Assembly: GCF_026241195.1 (NCBI RefSeq)
Contig: NZ_JAPFQO010000005.1
Span: 1 to 64,000 of the forward strand
Reading direction: 5' to 3'
Length of the DNA stretch: 64,000 nt
Origin: Pontibacter anaerobius
GTDB taxonomy: Bacteria > Bacteroidota > Bacteroidia > Cytophagales > Hymenobacteraceae
Shown here: piece after piece, positions 1 through 64,000 of the stretch
Layout of the letters: the number at the start of each line of letters is the position of its first letter
Numbering within the stretch: the stretch's first letter is position 1
Made by a program: the position numbers and the translations under genes
The notes under the pieces: model-generated
The model's database searches: none
What the model saw: the letters and a program-made list of their open reading frames with translations, nothing else
What the model was told of the DNA's origin: nothing

Positions 1-32
1 GGGGCCGCAACTGTAGCTACAGTTGCGGCCCC
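1..32. terminator. Perfect 32-bp palindrome, possible terminator
   Basis: Two 16-base arms (1-16 and 17-32) are exact reverse complements with no spacer; the core is GTAG/CTAC and the outer arms are GC-rich. It lies about 107 bases beyond the stop of the minus-strand sugar transferase, where a transcript end would be expected. No T-run is visible on the plus-strand side and the minus-strand side runs off the window, so a terminator role is inferred from position and stem strength only. Confidence 0.45.
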
Positions 33-139
33 GGCACGTCAAACTATTAAACCTCTCCTTACCCCACGCTTTACTAACTCAGTCAAATATGAGGACTTTA
101 CAAATAGAGTTTTTCTATAGTTTATGCTTTCAGTATCTA

Positions 140-1135
140 CTACAAACTATTCATAGTAAAAACCACCCTCACAGTTTGTATAAGTATCTTAAAATCAAGA
201 ATCAATGATGCATTTTTTACATAAAACAAGTCGTACTCCAGTTTCTGCATATTGTGTTCTGGTGTTGCTGTAGGATAGTTAACCTGCGCCCAACCCGTTA
301 CACCAGGGCGTATAGAGTGTCGCAAGTTGTAATAAGGGGCATCATCTACAAGTTTAGCTACAATTTCTTCTTTTTCTGGCCTTGGACCTATCAGGCTCAT
401 ATGTCCGCAAAGAATGTTATATAACTGTGGCAATTCATCTATTTTCGTTTTCCTTAATATTCTTCCAATTGGCGTAATACGTACATCATTCACCACAGTA
501 TGGCTGTTATTAGTGCTTTCAGGGGTATGATACATTGTCCTAAGTTTAAATATTTTAAATGTTCTACCCTTCATCCCAACCCTGTTCTGTATGAAGAAAG
601 CGGGGCCCTTGGAAGTGCATTTTATACCTACAATAGCTAATAGAACTAAGAACAAAGCAAAAGGGGCCAAAATTAAACTCATCAGCATATCAATAAATCG
701 CTTCTGGATCAGAAATGCCTGCCGTGAGCTAACAAAAAACATATCGCTATTAATCAGCCACGACTTAAAGTGAGCAAGTGGTATTCGTTTTGTAAAATTT
801 TCGTGAAAAGACGCCAGATTATAAACACTAACCTGTTTAACTCTTAAATCGTTGATGAACTTTAGTTGAGATTTATCTAATGTTATGTTAGAACTTGGAT
901 CGAGTAAAACCACATCATATTTTGCAGAACTTAATGTTGTAGCAAAGTCTGTTTTTGCTGTCCCATCCCAACAGTCAACAGTATAAAAATTAGTCAAGCC
1001 AGGCTCTTTTAAAAACTCTGAGGCGATATCACCAGGATAGATAATTAAGCATTTTTTACGCTTAACGCCATATTGTTGTGGATCGCGAAGTACAAGGCTT
1101 TTGGAAATGGTCTTAGGTGGTAGATATATTTCCAT
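140..1135 (-). CDS. Sugar-phosphate initiating transferase (bacterial sugar transferase family, WbaP/WcaJ-like C-terminal domain)
   Basis: Predicted to move a sugar-1-phosphate from a nucleotide sugar to undecaprenyl phosphate, the first membrane step of polysaccharide assembly. The C-terminal ~190 residues hold the phosphoglycosyltransferase core: a hydrophobic hairpin (about residues 147-170), the FKLRTM motif, the Asp-Glu pair in KIDELPQLYN, then GPRPEKEE and RPGVTGWAQVN. The first ~140 residues look like a soluble Rossmann-type fold, without the four N-terminal membrane helices of full WbaP/WcaJ proteins (usually ~460 residues). It is the last gene of its block, ~370 bases beyond the preceding GT4 gene. 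Family assignment is firm; the sugar is unknown. A second initiating transferase (35762-36379) serves another block. Confidence 0.9.
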   Translation of the reverse strand: MEIYLPPKTISKSLVLRDPQQYGVKRKKCLIIYPGDIASEFLKEPGLTNFYTVDCWDGTAKTDFATTLSSAKYDVVLLDPSSNITLDKSQLKFINDLRVKQVSVYNLASFHENFTKRIPLAHFKSWLINSDMFFVSSRQAFLIQKRFIDMLMSLILAPFALFLVLLAIVGIKCTSKGPAFFIQNRVGMKGRTFKIFKLRTMYHTPESTNNSHTVVNDVRITPIGRILRKTKIDELPQLYNILCGHMSLIGPRPEKEEIVAKLVDDAPYYNLRHSIRPGVTGWAQVNYPTATPEHNMQKLEYDLFYVKNASLILDFKILIQTVRVVFTMNSL

Positions 1136-1504
1136 ATCAAAGAAATTTTACACAGGAAAACACAAGAAAAATATCAGTATTATGCAAGCGGCTTACCTGT
1201 ATATACGACACTATACCCGTCCCGTACAATAGATATTTTGTTTAAAAATATATTAGAACAATTATATTTATCAAACACATATATTTATTTAGTCAAAGTA
1301 TTAATTTATTAAGTTAAAAATTTTACACTTTAAATTCATGTAACATTTTATATAGTAAATGAACTCATAGTTTATAAAAGAACGACCATTTTCTGAAGCC
1401 TCACGAACACCCTAAATATTGAAAGCATTAGTAGAACCAGACCAATATTCACAAATTCAACCGCAGTAAAAGGTATGGGCAAAGCAACGTGTTTTGATAA
1501 ACCG
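1136..1504. other. Intergenic, AT-rich, no gene seen
   Basis: The ~370 bases between the sugar transferase and the GT4 gene are AT-rich. I found no ORF, convincing hairpin or TAnnTTTG-type promoter. It presumably carries the promoter of the sugar transferase. Confidence 0.5.
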
Positions 1505-2737
1505 CTATTGTGTTATAAACTTGGTAGCTAGGGCTTGGGAGGAAGGTTCATGAAGTTTTACCAAGATATTCAGCATTTTGGAGGCTAAAAAGTCTTTATC
1601 AAAGTGCTTTTTAGCTACATCCAACGCTCTCTGCTTCATCTCCCCTACTTGTGCAGGGTTATTTTTCATCCAGATTAAAGTTTTTGCCAACTGCTCTGGA
1701 TCATTTGGGTCTAATGTCAGCCCCACTTTGTGCTGCTCCAGAAAATCCTTCATCCACCCCTTAGTATTTTGTATGACAGGCACTCCAGCAGCCAGCGATT
1801 CGAAGAACTTATTAGGTGATGAGGTATCCAGCACTGGGGTACCTTTGAGCGGAACCAGTGATACAAGCGCATGCTGAACATAACCAACTAATTCTCTTTT
1901 TGGCATTAGGTCTAACCTTACAAAATTTTGAATGCCCTCTTCTTTGGCTCTTCGCACCAACTCCTCTCGTTGCTGCCCTTCGCCAATTAAAAGTATAGTA
2001 ATATCTGACCTCCCTAATGCACGCAAAGCTTTAGCAGCCTCGAACAACCAATATGAATTGTTCACCATACCTATGTTACCCGTATAAATGGCATAGCTGT
2101 AGGGTTCAATAACGCTATTGGGAAAAGGCACTGGAGTAGAGAAAAGCGAGATATTTGCCGCATTGGTAACATCATCAATTTGGTCGATATCATAGCGCCT
2201 CTGGATATCTTTGGTCATACCTGGCGATAACGTAACAATGTATGATGAAGCTCTGTAACATTGCTTTTCAAACCAGTAACTGAGCTTCTTAAGTACAGGG
2301 CTTTTAATGACACCTAACTCTATCGCTCCCTCGGGCCATAGATCCCTTGTTTCAAAGACAAGTTTTCTGCCTCTGAAATAATGACCCAAAAGACCTGGCA
2401 ATCCAACTGTAATCGGACCAGATGAGGCTATCACGACATCCGCTTTAAGGGTAAGCGCATAATAGGAGGAAATTACACTGTAGAGGATGAATGTCCAGAT
2501 TCTGCGGTAAAAGGACTGTTTATTATCTATCAGGACATTAAGCACTTTTACATGGATGCCATCAAAATACTGATCTTCTATCAGTTTAGTGGCTTTAAGG
2601 TCAGACTTGCTGAAGACGCTAGTAACCACCGTTACCTCATGCCCTTGCTCCACCCAATTTTTAGCAAACTCATACACACGCGTGCCCCATGATCCTTTTG
2701 GTGTAGAGAAGTACTGGTAAAAGTAGACTATCTTCAT
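1505..2737 (-). CDS. Glycosyltransferase family 4 (WbuB-like)
   Basis: GT-B fold retaining glycosyltransferase expected to add a sugar from a nucleotide donor to a lipid-linked glycan at the inner face of the cytoplasmic membrane. The N-terminus (MKIVYFYQYF) and the early PKGSWGTRVYEFAKNW segment match the WbuB-type GT4 subgroup that includes putative N-acetyl-fucosamine transferases. The C-terminal half has the nucleotide-binding GNIGMVNNS and IGEGQQREEL segments and an SSPNKFFESLAAGVPVI stretch carrying the usual E-x7-E-type region. It is 410 residues, normal length. It starts 10 bases after the upstream heparinase-like gene ends, so the two are probably co-transcribed. Donor and linkage cannot be read from the sequence. 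Confidence 0.88.
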   Translation of the reverse strand: MKIVYFYQYFSTPKGSWGTRVYEFAKNWVEQGHEVTVVTSVFSKSDLKATKLIEDQYFDGIHVKVLNVLIDNKQSFYRRIWTFILYSVISSYYALTLKADVVIASSGPITVGLPGLLGHYFRGRKLVFETRDLWPEGAIELGVIKSPVLKKLSYWFEKQCYRASSYIVTLSPGMTKDIQRRYDIDQIDDVTNAANISLFSTPVPFPNSVIEPYSYAIYTGNIGMVNNSYWLFEAAKALRALGRSDITILLIGEGQQREELVRRAKEEGIQNFVRLDLMPKRELVGYVQHALVSLVPLKGTPVLDTSSPNKFFESLAAGVPVIQNTKGWMKDFLEQHKVGLTLDPNDPEQLAKTLIWMKNNPAQVGEMKQRALDVAKKHFDKDFLASKMLNILVKLHEPSSQALATKFITQ

Positions 2738-2747
2738 AAACTTAATA

Positions 2748-4331
2748 TTAAATGAATTTGATTCTAGTTATTATCTTACCTTTGAATGCAACTTTGATCA
2801 CACCTGAGGGACAGCAGGAGTTAAAACCTTCGGCAAACTGGTATGTGCCTGCTTCCACGTACTCTACTGCATCTGAAAACACTACTGTACATATATTTGG
2901 TATGCTAACCATATGGTGGTGTAAACTGTACTGAACACTTGGGTGGAGATGGAAATAAGCAATACCTGCCATACTCTCCTCACCCAGAAGTTCATCTGTA
3001 ATGGTAATTTGTGATGCTTCAAACTCAAATGTTCTTCTGTGAGTTATCCCAAACCGGTTAACATAACCATCATGCTCAGCTATCAGCAGCCCAGCTTCTT
3101 CCCTTACAACAGTGGTGTTTGCCCTATATCCCACCCTGAAGCTGCCCCATACCTTAGACTGATTTGCTCCTTGTATTTCTATTGTATTGTGCGCGCCTGT
3201 AGATCTCTCATACTCTCTTCGTGGCCCCGGCTCATACGTTGAGGTACCTGCCTCAACCAAAACCGGAGAGCCTTTATAGTATAAAATAAAGGATAACGCA
3301 TCCGCATGGCCATGCCCTGCCTGGTAAGAAGGCCCAATCGCCGCCGCATCTACCACACATTCATAGCTTCCGCTGTCAAACTTCCTGTATCCTGAATCTG
3401 CTAACTGGACACTAGCCATCGGCTCCAACTGCAAGGAGGCGGCATAATTTAGAAGAGAGGCGGTATCATAGGCAATTGAGGGGGCACTATCGTTTACATG
3501 TGGGATATCGTTGTTAGAAAAGCTCATGTTCCTTAACCAGCTAAGCATCAGGCTTGCTTTGGAACATACTCTCTCTAGGAGAAGGTTGTCTGGATTTTCA
3601 TAGTTCTGATACCAGTCTATCAGTTCCAAAACCCTGTAGAGGATAATTTGGTGGTACATCGGGCTAAGTTCGTAGTGCGCCCCATCTCCTAGCACCTGCT
3701 CCTCTAACTCCCGCAGCAGGATTTCCCTGCCCATGTTATGCCACTCAGGTTGCTGGAAGAAAGCCCCTCCCATAAGCAGTGCAAAAGCGTTCTCCAGCAC
3801 ATGATTTGCCAGAAGATGATACTCTACTCTACCCGATAAAAAATTAAGCTCACCGTGCACAGCAGAGAGCAAAGCAGTATCGGTGAGGGTATGGCGGCAT
3901 ATGAACCTGATACTGTTCATAGCTCTAACAGAAACCGGGTATGGTTCCAGAGCGACAGTACCTGTATACAAGCTTTGATGCAGCGCTTTCAGCCACTCCA
4001 GCCTGATATCCATATGTATATCCTCCTGTAGCAGGTAATATCCATACTGTAGGTTGTAGTTCCAGAGTTTACCGTTAGCTGCATATGCCCAATCCACGCC
4101 AGCGGCAAAAGTGACCTGCCTATTTAAAAAGCTAAACCGGTTTTTAGTGTCAGCACAACACAGCGTAGGCAGATAATCTGAGAAAGCCAGCAGCCTGGTA
4201 TTTATGCTTCTCTCAGGGGTAACGTAAGAAGCCAAGGGCTTTACCTTCAGCACACGGTACAGTGTCTGATATACGAGTTGTTTGCACTTCAGGTATTTGA
4301 TGGTGTCAAAATACAAGCCTAGCTTTTTCAC
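2748..4331 (-). CDS. Heparinase II/III-like protein
   Basis: A 527-residue protein of the heparinase II/III (alginate-lyase-like) family often found inside exopolysaccharide clusters. The N-terminal half is alpha-helical and toroid-like, with LANHVLENAFALLMGG near residue 180. The C-terminal beta-rich domain carries the family signature AGHGHADALSF near residue 350, followed by VEAGTSTYEPGP and ERSTGAHNTI. Such enzymes cleave uronic-acid polysaccharides by beta-elimination. No signal peptide is evident, so it may act in the cytoplasm or be exported another way, which is also seen in homologues from such loci. It overlaps the 3' end of the epimerase gene by 26 bases. Confidence 0.85.
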   Translation of the reverse strand: MKKLGLYFDTIKYLKCKQLVYQTLYRVLKVKPLASYVTPERSINTRLLAFSDYLPTLCCADTKNRFSFLNRQVTFAAGVDWAYAANGKLWNYNLQYGYYLLQEDIHMDIRLEWLKALHQSLYTGTVALEPYPVSVRAMNSIRFICRHTLTDTALLSAVHGELNFLSGRVEYHLLANHVLENAFALLMGGAFFQQPEWHNMGREILLRELEEQVLGDGAHYELSPMYHQIILYRVLELIDWYQNYENPDNLLLERVCSKASLMLSWLRNMSFSNNDIPHVNDSAPSIAYDTASLLNYAASLQLEPMASVQLADSGYRKFDSGSYECVVDAAAIGPSYQAGHGHADALSFILYYKGSPVLVEAGTSTYEPGPRREYERSTGAHNTIEIQGANQSKVWGSFRVGYRANTTVVREEAGLLIAEHDGYVNRFGITHRRTFEFEASQITITDELLGEESMAGIAYFHLHPSVQYSLHHHMVSIPNICTVVFSDAVEYVEAGTYQFAEGFNSCCPSGVIKVAFKGKIITRIKFI

Positions 4332-5415
4332 GCTCCACTTTGAAAATATCAGAAATATGCCCCACTATTCTTTCGGCGGTCTTCCCATCCCATAAAGGAG
4401 GAATGGTTCCTTTTTTCCATTCACCGGCTTGTAGTTTTGCTAAAGCCTCCCGTAGCGCTGCCGGGTTACTGCCTAATAGTACATTTGTGCCTAGCGTACA
4501 GGTTTCAGGTCTTTCAGTGGAGTCTCTGAGCGTCATACAGGGAATTCCCATAACGGTTGTCTCTTCGGTGATACCCCCTGAATCTGTGATAACCCCCATG
4601 GCATTTTGCACTAAATAATTAAACTCCAGATAGCTCATAGGCTCTACTGTTTTCACATTATGCAACTGTATATCAAATACTTCCAGGTTCTTACACGTTC
4701 TCGGGTGTACAGGAAAAACGACTGGTACCTGTATTTCCGAATCCTCCAACACCTTAAGAAGCCCCTTGAGTTGACTGGCATCATCTACGTTTGACGGTCT
4801 GTGCAATGTAAGAACCAAGTATTGTTTTTTTTCGAGGCCTAGCTCCTCCCAAAAGTAAGGCTTAGAAAGTTTCGGCATTTGTTTCAGCAGTGTATCAATC
4901 ATGGTATTACCCACAAAAAAGATGCGGTCGTCTGTAACACCAGAACGGCGCAGGTTGGCATTGGCCACTTCTGATGTAGTAAAGAAGTAGTTTGTAATAC
5001 TATCCGTTACCATGCGATTAATTTCTTCAGGCATTGACCAATCACCAGAGCGGATCCCTCCTTCCACATGTGCCACTGGAATGCACAACTTCTGCGCCGT
5101 AATAGCACAGGCCATGGTAGAAGTCACGTCTCCAACCACCACCACAAGCTCCGAGGGATTTGCCAACAGCTCTTTCTCAAACTTCAGCATAATAGCGGCC
5201 GTTTGCTCTGCCTGCGTTCCCCCGCCGGCTTCCAGGTTTACGTGGGGTTCGGGTATACCTAGCTGCTCAAAAAAGTCGCCAGACATCTTTTTGTCATAGT
5301 GTTGCCCTGTATGAATTAACCTGTAAGAGATTCCCTCCTCCTCCTCAATCGCATCGATAATAGGGGCAATCTTCATAAAATTTGGCCTAGCGCCTGCAAC
5401 TATAGAAATCAGCAT
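4306..5415 (-). CDS. wecB: UDP-N-acetylglucosamine 2-epimerase, non-hydrolysing
   Basis: Interconverts UDP-GlcNAc and UDP-ManNAc in the cytoplasm. At 369 residues it has the standard length. Visible motifs are AGARPNFMK at the start, HTGQHYDKKMSGDFF (residues 35-49), VVVGDVTS, HVEGGIRSGD (116-125) with MPEEINR, HPRT, and the TDSGGITEE uridine-binding loop with GIPCMTLRDSTERPET. This is the non-hydrolysing class, distinct from the hydrolysing NeuC-type enzyme at 58190-59332. No ManNAc dehydrogenase (wecC) is visible in the window, so the product is probably used as ManNAc or processed elsewhere. Confidence 0.93.
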   Translation of the reverse strand: MLISIVAGARPNFMKIAPIIDAIEEEEGISYRLIHTGQHYDKKMSGDFFEQLGIPEPHVNLEAGGGTQAEQTAAIMLKFEKELLANPSELVVVVGDVTSTMACAITAQKLCIPVAHVEGGIRSGDWSMPEEINRMVTDSITNYFFTTSEVANANLRRSGVTDDRIFFVGNTMIDTLLKQMPKLSKPYFWEELGLEKKQYLVLTLHRPSNVDDASQLKGLLKVLEDSEIQVPVVFPVHPRTCKNLEVFDIQLHNVKTVEPMSYLEFNYLVQNAMGVITDSGGITEETTVMGIPCMTLRDSTERPETCTLGTNVLLGSNPAALREALAKLQAGEWKKGTIPPLWDGKTAERIVGHISDIFKVEREKARLVF

Positions 5416-5526
5416 AGGTGTACAGATTTTAGTGATGAAAAGAATTTATCAATACTCATGCACTCACTTACATACTATGTTATACAAATGAGCTGCCTTT
5501 CATAAGAAAGAGTTTGTAGAGATAGA

Positions 5527-6594
5527 TTATACCTTCACGGCTTTACCTGGTCCAGTAGTGACATACCTGAAAGCTTGGAGAAACCCATTAATCATTATCT
5601 CAGATCTTAAGTTTTTATCGTAGTAGGCATAACTTGCCTCTGACAAACTCCCCTGTAGATTACTGTCAGTACATATTCTTTCTAACTCCAGCGCCAATTG
5701 CTCAACCCCGCCTTCGTACAGGATACTGTTAGAGCTATCACAGTACTCCACCTCCGGAGCATGCTTCCTGTTTTTGTTCGTGACTACCGGTACCCCGTAG
5801 GCAAAGCTATGCACCACACCAAGTCCGACATGATCAGGGGACACATACGCAATAGCTGTAGAAAATATATTCTTTAGCTGCTCCTCATCAAAAACACCGG
5901 AATTAAACATAACTCTGCCTTGCAGGCCGTAGGTATTAACCTGCTCCAGCAGCTCTGTCTTGTCGCCGCTGCCAACAACCCTTACTCTAACATATTCCGG
6001 TATATTATCCTTGACTTTACAAAACGCTTTTAGAAGCAGGTCTATCCCTTTTCGCTTTTGTATTCTTCCAACGTAGAGCAAATCTGTTTTCTGAGCTTGA
6101 CCCGATCGCCCAGCATTCCCAATGTGCAGTGTGTTTTTGGCAACAAACAGCTTTTCTCTGGGTATACCATATTCTAGAAAGTCCTCTGCCCCTTTTGCTG
6201 TATATAATATCAGCCCGTCTGCCCATTTTGCGAAGGAGATCCTTGCCAGTCGGGCGGCCCAATAGTTATTTTCTCTGCCAAACCCCTGTCCCCATAGTAT
6301 GTACTTGGGTTTACGGTTTGAGAAGAAAGTGAATATCCAATTCGGCATCCATAAATTAAAAGAAAAGACAACCACATCATAGGCATCTTTTAATGCTCTT
6401 ACTTCTGGCAAGAACCGGAACTTACCATAGTACCTAGGGCTAGACTTCAACTCAATAAACGCATAACTGCTGTTTGTGTGGGTCTCTGTGTGCAGTACAT
6501 CACATTTTTCAACCGAATCGTCTCTGGCGATTTGCTCTAAAATCGGTATTCTGTAATGTAGTAAACCTAACTCTAACACAAAAAGCAACTTCAT
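5527..6594 (-). CDS. Glycosyltransferase family 4
   Basis: A 355-residue GT-B glycosyltransferase. I chose the MKLLFVLELG start (6594) because it opens the first beta strand; a start at 6618 adds only eight unsupported residues. The C-terminal domain has LLYVGRIQKRKGIDLLLKAF, VVGSGDKTELLEQ and SPDHVGLGVVHSFAYGVPVV, the nucleotide-sugar-binding half of GT4 enzymes. It sits between the surface lipoprotein lyase gene and wecB; gaps of about 110 and 310 bases suggest it may have its own promoter. Substrate unknown. Confidence 0.85.
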   Translation of the reverse strand: MKLLFVLELGLLHYRIPILEQIARDDSVEKCDVLHTETHTNSSYAFIELKSSPRYYGKFRFLPEVRALKDAYDVVVFSFNLWMPNWIFTFFSNRKPKYILWGQGFGRENNYWAARLARISFAKWADGLILYTAKGAEDFLEYGIPREKLFVAKNTLHIGNAGRSGQAQKTDLLYVGRIQKRKGIDLLLKAFCKVKDNIPEYVRVRVVGSGDKTELLEQVNTYGLQGRVMFNSGVFDEEQLKNIFSTAIAYVSPDHVGLGVVHSFAYGVPVVTNKNRKHAPEVEYCDSSNSILYEGGVEQLALELERICTDSNLQGSLSEASYAYYDKNLRSEIMINGFLQAFRYVTTGPGKAVKV

Positions 6595-6780
6595 ATTACG
6601 CCAAACTATAAGGTGCAAAAATTTAGAGAATCGTCCACGGCTAACACTTAGTACTTTTAAAAAGCTAACTATTGCTTTGTGGATATTTTTTTGAATTATT
6701 CATCTACCACAATTAACGCACACTTATATTTTTTGTTTTTATACTTTCGTGAAGTCTCGTATAAATTACTTGCTTTGTTT

Positions 6781-6816
6781 TAAAAAAAAATCAACCCGCA
6801 GCTGCCATTAAGCGGG
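6781..6816 (-). terminator. Second, weaker terminator-like hairpin
   Basis: On the minus strand a CCCGC/GCGGG stem (6812-6816 with 6795-6799) is followed by a run of T residues (A-run at 6782-6790 on the plus strand). It lies 30 bases beyond the stronger terminator and would act as a tandem back-up. The stem is short. Confidence 0.4.
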
Positions 6817-6844
6817 GAGGAGCAGTTTCTAGTGCCTATAAAAC

Positions 6845-6876
6845 AAAAAAAAAAGGCCGCCCTTTTTGGGCAGCCT
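6845..6876 (-). terminator. Rho-independent terminator of the surface lyase gene
   Basis: The minus strand reads AGGCTGCCC, loop AAAAA, GGGCGGCCT (one T-G wobble), then ten T residues. It lies 28 bases after the stop at 6905 and is a standard intrinsic terminator. Confidence 0.85.
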
Positions 6877-6904
6877 CTTTTTGTTGTGCAGTCTGGTGTT
6901 CTAA

Positions 6905-8632
6905 CTACTGCTTCACTATTTCTATACCGGAGATGATGGCATTGTCTGTCACTGAAGAAAAATTCAGGTCTAGTTCACCATCTTTTACAGATACATTACT
7001 TATCGTCTTAACTAGTGCCTTACCGAAACCAACCTGGCTGTACACATCAAAGTTTGACAGCACACGCTGACCTTCAGCGTCTACATTAAACACTCGCTTG
7101 GAAGAAGCCTTAAAATATGGCTCCACAAAATGAAGCTTCACAGTATATGTACCTGCCTCATCAACAGGAACGCTGTAGCTAAACGCTGCACCATAACGTG
7201 CAAAGCGGTAGCTACGATAAAGCGCATCGTCGGATGTATTAGCCACCTCGATAGACTTGCTAGAAGTTATACCGCCAGAGAAGTGATTATCAGTAGCCCA
7301 CGTGCGAGACTGGGTATCATTGTAAGATTGTCCGCCAGCATTGGTCAGTTTGCTCAGGCTCTGCGTCTGATTGGTAACAGTAAAGCTCACAGTTGTTGGC
7401 TGTCCTGCCGTACCTTTTCCGCCAGAAGATGAATAAGGAGTAACAGTAAGCGTATATTTACCTACTGATGGAGTCCAAGCGTAGTAGTCACCGTTCATAT
7501 CATCGCCGGCAAAGGCATAAGGAGCAATATTTTCAGTTACAGTTTTGGTCTGAGTTCCTGTTAAAGAGAACACCACACTGCCTACCTCACTACCTGTGTT
7601 AGCTCGAAGGTTCAGGTTTTTGCTTCCTAGTGTTGCAAGGTTCAGCACAGCACCATCCTTAACCTCCATTAAATCCTTATTTGTGTCTGCGTTGACCAAG
7701 GTGATTCCCGTAGATGATGGGTTGGCGGATACAGTTCCTGTAGATAGTGATGAACTACCTGATGGCACTACATCATTATAAGTAGCATTTTCATTACCTA
7801 CACGAACTTCGTCTGCGTACATTACTCGCTTAGATACTACCGGCCAGTGTCTCTTATAAAGCCCCACTTTAAAGTATGGCAGCACTGAATCGTTATAACT
7901 GTTTGGACCTCTATAGTCTATAATTTTAGAACCATTTTTCCAGATCTCCAACACGCCGTCAGAGCTATAGGAGTAATTGATGTGGTAAACAAAATCTAAC
8001 CATTTGTCTTTCTCAACAAGACCTAGGTCAAAAACCTTTTCCCCATCTCTGTCAGTATCAGAGCTTATTCGCTCTGATGCCCAGATAACCTGAAGTTTCA
8101 GTCTTCCCTCCTTCACATAAAGGTTGATTGGCGGATTTCGTGCAGGTTCACCGTCATCAGGCACACCGTTAAATTGCGTGATGATATCCCAACTTGTATC
8201 GTTTGACCACTCCGAGCTAGGCAAATAGATACTTAAACCATACCAACGGTTGCGGTTGGTATCAGCTTTTCTTCCCGCTATTTCTGCACGTACTACACCT
8301 GAGTCAGACTTTCTCAGTTCAAAGCGTGCCGCTGTTTTTCCATTTCTTACTTCAGAGGATGAAACATTAAAACCGTAAGAAGTCTTTGTAAAGACCCGGT
8401 AAAAATCCCCATAAAAATCAAACTCCGGATTGGAGTAAGCAGTGTATGCGTCCGTTTTAGAAGCTTCGAATAACTCTTCTATTAACAGGTTCTTTCTCTG
8501 TGATTCTACAGAAGTGATTGCATCTACAGAGCTAGTACTGGCAATATTATCTGGGAGCATCTCCTCGTCTTTCTGACAGGCAGTTCCAAGCGCAGATAAT
8601 AAAGCAATGGCTAAAAATTGCTTAATTCTCAT
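6905..8632 (-). CDS. Surface lipoprotein: polysaccharide lyase (heparin lyase I-like) plus malectin domain
   Basis: A 575-residue predicted lipoprotein: a short signal peptide ends at the lipobox LGTAC (Cys19), followed at once by QKDEE, which matches the Bacteroidota lipoprotein surface-export signal (K followed by acidic residues). The catalytic-type domain is about residues 50-280 (WYGLSIYLPSSEW, WDIITQFNG, WLDFVYHINYS), resembling the Polysacc_lyase/heparin-lyase-I family. A ~120-residue linker domain follows (about 305-420, starting ITLVNADTNKDL), then a malectin-type carbohydrate-binding domain (about 425-575). The linker and malectin domains are shared with the 2891-residue protein upstream. 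It is flanked by its own promoter and terminators. Likely role: cleaving or binding acidic polysaccharide at the cell surface; substrate unknown. Confidence 0.82.
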   Translation of the reverse strand: MRIKQFLAIALLSALGTACQKDEEMLPDNIASTSSVDAITSVESQRKNLLIEELFEASKTDAYTAYSNPEFDFYGDFYRVFTKTSYGFNVSSSEVRNGKTAARFELRKSDSGVVRAEIAGRKADTNRNRWYGLSIYLPSSEWSNDTSWDIITQFNGVPDDGEPARNPPINLYVKEGRLKLQVIWASERISSDTDRDGEKVFDLGLVEKDKWLDFVYHINYSYSSDGVLEIWKNGSKIIDYRGPNSYNDSVLPYFKVGLYKRHWPVVSKRVMYADEVRVGNENATYNDVVPSGSSSLSTGTVSANPSSTGITLVNADTNKDLMEVKDGAVLNLATLGSKNLNLRANTGSEVGSVVFSLTGTQTKTVTENIAPYAFAGDDMNGDYYAWTPSVGKYTLTVTPYSSSGGKGTAGQPTTVSFTVTNQTQSLSKLTNAGGQSYNDTQSRTWATDNHFSGGITSSKSIEVANTSDDALYRSYRFARYGAAFSYSVPVDEAGTYTVKLHFVEPYFKASSKRVFNVDAEGQRVLSNFDVYSQVGFGKALVKTISNVSVKDGELDLNFSSVTDNAIISGIEIVKQ

Positions 8633-8821
8633 TTGGCTAGTTGAAAATAAATTAAAATTTGATTGTCAGTGATATTAAGGTGAAAAAAATAAATTTAATT
8701 TTTTAAATACCTAAAAAGATACATGGCTTATAAAAACAAGCTAAATTTTTAGGCAAAATTTTTACTTATCAAAGCAAACTACTCTTGGAATCGCCAACCC
8801 GATTAGTTGATTTTGATGTTG

Positions 8822-8852
8822 CAAACATAAATAACAAAAGCTCATTCGCAAA
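8822..8852 (-). promoter_or_regulatory. Bacteroidota-type promoter of the surface lyase gene
   Basis: Read on the minus strand: TTTG (8852-8849), 19 nt, then TATGTTTG (8829-8822). This is an exact match to the Bacteroidota -33 TTTG and -7 TAnnTTTG elements with acceptable spacing. It implies a leader of about 180 nt before the start at 8632. Confidence 0.55.
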
Positions 8853-8957
8853 CACGTTCACCAAAAAATATCTTAATAATCAGCATTTTATGACAAATTT
8901 GAAATGTTATACCTGAAAAATTAAAATAGTAAAAACACTATTATTTCTGTTTACAAC

Positions 8958-8989
8958 AAAAAAAAGCATATGCAAAAATATGCATATGC
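8958..8989 (-). terminator. AT-rich hairpin with T-tail
   Basis: GCATATGCA (8966-8974) and TGCATATGC (8981-8989) form a perfect 9-bp stem with a 6-nt loop; on the minus strand it is followed by eight T residues (8965-8958). Position and tail fit a second barrier to read-through from the giant gene, but the stem is AT-rich and weak. Confidence 0.4.
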
Positions 8990-9632
8990 CAGACGACATA
9001 TTTAAACAATTCTTAAGTGTCAGGAAATAACAATTAACTAACACCCCATTCTTTAAATATGATTATTTAAAGAACATAAAAAACAGCCATGGATAACTAA
9101 TTAACCCTCCTGCTTAAGTGCACGTATAACAACAAATTAATCTGCCTTCATACCCTCTCCAGTAAGGCATTAAGTATACCAGTTATTTCTTCAATACATA
9201 GCAATCTATATATCAATCAGTTAAAATTACAATATAGGTTGCAAGCACTTTTTGCTGTGTGTAAACATTCCACAACCTGAAGAAAAATTACCCATTTTGT
9301 ATTTGTAAGAAAGTATCTGTTCCCAAAAGGCGACTCTAACTTTGTACAGCCACTGTTACTATCTTACCTATGCCTCAAAGTATAAGAATAAATCTATTGA
9401 TTGGATAAAATCCATTTTATAGTAGCTCCTAATTCAAGTCAATTAATACAATGGCAGAAGTAGATGAACAAAGAGGAGTAATAAGCTCCGGCACACCTTA
9501 CACGCTGTTAAATAGCCAGGCAACTTAAAAGAGCATAACGCATTTCACTTGTGCCTTCCTTTAGTCTGAATGAGCTCGTGTCTTACTGCAACTACATTGC
9601 CGTCTACCACTTTTTCAGGAGCAGAATGCATA

Positions 9633-9674
9633 AAAAGGCTGAGGGAGTAGGTCCTTCTACTCCCTCAGCCTTTT
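9633..9674 (-). terminator. Rho-independent terminator of the giant T9SS gene
   Basis: A perfect 18-bp stem (9633-9650 with 9657-9674) closes a 6-nt loop; the outer arm gives a T-run on the minus strand. It lies 72 bases after the stop at 9746. Confidence 0.9.
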
Positions 9675-9745
9675 GTATCACAAAGTTTAAGTTAATGGAA
9701 TTACTTGACCCTACAGAAACTCTCCAGGTAGGACCGTCACATGCA

Positions 9746-12700
9746 TCATTTTATGATCAGTTTTGTAGCCATGATTCCCGATGGAGCCACGACTCGAATG
9801 AGATAGATGCCCTGGCTCAGCGCCCCGTCAACTATTACCTCTTTACTACAAGCCCCCTGTTCATCAGTTTCTGCTGAAAGCGAAGTGACTAACTGCCCTG
9901 CAATATCATGTATCGAAATTTTTAAGACCTCATGCTCCTCAAAGTTAGCCACCTCCACAAAGAACTTACTACCAGAGCTCGTAGGGTTAGGATACACCTG
10001 CAGGCGTCGCTCTTTGCTCAATGGCCCTTCTGCAACAGAGAGTGTGTTTACGGATGTTGCAGCCATCGAGGAGGCCTGATAAATTTCCAATCCAGCAATA
10101 GCGACCCGGTTTACGGTCGGATTAAATTTGATACTCAAGTTACCATCCGTTACGTTAACCAAAAAGTCTTTCACTAGAGCAGACCTGTAGCCAACCTCCT
10201 TGAAGATGTCAAAGTAAGGTAGCGCTAGCTGGTTTTCTATTGTAGTATTGAACTCCCTTGCTCCTTCTCCATTAAAATAGTTCTCTACAAAGTGCATGCG
10301 CACCATATAACTACCATTTTGAATCGGGATCGCATAACGTGTTTCTGCTAGGTCACTAGAAGCGGACAGGTAGGTTTGATACAGGATATCATCGTCCGTT
10401 GCCGCAATCGGACCTGCCACCACCTGTTTATCAAGTTTGATGGATCCTTGCCTGTAGTTCTTATCTGCCTCCCACACATTACCGGCAATGGTTATGTTAG
10501 CATCTGCCGCACCTTTTATACGCTTAAGCGCAGTAATTGTAGAGCTGCTCGTGTTGGCTATACCATACAATGGGATTCGAAGCGGCTTGTTTGAGTTATT
10601 GTAGTGCACCAGCAACGCTGCATTTTTTATTCCCAGGCTCTGTGGTTGAAATTTAACTGAAATACTTGTGGAAGCTTGTGGCGCCAGTGTACTGGTACTT
10701 GGTGCTACAGCTGAAAACTCACCTTTATTCGGACCTGTTATTTCTATTCCTTTGATAGAGACAGAAGGATCGCCACTGCTTCCGAGGTTCTTAAGACTTA
10801 CAGATAAAGACTTGCTACCGCCCGTTACTACAGATCCGAAAGTCACCGCTGAAGGTGCCGAAGCCAGTTCAGAATAATTGGCAGAGCCCGTTTCAGGTTT
10901 GATATTGCTGACGTAGTACACGTTATCGTTATAGTCATAGTTCACCGATGGGGAGTCAAGGTAGTCCATGGCCATGATATAGGTGTTGGGGATGATATTA
11001 CCGTTTGCGTCAACAGCTTTCCAGATCCTGATACCGATTTTACCACCTACGTTCCTTGTTCTATCCGTGTGAGACAAGCTTACTTTGATACCGAACGGCC
11101 CCGAGGGGCTAAATGTACCCTGTGCCAATTCTGTCGAAGAACCTGACTTGCGCGGCAACAAGGACTGCCCATCGAGTGAGTTGTGCGTGAACACAGTCGC
11201 GTTTGAAGTAGAACCCTTCGCGTACCACTGGAAACTCTGCGTAGATGAGCAGCAGCCGTGGTAAGCCGCCATCTGAATCACGTACACAGGCTGGCTTGGG
11301 TCTGCCCGGACAAAGAAAGATGAAATGATCTCGTCTGAGTTAGGCACAATCGCTGTACCATCATTAGTTCCATCATTCGCATTGTACCCTGTCTTAGAAA
11401 GGAACCCGAAAGCACTTAGGATTTCCTGGGCGTACGGCTCATTATTGCCCTCCCCTTTATACTGCCACAACCCATTCAGGTTAACATCCTTGTTTGGAGT
11501 AGTGGCATCATTTGACGTAATGGTCAGCTTATCTTTAAGTATCTTGACGCGGCCACCCAGATCTTTCGCAACAAACTGGATAACAGCCTCCACGGATTGC
11601 CCCGCGCTTAGGTTTAGTGGCAGGCTGGTACTGCTGTTATAACTAGCACCTCCCAATGACACTATCTTCCAGGCAGCAGGGTTCGACAGTGTCAGTTTTG
11701 ACACATTCAGTGTTTCTGTGCCTTTGTTACTGATCTTAAGCCGCACCACGTCGTGATTCTCATTATAAGGTGTTACAGTAGGTGATGTTCTCCGCCACGG
11801 GATCTGGATTAGAGAGAAAGTCAATCGATCTGAGGCAGGAAACTTGTCCATATTTTGGACTACTAAGCGTCCGTTGCTAACAGAACCTTTCACAACACTA
11901 AAGTTTGTTACCCCGGTAGTTGTCACGTTGCCATTCCCATCTGTTGCCTTAGCCTGCAAAGTATAGTTCCCAACTTGTGTTATGGTGAATGGTGCGGCAT
12001 ATGTCTGGAAGGCCCCACTGTTTAGACTGTATTGCACGGTCGCTAAACCTGAACCGCCCTGATCGGAAGCATCAACAGAGACTGTCACTTCATTGATATA
12101 AGTGTTAGTTGACTGTACAGCACCACTTAACTGAACTGCAACCGCTGGCGGCGTTGTGTCTTCTCCTGGTGAAGTAGCACCGACAATCTCAATAGCCGAG
12201 ACAATAGCATTGTTGGCCACGGAGGTGAAGGCGATGTTAAGGGTTCCGTCACTCACACTTACCCCCTCAAAGGTCTTGACCACGGCCTTGCCGAAGCCGT
12301 CTTGGGCGTAAATATCGTAACCGGTCAGCACCCGTTTGCCCTCCACATCTACGTGGAAAGAGCGTTCGCCGGCCGCTTTAAAGTATGGTTCTACAAAGTG
12401 TAGTTTTACAGTGTAGGTACCAGCACTCAATGATATGTTATAATTGAATGGTGCACCAGCAGCAGCGTAGCGGTAGGCCAGGTACAGCGCGTCGTCCGTG
12501 GTACCGGCCACGTTGAAGGATTTAGAGGAGGCCTCACCGCCCGAGAAGCCTGCGTCGGCTGACCAGGTGCGCGACTGCCCGTCAACGTACTGTCCGCCGC
12601 CTGCGTTGATGAGCTTACTGGCTGTCTGAGTTGGCGGCGGAGTACCTGCGTCGTTCGCACGCAGTAATGTAATGCGCGGCTGGCCATCACCATTTCCGTC

Positions 12701-15700
12701 AAAGTATTCTGATATATAGAGGTTTCCTGTACGGACATCTTCGATTACATCCAGCGGGTTAGCAAACGGGCGACGCAAACCGGGCACATCACTACCCTCT
12801 GTAGCACGAATAATATCCAGGTTACTAGCTCCAGGCTCCAACACTATAATGTCATCACCACCACTAAAGCGGCAAACAAGGAGCTTGCCTTTTAACTTTC
12901 CTCCAAATGCACTGCTCTTATACTCGATCACACCGTTAGGCGACTTGTTTAGACCAAAATCATATGCCCAACCTTTGTAGTTCGGCTCTTTCGGTGTACC
13001 TACCGGATAGCCATACGTTTGGCCATTCAGTGTCCAGGTCACCTCGCCCGGGTCAGTGCCTGAGGTAGGATTTGCCCCATTCATAATGTACTCTTTACGG
13101 AGCACGTTCGGGTGTCCATAATATCCTCCCTTCACTATTCTGAACAGATAGTCGCTCTGTGTATCACGCACGTTGTTCATGGCTGGCACATCAGGCCCCG
13201 TGTATACCTGACCATTAGACCAAACCGATCCGGACTTTAATGCCGGCGTGTTGCCACCCGCAGCAGAACCGTTTGTTGGCACATACAACTGCCCGTTTGA
13301 ATGCCATACCAGGTCATAAGCATTACGTACACCTGTGGCATATATAGTTAAGGCTGCGCTTGTAGAATATGGGTTATAGGAACCACCTTCCTCGGTTTTA
13401 GCATTTATAGGTAGCGACAACTGTTTAGCCTTGGCGATATCTAAACGTAGCACCGCAGCCGAAAGTAAATGCTCATCCCTATAGCCCCAAGCCCCATCAG
13501 GTGCTCCCATGGCGGTATTACTACCCTGCAAGAAATAAAGTGCACCATCAGGGCCAAAGTCTATACTGTTCGTTGCGTGATCTTTAGTTGAGCGCGGCAG
13601 GTTCACTACATAATCCACCACTTGCGGGTTAGATGTATTATTTAGATTAACCTGGGAAACTTTACCACTCCAATCCGGTGCATCACTGAATTCCGGAGCA
13701 GAGTGACTAATCCAGGCAACTAAGTTGCTGGCTGTAGCCGAAGGATCAAAACGAAGTCCTATGAGCAAGCGCCTGCTACCACCAAATGGAGAGATAGTAA
13801 CGTTGTTGGCCAATGTGCCATCAGCTTTTAAGTCCCAACGCTCAATCTTTCCGCCTGAAGTTGCAGCATATAGTTTGTTATCAGGACCGATCACTAAAGA
13901 TGTAAACCCGTCGCTTCCAAAGTTACTATCAACCAGAATCTGCTCTGTAAAGGCAACGCCAGCTAAGTCTGTAGGTATATCGCTGGTAGAACTTGCCGTG
14001 GTAAAGTGCGAAGTAAACGGCTTCATCATATAACCATTCAGGTCTTTTACCTGATCGCTCACGTAAAACTCATACGTAGTACTCAGGGCCAGCGACGCAG
14101 AAAGTGTAATGGCATCTCCAGCTGCAGTGGCATTTACAGCTGTGCCTGTCACCTCAGTTTTGCTCGTACCGGACACTTTGTACAGCTTAACGGAGCTGGT
14201 ATTAACAGTATTTCCATCAATAGACTTGCCGCTTGGATAAGCTATATCAACAGAAACTGAATGCCCTAAGGGTACACTAATTGCCCCATCAGCTGGGCGC
14301 ACAGCTGTAACATAAGGCCGTAAACTTTCCTCATAGCTTGCAACCTCAAGCGTCACAATCAACTCGGCAGGCGTATACCCTATAGCGGATGCCGTCACCG
14401 TAGCAGTATAAGTTCCGGCGGCAAGCGAGCCAGCATTAACGGAAAACAGTAATTCGTTCCCGGTAGATCCTAAGCTATAGGTCACATTATTCGCTTCTGA
14501 AAGCGCCTTGCCCCCAAAAGTTAACCATGTAGGTACACTCGTCCCTCCTACCTCTGTCGCAGTAAGCTGTACTGTAACCGGATCTTCATCAGAGTTATTC
14601 AGGTTTACCTTGAGCTCCTTCTGCTGACCGCTTGGAAGGTTTACAGTAGCCGAAGCCGGAGTAAACAGGAGCAGTGGTTGTGTAGTACCCGACTGTCCCA
14701 GCACCTCGATGGCCGAGACGATGGCGTTGTTGGCCACGGAGGTGAAGGCGATGTTGAGAGCGCCGTCGGCTACGCTCACCCCCTCGAAGGTCTTGACCAC
14801 GGCCGCGCCGAAGCCGCTCTCGGCGTAGATGTCGTAGCCGGTCAGCACCCGCTGGCCCTCCACGTCCACGTGGAAGGAGCGCCCCCCGGCCGCCTTGAAC
14901 CACGGCTCCACCAGGTGCAGCTTCACGGTGTAGGTGCCGGCGCTGAGCGGAAGGCTGTAGCTGAACGGCGCCCCGTCCAGGGCGTAGCGGTAGGCCAGGT
15001 ACAGCGCATCGTCCGTGGTGCCGGCCACGTTGAAGGACTTGGAGGAGGCCACCCCGCCCGAGAAGCCCGCGTCGGCTGACCAGGTGCGCGACTGCCCGTC
15101 AACGTACTGACTGCCGCCCGCATTAATAAGTTGTGTGGCAGTTTGCTGGGTTTGTGTGAAGGTTGCCGTTACTGTTTTATTAGCATCCATAACGATGCTG
15201 AGCGGGGTGGTCGTCCCTGATACGTCTCCGCTCCAGCCACTAAACTGATACCCTGTAGCTGGCACCGCCGTGAGCGTTACACTGGTACCTCCCGCATAGG
15301 AACTTTGGTCAGGCCTCTTTGTTACAGTTCCGCTACCAGCTGTCCCCACAGTTAAAGTATAGTTCGCTGTACCTGACTGCCCCAGCACCTCGATGGCCGA
15401 GACGATGGCGTTGTTGGTCACGGAGGTGAAGGCGATGTTGAGAGCGCCGTCGGCCACGCTCACCCCCTCGAAGGTCTTGACCACGGCCGCGCCGAAGCCG
15501 CTCTCGGCGTAGATGTCGTAGCCGGTCAGCACCCGCTGGCCCTCCACGTCCACGTGGAAGGAGCGCCCCCCGGCCGCCTTGAACCACGGCTCCACCAGGT
15601 GCAGCTTCACGGTGTAGGTGCCGGCGCTGAGCGGAAGGCTGTAGCTGAACGGCGCCCCGTCCAGGGCGTAGCGGTAGGCCAGGTACAGCGCATCGTCCGT

Positions 15701-18421
15701 GGTGCCGGCCACGTTGAAGGACTTGGAGGAGGCTACCCCGCCCGAGAAGCCCGCGTCGGCTGACCAGGTGCGCGACTGCCCGTCAACGTACTGACTGCCG
15801 CCCGCATTAATGAGCTGGCTTGCCGTCTCGGCAGGAGGCGGAGTAGTAGTGCCATCACTTACCGTAAAGTTAACAGACAATGACGCTCCTGGTGTGCCTG
15901 TCCCACCTGAGGCGGAGTAAGGGGTACCTTTAATAGTATAGTTGCCTGCCACAGGTGTCCAGCCGTAGTAACCGCCGTTGTTATCATCCCCGTAAAGGGC
16001 ATAGGGCATCGCACTCTCTGTCACGGCTTTTGTTTCGGCACCTGTCAGCTCCATCACCACACTTCCTACCGTAGCTGGATTCGTATTGGCCCGGATGTTC
16101 AGGTTCTTGGTTGGCAGGGAGGTAAGGTCCAGGGTGGCTCCGTTCGATAAGGTCTGTATATCCTGGTCTGTATCAGCATTTACCAGGGTAAAAGAACTTA
16201 CTGCCTGCTGGTCATTGGTAACACCGGATGGGGTACCTTTGAATGTGGTGCTGGTTTTTGCCCCCCCTGTGTAGAAAAGGCTCCCTCCTAAGTTTGCAGC
16301 CACACCGGAGTACCTGTTCTGCGGAAGTGGCGTTAGACTCTCCCATGTGTTAGTGGCTGGCGAGTAGGCCGACACCATGTTCGTGCTGCCGCTACTGTGC
16401 ACCGTCTCACCACCCAACACCAGTATTCTGCTTCCAACAATAATCACGGAAGACGATATATGGCCCCGCCCAGTAGTTCCCGATGGTACAGGCAAATCCG
16501 CCATCTTTGTCCAGGTATTTGAGGAAGGGTCATACCGGTGCACCTCCTTACTGGCAACAAGCTCACTATCGTGCCCAGTCTGTCCACCTATATAGTAAAT
16601 TTTACCTTCATACACTGCTGAGCCTGCATGCTGCCTTGGCGCAGGAAGAGCGGCCAAGGTTTTCCAGCCGGCTGCCAGGTTATCCAGATCCAGTACATAA
16701 TGATCCCCGAGATCCATTGTGCGGGAAGAGTTTGTTCCGGCGATATGGTGTAGTTTACCATTCTCATACTCCAACTGTCCTGCCGAGATTGTCACAGGCA
16801 AATCAGGTAGTCGTTCATAGCGATTCTCTTTTACGATGTACTTCCAGGCTTCCTTAGTTCCAAAAATCTGACCTGACCCGGTTGAGTTAGAGGTATAACC
16901 TCCAGCAAAATATATATCTGTACCGTCGGTTGCAAAGCCGGCGTGTGTAACGCCACCATAGTTTGTCCCGTTCATAGGAGGCATAGAGGCAATAGCAGAC
17001 CAAGAGTTTACAACCGGGTCATAAACATAAGCACGACTGGTAGGCGTGAACGTTGTTTTCTGGCTATCAAAGCCTCCAAAGGTATAAAGCTTACCTCCTA
17101 CCGCCTCTCCCTGTGCTTCGCTTACGGTATAAGGCTGACTTGCCGCGGTACTCCAACTAATGGAGCTAAACGCACCCATGTTAGTCCCTGCACTAACAGA
17201 AACGGTGACATTTGCTGTGGCAGATGCACCACCTGTGTCTGTAGCCTTTACTATCAGACCATAGTTTGCCTGGGTGTGGTAGTTCAGTTTTTTGGCAACC
17301 CCTATGGCTCCTGTAGATGAGTTAATAGTAAAAGTACCGTTCGTATTGCCTCCTGCGATTGTATAAGTAACACTACCTCCATCAGGGTCTGAGGCAGAAA
17401 CTGTACCAATGGTAGTGCCTGTGAAGGAGTTATCAGAAACTGAGAAGCTATAGCTGGAAGCCGAAAAGGCAGGAGCCCCACTCCCTCCTGATGTTTCACC
17501 CGAAATAGAAAACTCATCAAAAGAGTAAGTAACAGACGTGTTTGAGTTACGATGCGAAGCGAAGACACCTGCATAGGCCGTTGCTCCACTAATCCCCATT
17601 CCTGTTGTACTTAGTGTTGGTTGCGAATAACTCGCCCCAACATTCTTGTAAGTAGTACCATCGGTCGAGTAAAATCCATAGACAAGATTGGCTGAGGGAT
17701 CCAAAATCAACCTCAAGCGGACATTTTGGGTACTAAGTCCTGTTATACTTGAGGTAACACGCTGATCCGAGGAAGTAGAAACATCATTGATTTCCCTGCG
17801 AAGCTCTACCTTGGAGTTTACAACCACTAGCTTAACAAAGGTTTTATCGCTTAAGCCTAACCAGAGTCCTGCCTGCTCATAACTGGTACCATTAAACGGT
17901 TTAACCAGCACAGCATCTATCTGTAAGCGTCCGCGCGTATCAACCTGCACCCCCAAAGTATTTAATTGGTTATTATCAGTAAGGTAAGCAAAGCCCTTAT
18001 TGCTAGCCAGCTGCAGCACACCTCCGGTAAGGGTTAGCTTAGATGGCTCGTAACCCGGAACTGTAGTGTTTGTGGGAGTCCCATCTATAGCCAAGCGGGT
18101 ACCCGAATACGGCGCCACCATCGTGAACCCTGTACCCACTCCATTCTTGTCAGCCAGAGTACCTGATATGCCGCTATTGAAAGAAAGGTTAAAGGGTAAG
18201 TTCACCTGAAGTTGGCTGCAGTCCAGTGGGCTTAGCGAAGGACAGGCAACAAAAGAACTGTAGTTAGATGATCTATGCCCTTCAGTTGGTGGACTTACAT
18301 GACTGTTAGCGTATCCTCTGCCCCCCACAGTATTGACTATAACTATAGCTAGTAAAACCAGTAGTTTTAGATTCTCTAAATATCCTATGCAAGTAACTGT
18401 ACTAGTAGATTTCTTTTCCAT
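9746..18421 (-). CDS. Giant secreted multidomain protein: Kelch, four malectin domains, sorbosone-dehydrogenase-like propeller, T9SS tail
   Basis: A 2891-residue protein with a signal anchor/peptide (hydrophobic ~18-33) and a C-terminal T9SS sorting domain (~2804-2891: YPNP, GIYLIRV, KLIIK end), so it should cross the outer membrane and be released or surface-anchored. Rough order: concanavalin-like region 65-310; cadherin-like 314-411; Kelch propeller ~425-725; linker domain 741-848 (starts FTLVNADTDQDI); malectin 1 ~870-1016; bacterial repeat domain ~1020-1095 (GYQFSGWSGD); malectin 2 ~1098-1244; Ig-like 1245-1475; glucose/sorbosone-dehydrogenase-like propeller ~1488-1918 (TGVRNAYDLVWH); malectin 3 ~1939-2081; Ig-like 2088-2180; choice-of-anchor/ASPM-type Ig region to ~2625; diverged malectin 4 ~2631-2781. 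A carbohydrate-binding surface or matrix role is inferred; catalytic activity is unproven. Malectins 1 and 2 are encoded by a near-identical GC-rich repeat. Confidence 0.85.
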   Translation of the reverse strand: MEKKSTSTVTCIGYLENLKLLVLLAIVIVNTVGGRGYANSHVSPPTEGHRSSNYSSFVACPSLSPLDCSQLQVNLPFNLSFNSGISGTLADKNGVGTGFTMVAPYSGTRLAIDGTPTNTTVPGYEPSKLTLTGGVLQLASNKGFAYLTDNNQLNTLGVQVDTRGRLQIDAVLVKPFNGTSYEQAGLWLGLSDKTFVKLVVVNSKVELRREINDVSTSSDQRVTSSITGLSTQNVRLRLILDPSANLVYGFYSTDGTTYKNVGASYSQPTLSTTGMGISGATAYAGVFASHRNSNTSVTYSFDEFSISGETSGGSGAPAFSASSYSFSVSDNSFTGTTIGTVSASDPDGGSVTYTIAGGNTNGTFTINSSTGAIGVAKKLNYHTQANYGLIVKATDTGGASATANVTVSVSAGTNMGAFSSISWSTAASQPYTVSEAQGEAVGGKLYTFGGFDSQKTTFTPTSRAYVYDPVVNSWSAIASMPPMNGTNYGGVTHAGFATDGTDIYFAGGYTSNSTGSGQIFGTKEAWKYIVKENRYERLPDLPVTISAGQLEYENGKLHHIAGTNSSRTMDLGDHYVLDLDNLAAGWKTLAALPAPRQHAGSAVYEGKIYYIGGQTGHDSELVASKEVHRYDPSSNTWTKMADLPVPSGTTGRGHISSSVIIVGSRILVLGGETVHSSGSTNMVSAYSPATNTWESLTPLPQNRYSGVAANLGGSLFYTGGAKTSTTFKGTPSGVTNDQQAVSSFTLVNADTDQDIQTLSNGATLDLTSLPTKNLNIRANTNPATVGSVVMELTGAETKAVTESAMPYALYGDDNNGGYYGWTPVAGNYTIKGTPYSASGGTGTPGASLSVNFTVSDGTTTPPPAETASQLINAGGSQYVDGQSRTWSADAGFSGGVASSKSFNVAGTTDDALYLAYRYALDGAPFSYSLPLSAGTYTVKLHLVEPWFKAAGGRSFHVDVEGQRVLTGYDIYAESGFGAAVVKTFEGVSVADGALNIAFTSVTNNAIVSAIEVLGQSGTANYTLTVGTAGSGTVTKRPDQSSYAGGTSVTLTAVPATGYQFSGWSGDVSGTTTPLSIVMDANKTVTATFTQTQQTATQLINAGGSQYVDGQSRTWSADAGFSGGVASSKSFNVAGTTDDALYLAYRYALDGAPFSYSLPLSAGTYTVKLHLVEPWFKAAGGRSFHVDVEGQRVLTGYDIYAESGFGAAVVKTFEGVSVADGALNIAFTSVANNAIVSAIEVLGQSGTTQPLLLFTPASATVNLPSGQQKELKVNLNNSDEDPVTVQLTATEVGGTSVPTWLTFGGKALSEANNVTYSLGSTGNELLFSVNAGSLAAGTYTATVTASAIGYTPAELIVTLEVASYEESLRPYVTAVRPADGAISVPLGHSVSVDIAYPSGKSIDGNTVNTSSVKLYKVSGTSKTEVTGTAVNATAAGDAITLSASLALSTTYEFYVSDQVKDLNGYMMKPFTSHFTTASSTSDIPTDLAGVAFTEQILVDSNFGSDGFTSLVIGPDNKLYAATSGGKIERWDLKADGTLANNVTISPFGGSRRLLIGLRFDPSATASNLVAWISHSAPEFSDAPDWSGKVSQVNLNNTSNPQVVDYVVNLPRSTKDHATNSIDFGPDGALYFLQGSNTAMGAPDGAWGYRDEHLLSAAVLRLDIAKAKQLSLPINAKTEEGGSYNPYSTSAALTIYATGVRNAYDLVWHSNGQLYVPTNGSAAGGNTPALKSGSVWSNGQVYTGPDVPAMNNVRDTQSDYLFRIVKGGYYGHPNVLRKEYIMNGANPTSGTDPGEVTWTLNGQTYGYPVGTPKEPNYKGWAYDFGLNKSPNGVIEYKSSAFGGKLKGKLLVCRFSGGDDIIVLEPGASNLDIIRATEGSDVPGLRRPFANPLDVIEDVRTGNLYISEYFDGNGDGQPRITLLRANDAGTPPPTQTASKLINAGGGQYVDGQSRTWSADAGFSGGEASSKSFNVAGTTDDALYLAYRYAAAGAPFNYNISLSAGTYTVKLHFVEPYFKAAGERSFHVDVEGKRVLTGYDIYAQDGFGKAVVKTFEGVSVSDGTLNIAFTSVANNAIVSAIEIVGATSPGEDTTPPAVAVQLSGAVQSTNTYINEVTVSVDASDQGGSGLATVQYSLNSGAFQTYAAPFTITQVGNYTLQAKATDGNGNVTTTGVTNFSVVKGSVSNGRLVVQNMDKFPASDRLTFSLIQIPWRRTSPTVTPYNENHDVVRLKISNKGTETLNVSKLTLSNPAAWKIVSLGGASYNSSTSLPLNLSAGQSVEAVIQFVAKDLGGRVKILKDKLTITSNDATTPNKDVNLNGLWQYKGEGNNEPYAQEILSAFGFLSKTGYNANDGTNDGTAIVPNSDEIISSFFVRADPSQPVYVIQMAAYHGCCSSTQSFQWYAKGSTSNATVFTHNSLDGQSLLPRKSGSSTELAQGTFSPSGPFGIKVSLSHTDRTRNVGGKIGIRIWKAVDANGNIIPNTYIMAMDYLDSPSVNYDYNDNVYYVSNIKPETGSANYSELASAPSAVTFGSVVTGGSKSLSVSLKNLGSSGDPSVSIKGIEITGPNKGEFSAVAPSTSTLAPQASTSISVKFQPQSLGIKNAALLVHYNNSNKPLRIPLYGIANTSSSTITALKRIKGAADANITIAGNVWEADKNYRQGSIKLDKQVVAGPIAATDDDILYQTYLSASSDLAETRYAIPIQNGSYMVRMHFVENYFNGEGAREFNTTIENQLALPYFDIFKEVGYRSALVKDFLVNVTDGNLSIKFNPTVNRVAIAGLEIYQASSMAATSVNTLSVAEGPLSKERRLQVYPNPTSSGSKFFVEVANFEEHEVLKISIHDIAGQLVTSLSAETDEQGACSKEVIVDGALSQGIYLIRVVAPSGIMATKLIIK
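12180..12605 (-). repeat. Third, diverged copy of the malectin-encoding repeat
   Basis: This encodes malectin 3 (about residues 1939-2081). It is clearly related to the 437-bp repeats but has many substitutions in its middle part. The stretch of about 12470-12600, encoding the N-terminal end of the domain, is much closer to them. The uneven similarity suggests partial gene conversion. Confidence 0.7.
14691..15127 (-). repeat. 437-bp GC-rich direct repeat, copy A (malectin 2)
   Basis: Aligns base for base with 15375-15811 at an offset of 684. By eye I count four C/T differences in 437 positions. One sample line (14881-14940) has 43 G+C of 60, far above the flanks. Confidence 0.92.
15375..15811 (-). 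repeat. 437-bp GC-rich direct repeat, copy B (malectin 1)
   Basis: Partner of the repeat at 14691-15127. The 684-base period equals 228 codons, so gain or loss of one unit by recombination would keep the reading frame. The encoded domains differ at a single residue (SVTNN versus SVANN). Confidence 0.92.
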
Positions 18422-18860
18422 AGCATTTGTGTTAAAACATGTGCAGCTTAGCTTATCTGAGAAATATCATTCTTGAAAGTGTATAAAAGGCTTTACAACC
18501 GCGTCAGAAAATGATTCTGACTTGTTTCTCATTTCCATATCAGCGCAAGCCTAGCTCAATTTTTTAAACAGTTTCAGGCAGCTGCTATGGCTGGTGGTTT
18601 AACAAGCCCAACATCATCCAAAAAAATATAGACATGACACAAATTAAACCACCTTATTTACTTTACGTTTTAATGAGAGTTGGTGCATTGCAGCCACAAT
18701 AAAAAAACATTAATTCACTAATTAATTTTATGGATAATCAACCATCGGAGAGAAGAGAGGATTAGTTTACCTTAGAAATATGTAGTAAATGTATAACACG
18801 GTTTCAATTGCTTCCTATTAGAAGCTAAGACTTCTTTATTCTGAAATCCTGAAGAAAGCC
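18422..18860. promoter_or_regulatory. Divergent intergenic region
   Basis: About 440 bases separate the start of the giant T9SS gene (minus) from the alginate-lyase-like gene (plus), so promoters for both must lie here. A 7-bp inverted repeat (18503-18509 GTCAGAA and 18515-18521 TTCTGAC, 5-nt spacer) lies 82-100 bases upstream of the giant gene and could be an operator or small hairpin. No full TTTG/TAnnTTTG match was found. Confidence 0.45.
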
Positions 18861-20081
18861 ATGAACAAGCGACTGAAGATCATTCTGTGGTATATTTTCA
18901 TAAGCCTGCTGTATACTTTTGATGGGTTAAGTCAGGTAAAGCCTAATACTTTCAAACTGAATGGAGAGGTACTTATGCAGAACAAACATAGACTGTATGC
19001 AGGAGATAAACAGGTTGTAGCCGCATTACAAAAACTTGCAGATAAGGCTAATAGAGCCTTAAACAAGCCCCCTTACACAGTAGTCAATAAAACAATTAAC
19101 CCACCTAGTGGTAACAAGCATGATTATCTTAGCCTAAGCCCTTATTGGTGGCCAAATCCTTTAACACCTGATGGATTACCTTACATTATAAAGGATGGTA
19201 AAACAAACCCTGAGGCTAACGAAACAAAGGACAAGTACCACATCAGTAACCTAAGTTCAGATATACTGCTACTTGGCACCGCCTTTTATTTTACAGATGA
19301 TGAGAAGTATGCGCAGAAAGCCTCAGAATTACTACACATATTTTTTATTGATGCAAATACAAAAATGTCGCCGCACCTAAACTATGCGCAGGCAATAAGA
19401 GGAGTTACTGATGGTAGAGGCACTGGCCTGATTGAAACGATTCACTTTTTAAATATGATTGATGGAATTCAGCTACTAGAAGGCTCAGAATCATTTACGG
19501 CTCTAGATAAAGCAGCTTTAAAGGATTGGTTTAGCAGTTTTCTGAACTGGATGCTGACAAGCGACCTTGGGAAAGAAGCTGCCAAGGCACCTAATAATAT
19601 TGGCACTTACTATGACTTACAGGTAATAGGCTACGCTTTATTTACGGACAACAAATTTTTTGCAAAAGAATACCTGCAGGACTATACCCTCAAACGTATG
19701 GACAGGCAGTTCAAACCTGACGGTAGTCAGCCCTTAGAACTTGAAAGATCCAGATCCTGGACCTATTGCATCAAGAATATCAATGGTTGGATAGGGATAG
19801 CTAACTTAGGAAATAAAGCTGGGGTGGATGTGTGGCACTACTCCACTTCTGATGGCAAAGGCATTAAACAAAGTATTTTATGGCTGTTACCTTATGCCGC
19901 TGGTCAAAAAGAGTGGCAGTATGAGGAAGTATCAGGTATAAAAACAAAGTGGTTTCTGCCTATTGCGCAAACCGCAACCCGAGTTTACAACGATAGTAGC
20001 TGTAAAGCCTATTTCATAAAATTCGGTGGGGCGCAGGAGCGATGGAACACAGAGCCCTTGCTAATGTTAACCTCCGATTGA
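18861..20081 (+). CDS. Alginate lyase family protein (PL5-like), secreted
   Basis: A 406-residue protein with an N-terminal signal peptide (IILWYIFISLLYTFDGLSQ, cleavage likely after Gly-Leu-Ser). The rest is an all-alpha barrel-type alginate-lyase-family domain (Alginate_lyase, PF05426-like): YLSLSPYWWPNP near residue 95, a central NLSSDILLLG helix, NNIGTYYDLQ near 240 with the Asn-Asn and Tyr typical of these folds, and LERSRSWTYCIKN. The predicted reaction is beta-elimination of a uronic-acid polymer in the periplasm or outside. It is one of two intact plus-strand genes in the window and faces the GT4 gene tail to tail (59-base gap, no clear terminator). Substrate uncertain. Confidence 0.8.
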   Translation: MNKRLKIILWYIFISLLYTFDGLSQVKPNTFKLNGEVLMQNKHRLYAGDKQVVAALQKLADKANRALNKPPYTVVNKTINPPSGNKHDYLSLSPYWWPNPLTPDGLPYIIKDGKTNPEANETKDKYHISNLSSDILLLGTAFYFTDDEKYAQKASELLHIFFIDANTKMSPHLNYAQAIRGVTDGRGTGLIETIHFLNMIDGIQLLEGSESFTALDKAALKDWFSSFLNWMLTSDLGKEAAKAPNNIGTYYDLQVIGYALFTDNKFFAKEYLQDYTLKRMDRQFKPDGSQPLELERSRSWTYCIKNINGWIGIANLGNKAGVDVWHYSTSDGKGIKQSILWLLPYAAGQKEWQYEEVSGIKTKWFLPIAQTATRVYNDSSCKAYFIKFGGAQERWNTEPLLMLTSD

Positions 20082-20140
20082 CAACACACCTATCACCACA
20101 AAATAATCTAATTTTCAGCATTTACAGAAACTTTACCTGA

Positions 20141-21250
20141 TCAGGAATAGATGTAAGATAAATACTGATCAGCAATGTGCGGTACAGCAAACTCCTTTGC
20201 TCGATCAATCAGAATGCTTGGTTCGGGAGGGAAATTGATAGTGCCTAGTATAGCTTTAGCCATTGCTTCTGGTTTTTTTACGGGTACAAGCGCCCCATAT
20301 TTTCCATCTTCCAGTATCTCGCTTGGGCCACTGGGACAATTAGTAGATATAACAGGAGTGCCCACTCCCAAACTCTCTACAATCACGTTACCAAAACCTT
20401 CAAACTCTGATGACACCACTAAAGCCGAGGCTCTGCTAACATAGCAGAGTGGGTCTTTAACAAAACCAGGCATTAATACATGATCAGCCAAGCCAAGCTC
20501 CTCTACAAGCTCCTCTAATTGCTGACGCAACGCCCCCTCCCCAAGTATAACCAAAGCAATGTCCTTTTCTTTCCGGACCATACTTAGGGCACGTATCAAG
20601 GTGGCAAAATCTTTCTGCTCGGTTAGCCGCCCGACACCAACTATATACTTTCTACCTGTCTTGATAAAAGCATTAAAATCATTGTCTACTGCAGAACATT
20701 CTCCACTATAAGGCTTATACACAGGATTGTATATTACCTCAATTTTTTTTCTTTCAACGCTCATGCGCTGAGAAAAATCATCTGCAACCCCTCTAGAAAC
20801 AGCCACTATTTTAGGCGATAACCTATACAACAGTTTTGCAAAAACCATCAACCGGCTACTATGATAGTTGTTTTTGAACCTAGCATGACCTGCCGCATTC
20901 TCGGCAGTTTGGTTAGTGTGCAGAGAAACTACCGCCCGAGCCTTACTAAAAGATAAGGCACAGCAAAGTATGTTAACAATATTTAGATATTCTCTTGCTG
21001 AAATTACCGCGTCAGGTTTCTCTTTATTCAGGTATTTTATAAACAGCAGCATGCTATTTAAAGCTCTGCCACCACCTTCAAAGACACGCACACTGGCCGG
21101 AAGCTGCTCCAAAAACTCCCCCTCTTTTTTTGTCAGGAAAACATCTACCCCTATTCCACGACTTGCATATTCCTCGATAAGATTGACAAATAGCTTTCCT
21201 ATACCGCCAAGTGACAGTGTGCCAGGGAAAAAGCAGATTCTGTTAGTCAT
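20141..21250 (-). CDS. Glycosyltransferase family 4
   Basis: A 369-residue GT-B enzyme: N-terminal glycine-rich acceptor-side motif TLSLGGIGKLFVNL, central IVAVSRGVADDF, donor-side GVGRLTEQKDFATLIRAL and ILGEGALRQQLEEL. The SEFEGFGNVIVESLGVGTPV segment carries the two conserved glutamates of GT4 retaining enzymes. It is the last gene of the Wza-Wzc-Wzx block, 32 bases after the polymerase gene. Sugar specificity unknown. Confidence 0.9.
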   Translation of the reverse strand: MTNRICFFPGTLSLGGIGKLFVNLIEEYASRGIGVDVFLTKKEGEFLEQLPASVRVFEGGGRALNSMLLFIKYLNKEKPDAVISAREYLNIVNILCCALSFSKARAVVSLHTNQTAENAAGHARFKNNYHSSRLMVFAKLLYRLSPKIVAVSRGVADDFSQRMSVERKKIEVIYNPVYKPYSGECSAVDNDFNAFIKTGRKYIVGVGRLTEQKDFATLIRALSMVRKEKDIALVILGEGALRQQLEELVEELGLADHVLMPGFVKDPLCYVSRASALVVSSEFEGFGNVIVESLGVGTPVISTNCPSGPSEILEDGKYGALVPVKKPEAMAKAILGTINFPPEPSILIDRAKEFAVPHIADQYLSYIYS

Positions 21251-21282
21251 TATTAATCAATATAGCTCAGTTATAAATTTTG

Positions 21283-22536
21283 TTATGTAGCTTGGAAGTG
21301 AGCTCTATAATACTTGCGAGCTATAATAGAACTAAAGGCTATAGTAAAACCGAACCACAACCAAAAAACCCCTTCACCCAATATTGTGCTAGGTCCGATA
21401 GACATTAGAGGGAATGCCAGGATAACGGCTTTACCCATGGTAGGTAAGGCCGAGTTTACAGTGCTTTTATAAAGCCCAAACCTTCTGTATGCCTTAAAAA
21501 CAACCCATAACTGGACCAATAAGATTAAGATACCATACTCCACCAGGATTTGAATGAGATAGTTATGAGGAGGCCATCCTGCCAGATTCACAACAGAGGC
21601 ACCAGGTCCCATTCCAATACCGGCATTGTCGACAGCATAGTCCATAGACTTAGCATATAAGAAGGCTCTCCCTTCCTGAGATGAGTACTCATGTTTCTCG
21701 ACAACCAAGTAGAGCATATCAGCAAGTGACGTAAGGATAGAACTGTCGACAAAAACAAGAATTATAAAACCCACTACGCCAACCAACAACAATTTTGTAA
21801 CACTGGCTTTATGTGTATTGCTGCTAAACATGGTTAGCAGAAGAAAAGCAAAAGTACCTAAGACAAATGCTCCGATTGCAGCCCTTGAGTAAGAGCTAAT
21901 GAGAATGAACAGGCTCAAAACTAAGCTTGCCCAAGTTAATATGTAGAGCTTGGTCGGCTGATACTTTTTCATCACCACACCAAGCAAAACAAGAGACGTA
22001 AGGGAGTTAAAAAAGGCAAAGTTATTTTGATTACCAAATACAGATCGGGGTGCCAGAAAGCCCATTCTCATTATCGCTCTTTCGGTCATCTCACCAACTT
22101 CTGTTACAATTAAATACTCCTGTTGCCATACTTCCCACAAGCCTATTAAGTTAACAAACAATGCGCCAACCACCCAAATATTTAGCAGCACCTTTACCCT
22201 GTCTTCAGAATCAATATATCTGAAAATTAACCAGCTCAGTGTTAGTCCTGTTTGTATTATGCCAAACTCTTTTATGGCTAGCACAGTATCTGGCGACCAC
22301 ATGATACTTATAAACCCTAAGCCCAGAAAAAAAAGCACAAACCTTGAGTTAAAAGAGAGAAATGCGTCTTTCCATCCTTTACTTATCACCATGAAAACCA
22401 GACCTATAAAACCAAATAGGCGCAAAGGGTATAGCTTGAAGAATGATAAATCCAGACCGATAACGGAGCTACCTAAAAACACACTTCCAATGGAGAAGAG
22501 TGTTAGGATATATCCCCATTCACGATGCCTTTTCAT
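21283..22536 (-). CDS. wzy: O-antigen ligase/polymerase family membrane protein (Wzy-like)
   Basis: A ~417-residue protein with ten or more predicted membrane helices and the periplasmic-loop region typical of the Wzy_C/O-antigen ligase family, here around YSRAAIGAFVLG and AGIGMGPGASVVNLAGWPPHNYLIQ. By position beside wzx, wzc and wza it most likely polymerises lipid-linked repeat units on the periplasmic face. I favour the MKRHREWGY start (22536); MRVKVMKRH at 22551 is the alternative. Polymerase and ligase cannot be told apart from sequence alone. Confidence 0.82.
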   Translation of the reverse strand: MKRHREWGYILTLFSIGSVFLGSSVIGLDLSFFKLYPLRLFGFIGLVFMVISKGWKDAFLSFNSRFVLFFLGLGFISIMWSPDTVLAIKEFGIIQTGLTLSWLIFRYIDSEDRVKVLLNIWVVGALFVNLIGLWEVWQQEYLIVTEVGEMTERAIMRMGFLAPRSVFGNQNNFAFFNSLTSLVLLGVVMKKYQPTKLYILTWASLVLSLFILISSYSRAAIGAFVLGTFAFLLLTMFSSNTHKASVTKLLLVGVVGFIILVFVDSSILTSLADMLYLVVEKHEYSSQEGRAFLYAKSMDYAVDNAGIGMGPGASVVNLAGWPPHNYLIQILVEYGILILLVQLWVVFKAYRRFGLYKSTVNSALPTMGKAVILAFPLMSIGPSTILGEGVFWLWFGFTIAFSSIIARKYYRAHFQAT

Positions 22537-22601
22537 AACCTTTACCCGCATACCACCTTATTTTACAGATTGTTAACCATAAATCAATCTTATAACACCT
22601 T

Positions 22602-23522
22602 TTAAATCAGGCCCACGGCATGCCGCAACCTGTTTAGATGGAGCTTCAGGCCAAGCCATAGAGCCTGCCTGCCTAGATGCATTCTGCTGAGCAGCTTATA
22701 ATCTATGTTTTTGCCCTCATATACCCTACCGTTCAAGATAATGTACAAATACCTGTTCTGGTAAAACAGAATGGCCTCTCTTAACTCCTTATCATCGGTG
22801 GTAGTTATAAGATTCTGTAGGAAGGGAGAGAAAATGAAAAGGGGGTTTCTATCCTCTTTTCTCGTAACCATGTTAACAGAGTCTGTGTGATAGTATGACA
22901 TGGCTTGGTTAAGCCATACATTTTTCTTACTACCCCACAGGCACCGCACCCATGTATCCATGTCTCCCCCTCTTGTAAAGTCTTTTTCAGGGAACATACC
23001 TGCAGCTATAAGCCTGCCCTTTTTGATAGCGACGGCACCTGTCCAGATTGGGGGCGGCACAGTTAGAAAATCTATCAAAGTATAGGTTTTGCAGTCGTAC
23101 TTCTTATGCAGCACAGAAAAACCATTAAGACTTTGACTATTTCCTTCTTTGATAAACCAACTCCAGCTAATCACTTCAACCTCACCATCTGTTGCAGCTA
23201 ATTGGGCTACTGTTTCAAGTACGTTTGGTTTCCATTCATCATCAGCATCCAAGAAGCAAACCCATTCCATCCGAGCATGATTAATACCTAAATTTCTGGC
23301 GGCATACCCCCCTGCCCCCGGCACCTCACGCCGTAGCACCTTCACTCTCTTATCTGTAAAATCTTGAAGCTTTTTGGAAGATCCATCTGTTGAAGCATCG
23401 TCGATCAGAATAACCTCTAAATTCTTGTGCGTCTGATGGAGCACAGAGTTTACGGATCTTTCTAAATGAGGAAGTTTATTATGAACGGGAATAATCACAG
23501 AAAAACCTACATCACTAGCCAT
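22602..23522 (-). CDS. Glycosyltransferase family 2
   Basis: A 306-residue GT-A inverting glycosyltransferase: FSVIIPVHNKLPHLERSV at the N-terminus, LIDDASTDGS, and the metal-binding segment VCFLDADDEW. The C-terminal third is alpha-helical without membrane segments, so it is cytosolic or peripheral. It lies 65 bases downstream of the polymerase start in genome order and 23 bases from the next GT2; the two GT2 genes probably act in sequence on one repeat unit. Confidence 0.9.
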   Translation of the reverse strand: MASDVGFSVIIPVHNKLPHLERSVNSVLHQTHKNLEVILIDDASTDGSSKKLQDFTDKRVKVLRREVPGAGGYAARNLGINHARMEWVCFLDADDEWKPNVLETVAQLAATDGEVEVISWSWFIKEGNSQSLNGFSVLHKKYDCKTYTLIDFLTVPPPIWTGAVAIKKGRLIAAGMFPEKDFTRGGDMDTWVRCLWGSKKNVWLNQAMSYYHTDSVNMVTRKEDRNPLFIFSPFLQNLITTTDDKELREAILFYQNRYLYIILNGRVYEGKNIDYKLLSRMHLGRQALWLGLKLHLNRLRHAVGLI

Positions 23523-23545
23523 AAAACAGAATGATATTGAAACAG

Positions 23546-24448
23546 TTAAACATCACGATAGGGAACTACCCCATAGAAGAGTTTGATTTCTTCGAAGGCC
23601 CTAAGTACTCTAATTTGGTACCGCAGCAAAAAGACCAACATTTTTAATTTAAAGGTTAGCTGTTTACCTCGGGAGTATATTAGCCTGAACTCATTTACAG
23701 GAGGCCGAATTTCATAGAGGAAATCTATATGCCTGAAAATTGCGCTCTTTTTTTCGCCATTCATAAGGTAATTACCAGAGGCCACACGCTTAACTTTATT
23801 AATCAACTGCTTTAAGTCTCTTCTTGCTGGATGGTGTACTATTACCTCAGCTGAAAAGCCTATTCTAAAATTATTCTGTGCAGCTCTCTTTCCCCATTCA
23901 AAGTCCCCTCCAGAAAACATACTTGAATCGAAGAGCCCGATTTTATCAAACACTTTCTTTCTGGTGAACATATTAGCGGTAACAGATGTATCCTCCTTCA
24001 CATTTTCTTCCTGCCTGAAAGCATACACTACCTCGTAAGCCTCCGCCAGAGTGTAGCGGGAGTCAACCGTGAACAAGTTAACTTCACCTCCTATTCTATC
24101 TATCTCAGGATGTGTACCGAAGTAGCTAACTGCAGCCTCTATCCAGGTGTATTCAGGGATACAATCTGAGTCTGTAAATGCCAAAATATCACCTTTAGCA
24201 ACAGCAACTCCTTTGTTTCTTGCAGCATAAGACCCTTGTGCACTTTCATGTAATATGGCAAAATTAGCAGGCAAGGAAATTGTTGGAGGTACCTCATCAG
24301 CAGGATCATTGTTTACAATGATAACCTCAAATAAATCAGTGGGGTATGTCTGAAGTTGCAGGCTTTTAACACACATTTTTAACCTATCCCAATCGTGATA
24401 AGTTGGTATAATAACAGAAACATATGGTCTGAAAACGCCCATATTCAT
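23546..24448 (-). CDS. Glycosyltransferase family 2
   Basis: A 300-residue GT-A enzyme with VSVIIPTYHDWDRLKMCV, IVNNDPADEVPP and the DxD-type FTDSDCIPEYTWIE, followed by GGDFEWGKRAAQN, typical of GT2 family acceptor-binding regions. A start at MNMGVFRP or the internal MGVFRP is possible. It belongs to the Wzx/Wzy block. Confidence 0.9.
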   Translation of the reverse strand: MNMGVFRPYVSVIIPTYHDWDRLKMCVKSLQLQTYPTDLFEVIIVNNDPADEVPPTISLPANFAILHESAQGSYAARNKGVAVAKGDILAFTDSDCIPEYTWIEAAVSYFGTHPEIDRIGGEVNLFTVDSRYTLAEAYEVVYAFRQEENVKEDTSVTANMFTRKKVFDKIGLFDSSMFSGGDFEWGKRAAQNNFRIGFSAEVIVHHPARRDLKQLINKVKRVASGNYLMNGEKKSAIFRHIDFLYEIRPPVNEFRLIYSRGKQLTFKLKMLVFLLRYQIRVLRAFEEIKLFYGVVPYRDV

Positions 24449-24542
24449 TTGATTAACACATTATATTTATTCACCTAAAAATGGTATCATAACCATGAAG
24501 ATTGCATTGCAGCGTTGTTTATCATTTAATAGTACCTTACGG

Positions 24543-26039
24543 CTAAGGCACTTGCACTGCTTTCTTGAATGTTTCGTCCCTGCCTGATTTACTTTTTTTA
24601 TTTACCTCCTTAAACTGTAGCAGAAGTTCAGCACCCATTAATAGCCAGATAACTGCACTATAGCTAAATACTAAGCTCACAGCCGCAACTATATAATTTA
24701 TCTCCATGTAGAGCAATAGGTAGGTGACCGTTGCAGCTGCAACAGCGGCCCATAGCGGAGGTGTTATAGTCTTCATTAAGTCCTTAACAGTGATTCCTAC
24801 CAATTTCTTAAGATAGTATTGGGCCAAAATCACCTCTATTGTCTTGGTACCTACAAAAGCCCATGCAGCTCCCAGTATGCCATAATAGTAAACCCCAAAT
24901 GATATTAAGGGTACATACAAAAACAAGGCTTTAAAAAACTGTAGCTTCATCTCCAGCCTTGGCTGGCCCAAACCCCGAATTAATGAACCATGGCTGCTTA
25001 CCAGCATGTGGATCATGACTGATAAAGCCAGAACTTTCAGGGGTATTACAGATTCACTCCACTTCGCCTCGAAAAAGCCCAGCACAAACGGCTCGCCCAG
25101 CACAATAAAGAACACCATAATAGGGTATATACATAAGCTGTTATAGCGAACAGTTTTTAGGTAGAACTTCCTGACCAAAGAGATGTCGTCCTGCTTTTGC
25201 CCATATATAGGGTACATTACTTTGTTAACCATGTGCATGATCTGGCTCCTGAAGGTATCTGTTAGCACGAAGGCAAGTGTGTATACCCCCAAGGCAGAGG
25301 CACTAAGCAATTTCCCTATAAGGAGATAGTCTAGCTTAGAAATTAGATTATTAAATAAATTAGTCCCTGTTGTGTAGACACCGAATCCAAAAATATCATT
25401 GAAAGCAGCCCTTTGCCATTGCAGCTTTGGCACCCATTTAGTAGCCCCGAAATAAAGAGGCATGGCTATAACAAAAGTTGCTACAGAATTAAATACCAAA
25501 GACCATACACCTGCTCCAGCAAGAGCTAGCCCTAAAGCCAAAAGTCCCGAAAAAATTGTAGAGGCCCCGCTTATAAAAGCAAGCTTCTTAAACTGCATCT
25601 CCCTTGTAAGCTGAGCGTTGTGCACCAAATTTACAGGCCCTGACAGTATGCCCAAGCTCATAACCGGCACGATATCTCTTAGGATAGGCTCCCTATAGAA
25701 GGAAGCAGCCAATGGTGCTACGCCAAATGCCATAATAAGGTATATTCCAATAGACCACACAATACCTGTCCAGAAGGCAGTGTGAAAGTGGATTTCCTGT
25801 AGGTCTTCCTGCTTCCGCTGCACTAAAGCAGCGCCTATTCCTATATCATTAAACACCTGCACGAAACTAGCAAACACTGTAGCCATACCGATCAGGCCAA
25901 ACTGCTCCGGGAACAATATTTTAGCTAACACCAATTTGATAGCAAAAGCAAAACCTCTGTTAATGACAAGCTCAATAACGTTCCAGAAAACGCCATTAAC
26001 TACTTTAAGCTTAAGACTAGAGGGTTTTGTTTGTTGCAT
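24543..26039 (-). CDS. wzx: Lipid-linked oligosaccharide flippase (Wzx/WzxC-like)
   Basis: A 498-residue protein of the MATE/MOP flippase group with about 12-14 predicted membrane helices, expected to flip undecaprenyl-linked repeat units across the inner membrane. The N-terminal GVFWNVIELVINRGFAF and FPEQFGLIGMATVF and the family-like segment FNDIGIGAALVQRKQ match the WzxC/polysaccharide-biosynthesis subgroup. It lies directly downstream of the tyrosine autokinase and upstream of two GT2 genes. Confidence 0.9.
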   Translation of the reverse strand: MQQTKPSSLKLKVVNGVFWNVIELVINRGFAFAIKLVLAKILFPEQFGLIGMATVFASFVQVFNDIGIGAALVQRKQEDLQEIHFHTAFWTGIVWSIGIYLIMAFGVAPLAASFYREPILRDIVPVMSLGILSGPVNLVHNAQLTREMQFKKLAFISGASTIFSGLLALGLALAGAGVWSLVFNSVATFVIAMPLYFGATKWVPKLQWQRAAFNDIFGFGVYTTGTNLFNNLISKLDYLLIGKLLSASALGVYTLAFVLTDTFRSQIMHMVNKVMYPIYGQKQDDISLVRKFYLKTVRYNSLCIYPIMVFFIVLGEPFVLGFFEAKWSESVIPLKVLALSVMIHMLVSSHGSLIRGLGQPRLEMKLQFFKALFLYVPLISFGVYYYGILGAAWAFVGTKTIEVILAQYYLKKLVGITVKDLMKTITPPLWAAVAAATVTYLLLYMEINYIVAAVSLVFSYSAVIWLLMGAELLLQFKEVNKKSKSGRDETFKKAVQVP

Positions 26040-26100
26040 TGTCTTATCTGATTATTAGCAATATCTGTCTCAAAAGAATCAATGGCTGAACAACCAGCCA

Positions 26101-28506
26101 TCATACGCTTACAAGCTTTTTAAATTTATTTTTGCGTGGCCCTTCTACGCCCTCACCATAGCCATAGCCATAGCCATAGCCGTAGCCATAACTGTTTTCA
26201 TTCTTCGCATCATTAATGACGATCATAGAATGCTTAAACTTGCTGTTCTTATAAATATCATCAATGATATTCACCTGCTCTTTAAAGGTGTAGTTGTAGC
26301 GAACCACATAGATGCTCGAGTCGATATAGGGCGCCAGTGAAAGTGCATCTGCCACCTGCCCAACTGGAGGTGTGTCTAGTATAACAAAATCAAACCTTAG
26401 CTTGAGTTCTTCTATAAGTTTACCAACCCCCGGAAGCAGCATTAACTCAGACGGATTTGGAGGAATAGGTCCTGCCCCTATAACGTACAGGTCAGGCAGT
26501 GCTCTGGAGGGAATTATCACCTCATCCACTGCCTGGACATCTGATATTAAGTAGTTAGTTATCCCCTTGTCGGCAAATAAGCCCAGGCTTTGGGTCAAGC
26601 CAGATTTTCTCAGATCGAAACCGAGTACAACTACTTTTTTACCCGTCAATACAAGGCTGGCACCAAGGTTTATACTTATAAAGGTTTTACCTTCGCCGCT
26701 CATACTGGAGGTAACGAGAATTACTTTATTTTCCCTCCCTCCGGTAGCGAACTGCAGATTAGCACGAATAAGCCGGAACAATTCTGCAACAGGTGTTCTG
26801 CTTTTGCTGGTCACAACTACTGTTTCTTTGCCTTTGCTATGCGCAATCTCACCCAAAATAGGTGTAGAAGTGAGGGATTCAACATCTTTTCGCTCCTGTA
26901 CTTTATCATTCAGCACCTCCTTCATGTACACGTAGCCCATTGGTACACCTATCCCCAAGATCAAAGCGAGTGCATAGATAAGCGTAGTGCGCGGTCTTAC
27001 AGGATAATCCCCCAGAACTGCCTCATCAATTATACGCAAGTTCGAGATAGTGGCCGCTAATGACATGGCAGACTCCTCGCGTTTCTGCAGCAGAAACAGG
27101 TACAGTTCCTGTTTAACGCCCTGCTGCCGGTTTATCTCCAGCAAGTCGCGCTCTATGGAAGGCACCTTTTGAATTCTGGACTCAAACTGGGCATGGCTCG
27201 ATTTCAGATTGTCCCGAGTTATAATCAGGCCGCTTTTAATATTGCGCAGGTTTTCCAGAATATTTACCCGCAGGTTGGCTAGCTGATCGTTTATATTGAG
27301 CACAAGGGGGTTATTGGGCTGTGTTGTTCGCAGCATACGCTGCAGTTCCAGTTGTAGTTCGTTGAATTTACCTATCAGCCCCACTAGCGTGGGATCCTGA
27401 ATATTTAGCGTGCTCGGTACAAGTTCGTACTGATTTTCTTGCTTATTTAGGTACTGCTCAATAGACTGCAGTACATCAATCTGGATTTCCCAATCTGCCA
27501 ACTGCTTGTTATACTCGCCGGCCTTCTGTATATATAATTGCGCCTGGGCACTTACATCTGTCACTTCGTTGCGCCGCTTGTAGTTCTCCACATCCTTCTC
27601 TACATCGGTTAACTCAACGGTAAGGTATTTCAGTCGTTCATCTATAAACTGTAAGGTGTTGGAGGCTACTATTTTCTTATCTTCTACAGCCTCCTCATTG
27701 TATATCTCGATCAATTTCTTAATTATATCCTGTCCTCTTTCAGGTATAGGATCTGTTAAGGTTAAAGACAACACACTTGTATACTTGTTTACCGATGTGA
27801 CATTTAGCACCCCACTGTAAATAGAAGCCAGGTTTTCAATATGGTTAAACACTACCCGCACATTGTTTTCTTCGCGAAGCACCCCGGATGTGGCCACCAC
27901 AGTAAAAGTACCGTAAGGCTTCACTATCTGTTGCCCAAACTTATGCGTAGTTGGTTTCTTCGGTTCCTCTGTAGCTAAAAGTTTTGCAATAGGTGGGTAT
28001 GCGTGTTGAGAAATATCTTCTATCTCTTCTAACTCGAACGTATTATTATCTTTAATATGTACAATAAGGTTCTTACTGTAAGCTTCTGGTGATAATTCAC
28101 TTACGATAACTTTTATAGGTAATGAACTCCCATAAACTTCTGATGATTTTATCCTTCCATCCACAAAATAGCTTGTTTGCAGAGAGAGTTCTGAGAGTAC
28201 GCGTTGCATAAGCCCTAGAGATCTCAGGACTTCGACCTCATTATCGACATTTTTAGTAGTCTGAAAGATGTCCAATTCGCTGAACATCTCATTAGCGGCC
28301 ACTCCTGGCTTTGCAATATCATCCTTTATAAGCAGCGTACTACTGATACTATAAACAGGAGTAGCATACCGTATGTATAGAAATGCTGTACCTAATGTAA
28401 TTATAAGGGCTCCAAAGAACAGTAGCCAATGTCGCAGATACTTTAACAGAAGCATTTTTAAATTAAAATCTTCTGGCTCTACAAAATACTTATCAGTCTC
28501 TCTCAT
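26101..28506 (-). CDS. wzc: Wzc-like polysaccharide co-polymerase and tyrosine autokinase
   Basis: About 801 residues. It sets chain length and, through C-terminal tyrosine phosphorylation, controls polymerisation and export. In the 801-residue numbering: TM1 ~29-47, a long periplasmic coiled-coil-rich region, a Pro/Gly TM2 region ~508-527, then the BY-kinase domain with Walker A SGEGKT (603-608), Walker A' GFDLRKS (Asp631) and Walker B FVILDTPP (Asp711). The tail has a (Tyr-Gly)6 run, the expected autophosphorylation cluster, encoded by a hexanucleotide repeat (26156-26191). I chose the start at 28506 (MRETDKYF), 11 bases after the wza stop; the longer frame to 28563 overlaps wza and gives an untypical N-terminus. 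Confidence 0.92.
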   Translation of the reverse strand: MRETDKYFVEPEDFNLKMLLLKYLRHWLLFFGALIITLGTAFLYIRYATPVYSISSTLLIKDDIAKPGVAANEMFSELDIFQTTKNVDNEVEVLRSLGLMQRVLSELSLQTSYFVDGRIKSSEVYGSSLPIKVIVSELSPEAYSKNLIVHIKDNNTFELEEIEDISQHAYPPIAKLLATEEPKKPTTHKFGQQIVKPYGTFTVVATSGVLREENNVRVVFNHIENLASIYSGVLNVTSVNKYTSVLSLTLTDPIPERGQDIIKKLIEIYNEEAVEDKKIVASNTLQFIDERLKYLTVELTDVEKDVENYKRRNEVTDVSAQAQLYIQKAGEYNKQLADWEIQIDVLQSIEQYLNKQENQYELVPSTLNIQDPTLVGLIGKFNELQLELQRMLRTTQPNNPLVLNINDQLANLRVNILENLRNIKSGLIITRDNLKSSHAQFESRIQKVPSIERDLLEINRQQGVKQELYLFLLQKREESAMSLAATISNLRIIDEAVLGDYPVRPRTTLIYALALILGIGVPMGYVYMKEVLNDKVQERKDVESLTSTPILGEIAHSKGKETVVVTSKSRTPVAELFRLIRANLQFATGGRENKVILVTSSMSGEGKTFISINLGASLVLTGKKVVVLGFDLRKSGLTQSLGLFADKGITNYLISDVQAVDEVIIPSRALPDLYVIGAGPIPPNPSELMLLPGVGKLIEELKLRFDFVILDTPPVGQVADALSLAPYIDSSIYVVRYNYTFKEQVNIIDDIYKNSKFKHSMIVINDAKNENSYGYGYGYGYGYGEGVEGPRKNKFKKLVSV
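26156..26191 (-). repeat. Hexanucleotide repeat encoding the Tyr-Gly tail of Wzc
   Basis: Tandem CCATAG units on the plus strand (four identical, then one CCGTAG and a partial unit) encode alternating Tyr and Gly. Slippage would change the number of tyrosines without a frameshift. Confidence 0.85.
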
Positions 28507-28516
28507 ATCTGCTTCG

Positions 28517-29302
28517 TTAAAGTATCCTTGAAATAAACAAAGACGCCAATGAGATCGCAGCAAGCGCTAAGGAAATATTCCGCGTATTCGTACTTGCCTG
28601 TATCTCCTTTTTCTCATCCGGCTCTACATACACTACATCGCTCTGCTGCAGGTAAAAGTATGGCGAGTTTAACACATCCTTATTGTTAAGATTTACACGA
28701 GCCATCGTGCGGATGCCACCTTCCTCCCGGATTACCAACACATTCTCCCGCTTCCCGAAGGCAGTCATATCTCCGGCCATACCTAATGCTTCTAGTATGG
28801 TTATCTTTTCGGTAGGAATTGTAAAGGTGGAGGGACGATTGACTTCTCCTATTACACTTACACGGAAGTTGAGGTAGCGGATAGTTGTGGTAGGCTCCTT
28901 CAAATAATCGTTCAGTTCTTCCTCTATCATGTCGCTAGCCTCCTGTTTGGTCAGCCCCCCTACTTTTAGCTTTCCTAATACCGGAAACTCTATGTAACCA
29001 TTCTTATCGACCAAGTAACCTTCGTTATACTTATCGATATTAGGGCTGCCTCCTACACTAAAATCTATGGTGCGACCTATAGGCGTTATTACACCTCTAT
29101 TGAATAGTGTGTTAGCTTCAGGGTTAAGACTGTTAACAGTAATACTTAGCAGGTCGTCCGCCTGAATCTTTGGTTCTGTTTTATTGGATATTTTTTCCGA
29201 ATAAATTTTTTTATCCTGTAAGTCACTGAAATAAGCCAGGTTCCTTCGGCCGCAAGAGGTTAAACAAAATAGACACAGTATAAAAATCAATTTTATTCTC
29301 AT
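28517..29302 (-). CDS. wza: Polysaccharide export lipoprotein (Wza-like)
   Basis: A 261-residue outer-membrane export protein: signal peptide and lipobox ending LTSCG (Cys17), a polysaccharide-export domain (~45-130: IQADDLLSITVNSL, GYIEFPVLGKLKVGG), an SLBB domain (~150-220: VIGEVNRPSTFTIP), and a short C-terminal hydrophobic segment. No acidic surface-export signal follows the lipid cysteine, unlike the lyase at 6905, consistent with a periplasm-facing lipid anchor. It is the first gene of the wza-wzc-wzx-GT2-GT2-wzy-GT4 block and has an inverted-repeat operator candidate upstream. Confidence 0.92.
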   Translation of the reverse strand: MRIKLIFILCLFCLTSCGRRNLAYFSDLQDKKIYSEKISNKTEPKIQADDLLSITVNSLNPEANTLFNRGVITPIGRTIDFSVGGSPNIDKYNEGYLVDKNGYIEFPVLGKLKVGGLTKQEASDMIEEELNDYLKEPTTTIRYLNFRVSVIGEVNRPSTFTIPTEKITILEALGMAGDMTAFGKRENVLVIREEGGIRTMARVNLNNKDVLNSPYFYLQQSDVVYVEPDEKKEIQASTNTRNISLALAAISLASLFISRIL

Positions 29303-29751
29303 AATCAGTAGGGTGATTAATGATGCGTAGATTAAGTTCAGACTTACTAATCGATTGATTATAGTATGTAATCAATATATCCTACATTACGGAATGCCTA
29401 TGGAAAAGTGTATAAATATTTTTTAATTTTTAAAGGGTATATCACAAATCACTATTATTGAAGGAGGGCTAAATCCAAATACATCAGATAAAGCAATTGC
29501 GAACCACAAAGCAGGTTGAACTCTAAGCCAACAGCTTATTCTGGAATCAAGATAGCTATCAAGGATTAGTTAGAGTTTAAAAGCACAAATAATCTAGTAT
29601 TAAATAACTTGAAGTTTATATGTATTAAAAAGGGGTTCATAAATGGCAAATAAAATTATAGGTCAGTATTCCTGTATACCTGTTTTATGCATTAGCCACT
29701 TCTGTGAGTTATGCTTTTGTTACCTTTACGATAAATTTAAAGTGAATAATA
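29303..29751. promoter_or_regulatory. Divergent intergenic region upstream of wza and the flavin reductase gene
   Basis: About 450 AT-rich bases containing the start regions of both divergent genes. The only clear structure is the inverted repeat at 29354-29376. No full TAnnTTTG promoter match was found for either gene. Confidence 0.5.
29354..29376. promoter_or_regulatory. Inverted repeat, candidate operator upstream of wza
   Basis: ATTGATTA (29354-29361) and TAATCAAT (29369-29376) are perfect inverted repeats with a 7-base spacer, 52-74 bases upstream of the wza start. Dyads of this size suit a dimeric regulator. No regulator gene is visible in the window. Confidence 0.4.
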
Positions 29752-30651
29752 ATGAAGACCATAGATCCACAGGACACTAAAACTGCCGAGGTACACGCAT
29801 TGCTCTTAGGAGCTATAGCTCCACGCCCAATAGCTTTCGCCAGCACCACCGACAGTGCAGGAAACGTGAACCTCAGCCCTTTCAGCTTCTTTAACGTGTT
29901 CAGTGCGAAGCCTCCCATCCTTGTGTTCTCCCCTGCCCGTCGCGTGCGCGACAATACCAGCAAGCATACCTTGGAGAATGTGCTTGAGACGCGCGAGGTA
30001 GTCATTAATATTGCCAACTATGACATTGTAGAGCAAATGTCGCTTGCCAGTACAGAGTATGACCGGGGCATTAATGAGTTCGTTAAGTCCGGCTTAACGC
30101 CAGAGGCATCGGTGCTGGTGCAGCCGCCACGGGTTAAAGAGGCCCCTGTGGCTTTCGAGTGCAAGGTGAACGACGTGATCAGCCTTGGTCCTGAAGGAGG
30201 TGCCGGAAACCTGGTTATTTGTGAGGTATTATTGATGCACGTAAACGAAAACGTGCTGGACCTGGAAGGCAAAATAGATCCTTACAAGCTGGATGCCGTA
30301 GCCAGAATGGGCGGCGACTACTACCTGCGCGCCACCGGCGATTGCATTTTCGAGCTTCCCAAACCGGTTCGCAACAAAGGCGTTGGCATTGACCTGCTTC
30401 CCGAGTTTATCCGGAACAGCAGCTTACTAACGGGCAATAACCTTGCCCGCCTTGGCAACACGGAAGTTATTCCTTCTGAGGCAGAAGTAGAGGCATTTAA
30501 AAGTGACCCACTGGTAAAGTATACTTTGTCAAAGTATAAAAGCGACAGCATCGGGCTTCGGCAAGAACTGGAACTACTCGGCAAGAAGTTACTGGAAGAC
30601 AATCAGGTAGAGCAAGCCTGGAAGGTGCTGCTGCTCAGCGACAAATTATAA
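29752..30651 (+). CDS. Flavin reductase family protein (FMN-binding split barrel)
   Basis: A 299-residue protein. The N-terminal ~200 residues form a flavin-reductase-like split barrel: GAIAPRPIAFASTTD, NLSPFSFFNVFSAKPPILVF and the central EYDRGINEFVKSGLTPE. Members bind FMN and pass electrons to partner enzymes or reduce flavin with NAD(P)H. The C-terminal ~90 residues are charged and helical. It has no evident link to glycan synthesis and reads opposite to its neighbours. It ends at a strong bidirectional terminator shared with the dehydratase gene. Confidence 0.88.
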   Translation: MKTIDPQDTKTAEVHALLLGAIAPRPIAFASTTDSAGNVNLSPFSFFNVFSAKPPILVFSPARRVRDNTSKHTLENVLETREVVINIANYDIVEQMSLASTEYDRGINEFVKSGLTPEASVLVQPPRVKEAPVAFECKVNDVISLGPEGGAGNLVICEVLLMHVNENVLDLEGKIDPYKLDAVARMGGDYYLRATGDCIFELPKPVRNKGVGIDLLPEFIRNSSLLTGNNLARLGNTEVIPSEAEVEAFKSDPLVKYTLSKYKSDSIGLRQELELLGKKLLEDNQVEQAWKVLLLSDKL

Positions 30652-30666
30652 ATCGAGCCTTAAGAC

Positions 30667-30721
30667 ATACTTATAAACACAAAAGCCCGCTGCTGAAGCG
30701 GGCTTTTGTGTTTATAAGTAT
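30667..30721. terminator. Bidirectional terminator with perfect 25-bp stem
   Basis: 30667-30691 and 30697-30721 are exact reverse complements around a 5-nt loop. The stem has a GC-rich core and AT-rich outer arms, giving T-rich tails in both directions. It sits between the convergent flavin reductase and dehydratase genes. Confidence 0.92.
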
Positions 30722-30727
30722 AAAAGT

Positions 30728-32659
30728 TTAGTTCACTTGCAGGTCAAGCTCCTCAAAGCGAGAGTTCTTGCTGATATATTCCGGCACAATCTGCTTCATC
30801 TTCCTAACTACCTGCAGTTCATCCTTCGTTTTGTTGAGCTGCATCAACTCATCTATATCAACCACCACATCATCGTACTGGTAGTGGCGTACTTTGGAGA
30901 TCTTGATCTTGTTATGATGGGTTGGGATGGTAAGCTCCTCTTCGTTAAGCAGTTCCTCATACAGCTTTTCCCCTGGTCTCAGGCCAGTGAAAGTAACCGG
31001 GATATCCACATCCGGGATTAGCCCCGCCAGCTTGATCATTTTCTTAGCAAGGTCCACGATCTTCACAGGCTCGCCCATATCGAAAATGAATATCTCGCCG
31101 CCATTGCCCATCGTACCCGCCTCTAGCACCAGCTGCACCGCCTCCGGGATGGTCATAAAGTAACGGGTAATCTCAGGATGGGTAACTGTTACAGGGCCGC
31201 CTTTCTCGATTTGCTGTCGGAAGCGCGGAATCACCGAGCCATTAGACCCAAGCACATTGCCAAAGCGGGTGGTGATGAATTTGGTTTGCGTTACTTGCTT
31301 ATATGGGTGCTTGTTGCCGTTAATCTTACCATGGTTCAGGTTGTTCAGCGACTGGATATAGATCTCTGCGATACGCTTTGATGTGCCCATGATATTGGTT
31401 GGGTTAACCGCTTTATCAGTCGAGATCATCACGAATTTCTCCACATCAAAGGTAAGCGACAAGTCCGCCAGGTTTCTGGTACCTAACACATTTGTCAGAA
31501 CCGCCTCACAAGGGTTGTTCTCCATCATCGGCACATGCTTGTAAGCAGCAGCATGATATACAAACTCAGGCGTAAACTCTTTAAACATGGAGTACATCCT
31601 GTTGGAGTTTGTAATATCGCCTACAAAAATCGCGATTTTGCCATTAGGGTATTGCTCCTCCAGCTCCAGTTGCAGCTCATGCAACGGCGACTCCGCCTGG
31701 TCGCATACAATGAGCAAGGCAGGGCCATAGCTCATTACCTGGCGCGCAATCTCGGATCCAATCGAACCGGCACCACCCGTTACCAGCACCCGTTTCCCTC
31801 TCAGGTCTTTGCTGATGCGGTCGTTCTCAATCACGATTGGTGGGCGCTGTAGAAGGTCTTCAATCTTCAGGTCTTTGATCTGGTTCATACTTAACTGCCC
31901 AGACATCCACTGCTCCGTAGGAGGCACAGTTAGCACCTTAATACCCATCTCCACACAACGCTCTGCAAACAGTTTCTGGCTGGCAGACTTCAGGTCTTCG
32001 CCAAATACCAGCACCTTGTCTACTTTAAGCTTTTGCTGCAATCGCTCAATATCGTCTATGTGGTAAACTCTTTTCTGATGAATGTTTTTATCAACTTTGT
32101 TCGGGTTCTCGTCCAGGAACCCGACAATCACAAAGCGCCCCATCCCACTGGTCTCCAGCGCCTGCTTTAAAAGTATAGAATACCCGTTAGCACCGTAAAT
32201 CAGGACGCGCTCACGCTCACCGGTACTGCTGCTCTTAAAGAAAATAAACAAAGCCTTAGCCCCCATTCTAACTAAAGTAAGTAAGGTAGAGGACACAAAG
32301 AAACTGATGAGCAGAACAAGGTAAATGTTAACAGAGTCAATACCATGCACCGGCGCCACCCAAAGCCCAATCAGGGCGCCATAGGAAAGGCTGGCGATGA
32401 GTACGGCAGAGAAAATGCGGTAGATATCGTAGATGCTGGAGTACCGGATAAGACCAGTATGGATGCGCATGGTGTAAAACGTGATTAGCGACACTAGGCC
32501 AAAAAGACCGATGTACACCAAGAAGTGCCCACGCATGATCTCCTCAAAGTGGAATTGCTTTATAATAAAGAATGAAAGGGCAAAAGACCAACTCATGATA
32601 AGTTGATCGATTAAAAGCACTATCCATTTTGGAAGTGACTTATTAAGTAAAATTTTCAT
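30728..32659 (-). CDS. pglF: Membrane-bound UDP-GlcNAc 4,6-dehydratase (PglF/WbpM/FlaA1-like)
   Basis: A 643-residue long-form dehydratase predicted to convert UDP-GlcNAc to the 4-keto-6-deoxy sugar. Four N-terminal membrane helices (~10-135) precede a CoA-binding-like Rossmann domain (~150-250, RVLIYGANGYS) and the catalytic SDR domain with the NAD loop TGGAGSIGS (294-302), AAYKHVPMME, and STDKAVNPTNIMGTSK with Met424/Lys428 in place of the classical Tyr-x3-Lys, as in WbpM and PglF. PglE-, PglD-, PglC- and PglA-like genes lie just upstream, favouring di-N-acetyl-bacillosamine synthesis; UDP-QuiNAc or FucNAc use is the alternative. Confidence 0.88.
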   Translation of the reverse strand: MKILLNKSLPKWIVLLIDQLIMSWSFALSFFIIKQFHFEEIMRGHFLVYIGLFGLVSLITFYTMRIHTGLIRYSSIYDIYRIFSAVLIASLSYGALIGLWVAPVHGIDSVNIYLVLLISFFVSSTLLTLVRMGAKALFIFFKSSSTGERERVLIYGANGYSILLKQALETSGMGRFVIVGFLDENPNKVDKNIHQKRVYHIDDIERLQQKLKVDKVLVFGEDLKSASQKLFAERCVEMGIKVLTVPPTEQWMSGQLSMNQIKDLKIEDLLQRPPIVIENDRISKDLRGKRVLVTGGAGSIGSEIARQVMSYGPALLIVCDQAESPLHELQLELEEQYPNGKIAIFVGDITNSNRMYSMFKEFTPEFVYHAAAYKHVPMMENNPCEAVLTNVLGTRNLADLSLTFDVEKFVMISTDKAVNPTNIMGTSKRIAEIYIQSLNNLNHGKINGNKHPYKQVTQTKFITTRFGNVLGSNGSVIPRFRQQIEKGGPVTVTHPEITRYFMTIPEAVQLVLEAGTMGNGGEIFIFDMGEPVKIVDLAKKMIKLAGLIPDVDIPVTFTGLRPGEKLYEELLNEEELTIPTHHNKIKISKVRHYQYDDVVVDIDELMQLNKTKDELQVVRKMKQIVPEYISKNSRFEELDLQVN

Positions 32660-33307
32660 ATATAGGACCCTAACAGCATTCTCTTCCTTTCGTCACTTGA
32701 CAAAGCGTCTTATCTCAGGAGGTGAAAACTGTATTCTTTTGTAAACTTACTACATCAATACCTTGCAAAAATAAACACATAAATATAATAACATTACTTC
32801 TAATATATAGGTAATGTTAAATAATTATGCGCACAGCACCATATTCAATTCTTGAATCTGTATGTATGAACGCAAAGAGCAGGCTTAAGTTGTACTCGCT
32901 ATAACCTACTCTTCCGAACTTTAAAGTCCATTCAGCGATTCCCTGCCTGCAACTGAATATTAGCAAAGCAAAATACAGTACTTACTAAAAACTGTGCAAA
33001 TATAGCATAAAAATTGTGTAGATTGATGCATTTATTATTTTATGTCTATTACCATTTTTTCCGATCATGAGCTATAGTCAGGTAGTAGCATGACATCAGC
33101 ATTTTACATCCCTTCTATAGAAGCGTTCCTGCAAAAGTGAAATTCTCCCACCTAATTAAAGATTCCTGAAAGTCCCTATTAAGCATGTTGTTTCCCTGTG
33201 AAACTACCCGTATGGATTTAACTTTTCAAACTTCGGCAGTCGAAGGCTGTAAGTCAATAACAAGTCTTACCAGGCTGCTAACGGAACGGACTTAACACCT
33301 AATGAAT
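32660..33307. other. Intergenic region upstream of the dehydratase gene
   Basis: No gene is visible in these ~650 bases apart from the promoter candidates at 32742-32773. It separates the dehydratase gene from the decayed small gene at 33308-33571. Confidence 0.5.
32742..32773 (-). promoter_or_regulatory. Candidate promoter(s) of the dehydratase gene
   Basis: On the minus strand TATTTTTG (32773-32766) matches TAnnTTTG exactly but lacks a good -33 box. Alternatively TTTTTG (32771-32766) could be the -33 element of TAAGTTTA (32749-32742), 16 nt away, which misses one base of the consensus. Either would give a leader of 75-105 nt. Confidence 0.35.
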
Positions 33308-33571
33308 ATGGCAGACTAGAAAGATAAGACCCAGGAAATACAGAGAAACCTTGCCAGCAAGGCAGACTCACAGCCGAACCCGAAGGATTAAACAAACAAA
33401 GCTAACATGAAGGGAGGCGTAGAAGAGGACAGGCATGGCACTAAAGCGACAGCCAGCCAGCAACATGGCCAGGGCGCCTGAAACAAAAAGGATAAGGATG
33501 ATAATCGTACCGGCACCAGGAGTGGCAAAGACGGTAGCGGCCTGGGAGCCAACAACCCTGCGGGTAAATAA
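33308..33571 (+). pseudogene. Decayed small hydrophilic gene with three in-frame stops
   Basis: One unbroken 88-codon register starts ATG GCA GAC and ends GGT AAA TAA, interrupted in phase by TAG (codon 4), TAA (codon 28) and TGA (codon 58), with no frameshift. The pieces share a charged, Gly/Lys/Asp-rich, probably disordered composition: KDKTQEIQRNLASKADSQ, DRHGTKATASQQHGQGA, DNRTGTRSGKDGSGLGAN. A strong terminator follows on the plus strand 22 bases later. I do not recognise the family; it resembles small stress-type disordered proteins only in composition. It may also be chance, or the 24-codon ORF from 33407 might be used. Confidence 0.5.
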
Positions 33572-33592
33572 TTATCACAAGTAAATAAAAGT

Positions 33593-33633
33593 ATAAAGGC
33601 CGAGGTACGCTATGTGCCTCGGCCTTTATTTTT
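33593..33633. terminator. Terminator between the decayed small gene and the aminotransferase gene
   Basis: A 16-bp stem (33593-33608 with 33614-33629, one wobble) has a 5-nt loop and a T5 tail on the plus strand. It is placed to end a plus-strand transcript from 33308-33571 as well as the minus-strand aminotransferase mRNA. Confidence 0.85.
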
Positions 33634-33661
33634 GGTGTACAAGCTTAAAAGAAGTATAAAT

Positions 33662-34798
33662 TTATACTTTAGCCTCCTGGTAAAGCTGCTTTAGCTGCGC
33701 CACAACCCGATCCAGGTCAGCATCAGCCAGGTTAGAGCCGGATGGCAGACAGAGGCCTTGTTCGAACAAACGCTCGCTGGTGCCGTCGCCATAGAAAGGC
33801 GCTTCGGCAAAAACAGGCTGCAGGTGCATTGGCTTCCACAGCGGTCTTGTTTCAATGTTGTCTTTCTCCAGGTGCAGGCGGATATCTTCTCTTGTCACAT
33901 CCCCCTCCACCAGCACCGTGCTTAGCCACCTGTTGGAGTAGAAGTAAGCACCTGGCTCTTCTACAAATTTGATAGCATCTATGTCCGCAAAAGCCTCTTT
34001 GTAAAAAGTATAATTGCTACGGCGCTTCTCCACACGCTGATCCAGCACCTCCATTTGGCCGCGGCCTATGCCTGCGCACACGTTGCTCATGCGGTAGTTA
34101 TAACCGATGTGCGAGTGCTGGTAGTGGGGAGCTGCATCGCGAGCCTGGGTTGCCAAAAAGCGTGACTTTCTGATCCACTCTTCATTCTTAGATACCAGCG
34201 CACCGCCGCCTGATGTGGTGATAATCTTATTACCGTTGAAGGAAAGTATACTTAACACTCCGAAGGTACCTAGCTTCTGGCCTTTGTAAGAAGAGCCTAA
34301 GGCTTCGGCGGCATCTTCTACCACCGGTATTTCATACTTATCAGCCACAGCCATAATGCGATCCATCTGTGCCGGCATGCCATACAGGTGCACCACAATG
34401 ATAGCTTTTGGCTTCTTACCTTTAGCTATGCGGTCCTGAATTGCCACCTCCAGAAGCTCAGGTGACATGTTCCAGGTTTCTTCTTCGCTGTCAACAAATA
34501 CCGGCGTGGCTCCCTGGTACGCAATAGGGTTTGCTGACGCTGAGAATGTCATGGATTGGCAGATCACTTCATCGCCGGCCTGCACACCAAGTATGATCAG
34601 GGCCAGGTGCAGGGCTGCCGTGCCGGAGCTCAGCGCCGCCACGTGCATGCCCTCCCCCAGGTAAGTCGCCAGATCGCGCTCAAAACCATCCACGTGTGGG
34701 CCAAGCGGGGCGATCCAGTTTGTTTCAAAAGCTTCTTTTACGTTTTTAAACTCGCTCTCACCCATGTGCGGGGAGGACAGCCAGATTTTTTCGTTCAT
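33662..34798 (-). CDS. pglE: DegT/DnrJ/EryC1 sugar aminotransferase (PglE-like)
   Basis: A 378-residue PLP enzyme that would aminate the 4-keto-6-deoxy-GlcNAc nucleotide made by the dehydratase at 30728. Motifs: ALSSGTAALHLAL near residue 56, VVEDAAEALGSSYKG with Asp162 expected to hold the pyridine nitrogen, SFNGNKIITTSGGG with the PLP lysine at 191, and HIGYNYRMSNVCAGIGRGQ. It lies one base downstream of the acetyltransferase gene, the usual pglE-pglD pairing. The gene symbol is by analogy with Campylobacter; product stereochemistry is not proven. Confidence 0.88.
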   Translation of the reverse strand: MNEKIWLSSPHMGESEFKNVKEAFETNWIAPLGPHVDGFERDLATYLGEGMHVAALSSGTAALHLALIILGVQAGDEVICQSMTFSASANPIAYQGATPVFVDSEEETWNMSPELLEVAIQDRIAKGKKPKAIIVVHLYGMPAQMDRIMAVADKYEIPVVEDAAEALGSSYKGQKLGTFGVLSILSFNGNKIITTSGGGALVSKNEEWIRKSRFLATQARDAAPHYQHSHIGYNYRMSNVCAGIGRGQMEVLDQRVEKRRSNYTFYKEAFADIDAIKFVEEPGAYFYSNRWLSTVLVEGDVTREDIRLHLEKDNIETRPLWKPMHLQPVFAEAPFYGDGTSERLFEQGLCLPSGSNLADADLDRVVAQLKQLYQEAKV

Positions 34799-34799
34799 A

Positions 34800-35396
34800 T
34801 TAACAGTATTTTATAATCTTACTTGGGTTGCCTACAGCCACGGCATTATCCGGAATGTCGCGAATCACGACAGCCCCTGCCCCGATCTGACACCATTTGC
34901 CAATTTTCACGCCGGGTATCACCACAGCTCCAGCTCCAATCCAGGTGCCCTCGCCCACCGAAACGTTTCCGCAAAGTACGGCACCCGGCGACACATGTGC
35001 AAAGTCACCAATCAAACAATCATGGTCTACTGTAGCACCGGTGTTGATGATCACATGCCTGCCCACCTGCGCCTCCGCCTGAAGTATGGCTCCCTGCATG
35101 ACCACAGTTCCCTCTCCTACCGTAGCACTCGGCGACAAGATAGCAGTTTTTGAAATCGCTTGTCCATACTTTACCGGCAGTTGCTGTGCAATTCTGGCAC
35201 GGATGCGGTTGTTGCCGATGCTAATGATCAGCGGCTCTTGCAGGTCCTGCCCCAGTTTAAACTTTCCCAGCACCTTTATGCCGCAAAGCTCCTTCAGATC
35301 CGGGTTATCGTCAAACAGGCCACTTACCGACAAACCTGTACTTTGCAGGATGTCGATGATGACTTTGGCATGTCCGCTGGCTCCGTATAAGTACAT
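34800..35396 (-). CDS. pglD: Sugar N/O-acetyltransferase, left-handed beta-helix (PglD/NeuD-like)
   Basis: A 198-residue protein: an N-terminal Rossmann-like segment binding the nucleotide sugar (MYLYGASGHAKVIIDIL) and a C-terminal hexapeptide-repeat domain (~85-190) with NTGATVDHDCLIGDFAHVSPG, whose histidine is the expected general base, ending AVGNPSKII. Predicted to transfer acetyl from acetyl-CoA to the 4-amino group made by the neighbouring aminotransferase. A second NeuD-like paralogue at 60336 serves the legionaminic acid set. Confidence 0.88.
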   Translation of the reverse strand: MYLYGASGHAKVIIDILQSTGLSVSGLFDDNPDLKELCGIKVLGKFKLGQDLQEPLIISIGNNRIRARIAQQLPVKYGQAISKTAILSPSATVGEGTVVMQGAILQAEAQVGRHVIINTGATVDHDCLIGDFAHVSPGAVLCGNVSVGEGTWIGAGAVVIPGVKIGKWCQIGAGAVVIRDIPDNAVAVGNPSKIIKYC

Positions 35397-35761
35397 GGGT
35401 TAGTTAAGAATTAAGAGTTAGAAAGTTAGAAAGTTAAATAGTTATAAATCTTTGGCGCCGGAATCCATCCGGTGACGTTTAGTGGGTACGAGTCTCCAGA
35501 CTCGCTTTACATAACTATACCTCCGCTGGTGCGAGCTTGTAGCCCGTATCATGTATTCTATATAAACAAAGTACGAGCTACAAGCTCGCACTAGCCCAGG
35601 AAATTGTCTGAATCAGGATTCACAGGATGTATGGATGAACAGGATTTTCGATAGCTAAAGTTATTATACATATATGTTTATAATCAAGCTGTTGCGCAGA
35701 CATTCTGCGGCCTATCCCTGCAAGACCTGATAATCATATACAATTAATAAAATCATTTAAA
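35397..35761. repeat. Intergenic region with inverted and direct repeats
   Basis: These ~365 bases hold no gene but several repeats: a 7-bp palindrome (35489-35504), a long imperfect inverted repeat (35526-35548 with 35572-35594, about 21 of 23 positions pairing) and three CAGGAT motifs (35614, 35623, 35640) in a segment resembling dispersed repeats of Bacteroidota and cyanobacteria. Short AGTTAGAA direct repeats lie at about 35414-35440. The region splits pglD from pglC. Confidence 0.7.
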
Positions 35762-36379
35762 TCACCCGTCATTCCCTTGGAACTTCGGCATCGTCGCCAC
35801 CCCTTCCGCACTAATGCCTTCCGATTTAAAGATCTTAAAAATAGTCCTGAAGATGATCTTCAAGTCCAGCCAAAGAGACATGTTATCCACATACCACACA
35901 TCATACCTGAACTTCTCGCTCCAACTAATGGCATTTCGTCCGTTTACCTGTGCCCAACCTGTAATGCCTGGCCTTACTTCATGCCGCCTTCGTTGGGTTT
36001 CATTGTACAACGGCAGGTACTCTACCAATAAAGGCCGTGGCCCGATCAGCGACATATCCCCTTTGATCACGTTCAGCAGCTGCGGTATTTCATCCAGGGA
36101 GGTTTTACGAACAAACTTACCCACTGCTGTCAGTCGGACCTCGTCAGGCAGCAAATTGCCTTGCGCGTCCTTCTGGTCGTTCATGGTTTTATACTTAATC
36201 ACGCGGAAAATCCTGCCATTCTTGCCGGGGCGTGGCTGCAGAAAGAAAGGCTTCCCTTTGTTAGCAAAATATAGCAACACCGTTACCACCAGGAAAACCG
36301 GCAGCAGCACGATAAAAGCTGTCAGGCTAAGTACAAAATCGATGATGCGTTTAAGAAAATTTCGGTATAGCCAGTTCAT
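35762..36379 (-). CDS. pglC: Small monotopic phosphoglycosyltransferase (PglC-like)
   Basis: A 205-residue initiating sugar transferase with a single N-terminal re-entrant hydrophobic segment (~12-36), the IKYKTMNDQKD region, the catalytic Asp-Glu in TSLDEIPQLLN, GPRPLLVEYLPLY and RPGITGWAQVNGRN. Length and tail (GVATMPKF) match PglC-type enzymes that put bacillosamine-1-phosphate on undecaprenyl phosphate. It overlaps the preceding GT4 gene by 29 bases, indicating translational coupling. It lacks the N-terminal soluble domain of the other initiating transferase (140-1135). Confidence 0.9.
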   Translation of the reverse strand: MNWLYRNFLKRIIDFVLSLTAFIVLLPVFLVVTVLLYFANKGKPFFLQPRPGKNGRIFRVIKYKTMNDQKDAQGNLLPDEVRLTAVGKFVRKTSLDEIPQLLNVIKGDMSLIGPRPLLVEYLPLYNETQRRRHEVRPGITGWAQVNGRNAISWSEKFRYDVWYVDNMSLWLDLKIIFRTIFKIFKSEGISAEGVATMPKFQGNDG

Positions 36380-37532
36380 GCTTGTTCAAATGTTCTAGAT
36401 ACTCCTGGTACAACAGCTCCCAAAAATGCCGTTGATCGTAACGCTCCACAATCATGCGGCGAGCGTTTGATTTCAGGTGGTCATAGAGGGCCTTGTCAGT
36501 TACCAGCAGCTCCATCGCCTTTTGTAGTTTATGTACATTCTTGGGAGGGATAATAAGTCCATTCTCCCCTTCTACAACAATTTCATTGCACCCATTAATG
36601 TCGGTCACAATGCTTGGCAGCTCAAAGCAGCCCGCCTGCATCGGAACGTTCGGGAAACCCTCTCGGTAAGACGGAAAAGCCAATGCATGGCTGATTGCCA
36701 GGTATGGCCGCACTTCATTCTGAAATCCAACTGATAAAATAGCGGGGTTCTGCTCTATTTCCTGAAGTGTTTCTGTCGGTAATGGGTCAAGATCCTGCTC
36801 TAAGGGGCCAACCAGAAGTAATTTGATATGCTTATATTTTCCTTGCAGTGATTTGAAGACTGTTACCAACTCACGTATGCCTTTGTCTTTAACGAGCCTG
36901 CCAATAAACACAAACACAAAATCATCAGCTTGAATCCCTAGCTCGTGCTTCAATTCCTGAAGCTTTCCAAAATCCAGGTCCTCTACGTTAAAGAAGGCTG
37001 TATTGATGCCATTGCTGCTGCCATTGCCAATCACTTTTACCTTATCAGGACCGCAGAAGCCGTTCTCCAAGATAAAGTCTTTCAGTACGGTAGAGTTAGG
37101 GTATACTTTGGTAGCACAAGTATAAGTCAGCTTCTCCACCGCATTCAGGATACGACGCGTTAAACCGGTTGTCTCCATCAAAGGCAAACCCGCCACCGTG
37201 TGCAAACGCACAGGCACTCCTGCAAGCATGCCTCCCAACATCCCAATGATACCTGCCTTTGGCGTATGTGAGTGGATAATCTCCGGTTTATGCTTTCTGC
37301 AGAGCCTGTAGAAATCCCAAAGCGAACGCAGGTCTTGGAGTGGCGTCACTTTTCGCGTCATCGGTACCAATACATGCTCACAAGCTTGCTCCTTCACCAC
37401 CGCTACTGCTTCTGGCCCATCAGCCGAGATCATCAGAGGTTCAAAGCCCTTAGAGCGCATATAAGGCAGCTGCCCTGAGATGAGCTTTTGCAGTGAAAGC
37501 GGTACTGTTGTTATGCGGAAAAGTTTTGCCAT
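36351..37532 (-). CDS. Glycosyltransferase family 4 (PglA-like)
   Basis: A 393-residue GT-B enzyme. The start at 37532 (MAKLFRITTVPLSLQKLI) is preferred; the frame extends upstream into a C/G-rich repeat-like sequence that would add 15 odd residues. Motifs: HSHTPKAGIIGMLGG near residue 85, KVKVIGNGSSNGINT, FIGRLVKDKGIRELV, LLLVGPLEQD, and FPSYREGFPNVPMQAG. This subgroup includes PglA and similar N-acetylgalactosaminyltransferases that act after PglC, which fits the adjacent pglC-like gene. Donor sugar is inferred, not shown. Confidence 0.88.
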   Translation of the reverse strand: MAKLFRITTVPLSLQKLISGQLPYMRSKGFEPLMISADGPEAVAVVKEQACEHVLVPMTRKVTPLQDLRSLWDFYRLCRKHKPEIIHSHTPKAGIIGMLGGMLAGVPVRLHTVAGLPLMETTGLTRRILNAVEKLTYTCATKVYPNSTVLKDFILENGFCGPDKVKVIGNGSSNGINTAFFNVEDLDFGKLQELKHELGIQADDFVFVFIGRLVKDKGIRELVTVFKSLQGKYKHIKLLLVGPLEQDLDPLPTETLQEIEQNPAILSVGFQNEVRPYLAISHALAFPSYREGFPNVPMQAGCFELPSIVTDINGCNEIVVEGENGLIIPPKNVHKLQKAMELLVTDKALYDHLKSNARRMIVERYDQRHFWELLYQEYLEHLNKHELAIPKFS

Positions 37533-37645
37533 GTTACTCCTCCCTGTCCTCCCCTTTTCGAGGGTCTCTACCCCCAAAACACGTGAGGGTGTTAGGAAAA
37601 TTAATTTATGTAAAGTTACTTATAAAAATAGCAAGAATAAAAGCG

Positions 37646-37667
37646 CCCCTCCTTTGACAAGGAGGGG
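37646..37667 (-). terminator. GC-rich hairpin, REP-like and terminator-like
   Basis: CCCCTCCTT (37646-37654) and AAGGAGGGG (37659-37667) form a perfect 9-bp stem with a 4-nt loop, 20 bases beyond the deacetylase stop and followed on the minus strand by a T-rich stretch. The C/G-rich sequence resembles intergenic elements at 40900-40950, so it may be a dispersed repeat doubling as a terminator. Confidence 0.6.
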
Positions 37668-37686
37668 CCGGGGTGGGTAGATATTA

Positions 37687-38697
37687 CTACTGCTTTACCC
37701 CTGAAGCACTATACTTCCCCTCCCGCACATACTCCTGGGTCTCCTGCATCGTCATGCTTACCATTCCATACTTTTGCTGTAACTGCTTGAAATGGTTTAT
37801 GATCACTCCTAAATCTGCCATACTTTGCTCCGGATGATCTCCAAAATTGTGTGGGTGCCACCATAGGTGGTAGCATTCCTTTCGCCTGGCAGCCTCAGTC
37901 ATTTCATTCAATATCCGCTTCAGGCGGAGCTTGTTCAGCAAAGGCTTACTGCCGTTTACCGGCCTCAAAAACCTACTGGCCGGAATAGCCACAGGCATAC
38001 CCTCTTCATACTGCAATGATGACAGCGGGAAAGAAGCTCGTTGCCCCAAGGGAAAATAGCCATCCCCGGTACGGAAAACCTTGTTCAACAGCTTATCTTC
38101 TACAGTATCTTTCCAGAACCAATCCTTTGGGTTAGAGCGCACGCTGTTGATCCCCTCCTCATAGCATACTTTCAGATACTCCTGGTTAAACTGGTTACGC
38201 GGAAACACAAGCGAGGCTGGCGCTGGCAAGCCTTTGGCGCTGGCAATACGCTTTGCTGCTCTAAGGTCTTCCCTGAACTGCTCCAGCGTTTGCCCCTGCT
38301 CTTTGCAATAGTAGTGGCAGAATGTATGTGTAGCCAGTTCCTGGTAAGGGGTGTTAGCTATTTGCTTTACTAGTTCGGGAGCGAAGAAATTATTATCCAG
38401 TGCGCTGTCCTGGCTATAAAGCTCCTGCAAACGGTAAGCTGATAATTGCTTATTTACATAAGTTGGTTGCTGCGTCGGCTGATATTCCTGCCACTCCTGC
38501 CAGTCTTGAGCAAAGAGCATCCCGACTGTTGCCCAAGTTACATGTACTTCCTCCTGCTCAAAAAGGCCCAGCAACTCCGTTACTATATGACGTGTATTGC
38601 TAAAGTAGGTTTGCTTTGTTTCCAGTAGTACTTTATCAAACACACCCCAATACAGTTCAAAATCCAGGGAAATAGTAAAAATGGGTTTATTTTGCAT
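37687..38697 (-). CDS. Polysaccharide deacetylase family protein
   Basis: A 336-residue NodB-type carbohydrate esterase. The metal-binding Asp is in FTISLDFELYWG, the His pair in LATHTFCHYYC (~residues 140-150), and a late conserved HLWWHPHNFGDHP sits near residue 275. Such enzymes remove N- or O-acetyl groups from glycans. No signal peptide is seen, so it probably acts on a cytosolic intermediate. It shares one base with the upstream polymerase gene, implying co-translation. A second, shorter deacetylase lies at 45283. Confidence 0.85.
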   Translation of the reverse strand: MQNKPIFTISLDFELYWGVFDKVLLETKQTYFSNTRHIVTELLGLFEQEEVHVTWATVGMLFAQDWQEWQEYQPTQQPTYVNKQLSAYRLQELYSQDSALDNNFFAPELVKQIANTPYQELATHTFCHYYCKEQGQTLEQFREDLRAAKRIASAKGLPAPASLVFPRNQFNQEYLKVCYEEGINSVRSNPKDWFWKDTVEDKLLNKVFRTGDGYFPLGQRASFPLSSLQYEEGMPVAIPASRFLRPVNGSKPLLNKLRLKRILNEMTEAARRKECYHLWWHPHNFGDHPEQSMADLGVIINHFKQLQQKYGMVSMTMQETQEYVREGKYSASGVKQ

Positions 38698-39908
38698 TAA
38701 ACTAAACGTAAACGTTTCCGAGGCATTATGGCAACAGTTTCTCCTTCTTCTGTTGTGCCCATTTTCTTCCGTTGCTTGTATTCCATAAAGGCTAGGATTA
38801 AGAAAAAGAAGAAGTACATGACCATACTTTTTTGCCGAATCACAATGCCCAAGTTCGACATTACCATCGAAAGTGCAATAGATGAAGAGACAAAAGTCAC
38901 CATACTCATTTTCACAAGCGAAGAAGACTTCTTCACGAATGGAATAAAATCTTTATCAACTAGTTTCCAAGCTAACAACAGGTAAAAAAGGTTTTCAACA
39001 GAAATATAAAGCCCCAATGCACCCGGTGCATCAAAAAACAGCGGACGAAACCAGAAGGTAAAGAGTTTTAGAGGTAGAGGATAATTATTAATATCAACTC
39101 CTGATCCAGCACTTGCTAGGCGCCCGGCCTGTAACTGAGAAAAATCCTCAAAACTCCCTAATACGTCTTCCTCATTAATATTCGCAAAAGCAAGAATTTT
39201 ATTATACATGATAGCCAAGCCCCCAGCAAAAACAATGTAAATCAGAAATTTTTGATAGGCTGGTACTTTCTCACTACCTGTTACATAACCCGCAATTGCC
39301 CCAACACCTATAAATAAAAACATGTGCGGACGGATGTGATAAACAATCAGTGCCCCTACAAGTATAGTAAGCAATCTTTTCTGTGGAGCAGCCAGGGCAT
39401 AGGTAAACATAGCTATTCCCAGAAAGACTAAAGATCCTTTACCCAAAGAAGCCGTCCAGAAATGCATGTTAGGAAGGAATAGCAACAGCATTATTAAGTC
39501 GTAGCCTTTATACTTTAGCTCCAGCCTCACATTTTCCTTAAAGAAGATATAAAAGTATAAGAAGCCTAAATAGCCAAACCAAGCAAACAATACCATCGCC
39601 ATCTCATAGCTGAAACCTAATATATTAACAACCGGATAAGCTACAAAATCTATAAACCTAGTACCTGTTTGGTAAATACTTAACCAAGAAGAATACAGAG
39701 ATTCGGAATTGATTCGACTATAGTATGCCTTTGAATCTGAACTATTGAAGGTTGCATATAAATAATAAATTATTGCAAATAGCACATGCCACCAATAAAG
39801 ATTATTCAACAGTTCTACCTTTAGAAAAGGGAACTTTTTTTTAAAGGTACCTATAATTGGCTGATTAACAGCATAAAGCAGCAATATTAAAAGTACAGCT
39901 CCCAGCAT
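38697..39908 (-). CDS. EpsG/Wzy-like polysaccharide polymerase
   Basis: A 403-residue polytopic membrane protein with about ten predicted helices and a cytosolic basic C-terminus. Regions such as NMHFWTASLGKGSLVFLGI and IVYHIRPHMFLFIGVG fit EpsG/Wzy-like polymerases. It overlaps both neighbours by one base (GNAT upstream, deacetylase downstream). It would polymerise a repeat unit different from that of the Wzy at 21283. Sequence conservation in this family is low, so the call rests on topology and context. Confidence 0.72.
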   Translation of the reverse strand: MLGAVLLILLLYAVNQPIIGTFKKKFPFLKVELLNNLYWWHVLFAIIYYLYATFNSSDSKAYYSRINSESLYSSWLSIYQTGTRFIDFVAYPVVNILGFSYEMAMVLFAWFGYLGFLYFYIFFKENVRLELKYKGYDLIMLLLFLPNMHFWTASLGKGSLVFLGIAMFTYALAAPQKRLLTILVGALIVYHIRPHMFLFIGVGAIAGYVTGSEKVPAYQKFLIYIVFAGGLAIMYNKILAFANINEEDVLGSFEDFSQLQAGRLASAGSGVDINNYPLPLKLFTFWFRPLFFDAPGALGLYISVENLFYLLLAWKLVDKDFIPFVKKSSSLVKMSMVTFVSSSIALSMVMSNLGIVIRQKSMVMYFFFFLILAFMEYKQRKKMGTTEEGETVAIMPRKRLRLV

Positions 39909-40870
39909 TAAAACAACTCCATATCTCCTAAGGCATAGCCCCAGCTTTCCTGATTACTTAGCATAGTGAACACTTCATCCGACAAACTAACATTACGTAA
40001 TGTAACTATTGGCCCTTTATCCATCACTGGTAAAAAACCCATATTTGGATAAATACCACTTGCTAATTCAAAATGTCTTCCTGAGGCGGAAGTCAAGAAA
40101 CAAGCATTACTGATTTGTTTAAATGAAGTCTTTAGTAAGTTTTTTGCTTTTTTATCAAAAGTCTTTTCATCTATTAAAAAGTCCACTACCCTCATCTCCT
40201 GTCCGAAATTGTGAATTTTAAATCGGTAAAACAATACATATGACTTATAATCAGAAAGGAAGTAATAATCAAACAGAGGATTGTCCTTATAGCGCCAAAT
40301 CATATAAGCCGGGCTATTAAGAGTCTGTACCTTCCCTGCCTTGGCAATTGGATTTGAAAGCTGCGGCAGAAGAGATGCAAGCTTATCCCAATCTTGGTTA
40401 GGTGCCTCAGGGGAAGCCTGACGCTTATAAGCAAATGGGTTAATTTTAAGCTTTAATGCCATCCGGTTCATCTCAAACCAACCCATTTTTAGGTATCCCG
40501 GCTTACTACTTTCATTAGGTGTATTGTAAACCAAGTGTATACCGTCCTCTTTTGCGTCGGCTAAACCTTGAAGTGTCAGTTTTTTGAATATCCCCTTTCC
40601 TTGGTAGTCTGGATGCGTTGCGGTATCTACGGCGCGGATAGCTTGTAGCACTTGGCCTTTATATACCCACTGCCACCTCAAAAAAGCCCTTACGCCTACT
40701 ACCTTTCCATCATCTTCTGCCACTAATATAGGCGATGCCCCATGCGGATTCTCCACATGTTTCCAGTGCCATAAGCGCTCCGACTTCTGTATCAATCCTT
40801 CCCCAAGGGAAGACTTCAGTAGCTCTACAATAGCCGGTATATCTGCTTCTGTTCCTTTTCTTATTTTCAT
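39908..40870 (-). CDS. GNAT family acetyltransferase
   Basis: A 320-residue protein with an N-terminal GNAT fold: MKIRKGTEADIPAIVELL, VGVRAFLRWQWVY, and the acetyl-CoA loop HPDYQGKGIFKKL (~95-107). The rest (~150-320) is unlike simple GNAT enzymes and could bind a sugar acceptor. Within a glycan operon it may acetylate a sugar amine or hydroxyl. The acceptor is unknown. Confidence 0.78.
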   Translation of the reverse strand: MKIRKGTEADIPAIVELLKSSLGEGLIQKSERLWHWKHVENPHGASPILVAEDDGKVVGVRAFLRWQWVYKGQVLQAIRAVDTATHPDYQGKGIFKKLTLQGLADAKEDGIHLVYNTPNESSKPGYLKMGWFEMNRMALKLKINPFAYKRQASPEAPNQDWDKLASLLPQLSNPIAKAGKVQTLNSPAYMIWRYKDNPLFDYYFLSDYKSYVLFYRFKIHNFGQEMRVVDFLIDEKTFDKKAKNLLKTSFKQISNACFLTSASGRHFELASGIYPNMGFLPVMDKGPIVTLRNVSLSDEVFTMLSNQESWGYALGDMELF

Positions 40871-40894
40871 TTTAAATACTCAGAATATTAACAC

Positions 40895-40955
40895 ACCCCT
40901 CCCCCTCTCAAGAGAGGAATTCTATGTCCCCCTTTGAAGGAGGCAGGGGGATGAC
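40895..40955. repeat. C/G-rich REP-like intergenic element
   Basis: Contains CCTCTC-AA-GAGAGG (40904-40917) and a TCCCCCT/AGGGGGA pairing (about 40927-40951). Its composition matches the element at 37646-37667 and known dispersed palindromes of Bacteroidota. Confidence 0.6.
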
Positions 40956-40991
40956 AATCGACCCCAAAGTTCCATCCTCCAAGGAGCAGAT

Positions 40992-42182
40992 TTACTCTGA
41001 TAGCTCCCTCTCCTCTTTCAAAAACGAATATAAAGCCTCTAGCTCCTCCGCCATTTTATTTATACTAAAATCAACTTGCACCCTGGCACGTGCTCCGACT
41101 GCCAGTTCTGCACAAAGCTTGGGTTTTTGCAGCAACCTTACTCCAATATCTGCTAAATGGTTGTACTCATCCACTTCACAAAGCAAGCCACTCTTTCCAT
41201 CTTCTACTACTTCTCCAACACCTCCAGCTTTAGTACTAATCACTGCACAGGAACAACTCATGGCTTCAAGCAAGGCGATAGGCAGCCCTTCAAAAATTGA
41301 GGTCATCATGTAGATATTCATAGCGCTGAAATAAGGCTTTACATCGGTTTTGAGACCTGGCATGTGCAGGCGCTCTTCTATACCCAAGGCTTTTCTTTTT
41401 GCTAGCAGTTCATCTTTCAGCGGACCATCCCCGACAATTATGAAATGCGCATCTGGTACCTTTTTCAGAATATCAGCAGCGATTTCCATCCATACATCCA
41501 GACGCTTTTGAAAACGAAACACAGACACGGTACCGATAACAGGGGCTTTAGCTGGTATACCTAGTTCCTGCCGTATCTGCAGGCCTGCCTGCTCATCCCT
41601 CACAAAGTGTGCAGTATTTACTCCATTCAAGATATTTAGCAAGTATGGTTGCCGCGTTTTCCTGTTGACTCTGGCTTCCTGCACAGCCGGCAAAGTAAGC
41701 TCTCGGAAGTTAGCACTGGAATTTTTCCGGATAGATTTCTGCACATCATCCGACACCGCCACGGCTGCGTCTTGCCAGCCAAAGCTAAGTTTGTTCAGCC
41801 AGTACGTGATCTTGTTGTAGCGCTCCCACTTGTTATGCTCCGTATAAACAATAGGTACCCCTGTTTTCTTACCTACCAACCTGGCAATCACGCCAGCCCA
41901 AGGTAGGTGGCTATGGATCACTTCAATCTTATGCTCCTGCACATAGCGACTGATCTCCCCTACACGCTTAAACATCTGCAGGTTGTTATTCGCCTTAAAG
42001 CAAACAGCCTTAGCACCCAGCGCTTCAATGGCAGGCACCATTTGGTCTTTCCAGGGCAGGAAGTATGCAAAATGGAAGTCGAATTGCTCCCGATCATGTA
42101 CCTTAAGCGTTTCCGGCAACAGCATTTCAGCGCCACCTCGGCCCAGCGATTTGATTAGGTGAAGAACTTTAATTTTAGACAA
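40992..42182 (-). CDS. Glycosyltransferase family 4
   Basis: A 396-residue GT-B enzyme with LIKSLGRGGAEMLL near the N-terminus, HSHLPWAGVIARL, VVYTEHN-type central segment, GTVSVFRFQKRLDVWMEIA, IIVGDGPLKDELL and TSIFEGLPIALLEAMSC carrying the two conserved glutamates. It is the last of three consecutive GT4 genes downstream of the sulfotransferase; the gap to the next is 11 bases. Confidence 0.9.
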   Translation of the reverse strand: MSKIKVLHLIKSLGRGGAEMLLPETLKVHDREQFDFHFAYFLPWKDQMVPAIEALGAKAVCFKANNNLQMFKRVGEISRYVQEHKIEVIHSHLPWAGVIARLVGKKTGVPIVYTEHNKWERYNKITYWLNKLSFGWQDAAVAVSDDVQKSIRKNSSANFRELTLPAVQEARVNRKTRQPYLLNILNGVNTAHFVRDEQAGLQIRQELGIPAKAPVIGTVSVFRFQKRLDVWMEIAADILKKVPDAHFIIVGDGPLKDELLAKRKALGIEERLHMPGLKTDVKPYFSAMNIYMMTSIFEGLPIALLEAMSCSCAVISTKAGGVGEVVEDGKSGLLCEVDEYNHLADIGVRLLQKPKLCAELAVGARARVQVDFSINKMAEELEALYSFLKEERELSE

Positions 42183-42193
42183 GGATATATTAT

Positions 42194-43288
42194 TTATTTC
42201 TTGTTTAATAATTGTTCGTATAGCAAAACAAACCTCTCTGCAATACCTAAATTCATGTAGTTTTCTTTTACAAGGTTTAAGGCAGCTGAAGTTATTTGTT
42301 GCTTCTCTGCGTTTCTCAGATTGAGAACATTATTAACTGATTGGGCAAAAGTCAACTCATCACCTGGTTCAATCAGCCATCCGGTTTTCTTGTGCTTTAC
42401 AATTTCTCTTATGCCTCCAACATTGTATGCAACAACTGGTGTCTCATATAGCATTGCTTCTAAAATTACACCTGGTAGTCCCTCAATTATACTAGGTAAT
42501 AATAACCCCTGCGCATGTGCAATGTAATCCAATGGATTATTTACAAATCCTGTGAAATGCACTGAGCCTAACAAATTTAACTCTTTTGCTTTCTCCTCTA
42601 TTGATTTCCTTGATGGCCCATCTCCCACCAGCCACAGATGTGCGTTAGAGTGTTTCTTGACAACAGACTGAAAAATACGCAAAAGGCCTTCGTGGTTTTT
42701 CTCAAATGAGAAACCGCCTACATGTACCAGATTTACTTGTTGTTCTTGATTTCCTGCAAAAGGGTTTTTAACAGCTTGTTTGTCCTCTAAGCCAATGGGT
42801 ATAGTAGTAGTTTTAAGGTTTAATCCTGGATAGAGTCGAACCAAATCTTCCTTGGAATGATTGCTTACAGAAGCAATGGCATCAGTTTTTCTGTACAGAA
42901 AACCATTATACAGTTTCTGTACAGGGCTTTTTATATATGAACTTAGCGTACTGGCATTTCGAAAAACAATCGGTTGTTTCCATTTATACAGCAACTTAGA
43001 AAACACAGCATACTTCAGTGTATCACCAGCATTAGCTTGTACAATATCTGGCTTCTTTGTTTGTATGACCTCAGATAAGTTCTTCCAGCCTTGTCTATCC
43101 CATAATCGGGCACTGGGATTAGCTTCCAACAGTTGATGCGGCTTACTGTACTTATAGGAATCAGGACTATCAAATATCGCCAGTAGTTCTGATGTGTGGC
43201 CAAGCATTGACAGGTTATCTGATAACTGCGCGGCAAAGATCTCAGCACCTCGTGGCTGAGGCTTTTGAATGAGTTGAAGAATTTTCAT
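42194..43288 (-). CDS. Glycosyltransferase family 4
   Basis: A 364-residue GT-B enzyme: LIQKPQPRGAEIFAAQL, VGGFSFEKNHEGLLRIF, LVGDGPSRKSIEEK, and LPSIIEGLPGVILEAMLYETP. Overlaps the upstream GT4 gene by 4 bases, so the two are co-translated. Specificity unknown. Confidence 0.9.
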   Translation of the reverse strand: MKILQLIQKPQPRGAEIFAAQLSDNLSMLGHTSELLAIFDSPDSYKYSKPHQLLEANPSARLWDRQGWKNLSEVIQTKKPDIVQANAGDTLKYAVFSKLLYKWKQPIVFRNASTLSSYIKSPVQKLYNGFLYRKTDAIASVSNHSKEDLVRLYPGLNLKTTTIPIGLEDKQAVKNPFAGNQEQQVNLVHVGGFSFEKNHEGLLRIFQSVVKKHSNAHLWLVGDGPSRKSIEEKAKELNLLGSVHFTGFVNNPLDYIAHAQGLLLPSIIEGLPGVILEAMLYETPVVAYNVGGIREIVKHKKTGWLIEPGDELTFAQSVNNVLNLRNAEKQQITSAALNLVKENYMNLGIAERFVLLYEQLLNKK

Positions 43289-44442
43289 GCGCTCACCTCT
43301 CTGTAAAAACTAAGCGTGTCTTCATTTATCTTGTCAAGCTTAAATTTCCTGTTAAAGTTCTCAAGACTCTCATTCCCCATTTTCTTCCTCAATTCCGCAC
43401 CCTTAGTTAATGTAATGATTTGTTCAGCAAGTTTATCATCATCTCCTACAGGAAACATCAGCGCGTTTTCATTTTTGATTACTACTTCATGAAATACGGG
43501 TAGATCTGAACAAATTACTGGAAGCGCTGCAGCCTGTGCCTCTATCAAAGACCCACCCAATCCTTCATACAAAGAAGGAAACACAAAAGCATCTGCCCCC
43601 ACTAGTAAAGCTGGCACATCGAGCCTATGGCCTAACCAGAAAGTTTTAGCTTGAACCTCTGGATAGGCTTTCAAAAACTCTTCTATTTCTGGTGAGGCAT
43701 TTCCTTTTCTGCCACAGAACACAACAGCAATCTGATTCAAAACCGAAACATCCTTTGAGCTAATTTTATGAATTGCATTTAATAAATGCATATGGCCTTT
43801 TTGGTACTCCTGCCTTCCTACATGTATTAAAATCATTTTTTCAGAGCTCAGTCCTAACTCATGACGCAGAGCTTTCCTATGCTTAGTTCTAGCTACAACA
43901 TGCACATTGGGATTGCGGCCTCTGTAAATTACGCTTAGGCGCTTATCTGGAAACTTTAAATGACTCCTGTAGTGCTTCTCAACCTCCTCTGTAATTGCAA
44001 CAGAATGATTGACTCCCTTTATCGCAGACAGGTAGTCAATAATCTTATAAGCATAAAAAGCAGGTTTACTAGTTTTAGGATCTTTTAACCTAACCGGATC
44101 ATAAGTACAGTTAACCAAGCTTTCAACATGATAAAAAGGTGTAAAAGCTTTTGCCAATCTCACTCGTAGGTTCGATTTTAAAAGCACAGAGTGAACAATG
44201 GTAGGCTTGTAAGCTTTTATGATAGAGACGATCTCGAGGCTATTCTGAATAAAATTTCCACTTTTCAAAAATGTTACGTGGAAGCCTTCTCTCAATATCT
44301 CTGCTTCAATTCCTTCCTTTCTATGCTCCAACACCACTATAGAAAAGTCTACCTTCTGTTCTCTTAGGTAATACCACAGATAGGCGTTTGAACGTTCAGC
44401 TCCACCCGTACCTAAACTATCCTGCACAAAAAGTATTCTCAT
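43285..44442 (-). CDS. Glycosyltransferase family 4
   Basis: A 385-residue GT-B enzyme with VQDSLGTGGAERSNAYL, SVIYRGRNPNVHV, LIHVGRQEYQKGHMHLL and FPSLYEGLGGSLIEAQAAALP. It shares one base with the sulfotransferase gene upstream, so glycosylation and sulfation steps are directly coupled in expression. Confidence 0.9.
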   Translation of the reverse strand: MRILFVQDSLGTGGAERSNAYLWYYLREQKVDFSIVVLEHRKEGIEAEILREGFHVTFLKSGNFIQNSLEIVSIIKAYKPTIVHSVLLKSNLRVRLAKAFTPFYHVESLVNCTYDPVRLKDPKTSKPAFYAYKIIDYLSAIKGVNHSVAITEEVEKHYRSHLKFPDKRLSVIYRGRNPNVHVVARTKHRKALRHELGLSSEKMILIHVGRQEYQKGHMHLLNAIHKISSKDVSVLNQIAVVFCGRKGNASPEIEEFLKAYPEVQAKTFWLGHRLDVPALLVGADAFVFPSLYEGLGGSLIEAQAAALPVICSDLPVFHEVVIKNENALMFPVGDDDKLAEQIITLTKGAELRKKMGNESLENFNRKFKLDKINEDTLSFYREVSA

Positions 44443-45290
44443 TATTTAATCAGGTAACCGTACTTATCCAAGTACTTGTAAGCTACATTATTGATAATCA
44501 CGACATCTTCCGCCGATAGCTTTTTCAAGCTACTACCGTTCATATTCTTGATATTGCTTTCAACATTGTGAATCTTAAACACATTATCCTTGAAAGTACT
44601 ACTGAAGGGTTGCACATGAATAAAGTCAGTGATATCACGCAGTACCTTATCAGGATTTGATGTAAAATCCTCGTAAGTAACTTCTATAAAATTCTCGGCT
44701 TTAGATTTAGTTTGCTCAACCACCTCAAGGCTTCTGGCCCATTGCTTGGCACATAACTCTAGCGGGTATTTACCATTCTCCGCATATAGATGATTACCTT
44801 CCATCACCGTTGCTTTTCGGTATATGCCTTCCGCAACAGCATAGCCGTTTCTAACCAAATGAATGAAGAATGCCTCCTTAAAATACCTGTTGAGGTAATC
44901 AATCCGGATAGTGTTAACAATTGACTTTTCAAGAAGGACAGGTTTAGATAGATCGTAAAAATGAGACCAGTGTCTTTTAGCTACTTCAGCGGATTCTTCG
45001 TCGTTAACCTGAAGATCCTGCTCACACTCACTCCACATCCTGCGCCAAAAGAAATCCTCTGGCCTCGTGAGTTTATCTGTCAGCATTACCCCTTCGTCAT
45101 TTAAAGAGGACATCTCCGGATGGGTAGATAATACTTCTTCGAGTAATGTAGTACCTGAATTATAGCAACCGATAATAAACACCCATTTTTTCCCTTCGAT
45201 CTTCTTCCCTGTTTTGTCTAATAAGAAAGAAAGCGCCTTGTTTCTCCTATAGCGGGCAACAAGGCGATGTTTAATTGATTTCTCAGCCAT
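44442..45290 (-). CDS. Sulfotransferase (PAPS-dependent carbohydrate sulfotransferase-like)
   Basis: A 282-residue protein with the 5'-phosphosulfate loop GCYNSGTT at residues 41-48 and a 3'-phosphate-binding segment near residue 145 (FIHLVRNGYAVAEG). Predicted to move sulfate from PAPS to a sugar hydroxyl or amine. It is embedded in the glycosyltransferase operon and followed upstream by cysN, cysD, cysC, a permease and cysQ, so PAPS supply is built in. No signal peptide or membrane anchor, which suggests a cytosolic acceptor such as the lipid-linked repeat unit. Confidence 0.87.
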   Translation of the reverse strand: MAEKSIKHRLVARYRRNKALSFLLDKTGKKIEGKKWVFIIGCYNSGTTLLEEVLSTHPEMSSLNDEGVMLTDKLTRPEDFFWRRMWSECEQDLQVNDEESAEVAKRHWSHFYDLSKPVLLEKSIVNTIRIDYLNRYFKEAFFIHLVRNGYAVAEGIYRKATVMEGNHLYAENGKYPLELCAKQWARSLEVVEQTKSKAENFIEVTYEDFTSNPDKVLRDITDFIHVQPFSSTFKDNVFKIHNVESNIKNMNGSSLKKLSAEDVVIINNVAYKYLDKYGYLIK

Positions 45291-46059
45291 TTATTAGTTT
45301 ATAGATACTTCTTCTTAAAGGCAGAATCTTTGAGTGCCAGCCACTTAAAATAAAGCGCAATTTACTCGGCCTTGTCTGATCAGTTATACTTAATCTGGAT
45401 ATTCGGTAGGGATCATACTTTTTCGCAGGTAGTTTATGATCGAAAAGAAATGCATGGCTTATCCCTTCTTCCTTGGCCACTTTTTCTGCCAACTGATTTA
45501 CATTCCCATTCGGGTAAGCAAAAAGATTAAAACCTTTTAATCCAGCTTTATCAAAAAAATGCTTTGACTGTCTAAACTCATCCCGAAGTTCAACTTCTGA
45601 ACATTGATTGAACATGGGATGGGTATGGGAGTGATTGGCGATAATCACTCCTGCTCTTTCCATCTCCTTTAGCTGCTCAGTAGTTAATTGAGCTTGTTTA
45701 AGCGAAGGCTTATCAGACTCAACTCTTAATTGATTAATGTAGGCGACTCTCTCTTGATTTGGCCATTCCTTGACCTCCCACACCCTTTTCTCCCCCTCCT
45801 CTTTGCCAAGTAAATACACTAACTCATCCCACCAAAAAGGTTTGTTAGTATCTATCAACTCAGTAATTATAAAAAGTACAGTAGGTATTTTATACTTATG
45901 GAGCAAAGGGAAAAGATACTTATAGAAAGAAACATCTCCATCATCTACAGTAATTAGGACATCCTCCTTTTGAAGGATTGAAAGATGTGCTTCCAGTTGA
46001 TGATTAGAACAGAACTTATGATAAACTACAATCTTTCTATTTGAGAATAACTTTTCCAT
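45283..46059 (-). CDS. Polysaccharide deacetylase family protein
   Basis: A 258-residue NodB-type esterase: LITVDDGDVSFYKYLFPLL holds the metal/catalytic aspartates, ANHSHTHPMF the His-x3-His, and AYPNGNVNQ the later motif. It overlaps the sulfotransferase gene by 8 bases. N-deacetylation would expose an amine that a sulfotransferase could sulfate, as in heparan-type chemistry; this link is an inference from adjacency. Confidence 0.87.
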   Translation of the reverse strand: MEKLFSNRKIVVYHKFCSNHQLEAHLSILQKEDVLITVDDGDVSFYKYLFPLLHKYKIPTVLFIITELIDTNKPFWWDELVYLLGKEEGEKRVWEVKEWPNQERVAYINQLRVESDKPSLKQAQLTTEQLKEMERAGVIIANHSHTHPMFNQCSEVELRDEFRQSKHFFDKAGLKGFNLFAYPNGNVNQLAEKVAKEEGISHAFLFDHKLPAKKYDPYRISRLSITDQTRPSKLRFILSGWHSKILPLRRSIYKLING

Positions 46060-46084
46060 TGCATGAGAAGATGCCTACCCACAA

Positions 46085-47326
46085 TTAAATAATCATACCT
46101 GCTGCTACGGTCTCGTTTGTAGCCTCATCAACTAGAATTAAGCTACCAGTATGCCTGTTTCTGGTATATGAATCTGCTAGCAAAGGCTTTGTTGTTCTTA
46201 AACGCACCCGGCTGATCTCATTCATCCTAACATCTTTGTCATCCTCAATACGGTGCAGTGTGTTGATATCTACTTTATAAAGAACCTCCTTAATCATCGT
46301 GCGAACTTCGTTAGACGTATGCCGCAAGATATACTTCCCGTTAAGTGCAGGTCCTCGTGGATTAAGCCAGCAAAGCATTACATCGAGATCCTGACTCACC
46401 TCAGGTTGATTATTTTCACGTACAATCATGTCCCCCCTGCTGATATCGATATCATCTTCCAGTGTCATGGTAACTGACATGGGAGGAAAAGCTTCCTGCA
46501 CAGGCCCATCATAAGTATCGATGCTTTTAATCGTACTGCTAAATCCTGATGGTAACACTAGTACCTTGTCACCTGGTTTAAATATACCACCGACAATACG
46601 ACCAGCATAGCCTCTGTAATCATGATGTTCATTGCTATGCGGACGGATCACTGTCTGAACAGGAAACCTGCAATCTATCAGATTCTTATCGTTGCCAATG
46701 TGAATCGTCTCCAGTGTATGCAGCAGCGTTTCACCTTGGTACCATCCCATATTTTCCGATCTGTTAACAATGTTATCACCATGTAGAGCACTAATTGGCA
46801 CAAATCGTATATCTTTCACATTCAGTTTAGCAGCAAACTCTTTATACTGCTCCACAATCTTATCAAACTGCTCTTCAGCATAATCCACAAGGTCCATTTT
46901 ATTCACACATACAATTACGTGTGGGATCTGCAGAAGAGAGGCAATGAAAGAATGTCTGCATGTTTGCTCTACTACTCCTTTTCTGGCGTCTATCAGGATC
47001 AAGGCTAAATTTGCTGTGGAGGCTCCCGTAACCATGTTCCTGGTATACTGAATATGGCCAGGAGTATCTGCAATAATGAATTTGCGTTTCGGCGTTGCGA
47101 AAAATCGATAGGCCACATCAATTGTAATACCCTGCTCCCGCTCGTCCTTCAGACCATCCGTCAATAGCGATAAGTCCACATGTGCAAGGCCTTTTTTCTC
47201 ACTTGATTTTTTTACAGCCTCTATCTGATCCTCGAAAATTGACTTCGAATCATATAAAAGTCTGCCGATGAGGGTACTTTTACCATCATCCACACTTCCG
47301 GCAGTCGTAAATCTTAATATTTGCAT
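46085..47326 (-). CDS. cysN: Sulfate adenylyltransferase subunit 1 (GTPase)
   Basis: About 413 residues. The start at 47326 (MQILRFTTAG) is preferred: it lies 10 bases after cysD and begins just before the G1 loop GSVDDGKST (10-18). G3 is DTPGHIQYTRNM and G4 NKMDLVD, followed by elongation-factor-like beta barrels. With CysD it makes APS from ATP and sulfate, driven by GTP. The longer frame to 47407 overlaps cysD. Confidence 0.94.
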   Translation of the reverse strand: MQILRFTTAGSVDDGKSTLIGRLLYDSKSIFEDQIEAVKKSSEKKGLAHVDLSLLTDGLKDEREQGITIDVAYRFFATPKRKFIIADTPGHIQYTRNMVTGASTANLALILIDARKGVVEQTCRHSFIASLLQIPHVIVCVNKMDLVDYAEEQFDKIVEQYKEFAAKLNVKDIRFVPISALHGDNIVNRSENMGWYQGETLLHTLETIHIGNDKNLIDCRFPVQTVIRPHSNEHHDYRGYAGRIVGGIFKPGDKVLVLPSGFSSTIKSIDTYDGPVQEAFPPMSVTMTLEDDIDISRGDMIVRENNQPEVSQDLDVMLCWLNPRGPALNGKYILRHTSNEVRTMIKEVLYKVDINTLHRIEDDKDVRMNEISRVRLRTTKPLLADSYTRNRHTGSLILVDEATNETVAAGMII

Positions 47327-47336
47327 AATTTTTTCT

Positions 47337-48242
47337 TTAGAAATATCCCTGCTTCTTTCTATCTTCCATTGATGTCTCAGAGCGTTTATCATCCGACCGG
47401 TTTCCACGCTCTGTTTGCCGCGAAGCAGCTACCTCCAGTACTATTTTATCTAACGTATCCGCATCTGACTCTATGCCACCAGTAATGGTAATATCTCCTA
47501 ATGTCCTGAAGCGAATAAGCTTACGTTCTACTCTTTCTTCATCCCGCAGGCTTATGTATTCTGAAACGGGTAGCCAGGTATCATCCCTGTAAATAACATC
47601 CCGGTGATGCGCAAAGTATAACGATGGAATAGCGATATCTTCTGTAAGAATGTACTGCCATATATCCATCTCTGTCCAGTTACTGATTGGAAACACCCTA
47701 AAATGCTCTCCCTGGTTCTTCCTGCCGTTGAACAAGTTCCACAGCTCTGGGCGTTGGTTTTTAGGATCCCACTGACCAAAGTCATCGCGGTGTGAGAAAA
47801 AGCGCTCTTTGGCTCTTGCCTTTTCCTCATCACGTCTGGCTCCTCCTAAGGCAGCATCAATTCGATGCTCTTCAATCGTATCCAGCAGGGTTACAGTCTG
47901 CAGCGCATTTCTACTAGCATTTCTTCCTGTCTCTTCCCTGGATCTACCCTTGTTTATGGATTCCTGCACCGACCCCACAATAAGTTGTACCCCTAGTTCA
48001 TTTACCAACTGATCCCTAAATGCTATGGTCTCAGGGAAATTATGCCCTGTATCAATATGAATTAATGGCATTGGAATCTTAGCCGGAAAGAAAGCTTTAC
48101 AGGCTAAGTGGGTTACAACTATAGAATCTTTACCTCCTGAAAAGAGTATAGCAGGTCTTTCAAATTGTGCGAAAACCTCGCGGATCACATAGATTGCCTC
48201 AGCCTCTAACTCTTTTAAATGGCTTAAAGAATAACTACTCAT
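47337..48242 (-). CDS. cysD: Sulfate adenylyltransferase subunit 2
   Basis: 301 residues from the start at 48242 ([16 protein letters not shown]), which overlaps the cysC stop by four bases. The PP-loop SGGKDS is near residue 33; the C-terminus has the family tail [20 protein letters not shown]. Catalytic subunit forming APS with CysN. The longer start at 48296 is less likely. Confidence 0.94.
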
Positions 48243-48844
48243 TTTGTTAATTTCAACTTTGGTTCGATGTATGCAATTAGCTTCTGTATCGACCATTCTA
48301 AAGGTTCTTCATGAGAAAGAATGTGTAAATCCGGTTTCTCAGGCGCTTCAAATGGTGAGCTAATTCCGGTAAAGTTACTAATTTCTCCTTTACGAGCCTT
48401 AGCATATAACCCTTTTACATCACGTTGCTCACAAACTTCAATAGGGCAATCTACAAAGACCTCAACAAAGCTTTCATCACCTACAATACTCCTCACCCGC
48501 TCCCTATCTTCTTTAAAAGGCGAAACAAAAGCTGATAGCACGACAAGTCCGGCATCAGCCATAAGCTTTGTAACCTCGCCAATTCTTCTGATATTCTCTT
48601 TTCTCGATTCATCTGAGAAGTCCAAGTCATTATTCAGGCCATTGCGTACATTATCACCATCCAGAACATAGGTATGACAACCTTGGTTATAAAGATATTC
48701 TTCCAATTTGCTGGCGAGCGTTGATTTACCACTTCCTGAGAAACCGGTAAACCACACTACCAATGAACGGTGCCCTTTCATTTTATTACGTAGCTCCTTG
48801 TTAACCTGGTGGAGATGCGGAACGATATGTAGCTTTTCACTCAT
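48239..48844 (-). CDS. cysC: Adenylyl-sulfate kinase
   Basis: A 201-residue APS kinase: P-loop GFSGSGKST (~34-42), [17 protein letters not shown], and [10 protein letters not shown]. Phosphorylates APS to PAPS, the donor for the sulfotransferase at 44442. It sits 3 bases after the permease gene and overlaps cysD. No PAPS reductase is seen in the window, which favours a sulfation role over cysteine synthesis. Confidence 0.95.
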
Positions 48845-48847
48845 AAG

Positions 48848-50620
48848 TTAAAAGTACCTTAAAATAATGTAAATGAGACAAGTTAGAGAATACAGTAGCG
48901 TAAAAGGAACGCCAATTTTGAGAAAATCTTTAGTTTTATAGGACCCAGGCCCATATATCATAAGATTTGTTTGATAACCAACCGGTGTCATAAAAGAAGC
49001 AGAGGCTCCAAATGCGATAGCTACATAGAATCCAGTTGGACTCAGGTTCAGACTGTGACTTATTGAGTAAGCTATGGGAAAAGCGATTGAAACAGCAGCA
49101 ACATTAGTTACAAACGAGGTAAGTAAGACGGTTATTAAAAACAATCCTATGAGTATTCCAAACTTACCACCTGCTTCAAATAAATTGATAATTGCAAAAG
49201 CCGCTTCATTTGCAATACCTGTATCAATCAGTGCTTTGCTCAGGGTCAAAGCACTTGCAAGTATGATCAGAAGGTCGAGGTCCAACAGCTTTTTGATTTC
49301 ATCTGCTCTCAGCAAGCCCAAGCTGGTCATCAATACAGCTATTATAAATAAACTAAAGAAAAGGTTCGTAATTCCCAAAGCCATTAGACCTAAAGACAGC
49401 AGTATTCCAGCACCAAATAAAATCTTCTTCCACTTTGCCGTTCCATTGCTTCGGGATACCACTGATACAGTATAGAGGTCGCGATCATTCTTATTCCGTG
49501 TTAAGAATTTTTGTCCGGCAGATAGCAACAGCAAATCACCTGGTTCAAGAATGATTGAGCCAATTTTACCTCTCAGATTCTCACCATTCCGGTGAATAGC
49601 TACCACAGCCGCATCATACTTCTCTCTGAATTCACTCTCTTTTAATGTTCGGTTAGTTAGTGCACTATTCCTAGGGATAACTGTTTCTATTAGATTTACG
49701 TGCTGCCCTATTCCTAACTCATTGGAGCGAGGTATTTGTAAACCATTATCATGCTGTAGGAGTTCTACTACTTTTTCAGTATCACCTGCAAAATATAAGT
49801 GATCATTTTTTTGCAACACCTCATCGGGATCAACGGCATTAATAATCTTACCGTCTCTTACTATTTCAAAAAGGTAGATTCCCTCCAGGTTACGCAGGTT
49901 AGCTTCAGCGATACTTTTCCCTACAAGTACTGAACCTTGCGCAATATATGTCTCTACTAAGTACTCCCTGGCATTCGTTTTAAATTCATCTAATGGATTG
50001 GTACGGGAAGGGAGCAACTTGTAGCCAAATGTGGCGAGGAAAATTAGGCCCACTATTGTTACCAGTATACCTGGTAACAGAAAATCTAAAAACCCTAAGC
50101 CTTCAGGCTCCTTTGATAGTATGAATCCGTTTAGAATTAGATTTGTTGAAGTCCCTACTATTGTCATCATTCCCCCTACTATAGTAGCGAACGACAGTGG
50201 GATTAGTAATTTAGATGGAGCCACTTTGTTTCGCTTTGCCCAATGGTACACATATGGGATCATCAGAGCAACAATAGGAGTATTGTTAACTACAGAAGAC
50301 AAGAGCGAGGTGCCAGCTGTCATGCGGATTAAAAAGCCTCTAGAGCTTTTCGCAGATCTGAAGAGCCTGTTTAGAAGCCCAATTAGGTTAAAATGCTCTT
50401 TTATACCCGCTGTAATAAAAATAAGCAGAAAGATGGTCACTATAGATTCATTACTGAGGCTCTGCAGAAAATCTGACGGTGCTACAACTCTTGCTAACAT
50501 GAGCACTATAACGCCGCCAATAAATACCATAGAAGGCCGGACCCTGCCCATAAAAAGCCCTACTAAACACCCCAATAGTACAAGCACGGTTATCCACTTA
50601 TCATAATGCAGCTCACCCAT
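48848..50620 (-). CDS. SLC13-type anion permease with TrkA-C domains, probable sulfate importer
   Basis: A 590-residue membrane protein with ~11-13 helices flanking a central soluble region (~200-370) holding two TrkA-C-like domains. SLC13 hallmarks include SSVVNNTPIVALMIPYV, IVGTSTNLILNGF and, near the end, TNVAAVSIAFPIAYS and GYQTNLMIYGPG. Its place between cysC and cysQ makes sulfate the likely substrate. It overlaps cysQ by one base. Confidence 0.88.
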   Translation of the reverse strand: MGELHYDKWITVLVLLGCLVGLFMGRVRPSMVFIGGVIVLMLARVVAPSDFLQSLSNESIVTIFLLIFITAGIKEHFNLIGLLNRLFRSAKSSRGFLIRMTAGTSLLSSVVNNTPIVALMIPYVYHWAKRNKVAPSKLLIPLSFATIVGGMMTIVGTSTNLILNGFILSKEPEGLGFLDFLLPGILVTIVGLIFLATFGYKLLPSRTNPLDEFKTNAREYLVETYIAQGSVLVGKSIAEANLRNLEGIYLFEIVRDGKIINAVDPDEVLQKNDHLYFAGDTEKVVELLQHDNGLQIPRSNELGIGQHVNLIETVIPRNSALTNRTLKESEFREKYDAAVVAIHRNGENLRGKIGSIILEPGDLLLLSAGQKFLTRNKNDRDLYTVSVVSRSNGTAKWKKILFGAGILLSLGLMALGITNLFFSLFIIAVLMTSLGLLRADEIKKLLDLDLLIILASALTLSKALIDTGIANEAAFAIINLFEAGGKFGILIGLFLITVLLTSFVTNVAAVSIAFPIAYSISHSLNLSPTGFYVAIAFGASASFMTPVGYQTNLMIYGPGSYKTKDFLKIGVPFTLLYSLTCLIYIILRYF

Positions 50621-51402
50621 TAGCGCTTAACAACAAACCATGGGTTCAACAGGTTTTTCTTATTGTATTGTAGAGGCTCACCTGTTTCATATTGCACAAC
50701 TTTACAACCAGCACTACGGGCAATGGCATCACCTGCGGCCGTATCCCACTCCATGGTAGGTGCAAGGCGTGGGTATATATCAGCTTTCCCCTCCGCTACT
50801 AGGCAGATTTTTAAAGAACTACCCATTGAAAGAAAACTAAGCTCCCCATGCTTTTTTTCCAAATTGGAAATAAATTTATTCGTTTCTTCAGTGGTGTGAG
50901 ATCGGCTTCCTACAACTGTATAACAATCATTATTACATTGGTCTACGGGAAGCTTTATTCCAGCAGATTTCCAATCTGGAGGCAACTGGTGATCTTCAAG
51001 TTCAAGCTTCCAAGCACCTTCTCCTTCTATACCAACATACAACCACTTCTTTACTGGGACATATACCACCCCTATCACAGGAGTACCAGCACTTATCAGC
51101 GCTATATTAACTGTAAACTCACCATTCTTATTTATAAACTCTTTTGTTCCATCTAATGGATCAACAAGCCAGTAGTTATCCCACTTTATTCTTTCAGATA
51201 AGTGTACATTTTTACCTTCTTCACTTAATATCGGATAAACAGTTTGGTTCAAGTACCTATTTATAATTCTATGCCCTACTTTGTCAGCTTCTGTTATTGG
51301 TGAATTATCAGCTTTATAATCTATTGAATGGGCACTTTCATAAATTGATACAATACCTTCACCTGCTTTGATAGATGCTGTTAAAATTAAATCTACATAC
51401 AT
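50620..51402 (-). CDS. cysQ: 3'(2'),5'-bisphosphate nucleotidase
   Basis: A 260-residue inositol-monophosphatase-fold enzyme: LSEEGKNV, the metal site WLVDPLDGTKEFI and WDTAAGDAIARSAG. It degrades PAP, the inhibitory by-product of sulfotransferase reactions, to AMP. It is the first gene of the PAPS set and lies 105 bases after the hexapeptide acyltransferase gene. Confidence 0.93.
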   Translation of the reverse strand: MYVDLILTASIKAGEGIVSIYESAHSIDYKADNSPITEADKVGHRIINRYLNQTVYPILSEEGKNVHLSERIKWDNYWLVDPLDGTKEFINKNGEFTVNIALISAGTPVIGVVYVPVKKWLYVGIEGEGAWKLELEDHQLPPDWKSAGIKLPVDQCNNDCYTVVGSRSHTTEETNKFISNLEKKHGELSFLSMGSSLKICLVAEGKADIYPRLAPTMEWDTAAGDAIARSAGCKVVQYETGEPLQYNKKNLLNPWFVVKR

Positions 51403-51507
51403 TTCTTTACAAGAATATTTCTTAATACTGCAGGCAAGGGTTTACTTTTATTTTATCGAAACAATTCACAAAGGATCATTTATAGTTTATGTAAGAGTAA
51501 GTTAAAC

Positions 51508-52095
51508 TTAAATATTTTTTATATATCCTCCACTACCTGAAAAACTTACAATTTGGGCAGGGTTACCAACAACTACAGCTTTGTCTGGGACATCAAAGTT
51601 GATAAAAGATAGAGGGGCTATAAGTACATCATCTCCAATAGAAATTTTACCTACTACTACCGCATTTGCACCTATCCATACCCTATCACCTATCTTAGGG
51701 CTTCCCTTTTTGCTGCCTCTACTAATATGGCCTATAGTTACACCTTGTGCAATATTACAATTTTCACCAACTTCTACATCCTGGTTGATTACAATATTCC
51801 CATAATGCCCTAAAAACAATCCTCTTCCAATCTTACAAGTGTGTGGTATTTGGAATCCATATTTTACCTGCATTCTCTTATAAATAAACCTTGAGAATAA
51901 ACCAAGTGGATGAAACAATTTGTAGTACTGACACAACCTAAAAAAATACATAAATCTTAATCCAGGCCTTGTTAATAGTTTAATGTAAAAGCTAGAAATT
52001 TCACCACTATTGAAGTATCTGTATGAGTCCACTCGAATCACTATCTTAAATGTTAATGTTAATTTTGAAACAGGAATTAGCTTAAAGTTTAACAA
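51508..52095 (-). CDS. Hexapeptide-repeat acyltransferase (serine acetyltransferase-like)
   Basis: A 195-residue protein with a C-terminal left-handed beta-helix (~85-185): GRGLFLGHYGNIVIN, CNIAQGVTIGHISRGSKKGSP, VWIGANAVVVGKISIGDDV and VVGNPAQIV. The sequence class overlaps CysE, but the CysE N-terminal helical domain is missing and the ~75-residue N-terminus is membrane-like and hydrophobic/basic. In this context it is more likely a sugar O-acetyltransferase. First gene before the PAPS set. Confidence 0.75.
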   Translation of the reverse strand: MLNFKLIPVSKLTLTFKIVIRVDSYRYFNSGEISSFYIKLLTRPGLRFMYFFRLCQYYKLFHPLGLFSRFIYKRMQVKYGFQIPHTCKIGRGLFLGHYGNIVINQDVEVGENCNIAQGVTIGHISRGSKKGSPKIGDRVWIGANAVVVGKISIGDDVLIAPLSFINFDVPDKAVVVGNPAQIVSFSGSGGYIKNI

Positions 52096-52501
52096 AACTT
52101 TAGTAAATCTTCCATTTTAGTGTAGGTGCACTAAATGCTAAGCTCCCCAATTTGATTATCAGCATAAAGCTTATATAATTATCTTAATGACTTTGCTTTT
52201 AAGCATGGAATTGCAAATTTGTATATTTTTAGTTATGCAAAGTCTAAGCAGGCTAAGGCTTTAGATAAAATCAATCTTTCAATCTTATGTTGATAAACTT
52301 TAGCTGACACTAAAAACCAATTGTCTTATGTTACACAATGCTACATTGTGCAGTTGATCCTGCTGCTTTATGATAAATAATTGTGCTGCTAAGGTCATTC
52401 ATATTTTCAAAACTTTTTTGCGATTTTCATCCTTATTAATATTTAGCAGAATTACTATCGTTACTGCAAGGCAGCTATTTCTTTATTTTTATAAATAATG
52501 T
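52096..52501. other. AT-rich intergenic region between the legionaminic and sulfation operons
   Basis: About 400 bases with no gene. A small dyad CACAATG-CTA-CATTGTG lies at 52334-52350. No good TAnnTTTG promoter match was found, though a promoter for the acyltransferase gene is expected here. Confidence 0.5.
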
Positions 52502-53506
52502 TTATGCTTGATTTACTGGCCTAGTAGATTTTATATCTCCTAAGCACAAAATTTGCAGATTTTTATTAACTTCACTCAGACCTCTGGCGAAGCTGTAAAC
52601 ATCCATAAGTTTTTGCTTTGCTGCTGAATCAACATGTGATTGCAAAGAGTCAATAATATTAATAAAAATAAAGGTCATTGTTTTGTCGACTCCTAACAAT
52701 TCAAACATTGCAGAACTATAGAAAGAGATAAGTATTTCTGGTTTTTTTTCATGCAGAAATACCTCCTCATAATTTTTCTGATACTCGATTATATCTGCGA
52801 ACGGCTTAATCTTCTTTACATGCTCTATCTTTTCACGGGGATGTAAATAATATTTAATTCTCTGCCCATACTTTTGATATATAGCTGAAATTAGATCAAT
52901 CAAATACTCCTCTTTTATAAATTTTAATTCTACTAAATATGAGCCAAGAAAATGTATCTCTTTTGTTTTAGTAGAAGTTACATCTTGCTTCACATTATAT
53001 ATAATGGAGCTATCGCATAATGCTGGAGTAACTGGATAATCAGTAAATAGAGTTAAAGATTTTAATGGCTTTAGTCCTAAAAGCTTTGCTATCTTTAAAT
53101 CCTTAACTTTATCAACCCCTCTTTCACGCTGACTAATTAAGTCAATAATAATTGCACCATCTGTTACCAATACTTTTGGTACTTCTTGAAAAGGGATGAG
53201 AAGTACCCTCTGTTTTAAACTAGAAAAGTTTCCGAACAATATCCTGTCATACGCCTGCCTCTTCCATTTTAGATATCTTAGATAATTAACAACTACAATG
53301 AACCCCGAAAAGGAACTTGTTCCATTATAATAATTGGTAACTCTACTTTTTGCGGCACAATTCTGTAATAGCTTTAAATAACTTTCCTGAACATGCTGCC
53401 CAATAACGGCTATATCTATTGTCAAATTCCCATAAAAGAAGCTTTTTAAATACTTAACAGATTCAACAACTTGCCGATTTGTTGAAACTATAACTAGAAT
53501 TTTCAT
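52502..53506 (-). CDS. Putative nonulosonate (sialyl/legionaminyl) transferase, GT-B type
   Basis: A 334-residue protein I cannot assign firmly. Three spaced motifs recall GT-B sialyltransferases and polysialyltransferases (GT38/GT52-like): an acidic-Gly motif VTDGAII (Asp116-Gly117), an HP motif YYLHPRE (His222-Pro223) and a Ser-rich SFYSSAMFE (Ser264-Ser265) close to a glutamate. It is the last gene of an operon that makes CMP-legionaminic acid, which would be its donor. Overlaps the preceding gene by four bases (ATGA). Rated as an inference from motifs plus context. Confidence 0.55.
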   Translation of the reverse strand: MKILVIVSTNRQVVESVKYLKSFFYGNLTIDIAVIGQHVQESYLKLLQNCAAKSRVTNYYNGTSSFSGFIVVVNYLRYLKWKRQAYDRILFGNFSSLKQRVLLIPFQEVPKVLVTDGAIIIDLISQRERGVDKVKDLKIAKLLGLKPLKSLTLFTDYPVTPALCDSSIIYNVKQDVTSTKTKEIHFLGSYLVELKFIKEEYLIDLISAIYQKYGQRIKYYLHPREKIEHVKKIKPFADIIEYQKNYEEVFLHEKKPEILISFYSSAMFELLGVDKTMTFIFINIIDSLQSHVDSAAKQKLMDVYSFARGLSEVNKNLQILCLGDIKSTRPVNQA

Positions 53507-54681
53507 ACAACTTTTCTTCTTATTGCATCAGATATCTCAGAAATAGAATACAAATATGAATTTTCTTTAATATTATTCCCCATCAAGTATTTTTTCTTGT
53601 ATTCATTATAAAGATATTTATTGATGTGGATCTTGCTTATTTCTATCCCCTCTAATGAATTATCCATGTTATAAACAAGTAAGTCTAACGCCCGCACATA
53701 CTCTATTATACATCTTTTCACTGCTTTGTCACTTAAAAGAATGTCGTCTACAAGCAAAACAACAGGCTTGTCGTAATAGACAGCAACTCCTACAGAAGTA
53801 CTGTAATGTGTAAACACAACTTTTGCCTCTTTTATCAAAGAATGTGTTTGATTACTAACTTTCTTAAGATTTGGGAGTTCATTTTTTAACTCTTCAGCAT
53901 AGCAGGATGCCTCAGGGTGACTTGCAACAATGACATCATCTAACCCAAACTTCACCTTCAGTGCTATGAGGCATTTTTCCAACCTCGTGTAATAATCTCG
54001 CCTATAGCTTTCATCTAATTGATGCTTTTTAGCCATTGGTATCAGTTGGTCAATAAATATCCCTATTCTTTTATTTGGAAATAATTTTGGTTTACTTTCG
54101 ATAATCAACTGGTTCACATCATCAGAGTGAACTATAAATCTTTTTTCTTTTGGAAGCGAAAGAGTTATTTTAGTTGGAACAATAAAATCTGTACTAGCCA
54201 GATAATAGTCAGGCAGGTATGAACTATATACAAATTCCCACAAAAGTTTTAGCTTATAAAATGGCAAAACTCCATCAAGGTGGATTACTGCATTATGTAT
54301 TAACTTTTTAAAACCAGTTCTCTCATTATATAACCCGGGAAAAACTCTTGTATTAAAAGAAAGTAGTTTGTCTTGCTTTCTTTTAATATTCTTAAACAGT
54401 AATTTATAGTTCCTTAAATTCCCATCATTAGTTACATATATAATTGGCTCTTCACTTAGACCTTTTTTGAAAAGATCTAACTCTTTATAATTATTTATCT
54501 TAATTGTTAGATTAAAGAGAAAGGGATCCGTTATAGTTGCTGAACAATTATTTATTGGACATAGGTCAAGAAGCTTAATGTTATAGCCTAGATTCATTAA
54601 TTCATCTAGTTGGAAAATTCTCCTATGAGAGTTGCGAAATATCCTCGCAAAAATAAATATCACATTGTGATTTGCCTCCAT
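53503..54681 (-). CDS. Uncharacterised GT-B-like surface-glycan protein
   Basis: A 392-residue protein of no recognised family. Two Rossmann-like halves are suggested: IFIFARIFRNSHRR at the start, IGIFIDQLIPMAKKH (~206-220), then VIVASHPEASCYAEEL with His255-Pro256, and VVFTHYSTSVGVAVYYDKPVVLL, the loop usually contacting the donor in capsule glycosyltransferases. A role as a glycosyltransferase is inferred from fold-like features and from its place between the ABC exporter and the putative legionaminyl transferase. AT-rich relative to the PAPS genes. Confidence 0.45.
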   Translation of the reverse strand: MEANHNVIFIFARIFRNSHRRIFQLDELMNLGYNIKLLDLCPINNCSATITDPFLFNLTIKINNYKELDLFKKGLSEEPIIYVTNDGNLRNYKLLFKNIKRKQDKLLSFNTRVFPGLYNERTGFKKLIHNAVIHLDGVLPFYKLKLLWEFVYSSYLPDYYLASTDFIVPTKITLSLPKEKRFIVHSDDVNQLIIESKPKLFPNKRIGIFIDQLIPMAKKHQLDESYRRDYYTRLEKCLIALKVKFGLDDVIVASHPEASCYAEELKNELPNLKKVSNQTHSLIKEAKVVFTHYSTSVGVAVYYDKPVVLLVDDILLSDKAVKRCIIEYVRALDLLVYNMDNSLEGIEISKIHINKYLYNEYKKKYLMGNNIKENSYLYSISEISDAIRRKVV

Positions 54682-56480
54682 TAGAACTCCTGTAAGTTTA
54701 CCATTTTATTAAAGCTTGTAGATGAAAATTTGAGGCTTTCAAAATCTCCTTCATCTTCTATTTCTCCTCTATTTAGATAGATAATTCTATCAACATTTTT
54801 TATTGTTGATAGTCTATGTGCAATAATAACAATTGTATATTTCCCTTTTAGCTTCTCTATGTTTTGTTGGATACTTTTTTCTGTTTCAGAATCCAGAGCA
54901 GACGTTGCCTCATCCATAAATAAAATATCAATTTCTTTATAAAGTTCCCTTGCAATAGAAATTCTCTGCTTCTGACCTCCACTGATCAATACTCCATTAT
55001 TACCCAATAGAGAGTTTTCCTTTTCTGGTAGTCCTTTAACAAAATCAGCTATAGAAGCCATTTCTAACGCTTCATTAAAGCGTTTTAGATTTTCTTCTGT
55101 TGGGGAGGCCCAAAACGTGACATTATTGAACACAGTATCACTGAATATAACAGGCTCTTGTGTAATATATCCAACTCTGTTTTGAAAGGATTTCATATCA
55201 ATTTCATGCATTTCTATACCATCTACCAATAAATCTCCCTTTTCTGCTTTCAACAAACCACATAATAAATTCATCAATGTTGTTTTGCCAGAGCCACTTT
55301 CACCTACTAATGCAATTGCTTCATTCTTATAAATGCTTAAAGAAACATTTTTTAAGATTAAGTTTCGGCCATACGAGAAGCTTAGGTTGCGCAGATTTAT
55401 CACTTCTCTGAAGGATTCGATCTTAGTTCGCCCATTTTGTTCCTGATCTTGGAAGAGTTCCTTATTAAACTCATCCATATTTTCAAGAGAACCAGAAACT
55501 GATAAGAATGTATTCCAGAAGTTTTGAAGGCCCATCAGAAAAGTTAAAGATCTGTAAAAAAACAGCAAACTTAATATTAATACTCCTAGGTTATGTGAGA
55601 AAATATTAACTTGTACCAATATAACAATAACTACGACAAGCATTACTAAGGGCTCCCTCATTGATGAAAGCAAAGCTGCAAGAACTCCTATACGCCTCTG
55701 CAGTTCTTCAATACTTTTTATAGAACTCTTCAATTTTTGACCAAATTTTCCTATTAATCCAGAAGCTTTCAAATACTTAAAATTATGCACCTCTTGTATA
55801 AGTAGCCCCTGAAAAGCATGATTCTCATTTGTTAAGTTCCTAGATAGCTTTTTTGTTGTATAATAAACCTTTTTAAACATTACATTTGTAAGACCTCCAC
55901 CAATTGCTACCAATACAGCGAACTGAGGATTTGCTAAGAAAGCTAAGGAAGTATAAACAAGCACCAATATACCATACTGAAAAGCAGTAAAGTAAGATCG
56001 ATATGCCAACAAAAGTCTGTCGACTTCGCCAGTTATTGTATTCTGGATCCTTCCAGAATCACTTCTGACAAACGAATTATATTGATACCCAGATAGGAGG
56101 TCTATGTTAGAAAACCTAATCTGTCTAATAAACTTTTGTTGCAGAATTACTTTGTAAAATCCTTCTATAAACTTAAATCCTCCTTTTAATGTAAAGAAAA
56201 TGAATATTACTATCAATATGGTAGGAAGTGTGAGGCTAAATCCAAAATATTGAAGCCCATCCACCAGAAAAGACAAATTACCCATTTGTTCAGATTGTAC
56301 CTCATCAGGACTACCACTGATCATCTGCAGTAAAGGTAAGAACATTGCTAAACCGAACCCATCTAAAACTCCTACAAGCAAGCTTAGACCTACGGAAACA
56401 AATATTCTATTCCCTAAATAGGAATAAAAATAGGTAAAACTTCCAAAATTGCTTTTTAATAACTGCTTTATTTTATCCAC
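54681..56480 (-). CDS. ABC exporter, fused permease and ATPase (MsbA/PglK-like)
   Basis: A 599-residue half-transporter: six predicted membrane helices (~25-330) and an ATPase domain with Walker A GESGSGKT (393-400), signature ISGGQ (499-503), Walker B ILFMDE (Glu524) and IIAHRLST. Homologues flip lipid-linked oligosaccharides (PglK) or lipids. Inserted between the CMP-legionaminate synthetase and two transferase-like genes, it may export a legionaminic-acid-containing glycolipid. It overlaps its neighbours by 1 and 8 bases. Confidence 0.88.
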   Translation of the reverse strand: MDKIKQLLKSNFGSFTYFYSYLGNRIFVSVGLSLLVGVLDGFGLAMFLPLLQMISGSPDEVQSEQMGNLSFLVDGLQYFGFSLTLPTILIVIFIFFTLKGGFKFIEGFYKVILQQKFIRQIRFSNIDLLSGYQYNSFVRSDSGRIQNTITGEVDRLLLAYRSYFTAFQYGILVLVYTSLAFLANPQFAVLVAIGGGLTNVMFKKVYYTTKKLSRNLTNENHAFQGLLIQEVHNFKYLKASGLIGKFGQKLKSSIKSIEELQRRIGVLAALLSSMREPLVMLVVVIVILVQVNIFSHNLGVLILSLLFFYRSLTFLMGLQNFWNTFLSVSGSLENMDEFNKELFQDQEQNGRTKIESFREVINLRNLSFSYGRNLILKNVSLSIYKNEAIALVGESGSGKTTLMNLLCGLLKAEKGDLLVDGIEMHEIDMKSFQNRVGYITQEPVIFSDTVFNNVTFWASPTEENLKRFNEALEMASIADFVKGLPEKENSLLGNNGVLISGGQKQRISIARELYKEIDILFMDEATSALDSETEKSIQQNIEKLKGKYTIVIIAHRLSTIKNVDRIIYLNRGEIEDEGDFESLKFSSTSFNKMVNLQEF

Positions 56481-57156
56481 TACTTTTAGAAATAAGTAAT
56501 TCTACTAGTTTAAAATCGATTATATCATCTATATCTATTGATGACATTTTGTCCATTAAATATTTTTTCTTCCTTAGATTTGCCAATCCTCCCTTAATTA
56601 ACTTATCTACTCTAATTATATATATAGACCCATTCAATTCATAAATTACTGGACAGTCTTGTCTTCTTGTAAACCTTCCTTCTTTTGTTTTTTGAAGTTG
56701 CCCCGTAGGATCCTCCTCAAAAAGTACATAGTAAGGGTTTGAATCTGTTACTTTAACAGATACAATCATTTCAGTATCTGTTTCGATAAGAGCTAAAGCC
56801 TCCTTCAGATGTTGACCTGTACGTAAAGGCGATGTCGGCTGTAGCAATACAACATATTCAAAATCTCTTTTCTTATCTGCATAATGTTGTAAAGCATGAA
56901 GAATCACTTGCTCAGATGTTGAGTAATCAGTAGCTAACTCACTTGGCCTTAGAAAAGGAACCTTCACCCCATATGCTTCAGCAACTTCAGCAATTTTAAT
57001 ATCATCTGTTGACACACATATATTAGCGTCTTCACTTACTTCTCTCGCAGCATCAATGGTATAGCAGATCAATGGTTTCCCATTAAGTAGTTTTATATTC
57101 TTACCTGGTAACCCTTTAGAACCACCTCTTGCTGGAATCAAGTATAGTATTTCCAT
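56473..57156 (-). CDS. legF: CMP-legionaminic acid (acylneuraminate) cytidylyltransferase
   Basis: A 227-residue nucleotidyltransferase: LIPARGGSKGLPGKNIKLLNG near the N-terminus, VSTDD, LQPTSPLRTGQHL and RRQDCPVIYELNGSIYI. It activates a nonulosonic acid with CTP. LegF is preferred over NeuA because the whole upstream pathway fits legionaminic acid. Directly adjacent (no gap) to the PtmE-like gene. Confidence 0.87.
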   Translation of the reverse strand: MEILYLIPARGGSKGLPGKNIKLLNGKPLICYTIDAAREVSEDANICVSTDDIKIAEVAEAYGVKVPFLRPSELATDYSTSEQVILHALQHYADKKRDFEYVVLLQPTSPLRTGQHLKEALALIETDTEMIVSVKVTDSNPYYVLFEEDPTGQLQKTKEGRFTRRQDCPVIYELNGSIYIIRVDKLIKGGLANLRKKKYLMDKMSSIDIDDIIDFKLVELLISKSSG

Positions 57157-58203
57157 TTAGAATTTAATATGGTGTATATCTTCCTGTGCTTTCTTGAAGT
57201 CTTCATGCTTGCCTATATCTAACCAATAACCTCTGAGAGGATATGAGCTCACTTTCAAACCTTTTTCTATCAGAAGCTCCATAAGATCTGTTGTATTATA
57301 GAAACTGTTACTTGGGATATATCCCAGGACTTCTTTCTTTAGAAGATAAATTCCTCCATTAGAGTAGTAAGTATAAGTCGGCTTTTCTTTGAAACTTATG
57401 ATATTGTTATTCTCGGTTTCTAATACAGCATAAGGCACATTAACAGTGTAAGGTATAGTAACCACTGATAGAGCAGCATCACTCTTTTGAAAATGTAGAA
57501 AGAAGTCTTCGTAATCAAGATTCGTCAACAGATCTGAATTTGTGACCAAAATATAGTCATGCTGAAAATCCTCAATTTTACTCACCGCACCAAGAGTTCC
57601 GAGTGGTTCATCTTCCCAGACATATTTAACATTAATAAACTTAGAGCTTCCATCCTCAAAATATGCTTCAAGCTGTTCCCCCAAGTATCTAACTGAAATC
57701 CATACATCATCAATACCATAACTGATTAAACGATCAATGTTATGTTCGATTATAGGTTTGTCACCTACTTTAAGGAGAGGCTTTGGTGTATCATCCGTAA
57801 GAGGTTTCAAACGCTCTCCCCTTCCTCCTGCCATCAATACAGCATCAACAGGTAAGTATGACTTGAGAAACCTAAAGTTTATAATGTTAACAATTTTTCC
57901 CTCTTTACAGAGGACTGGAATTATTTTGAAGTTGTTCTTTCTGTAGTTGATAACCTCATCAATTGTGTAGGAGCCTCTTTGAAGAAACTTAGGATTTGAC
58001 TGGATAAATTCATCAACTACATCACTTAACGTAAGCCCCTTTAAGAAACCCCTTCTTACATCTCCATCCGTTAAAGAACCTAATAATTTCTCTTCCTCAT
58101 CTATAACAAAAAGAATTGAATCTGCTGCAAGTTCATTTAGCTGAGCCAATGCGGTTTTGATAGGAGAGTTAGTCTTAATTAGATGTCTTCTAAAGCTTAT
58201 CAC
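57157..58203 (-). CDS. ptmE: Sugar nucleotidyltransferase with N-terminal CBS pair (PtmE-like)
   Basis: A 348-residue protein: two CBS-type segments (~5-115, SLTDGDVRRGFLKG) followed by a nucleotidyltransferase domain with AVLMAGGRGERLKPLTDDTPKP (signature at ~121-141, 20-residue core), VSVRYLGEQLE-type central region and GSKFINVKYVWEDEPLGTLGA. In Campylobacter PtmE makes GDP-GlcN for the GDP-sugar route to legionaminic acid. The CBS fusion and neighbours support the same role here. Overlaps legG by 14 bases. Confidence 0.82.
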   Translation of the reverse strand: MISFRRHLIKTNSPIKTALAQLNELAADSILFVIDEEEKLLGSLTDGDVRRGFLKGLTLSDVVDEFIQSNPKFLQRGSYTIDEVINYRKNNFKIIPVLCKEGKIVNIINFRFLKSYLPVDAVLMAGGRGERLKPLTDDTPKPLLKVGDKPIIEHNIDRLISYGIDDVWISVRYLGEQLEAYFEDGSSKFINVKYVWEDEPLGTLGAVSKIEDFQHDYILVTNSDLLTNLDYEDFFLHFQKSDAALSVVTIPYTVNVPYAVLETENNNIISFKEKPTYTYYSNGGIYLLKKEVLGYIPSNSFYNTTDLMELLIEKGLKVSSYPLRGYWLDIGKHEDFKKAQEDIHHIKF

Positions 58204-59332
58204 AGTTTTGTTCTTTTAGAATAGTAATTATGTTTTGAGCGGCACCATCTTTAAAATAAGGATTTTGCCCTTTATATTCACCAAGCCCTTTTATTTGCTT
58301 TAAGGTGCTGATTATCATTTCTGAATCAAACGGAACCTGCAAAACGTTCTCTCCTGCTGCTCTTCCTTTTTGCCTGTCTCCTACATTGATGACATACTTT
58401 TTAAAAGAAGCGGCTTCAATAATTCCGCTTGAGGTATTTCCGATTAATAGCTTTGAGTACAGCATACAGGTAAAATAACTCTGTGTACCAAAGTTCTCAA
58501 TCAAGTGTAACTTATTTTCTAATTCTATTTTAAGAGTATTAAATCCCTCACGGAAAACATTGCCATTCGTATCCGCATTAGGCATTGTTATCACTACCTG
58601 ATACTCTTTTGCTACAAATCGTAAAGATTCTAAGATCTCTGTCAGGTGCCTGCTATTTAACTCAGGTGCCACTGTTTCTGGGTGAACAGTTACTAAAACG
58701 GTAGGAATGTCTAAATCTATTCCCCACTTATTTTTAAATTCCTCCTTAGTAAGCATCTGAATATTGCTTAAGTTATCCAGACTTAGAGCACCCGTCACAT
58801 AAATATTATCACTCTTACCTGTAATCTCTGCAACTCTTGAGGCAAATGCCTCCTGCGATACAAAATGCAAAGATGAAGCAAGCGTTATAGCGTGCCTATA
58901 AACATTGTCAATAGCTCCTAGGGTAGTTTCTCCACCATGCAAGTGAGCGAAGTTTACCTGATAAGGTATACCTGCTGAAACTGCCCCGAACATTTCAAAT
59001 CTATCCCCCAGACAGAATACAAGGTCGAAGTCAGTTGAATGCTGTTCCCAAAAATCAGCAAATTTTAAGGAAGTCAATGCACATGCTGTAGATACAGCAT
59101 TCTTGTCATCATTGATGAGCAAAGAATTAACCTTATAATTGACTTCATACCCATCTGCAGCAATATTATCTACAGTATATCCGTGAAAAGGAGATAAATG
59201 AGTACCAAAGGCAATGATACTTAATTCAAACTCAGGATCTTCCTGCAGAGCCTTCAGTAGTGGCTTGTATATGCCATAGTCAGCACGAGAACTAGTGAGA
59301 ACCCCTACCCGCATTATTGAAGGTGTTTCCAT
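58190..59332 (-). CDS. legG: Hydrolysing NDP-sugar 2-epimerase (NeuC/LegG)
   Basis: A 380-residue enzyme predicted to epimerise and hydrolyse the NDP-2,4-diacetamido sugar, releasing the 6-deoxy-mannose derivative used by the synthase. Motifs: LTSSRADYGIYKPLL, FGTHLSPFHG, HLHGGETTLGAIDN, TVHPETVAPE and IGNTSSGIIEA. Length is normal for NeuC-type enzymes. It overlaps both neighbouring pathway genes. Confidence 0.9.
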   Translation of the reverse strand: METPSIMRVGVLTSSRADYGIYKPLLKALQEDPEFELSIIAFGTHLSPFHGYTVDNIAADGYEVNYKVNSLLINDDKNAVSTACALTSLKFADFWEQHSTDFDLVFCLGDRFEMFGAVSAGIPYQVNFAHLHGGETTLGAIDNVYRHAITLASSLHFVSQEAFASRVAEITGKSDNIYVTGALSLDNLSNIQMLTKEEFKNKWGIDLDIPTVLVTVHPETVAPELNSRHLTEILESLRFVAKEYQVVITMPNADTNGNVFREGFNTLKIELENKLHLIENFGTQSYFTCMLYSKLLIGNTSSGIIEAASFKKYVINVGDRQKGRAAGENVLQVPFDSEMIISTLKQIKGLGEYKGQNPYFKDGAAQNIITILKEQNCDKL

Positions 59333-60339
59333 TCTAACTTAACTCCGGCATCCAGGTCAGAATTCAATTTACGTCCAATCACTCTTGGCAGATCCATCGG
59401 GGATATACCATCTCCGGGTCTTTTCATTTCTAATTTTGATACGTCAATTAGTTCTCCAGAAGAAATTGATTCTTTCAAATGGATACTCTTACGGGCAACA
59501 CTTTTATTGATCAATTCTGACTCAGTAGGTTCTTTCCGTCCATCACCACTCAGCGCTTTTTCAATATTTCTTATAGCAGAGACCATGGCAATTAACTCAG
59601 CCGGTTCCAGAGAAGCTTTATGGTCCGGTCCTGGCATGTTCCTATCAAGCGTAAAGTGTTTTTCGATGACTTTTGCCCCGAGTGCCACAGCAGCAATCGG
59701 TACCTCTATACCTAAAGTATGGTCTGAATATCCAATATCTATTTTAAATGACTGCTGTATAGTGAGCATGGCATTTAAATTCACATCTTCATACTTTGTA
59801 GGATAATCTGTATTACAGTGCAGAACTGTAACATCTTCTAACTTTGCTCCTCCTTCTCTCAATACATTCAGTGCATCTTCAATTTCACCTAAGGATGCCA
59901 TCCCTGTTGAGATTACAATAGGTTTTCCTTTGGGAGCAATGTGTTTGAGGTATAGATAATTTGTTAATTCACCGGAAGGAATTTTAAAAAGATCTATTCC
60001 AAGGTTTTCCAGAAAATCTACACTTTCTTCATCAAAACCTGTTGATAAAAACTTAACTCCTTTTTGATTAGCATAACCTAACAGATCCTTATGCATGTCT
60101 TCTGAAAGCTCCAGTTTCTTCAACATGTTGTACTGAGAATCTTCTGTACTATTGCCCAGATTCTTCTTTTGATACTCTGCCTGCTTAGCTGATTTGCTGA
60201 CAAGTTTGTCTGCCTTAAAAGTCTGAAACTTCACATAATCAACACCAGCATCAGCTGCAACATCAATAAGCTGCTTTGCTAAAGCTATGTTTCCATTATG
60301 ATTAACTCCTGCTTCTGCTATTATGATAGTTTTATTCAT
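59314..60339 (-). CDS. legI: Legionaminic acid synthase (NeuB family)
   Basis: 341 residues from the start at 60339 (MNKTIIIAEAGVNHNG), which overlaps the preceding stop in an ATGA; the longer frame adds unrelated residues. TIM-barrel synthase with YVKFQTFKADKLVSK, STGFDEESVDFLE, HCNTDYPTKYEDVNL, HFTLDRNMPGPDHKASL and a C-terminal SAF antifreeze-like domain (~283-341). Condenses the deacetylated mannose derivative with phosphoenolpyruvate. Confidence 0.92.
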   Translation of the reverse strand: MNKTIIIAEAGVNHNGNIALAKQLIDVAADAGVDYVKFQTFKADKLVSKSAKQAEYQKKNLGNSTEDSQYNMLKKLELSEDMHKDLLGYANQKGVKFLSTGFDEESVDFLENLGIDLFKIPSGELTNYLYLKHIAPKGKPIVISTGMASLGEIEDALNVLREGGAKLEDVTVLHCNTDYPTKYEDVNLNAMLTIQQSFKIDIGYSDHTLGIEVPIAAVALGAKVIEKHFTLDRNMPGPDHKASLEPAELIAMVSAIRNIEKALSGDGRKEPTESELINKSVARKSIHLKESISSGELIDVSKLEMKRPGDGISPMDLPRVIGRKLNSDLDAGVKLEWKHLQ

Positions 60340-60965
60340 TTTTTTAAATCTATGGCAGGGTTTCCTGCCCATACCAGGTTATCAGGTATATCCTTTATAA
60401 CAACTGCGCCTGCACCTACTATAGTATTTTTGCCAATCCTTACTCCCTGTTTCACAACGGCATTTGCCCCAATAAAGCTTCCTTCACCTATTTGCACATT
60501 ACCTGCAAGCACAGCACCCGGTGCAATGTGTGCATAGTCTCCTATGCAACATTCATGTTCCACAATTGCACCTGTATTAATAATTGCACCAACACCTACC
60601 TTGGCCAAGGGATTTACAATTGCTCCAGCAGCCACAAAACTACCGCCTCCAATAGAAGCCAGAGTAGAGATAATGGAAGTCGTATGAATAATGGAGCTTG
60701 TGACAAACCCTTTTTCAGTGAATTCCCTAATCAGCTTTCTTCTTATAGAATTATCACCAATACTTACAAAAAAATTTGCTCCTGAATTTGCGATTTTTGA
60801 TACAGCAACTTCATCTTTATCGTCACCTAAATACTCCAAATTAAAAGGGTCAACTATAACCTTTGCTCTATCATAATATCCAATTATACCATCTCCCCTC
60901 ATTCTAATGGCATCTGCTACAACAAAGGCATGGCCTGAATATCCTAATAGAGCAAATTGATTCAT
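60336..60965 (-). CDS. legH: NeuD/LegH-type sugar N-acetyltransferase
   Basis: A 209-residue left-handed beta-helix acetyltransferase: nucleotide-sugar-binding LLGYSGHAFVVADAI, then hexapeptide repeats with NTGAIVEHECCIGDYAHIAPG (expected His base), and IPDNLVWAGNP near the end. It would acetylate the 4-amino group made by LegC. Paralogue of the PglD-like protein at 34800. Confidence 0.87.
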   Translation of the reverse strand: MNQFALLGYSGHAFVVADAIRMRGDGIIGYYDRAKVIVDPFNLEYLGDDKDEVAVSKIANSGANFFVSIGDNSIRRKLIREFTEKGFVTSSIIHTTSIISTLASIGGGSFVAAGAIVNPLAKVGVGAIINTGAIVEHECCIGDYAHIAPGAVLAGNVQIGEGSFIGANAVVKQGVRIGKNTIVGAGAVVIKDIPDNLVWAGNPAIDLKK

Positions 60966-60967
60966 CC

Positions 60968-62125
60968 TTATATTCTGACGCTACTTGGAATATTCACGAG
61001 CCTCTCCTCTATCCACTGGCTTACTTCTAAGTCACCCTTTAAGCAGTCTTCAAACATTGGTAGCTTATGCATCAATGTCCAGGCAGGGCGTGTCATAACC
61101 CCACTCCCATTAACTTCGGCTAAGAAAGTATCACGTTCTTCTTTATTTTCTAGTAAAAGTGTATTCAGCCAGTAATTTGCTTTTGCGTCCTTACCTTCTG
61201 ATACAAACTCTATACTTTCTACTTCCTCAAAGAAGTTTTTATAATTTTCAGCCAGTTCACGCTTATTTTTCACAAAAGCATCTAATTGCTCCAATTGTGC
61301 ACAAGCTAAGGCAGCATTGAGGTTTGGCATGCGGTAATTATAACCGATATAATCGTGGTTAAACTCCCAGGCATGTAGTGTTTTAGCCTGCGTGGTAAGG
61401 TGTTTAGCTAGTTTTGCTAAATGCTCATCATTTGTCACAATTGCACCGCCACCGCCACAGGTAACTGTCTTATTCCCATTAAAGCTGAAAGTACCTAGCA
61501 ACCCAAAATTACCTGTATGCTTTCCTTTATAATAGCTTCCTAAAGATTCTGCAGCATCCTCCACCATAGGTATGTTCCACTCCTGGCATATAGCAGCAAT
61601 GCGGTCTATTTCACAAGGAAAACCAAAACTATGCATTGGCACACACGCAGCAATCCGATTACCGGTTTTGCTGTTGTAAGTAGCGCCATCAATTTTCCGC
61701 CCAAACTCCTGTAAATACGCTTCCAGTTTCTCAGCACTCAGGCCAAGTGTTTTCCTATCAATATCCAGAAAAATAGGTTTTGCACCGATGTAACTGATGG
61801 CATTGGCAGTAGCAATGAAAGTAAGATCCTGTGAAAGTACCTCATCCCCCTGCTTTACGCCAGCAACTAGAAGTGCCATATGCAAGGCTGCAGTGCCATT
61901 GACAGTAGCAATGGCATATTTAGCCCCTGTAATATCCTGCATCATTTCTTCGAAGCGGTTCACATAGGCGCCCACTGAAGATACATAAGTGGAATCAATG
62001 GCATCAGCTACATATTTCTTCTCATTACCAATGAACCTGGGCTCATGTAAGGGGATAAAATCCTGGTTAGGGAAGAGCGACTTTATATAGTTTATGATGT
62101 GGCTGTACTTAGTAGTCTGCCCCAT
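60968..62125 (-). CDS. legC: LegC-family sugar aminotransferase
   Basis: A 385-residue PLP aminotransferase: FIPLHEPRFIGNEKKYV, TVNGTAALHMALL, VEDAAESLGSYYKG with Asp190, and FSFNGNKTVTCGGGG with PLP-lysine 219. The ~25-residue N-terminal extension before FIPLHEP is typical of LegC-type enzymes. Predicted to aminate the 4-keto product of LegB. It lies 2 bases before the acetyltransferase gene. Confidence 0.9.
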   Translation of the reverse strand: MGQTTKYSHIINYIKSLFPNQDFIPLHEPRFIGNEKKYVADAIDSTYVSSVGAYVNRFEEMMQDITGAKYAIATVNGTAALHMALLVAGVKQGDEVLSQDLTFIATANAISYIGAKPIFLDIDRKTLGLSAEKLEAYLQEFGRKIDGATYNSKTGNRIAACVPMHSFGFPCEIDRIAAICQEWNIPMVEDAAESLGSYYKGKHTGNFGLLGTFSFNGNKTVTCGGGGAIVTNDEHLAKLAKHLTTQAKTLHAWEFNHDYIGYNYRMPNLNAALACAQLEQLDAFVKNKRELAENYKNFFEEVESIEFVSEGKDAKANYWLNTLLLENKEERDTFLAEVNGSGVMTRPAWTLMHKLPMFEDCLKGDLEVSQWIEERLVNIPSSVRI

Positions 62126-62157
62126 AAATAAGTTCTTAAAATAGATTAACCTTAATA

Positions 62158-63156
62158 CTAGATATTGTATATATCAGCCTTGTATTGTCGCAGATTCTCT
62201 TTGTTTCGGAACCACTCGATGGTTTCCGCAAGCCCCTGCTCTAAGGTGTATTTCATCTCCCAATTTGTATGGCTTTTAATTTTACTGTTAGCGCCATATA
62301 AACGGAACACCTCGCTCTTCTCAGGCCTTAAACGAACATCATCCTGTATAATTCTTGCATCCGGATTAATTTGGTTGATAAGGCTCTGCGCAAGATCTCC
62401 AACTGTTATCTCAGATTCTGTTGCGATGTTACAATCTTCACCGATTAGGCTATCTGACTTAGCTATTTCAACAAAACCATTGGCTGTATCTTTTACAAAA
62501 AGCAGATCACGTGTAGGAGTAATATCTCCTAATTTGATTTCAGTTTTACCCTGCAGCAACTGCGTAATAATTGTAGGAATAACAGCTCTGGCTGATTGGC
62601 GAGGACCATAGGTATTAAATGGACGCACTATAGTAAGTGGTAAGTTGAAACTCCTATAAAAGGAATCTGCTATGCAGTCTGCACCAATCTTTGAAGCCGA
62701 ATAAGGAGATTGTGGCTGACGTGGATGCTTCTCATCTATCGGAATATATTGTGCTGTACCATACACTTCTGAGGTAGACGTAACTAGTACTCTTTCTACC
62801 CCTAAGTCTTTTGCTGCCTGAACAATATTCAAAGTACCTTTTACATTGGTATCAATATAGCTATCGGGAGAATGGTAACTAAACGGTATAGCAATCAGTG
62901 CCGCTAAGTGAAACACCACATCTACATCTTTCATGGCAGTACGTACACCATTCGGATCCCGGATATCTCCCGAGAATATTTCTATTTGCGAGAGTTTTTC
63001 TTTAGGCAAGGTATCCAACCAGCCCCAGCTATTAAAAGAGTTATAATATACAAAAGCTTTAACCTGACATTCTTCTTCTAAAAGTCGCTCTACCAGATGG
63101 CTTCCTATAAAACCATCCGCACCAGTTACTAAGACTTTTTTGTTCTTAAGTTCCAT
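62158..63156 (-). CDS. legB: NAD-dependent 4,6-dehydratase (LegB)
   Basis: A 332-residue SDR enzyme: TGADGFIGSHLVERL (NAD loop), HLAALIAIPFSY, TSTSEVYGTAQYIPI with the Thr/Ser site, YSASKIGAD (Tyr-x3-Lys) and RPFNTYGPRQSARAVIPT. It catalyses the first committed step, 4,6-dehydration of NDP-GlcNAc. First gene of the legionaminic acid operon, preceded by a -7 promoter candidate. Confidence 0.9.
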   Translation of the reverse strand: MELKNKKVLVTGADGFIGSHLVERLLEEECQVKAFVYYNSFNSWGWLDTLPKEKLSQIEIFSGDIRDPNGVRTAMKDVDVVFHLAALIAIPFSYHSPDSYIDTNVKGTLNIVQAAKDLGVERVLVTSTSEVYGTAQYIPIDEKHPRQPQSPYSASKIGADCIADSFYRSFNLPLTIVRPFNTYGPRQSARAVIPTIITQLLQGKTEIKLGDITPTRDLLFVKDTANGFVEIAKSDSLIGEDCNIATESEITVGDLAQSLINQINPDARIIQDDVRLRPEKSEVFRLYGANSKIKSHTNWEMKYTLEQGLAETIEWFRNKENLRQYKADIYNI

Positions 63157-63203
63157 TACTTAAATTTTGCGCTAGAAATCTATATTTAATCAATAAGGCC
63201 CTG

Positions 63204-63211
63204 CAAAGATA
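63204..63211 (-). promoter_or_regulatory. Candidate -7 promoter element of the legionaminic acid operon
   Basis: TATCTTTG on the minus strand matches TAnnTTTG, 48-55 bases upstream of legB. No clear TTTG/TTG element lies 17-23 nt further upstream, so support is partial. Confidence 0.3.
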
Positions 63212-63323
63212 TAGAATATATCATAAAAGAAGGTGCTATGTCCTCCTCTATCATCACATTGTTCTGAGATCCTATTGACAAACCCAGGGAAAAAATTGAC
63301 TAAATCAACTTATATTAACACCT

Positions 63324-64000
63324 CTAATTCCGCACCGCAATCATTAGCCCCAACTCCTTATACCGCATGCCGAACTTTTTGGCGATATGGGCGTTGGTGA
63401 GGCTGCCTTTGTAGATGTAGACGCCGCTGCGGTAGTGCTCGTTCATGAACAGCACCTCGTTGATGCCGCCATACTTAGAGAACTCGGTGAAGATGGGCGT
63501 GAAGATGTTGCTGAGTGCCTGCGAGGCTGTCCGCGGAACCCTGGACGGGATGTTGGGCACGCAGTAGTGGATGATGTCATACTTACGGAAAACAGGGCGC
63601 GAGTGTGAGGTAATCTCAGAGGTTTCGAAGCAGCCGCCCTGGTCGATGCAGACATCGATGATGATGGAACCGGGGTTCATCTGGGCAACTACGCTCTCCT
63701 CTACCACGCAAGTAATTTGTCCCTCATCGGCCACAAAGGCACCGATTACTACATCCGCCTGTTTTATCTCATTATACATGATAGCCTTGTCCAGGGTAGA
63801 GGTAAAGATCTGCGCCCCCACGTTGTGCTTCAGGCGACGAAGTTTGTAGATATGGTTATCGAACACACGCACTTCTGCGCCCAAGCCCAGAGCAGCGCGT
63901 GCCGCAAATTCGGCCACAGAGCCGGCCCCAAGTATAACCACTTTGGTTGGGGCCACACCGGTGATCCCTCCAAGTATAATCCCTTTGCCCTCGTTGCTAC
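63324..64000 (-). CDS. ald: Alanine dehydrogenase, C-terminal part (5' end beyond the window)
   Basis: The open frame continues without a break to the window edge, reading GKGIILGGITGVAPTKVVIL into the NAD loop LGAGSVAEFAARAALGLGAEV. ATSQALSNIF-type and EVLFMNEHYRSGVYIYKGSLTNAHIAKKF segments match alanine dehydrogenase/transhydrogenase-alpha C-terminal domains. Oxidatively deaminates L-alanine to pyruvate with NAD. The GTG at 63954-63956 is internal, not the start. Unrelated to the glycan genes. Confidence 0.85.
   Translation of the reverse strand, partial: SNEGKGIILGGITGVAPTKVVILGAGSVAEFAARAALGLGAEVRVFDNHIYKLRRLKHNVGAQIFTSTLDKAIMYNEIKQADVVIGAFVADEGQITCVVEESVVAQMNPGSIIIDVCIDQGGCFETSEITSHSRPVFRKYDIIHYCVPNIPSRVPRTASQALSNIFTPIFTEFSKYGGINEVLFMNEHYRSGVYIYKGSLTNAHIAKKFGMRYKELGLMIAVRN

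Follow-up and report, generated by a model that had tools for sequence, protein, structure and literature searches.

Excess silent-site GC in near-identical repeated domains of Pontibacter genes, with biased gene conversion as a candidate cause

Within one gene of Pontibacter anaerobius, two near-identical malectin segments are extremely rich in G and C at silent sites, and this enrichment stops at the edges of the repeat. The association is not confined to this gene: in several types of domain of the sampled loci, near-identity to another copy is linked to an excess of silent GC. We hold with moderate confidence that gene conversion between malectin copies, biased toward G and C, is the best explanation of the near-identity together with the silent-GC excess. 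In what follows, the window is the whole stretch of DNA that was analyzed (64,000 nucleotides), silent GC is given as GC3 or as fourfold-site GC, and genomes are referred to by number (G000, the genome of the window; G033, Pontibacter silvestris).

Repeated malectins in a giant reading frame

The repeats lie in a long open reading frame (ORF) with the following features, in window coordinates:

9746..18421, minus strand: ORF of 2891 aa, a giant multidomain protein with a type IX secretion tail
17504..18247, minus strand: DUF1349-like domain, weak Pfam match below the cut-off, GC at background
17195..17452, minus strand: cadherin domain, Pfam match
16247..16762, minus strand: kelch repeats, Pfam match
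15375..15811, minus strand: malectin copy 1, GC3 0.94
15149..15361, minus strand: single Flg_new_2 domain, between malectin copies 1 and 2
14691..15127, minus strand: malectin copy 2, GC3 0.93, missing in the P. silvestris orthologue
13997..14320, minus strand: Big_5 domain, Pfam match
12185..12610, minus strand: malectin copy 3, 81% nucleotide identity to copies 1 and 2, fourfold-site GC 0.62
10082..10516, minus strand: malectin 4 of a diverged type, GC equal to the gene background, 81% amino acid identity to its P. silvestris counterpart
9752..9997, minus strand: Por_Secre_tail, the type IX secretion sorting domain, Pfam match

The order of domains from the N-terminus is DUF1349 (weak), cadherin, kelch, malectin, Flg_new_2, malectin, Big_5, malectin, Cep192/HYDIN-type Ig, malectin, and type IX secretion tail. 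A reading made earlier from the sequence alone had proposed malectins in a secreted-type protein, and both assignments agree with Pfam, in which PF11721 (malectin) matches the protein in four stretches with 324 bits against a cut-off of 23, and the C-terminal sorting domain PF18962 scores 36.4 bits against a cut-off of 27, the latter pointing to a probable secretion-type protein.

Base comparison confirmed the report of two 437-bp repeats with four differences: segments 14691-15127 and 15375-15811 are 437 bp each, are spaced by a period of 684, and show exactly four mismatches, at 14696, 14734, 14771, and 15050. The 684-base period was also correctly described as in-frame, lying within the 2891-aa ORF. 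Outside the repeat, identity at the 684-bp register falls to 11-24 of 60 bases. The aligned malectin domain holds three of the four differences (two silent and one amino acid change), and position 14696 is outside the aligned part. The near-identical part is the malectin alone; the copies enclose the only Flg_new_2 domain, which contains the GYQFSGWSGD stretch. The third malectin copy (12185-12610) has diverged, with 81% nucleotide and 87% amino acid identity to copies 1 and 2.

The repeats had been called GC-rich, and this stands (GC of 0.68 per copy, versus 0.50 for the gene and 0.42 for the window); the most informative feature, namely that the excess is at silent sites and stops at the repeat edges, had been missed. 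The two copies have GC3 values of 0.938 and 0.931, the spacer (15128-15374) has 0.446, and the flanks, taken as 60 codons on each side, have 0.483 and 0.417; first and second codon positions vary little between copies, spacer, and flanks. Fourfold-site GC is 0.94 for the malectin copies of the window, compared to 0.41 for the non-malectin remainder of the gene, and 0.92 for the repeat tract, with non-repeat windows of the ORF reaching 0.63 at most. Because single-copy windows of this genome average 0.55 and peak at 0.90 (1314 overlapping 80-site windows, 264 kb of ORFs), the silent GC of the repeat is at the extreme for the genome; the local step within one gene is the stronger point. The DUF1349-like and Flg_new_2 domains of the window, for which no close copy was found in the examined loci, are at background (-0.06 and -0.04). 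On the same contig, positions 84001-104000 (L277) contain a run of single-copy genes whose silent GC is unusually high and reaches 0.90.

Silent GC and identity to another copy

Malectins were detected in 20 of the 50 Pontibacter genomes searched. The malectin set, taken from 48 stretches and the first 24 kb of the window, yielded 104 domain hits, of which 81 were full length; the statistics cover all of these 81 except G015C3_174, which had no background. The closer the best same-genome copy of a malectin, the larger its excess of fourfold-site GC over the remainder of the ORF tended to be (Spearman 0.64, n=80, relatedness uncorrected). Malectins with a copy of at least 90% identity had a mean excess of +0.33 and were positive in 14 of 14 cases; the mean was +0.11 for those with a 75-90% copy (n=17) and +0.02 for those whose best copy was below 75% (n=49). 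An independent-pairs test of the malectins yielded 3 supported pairs only and was without power.

Some malectin outliers had no partner in view, e.g., G071C4_485532 (+0.31) and G069C1_2682524 (+0.29). For two outliers of G015, near-identical sequence was found at contig edges: the start of contig C3 (L069:1-139) matches at 97% over 139 bp, and both ends of the small contig C9 match, 95 bp at 100% and 99 bp at 99%. Draft contigs of the relatives stop inside malectin or DUF1349-like domains, mostly GC-rich ones (L069:1-139, both ends of L070, and the ends of L073 and L097), and short-read assemblies may, therefore, break at repeats and undercount copies.

Other repeated domains behave in the same way. 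For DUF1349-like domains, copies of at least 90% identity were positive in 4 of 4 cases, with a mean of +0.49, versus a mean of 0.00 for domains below 80% or alone (n=16); for the domain that we labeled "YTDR" in this analysis, the corresponding values were 13 of 13, +0.17, and 0.00 (n=17), and for Flg_new_2, 9 of 10, +0.09, and -0.03 (n=16). Seven YTDR and nine Flg_new_2 domains at 80-90% were kept outside these contrasts, and one YTDR domain was without background; it should be noted that the three domain types share ORFs and genomes, so that their counts are non-independent. A cause specific to malectins is rejected, because these other domains share the excess and malectins that lack a close copy show none on average.

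We sampled 35 genomes, at loci mostly picked for malectins, and 15 of these had a scorable near-identical coding repeat, 14 being Pontibacter and one belonging to another genus of the family. Among the 27 ORFs with a scorable repeat, 24 had a positive silent-GC excess, and the rotation p value was below 0.05 in 20; genome means were positive in 14 of 15. Another 14 ORFs had too few sites inside or outside the repeat and were unscored, and two "repeats" of G014 were removed before scoring, being the same DNA in overlapping ORFs. The limit of the repeat scan was 90% identity, so repeats of 88-90%, e.g., in G036 C51 (0.88 versus 0.65), fall below it. The excess extends to tracts other than malectins: a 729-bp DUF1349-like repeat of G015, 100% identical, has a fourfold-site GC of 0.97 versus 0.34, a 773-bp repeat of G022 has 0.62 versus 0.28, and in a tandem unit of 1053 bp in G032 the malectin has 0.57 and the remainder of the unit 0.59, versus 0.23.

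Orthologues, the proposed mechanism, and its rivals

The orthologues of genomes G024 and G031 share the order of a metalloprotease-like N-terminal part (in G024, with a Pfam match just under the cut-off), malectin, Flg_new_2, malectin, and tail. Within G024, the two malectins share 99.1% of their nucleotides, and they are 74-77% identical to those of G031, the own pair of G031 being 82% identical, and the middle Flg_new_2 domain is 65% identical in amino acids between the two genomes. Along the N-terminal part, first malectin, Flg_new_2 domain, second malectin, and tail, the fourfold-site GC of G024 is 0.44, 0.76, 0.40, 0.75, and 0.38, whereas that of G031 is flat (0.69, 0.68, 0.64, 0.71, and 0.64). 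In this pair, silent GC rises only in the homogenized domains.

The orthologue of P. silvestris is full length (3059 aa), is without malectin 2, and has two extra malectins further on; three malectins stand at the site of the third malectin of the window, behind a stretch, the G063 homologue of which weakly matches a sugar-dehydrogenase family, below the cut-off. Malectin number thus varies between species. The sequence-only reading had looked to related genomes for such variation, which is there but not in 684-bp units, and its expectation that a malectin plus the GYQFSGWSGD domain would be gained or lost together is not supported here, since P. silvestris differs by malectin alone. Nor does the pattern require unequal crossing-over of the entire 684-bp unit, the middle domain being unhomogenized. 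Malectins 1-4 of P. silvestris are 74-81% identical in amino acids among themselves and 64-71% identical to the three of the window, of which 1 and 3 are 87% alike; the C-terminal malectin (window malectin 4) is 81% identical across the species. Copies are closer within a species than across species, and, therefore, these malectins evolve jointly in each species, with a number that shifts between species. Judged by sequence identity, concerted evolution is shown in two orthologue comparisons, G024/G031 and window/P. silvestris, and the earlier suggestion of recent duplication or ongoing conversion is supported.

Under the proposed mechanism, homologous recombination between malectin copies of the same genome would overwrite one copy by the other (gene conversion), and the Flg_new_2 domain between the copies would stay untouched. 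If mismatches formed during conversion are resolved toward G or C more often, the silent sites of a domain that has been part of a near-identical set for a long time would drift to high GC. We infer such biased mismatch resolution, i.e., GC-biased gene conversion, as the cause of the GC excess; a bias toward G/C would account for the excess at silent sites and its edges, and for the fact that homologues with no copy lack it on average. For seven cases, an equilibrium assumption about composition puts the scaled bias at about 1.3-4.1 log-odds units. Of the differences in seven malectin pairs, 43 were polarized as S to W and 35 as W to S, and 9 were unpolarized, with some votes conflicting. The two most GC-rich pairs, those of the window and of G063, each have three polarized changes, all of them S to W (in the window, these are the three polarizable copy differences), and solely these two pairs suggest an AT-biased input.

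An alternative is that a GC-rich malectin came from a GC-rich donor and was then recently duplicated, in which case GC content and near-identity both mark recency and no biased conversion is involved. Taken alone, the window is compatible with an already GC-rich malectin that was then recently duplicated, which is possible because copy 2, 99% identical to copy 1, is missing in P. silvestris; further, the GC-rich copies of G015 and G063 are 86% alike in DNA. The G024/G031 comparison, however, favors conversion, since the GC-rich malectins of G024 occupy the positions of the ordinary-GC ones of G031. Non-malectin tracts and multi-domain units also carry the excess, which speaks against the donor scenario. 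In a tree of 77 malectins of the genus, made by a quick search with many weak forks and excluding four diverged malectins, GC-rich copies are scattered and near-identical copies pair within genomes; the closest relatives of the window copies are the third copy of the same gene, with a fourfold-site GC of 0.62, followed by the malectins of G031 and G024. No outside donor was found among 395 genomes of the class, in which the best match beyond the genus is about 48-52% identical in amino acids, and a pattern scan of 84,980 species genomes returned 5 loci, four in Pontibacter and one on an archaeal-labelled contig that matches mainly the Flg_new_2 part. Import from an outside donor is made unlikely by the tree and the genome searches, and we consider the donor-and-duplication scenario as a whole unlikely.

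Conversely, GC-rich segments might recombine or duplicate more readily, so that repeats are GC-rich for that reason. The window genome does contain single-copy stretches with a fourfold-site GC of 0.8-0.9, and in 12 of the 27 scored ORFs some non-repeat window equals or exceeds the repeat in GC; in the other direction, the repeat tract is above every non-repeat window in 15 of the 27 (e.g., 0.92 versus a highest value of 0.63 in G000, 0.95 versus 0.50 in G015 C9, and 0.92 versus 0.42 in G063 C8), and the GC rise in the G024/G031 pair is limited to the homogenized domains. This reversed order of cause and effect appears to us improbable, to about the same degree as the donor scenario.

Selection on codon usage or on the RNA structure of the domains is very improbable: the excess does sit at silent sites, but the GC step falls inside one gene, homologous domains that have no close copy average background GC, and genes of the ribosomal region are AT-ending. 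Ten ORFs of this region in the window genome have a fourfold-site GC of 0.15-0.31 (gene names, ribosomal protein S3 aside, were read by eye), and, therefore, translational codon choice does not explain the silent GC and is rejected. Slightest of all is the chance of an assembly artefact, which the draft state of the assembly (29 contigs) and the ends of the relatives' contigs inside such repeats might suggest, given that the copies differ at four places, their flanks differ, and similar GC-raised repeats are found on a G032 contig of 2.7 Mb and in G022 and G069, genomes that are each listed as one contig.

With biased conversion as the preferred reading, a broader proposition can be made, on which we are evenly divided: conversion in Pontibacter and relatives may be so GC-biased that most coding segments long kept near-identical have their silent GC raised one domain at a time, reaching 0.92-0.97 from about 0.3-0.4 where the effect is strongest, which would make a natural, domain-resolved demonstration in bacteria; multicopy IS elements may do so too.

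Exceptions, controls, and setting

The association has exceptions. A clear counterexample is L230 (G027 C31), in which a repeat of 432 codons with 99.3% identity has a fourfold-site GC of 0.36, versus 0.56 for the remainder of the gene. Among 20 stretches selected chiefly because of PKD arrays rather than malectins, only two ORFs were scorable, with opposite signs (G008 +0.33, G027 -0.20). Approximately no excess was detected in G024 C11 L076|-1|2962 (+0.04) and G031 L115|-1|4013 (+0.01), the excess was negative at the start of G015 C3 (-0.04) and in an IS pair of G022 (-0.11), and a gene pair of G071 with 89.9% identity showed none (0.37 versus 0.43). Roughly 840 kb from G000, G022, and G032, chosen regardless of repeats, contained no further coding repeats except an IS copy.

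As a control for copy number alone, we took 15 IS stretches, 11 of which had a near-identical partner among them. Because these 11 partnered stretches themselves have a fourfold-site GC of 0.54-0.85 (10 unscored, 1 scored), IS elements are unusable as a negative control. IS transposase genes with values of 0.75-0.91 were seen in L206-L208, L254, and L261 (G022), L218 (G009), L209-L210 (G021), and L211-L212 (G069); genes beside the IS have 0.24 in G022 and 0.66 in G009, and in G069 they are as GC-rich as the IS. The GC-rich IS could be either foreign DNA or the product of the same process acting on multicopy genes.

In mammals, GC-rich multicopy genes such as histones are known, in which copies under conversion turn GC-rich; that system is eukaryotic and involves whole genes, whereas here bacterial domains within a gene are concerned. 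Tandem-repeat surface proteins of bacteria have in-frame repeats in variable copy number; unlike these, the window copies are split by an unhomogenized domain and carry a GC step. G/C-favoring conversion in bacteria is disputed, and loci of the window type would allow its bias to be measured directly. Copied and uncopied domains, and homogenized and non-homogenized orthologues, stand side by side in them, and, therefore, expression level, replication position, and gene-wide codon selection are removed as confounders. A further lesson is that GC-rich patches within bacterial genes are not necessarily of foreign origin.

Lassalle et al. 2015 (PMC4450053) argue for GC-biased conversion in bacteria, having linked inferred recombination to higher GC, chiefly at third positions, a pattern that they present as independent of optimal codons. 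That contrast is between genes with and without inferred recombination, and ours is between neighboring domains of one gene and between orthologues; moreover, copying here is between repeats inside one genome, and the word "paralog" is absent from the Lassalle text (PMC4450053). Bobay and Ochman reportedly reject GC-biased conversion in bacteria or find the opposite, as cited in PMC6867656 and PMC8223754. For paralogues of M. tuberculosis, PMC13061034 describes conversion that is likewise between repeated regions but, unlike here, GC content unassociated with conversion frequency. Our search for malectin in Pontibacter returned no literature match, and the domain-level GC/repeat pattern was undescribed in the titles and abstract beginnings among the best 7-15 matches listed for each search, a set that leaves subscription literature mostly uncovered.

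The 2891-aa protein is likely secreted, as the sorting domain implies, and a hydrophobic stretch at its N-terminus is visible by eye only. Its gene neighborhood includes genes for an alginate lyase, a heparinase-like protein, and a polysaccharide lyase that itself carries a malectin, along with glycosyltransferase, export, and chain-length genes; since these are exopolysaccharide-type genes, a matrix-polysaccharide-binding role is plausible, and the protein probably has it, if family and gene setting are a guide. The malectins of the window would then be lectins, as expected from the malectin family and the same setting. The exopolysaccharide gene region as a whole spans positions 1505-38697 of the window and includes glycosyltransferases, the heparinase-like gene, the alginate lyase, the malectin-bearing polysaccharide lyase, a Wzy-type ligase, and export/chain-length proteins. 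Within a Wzz/GNVR-type chain-length gene, a tandem array of 5.8 CCATAG units occupies positions 26156-26190.
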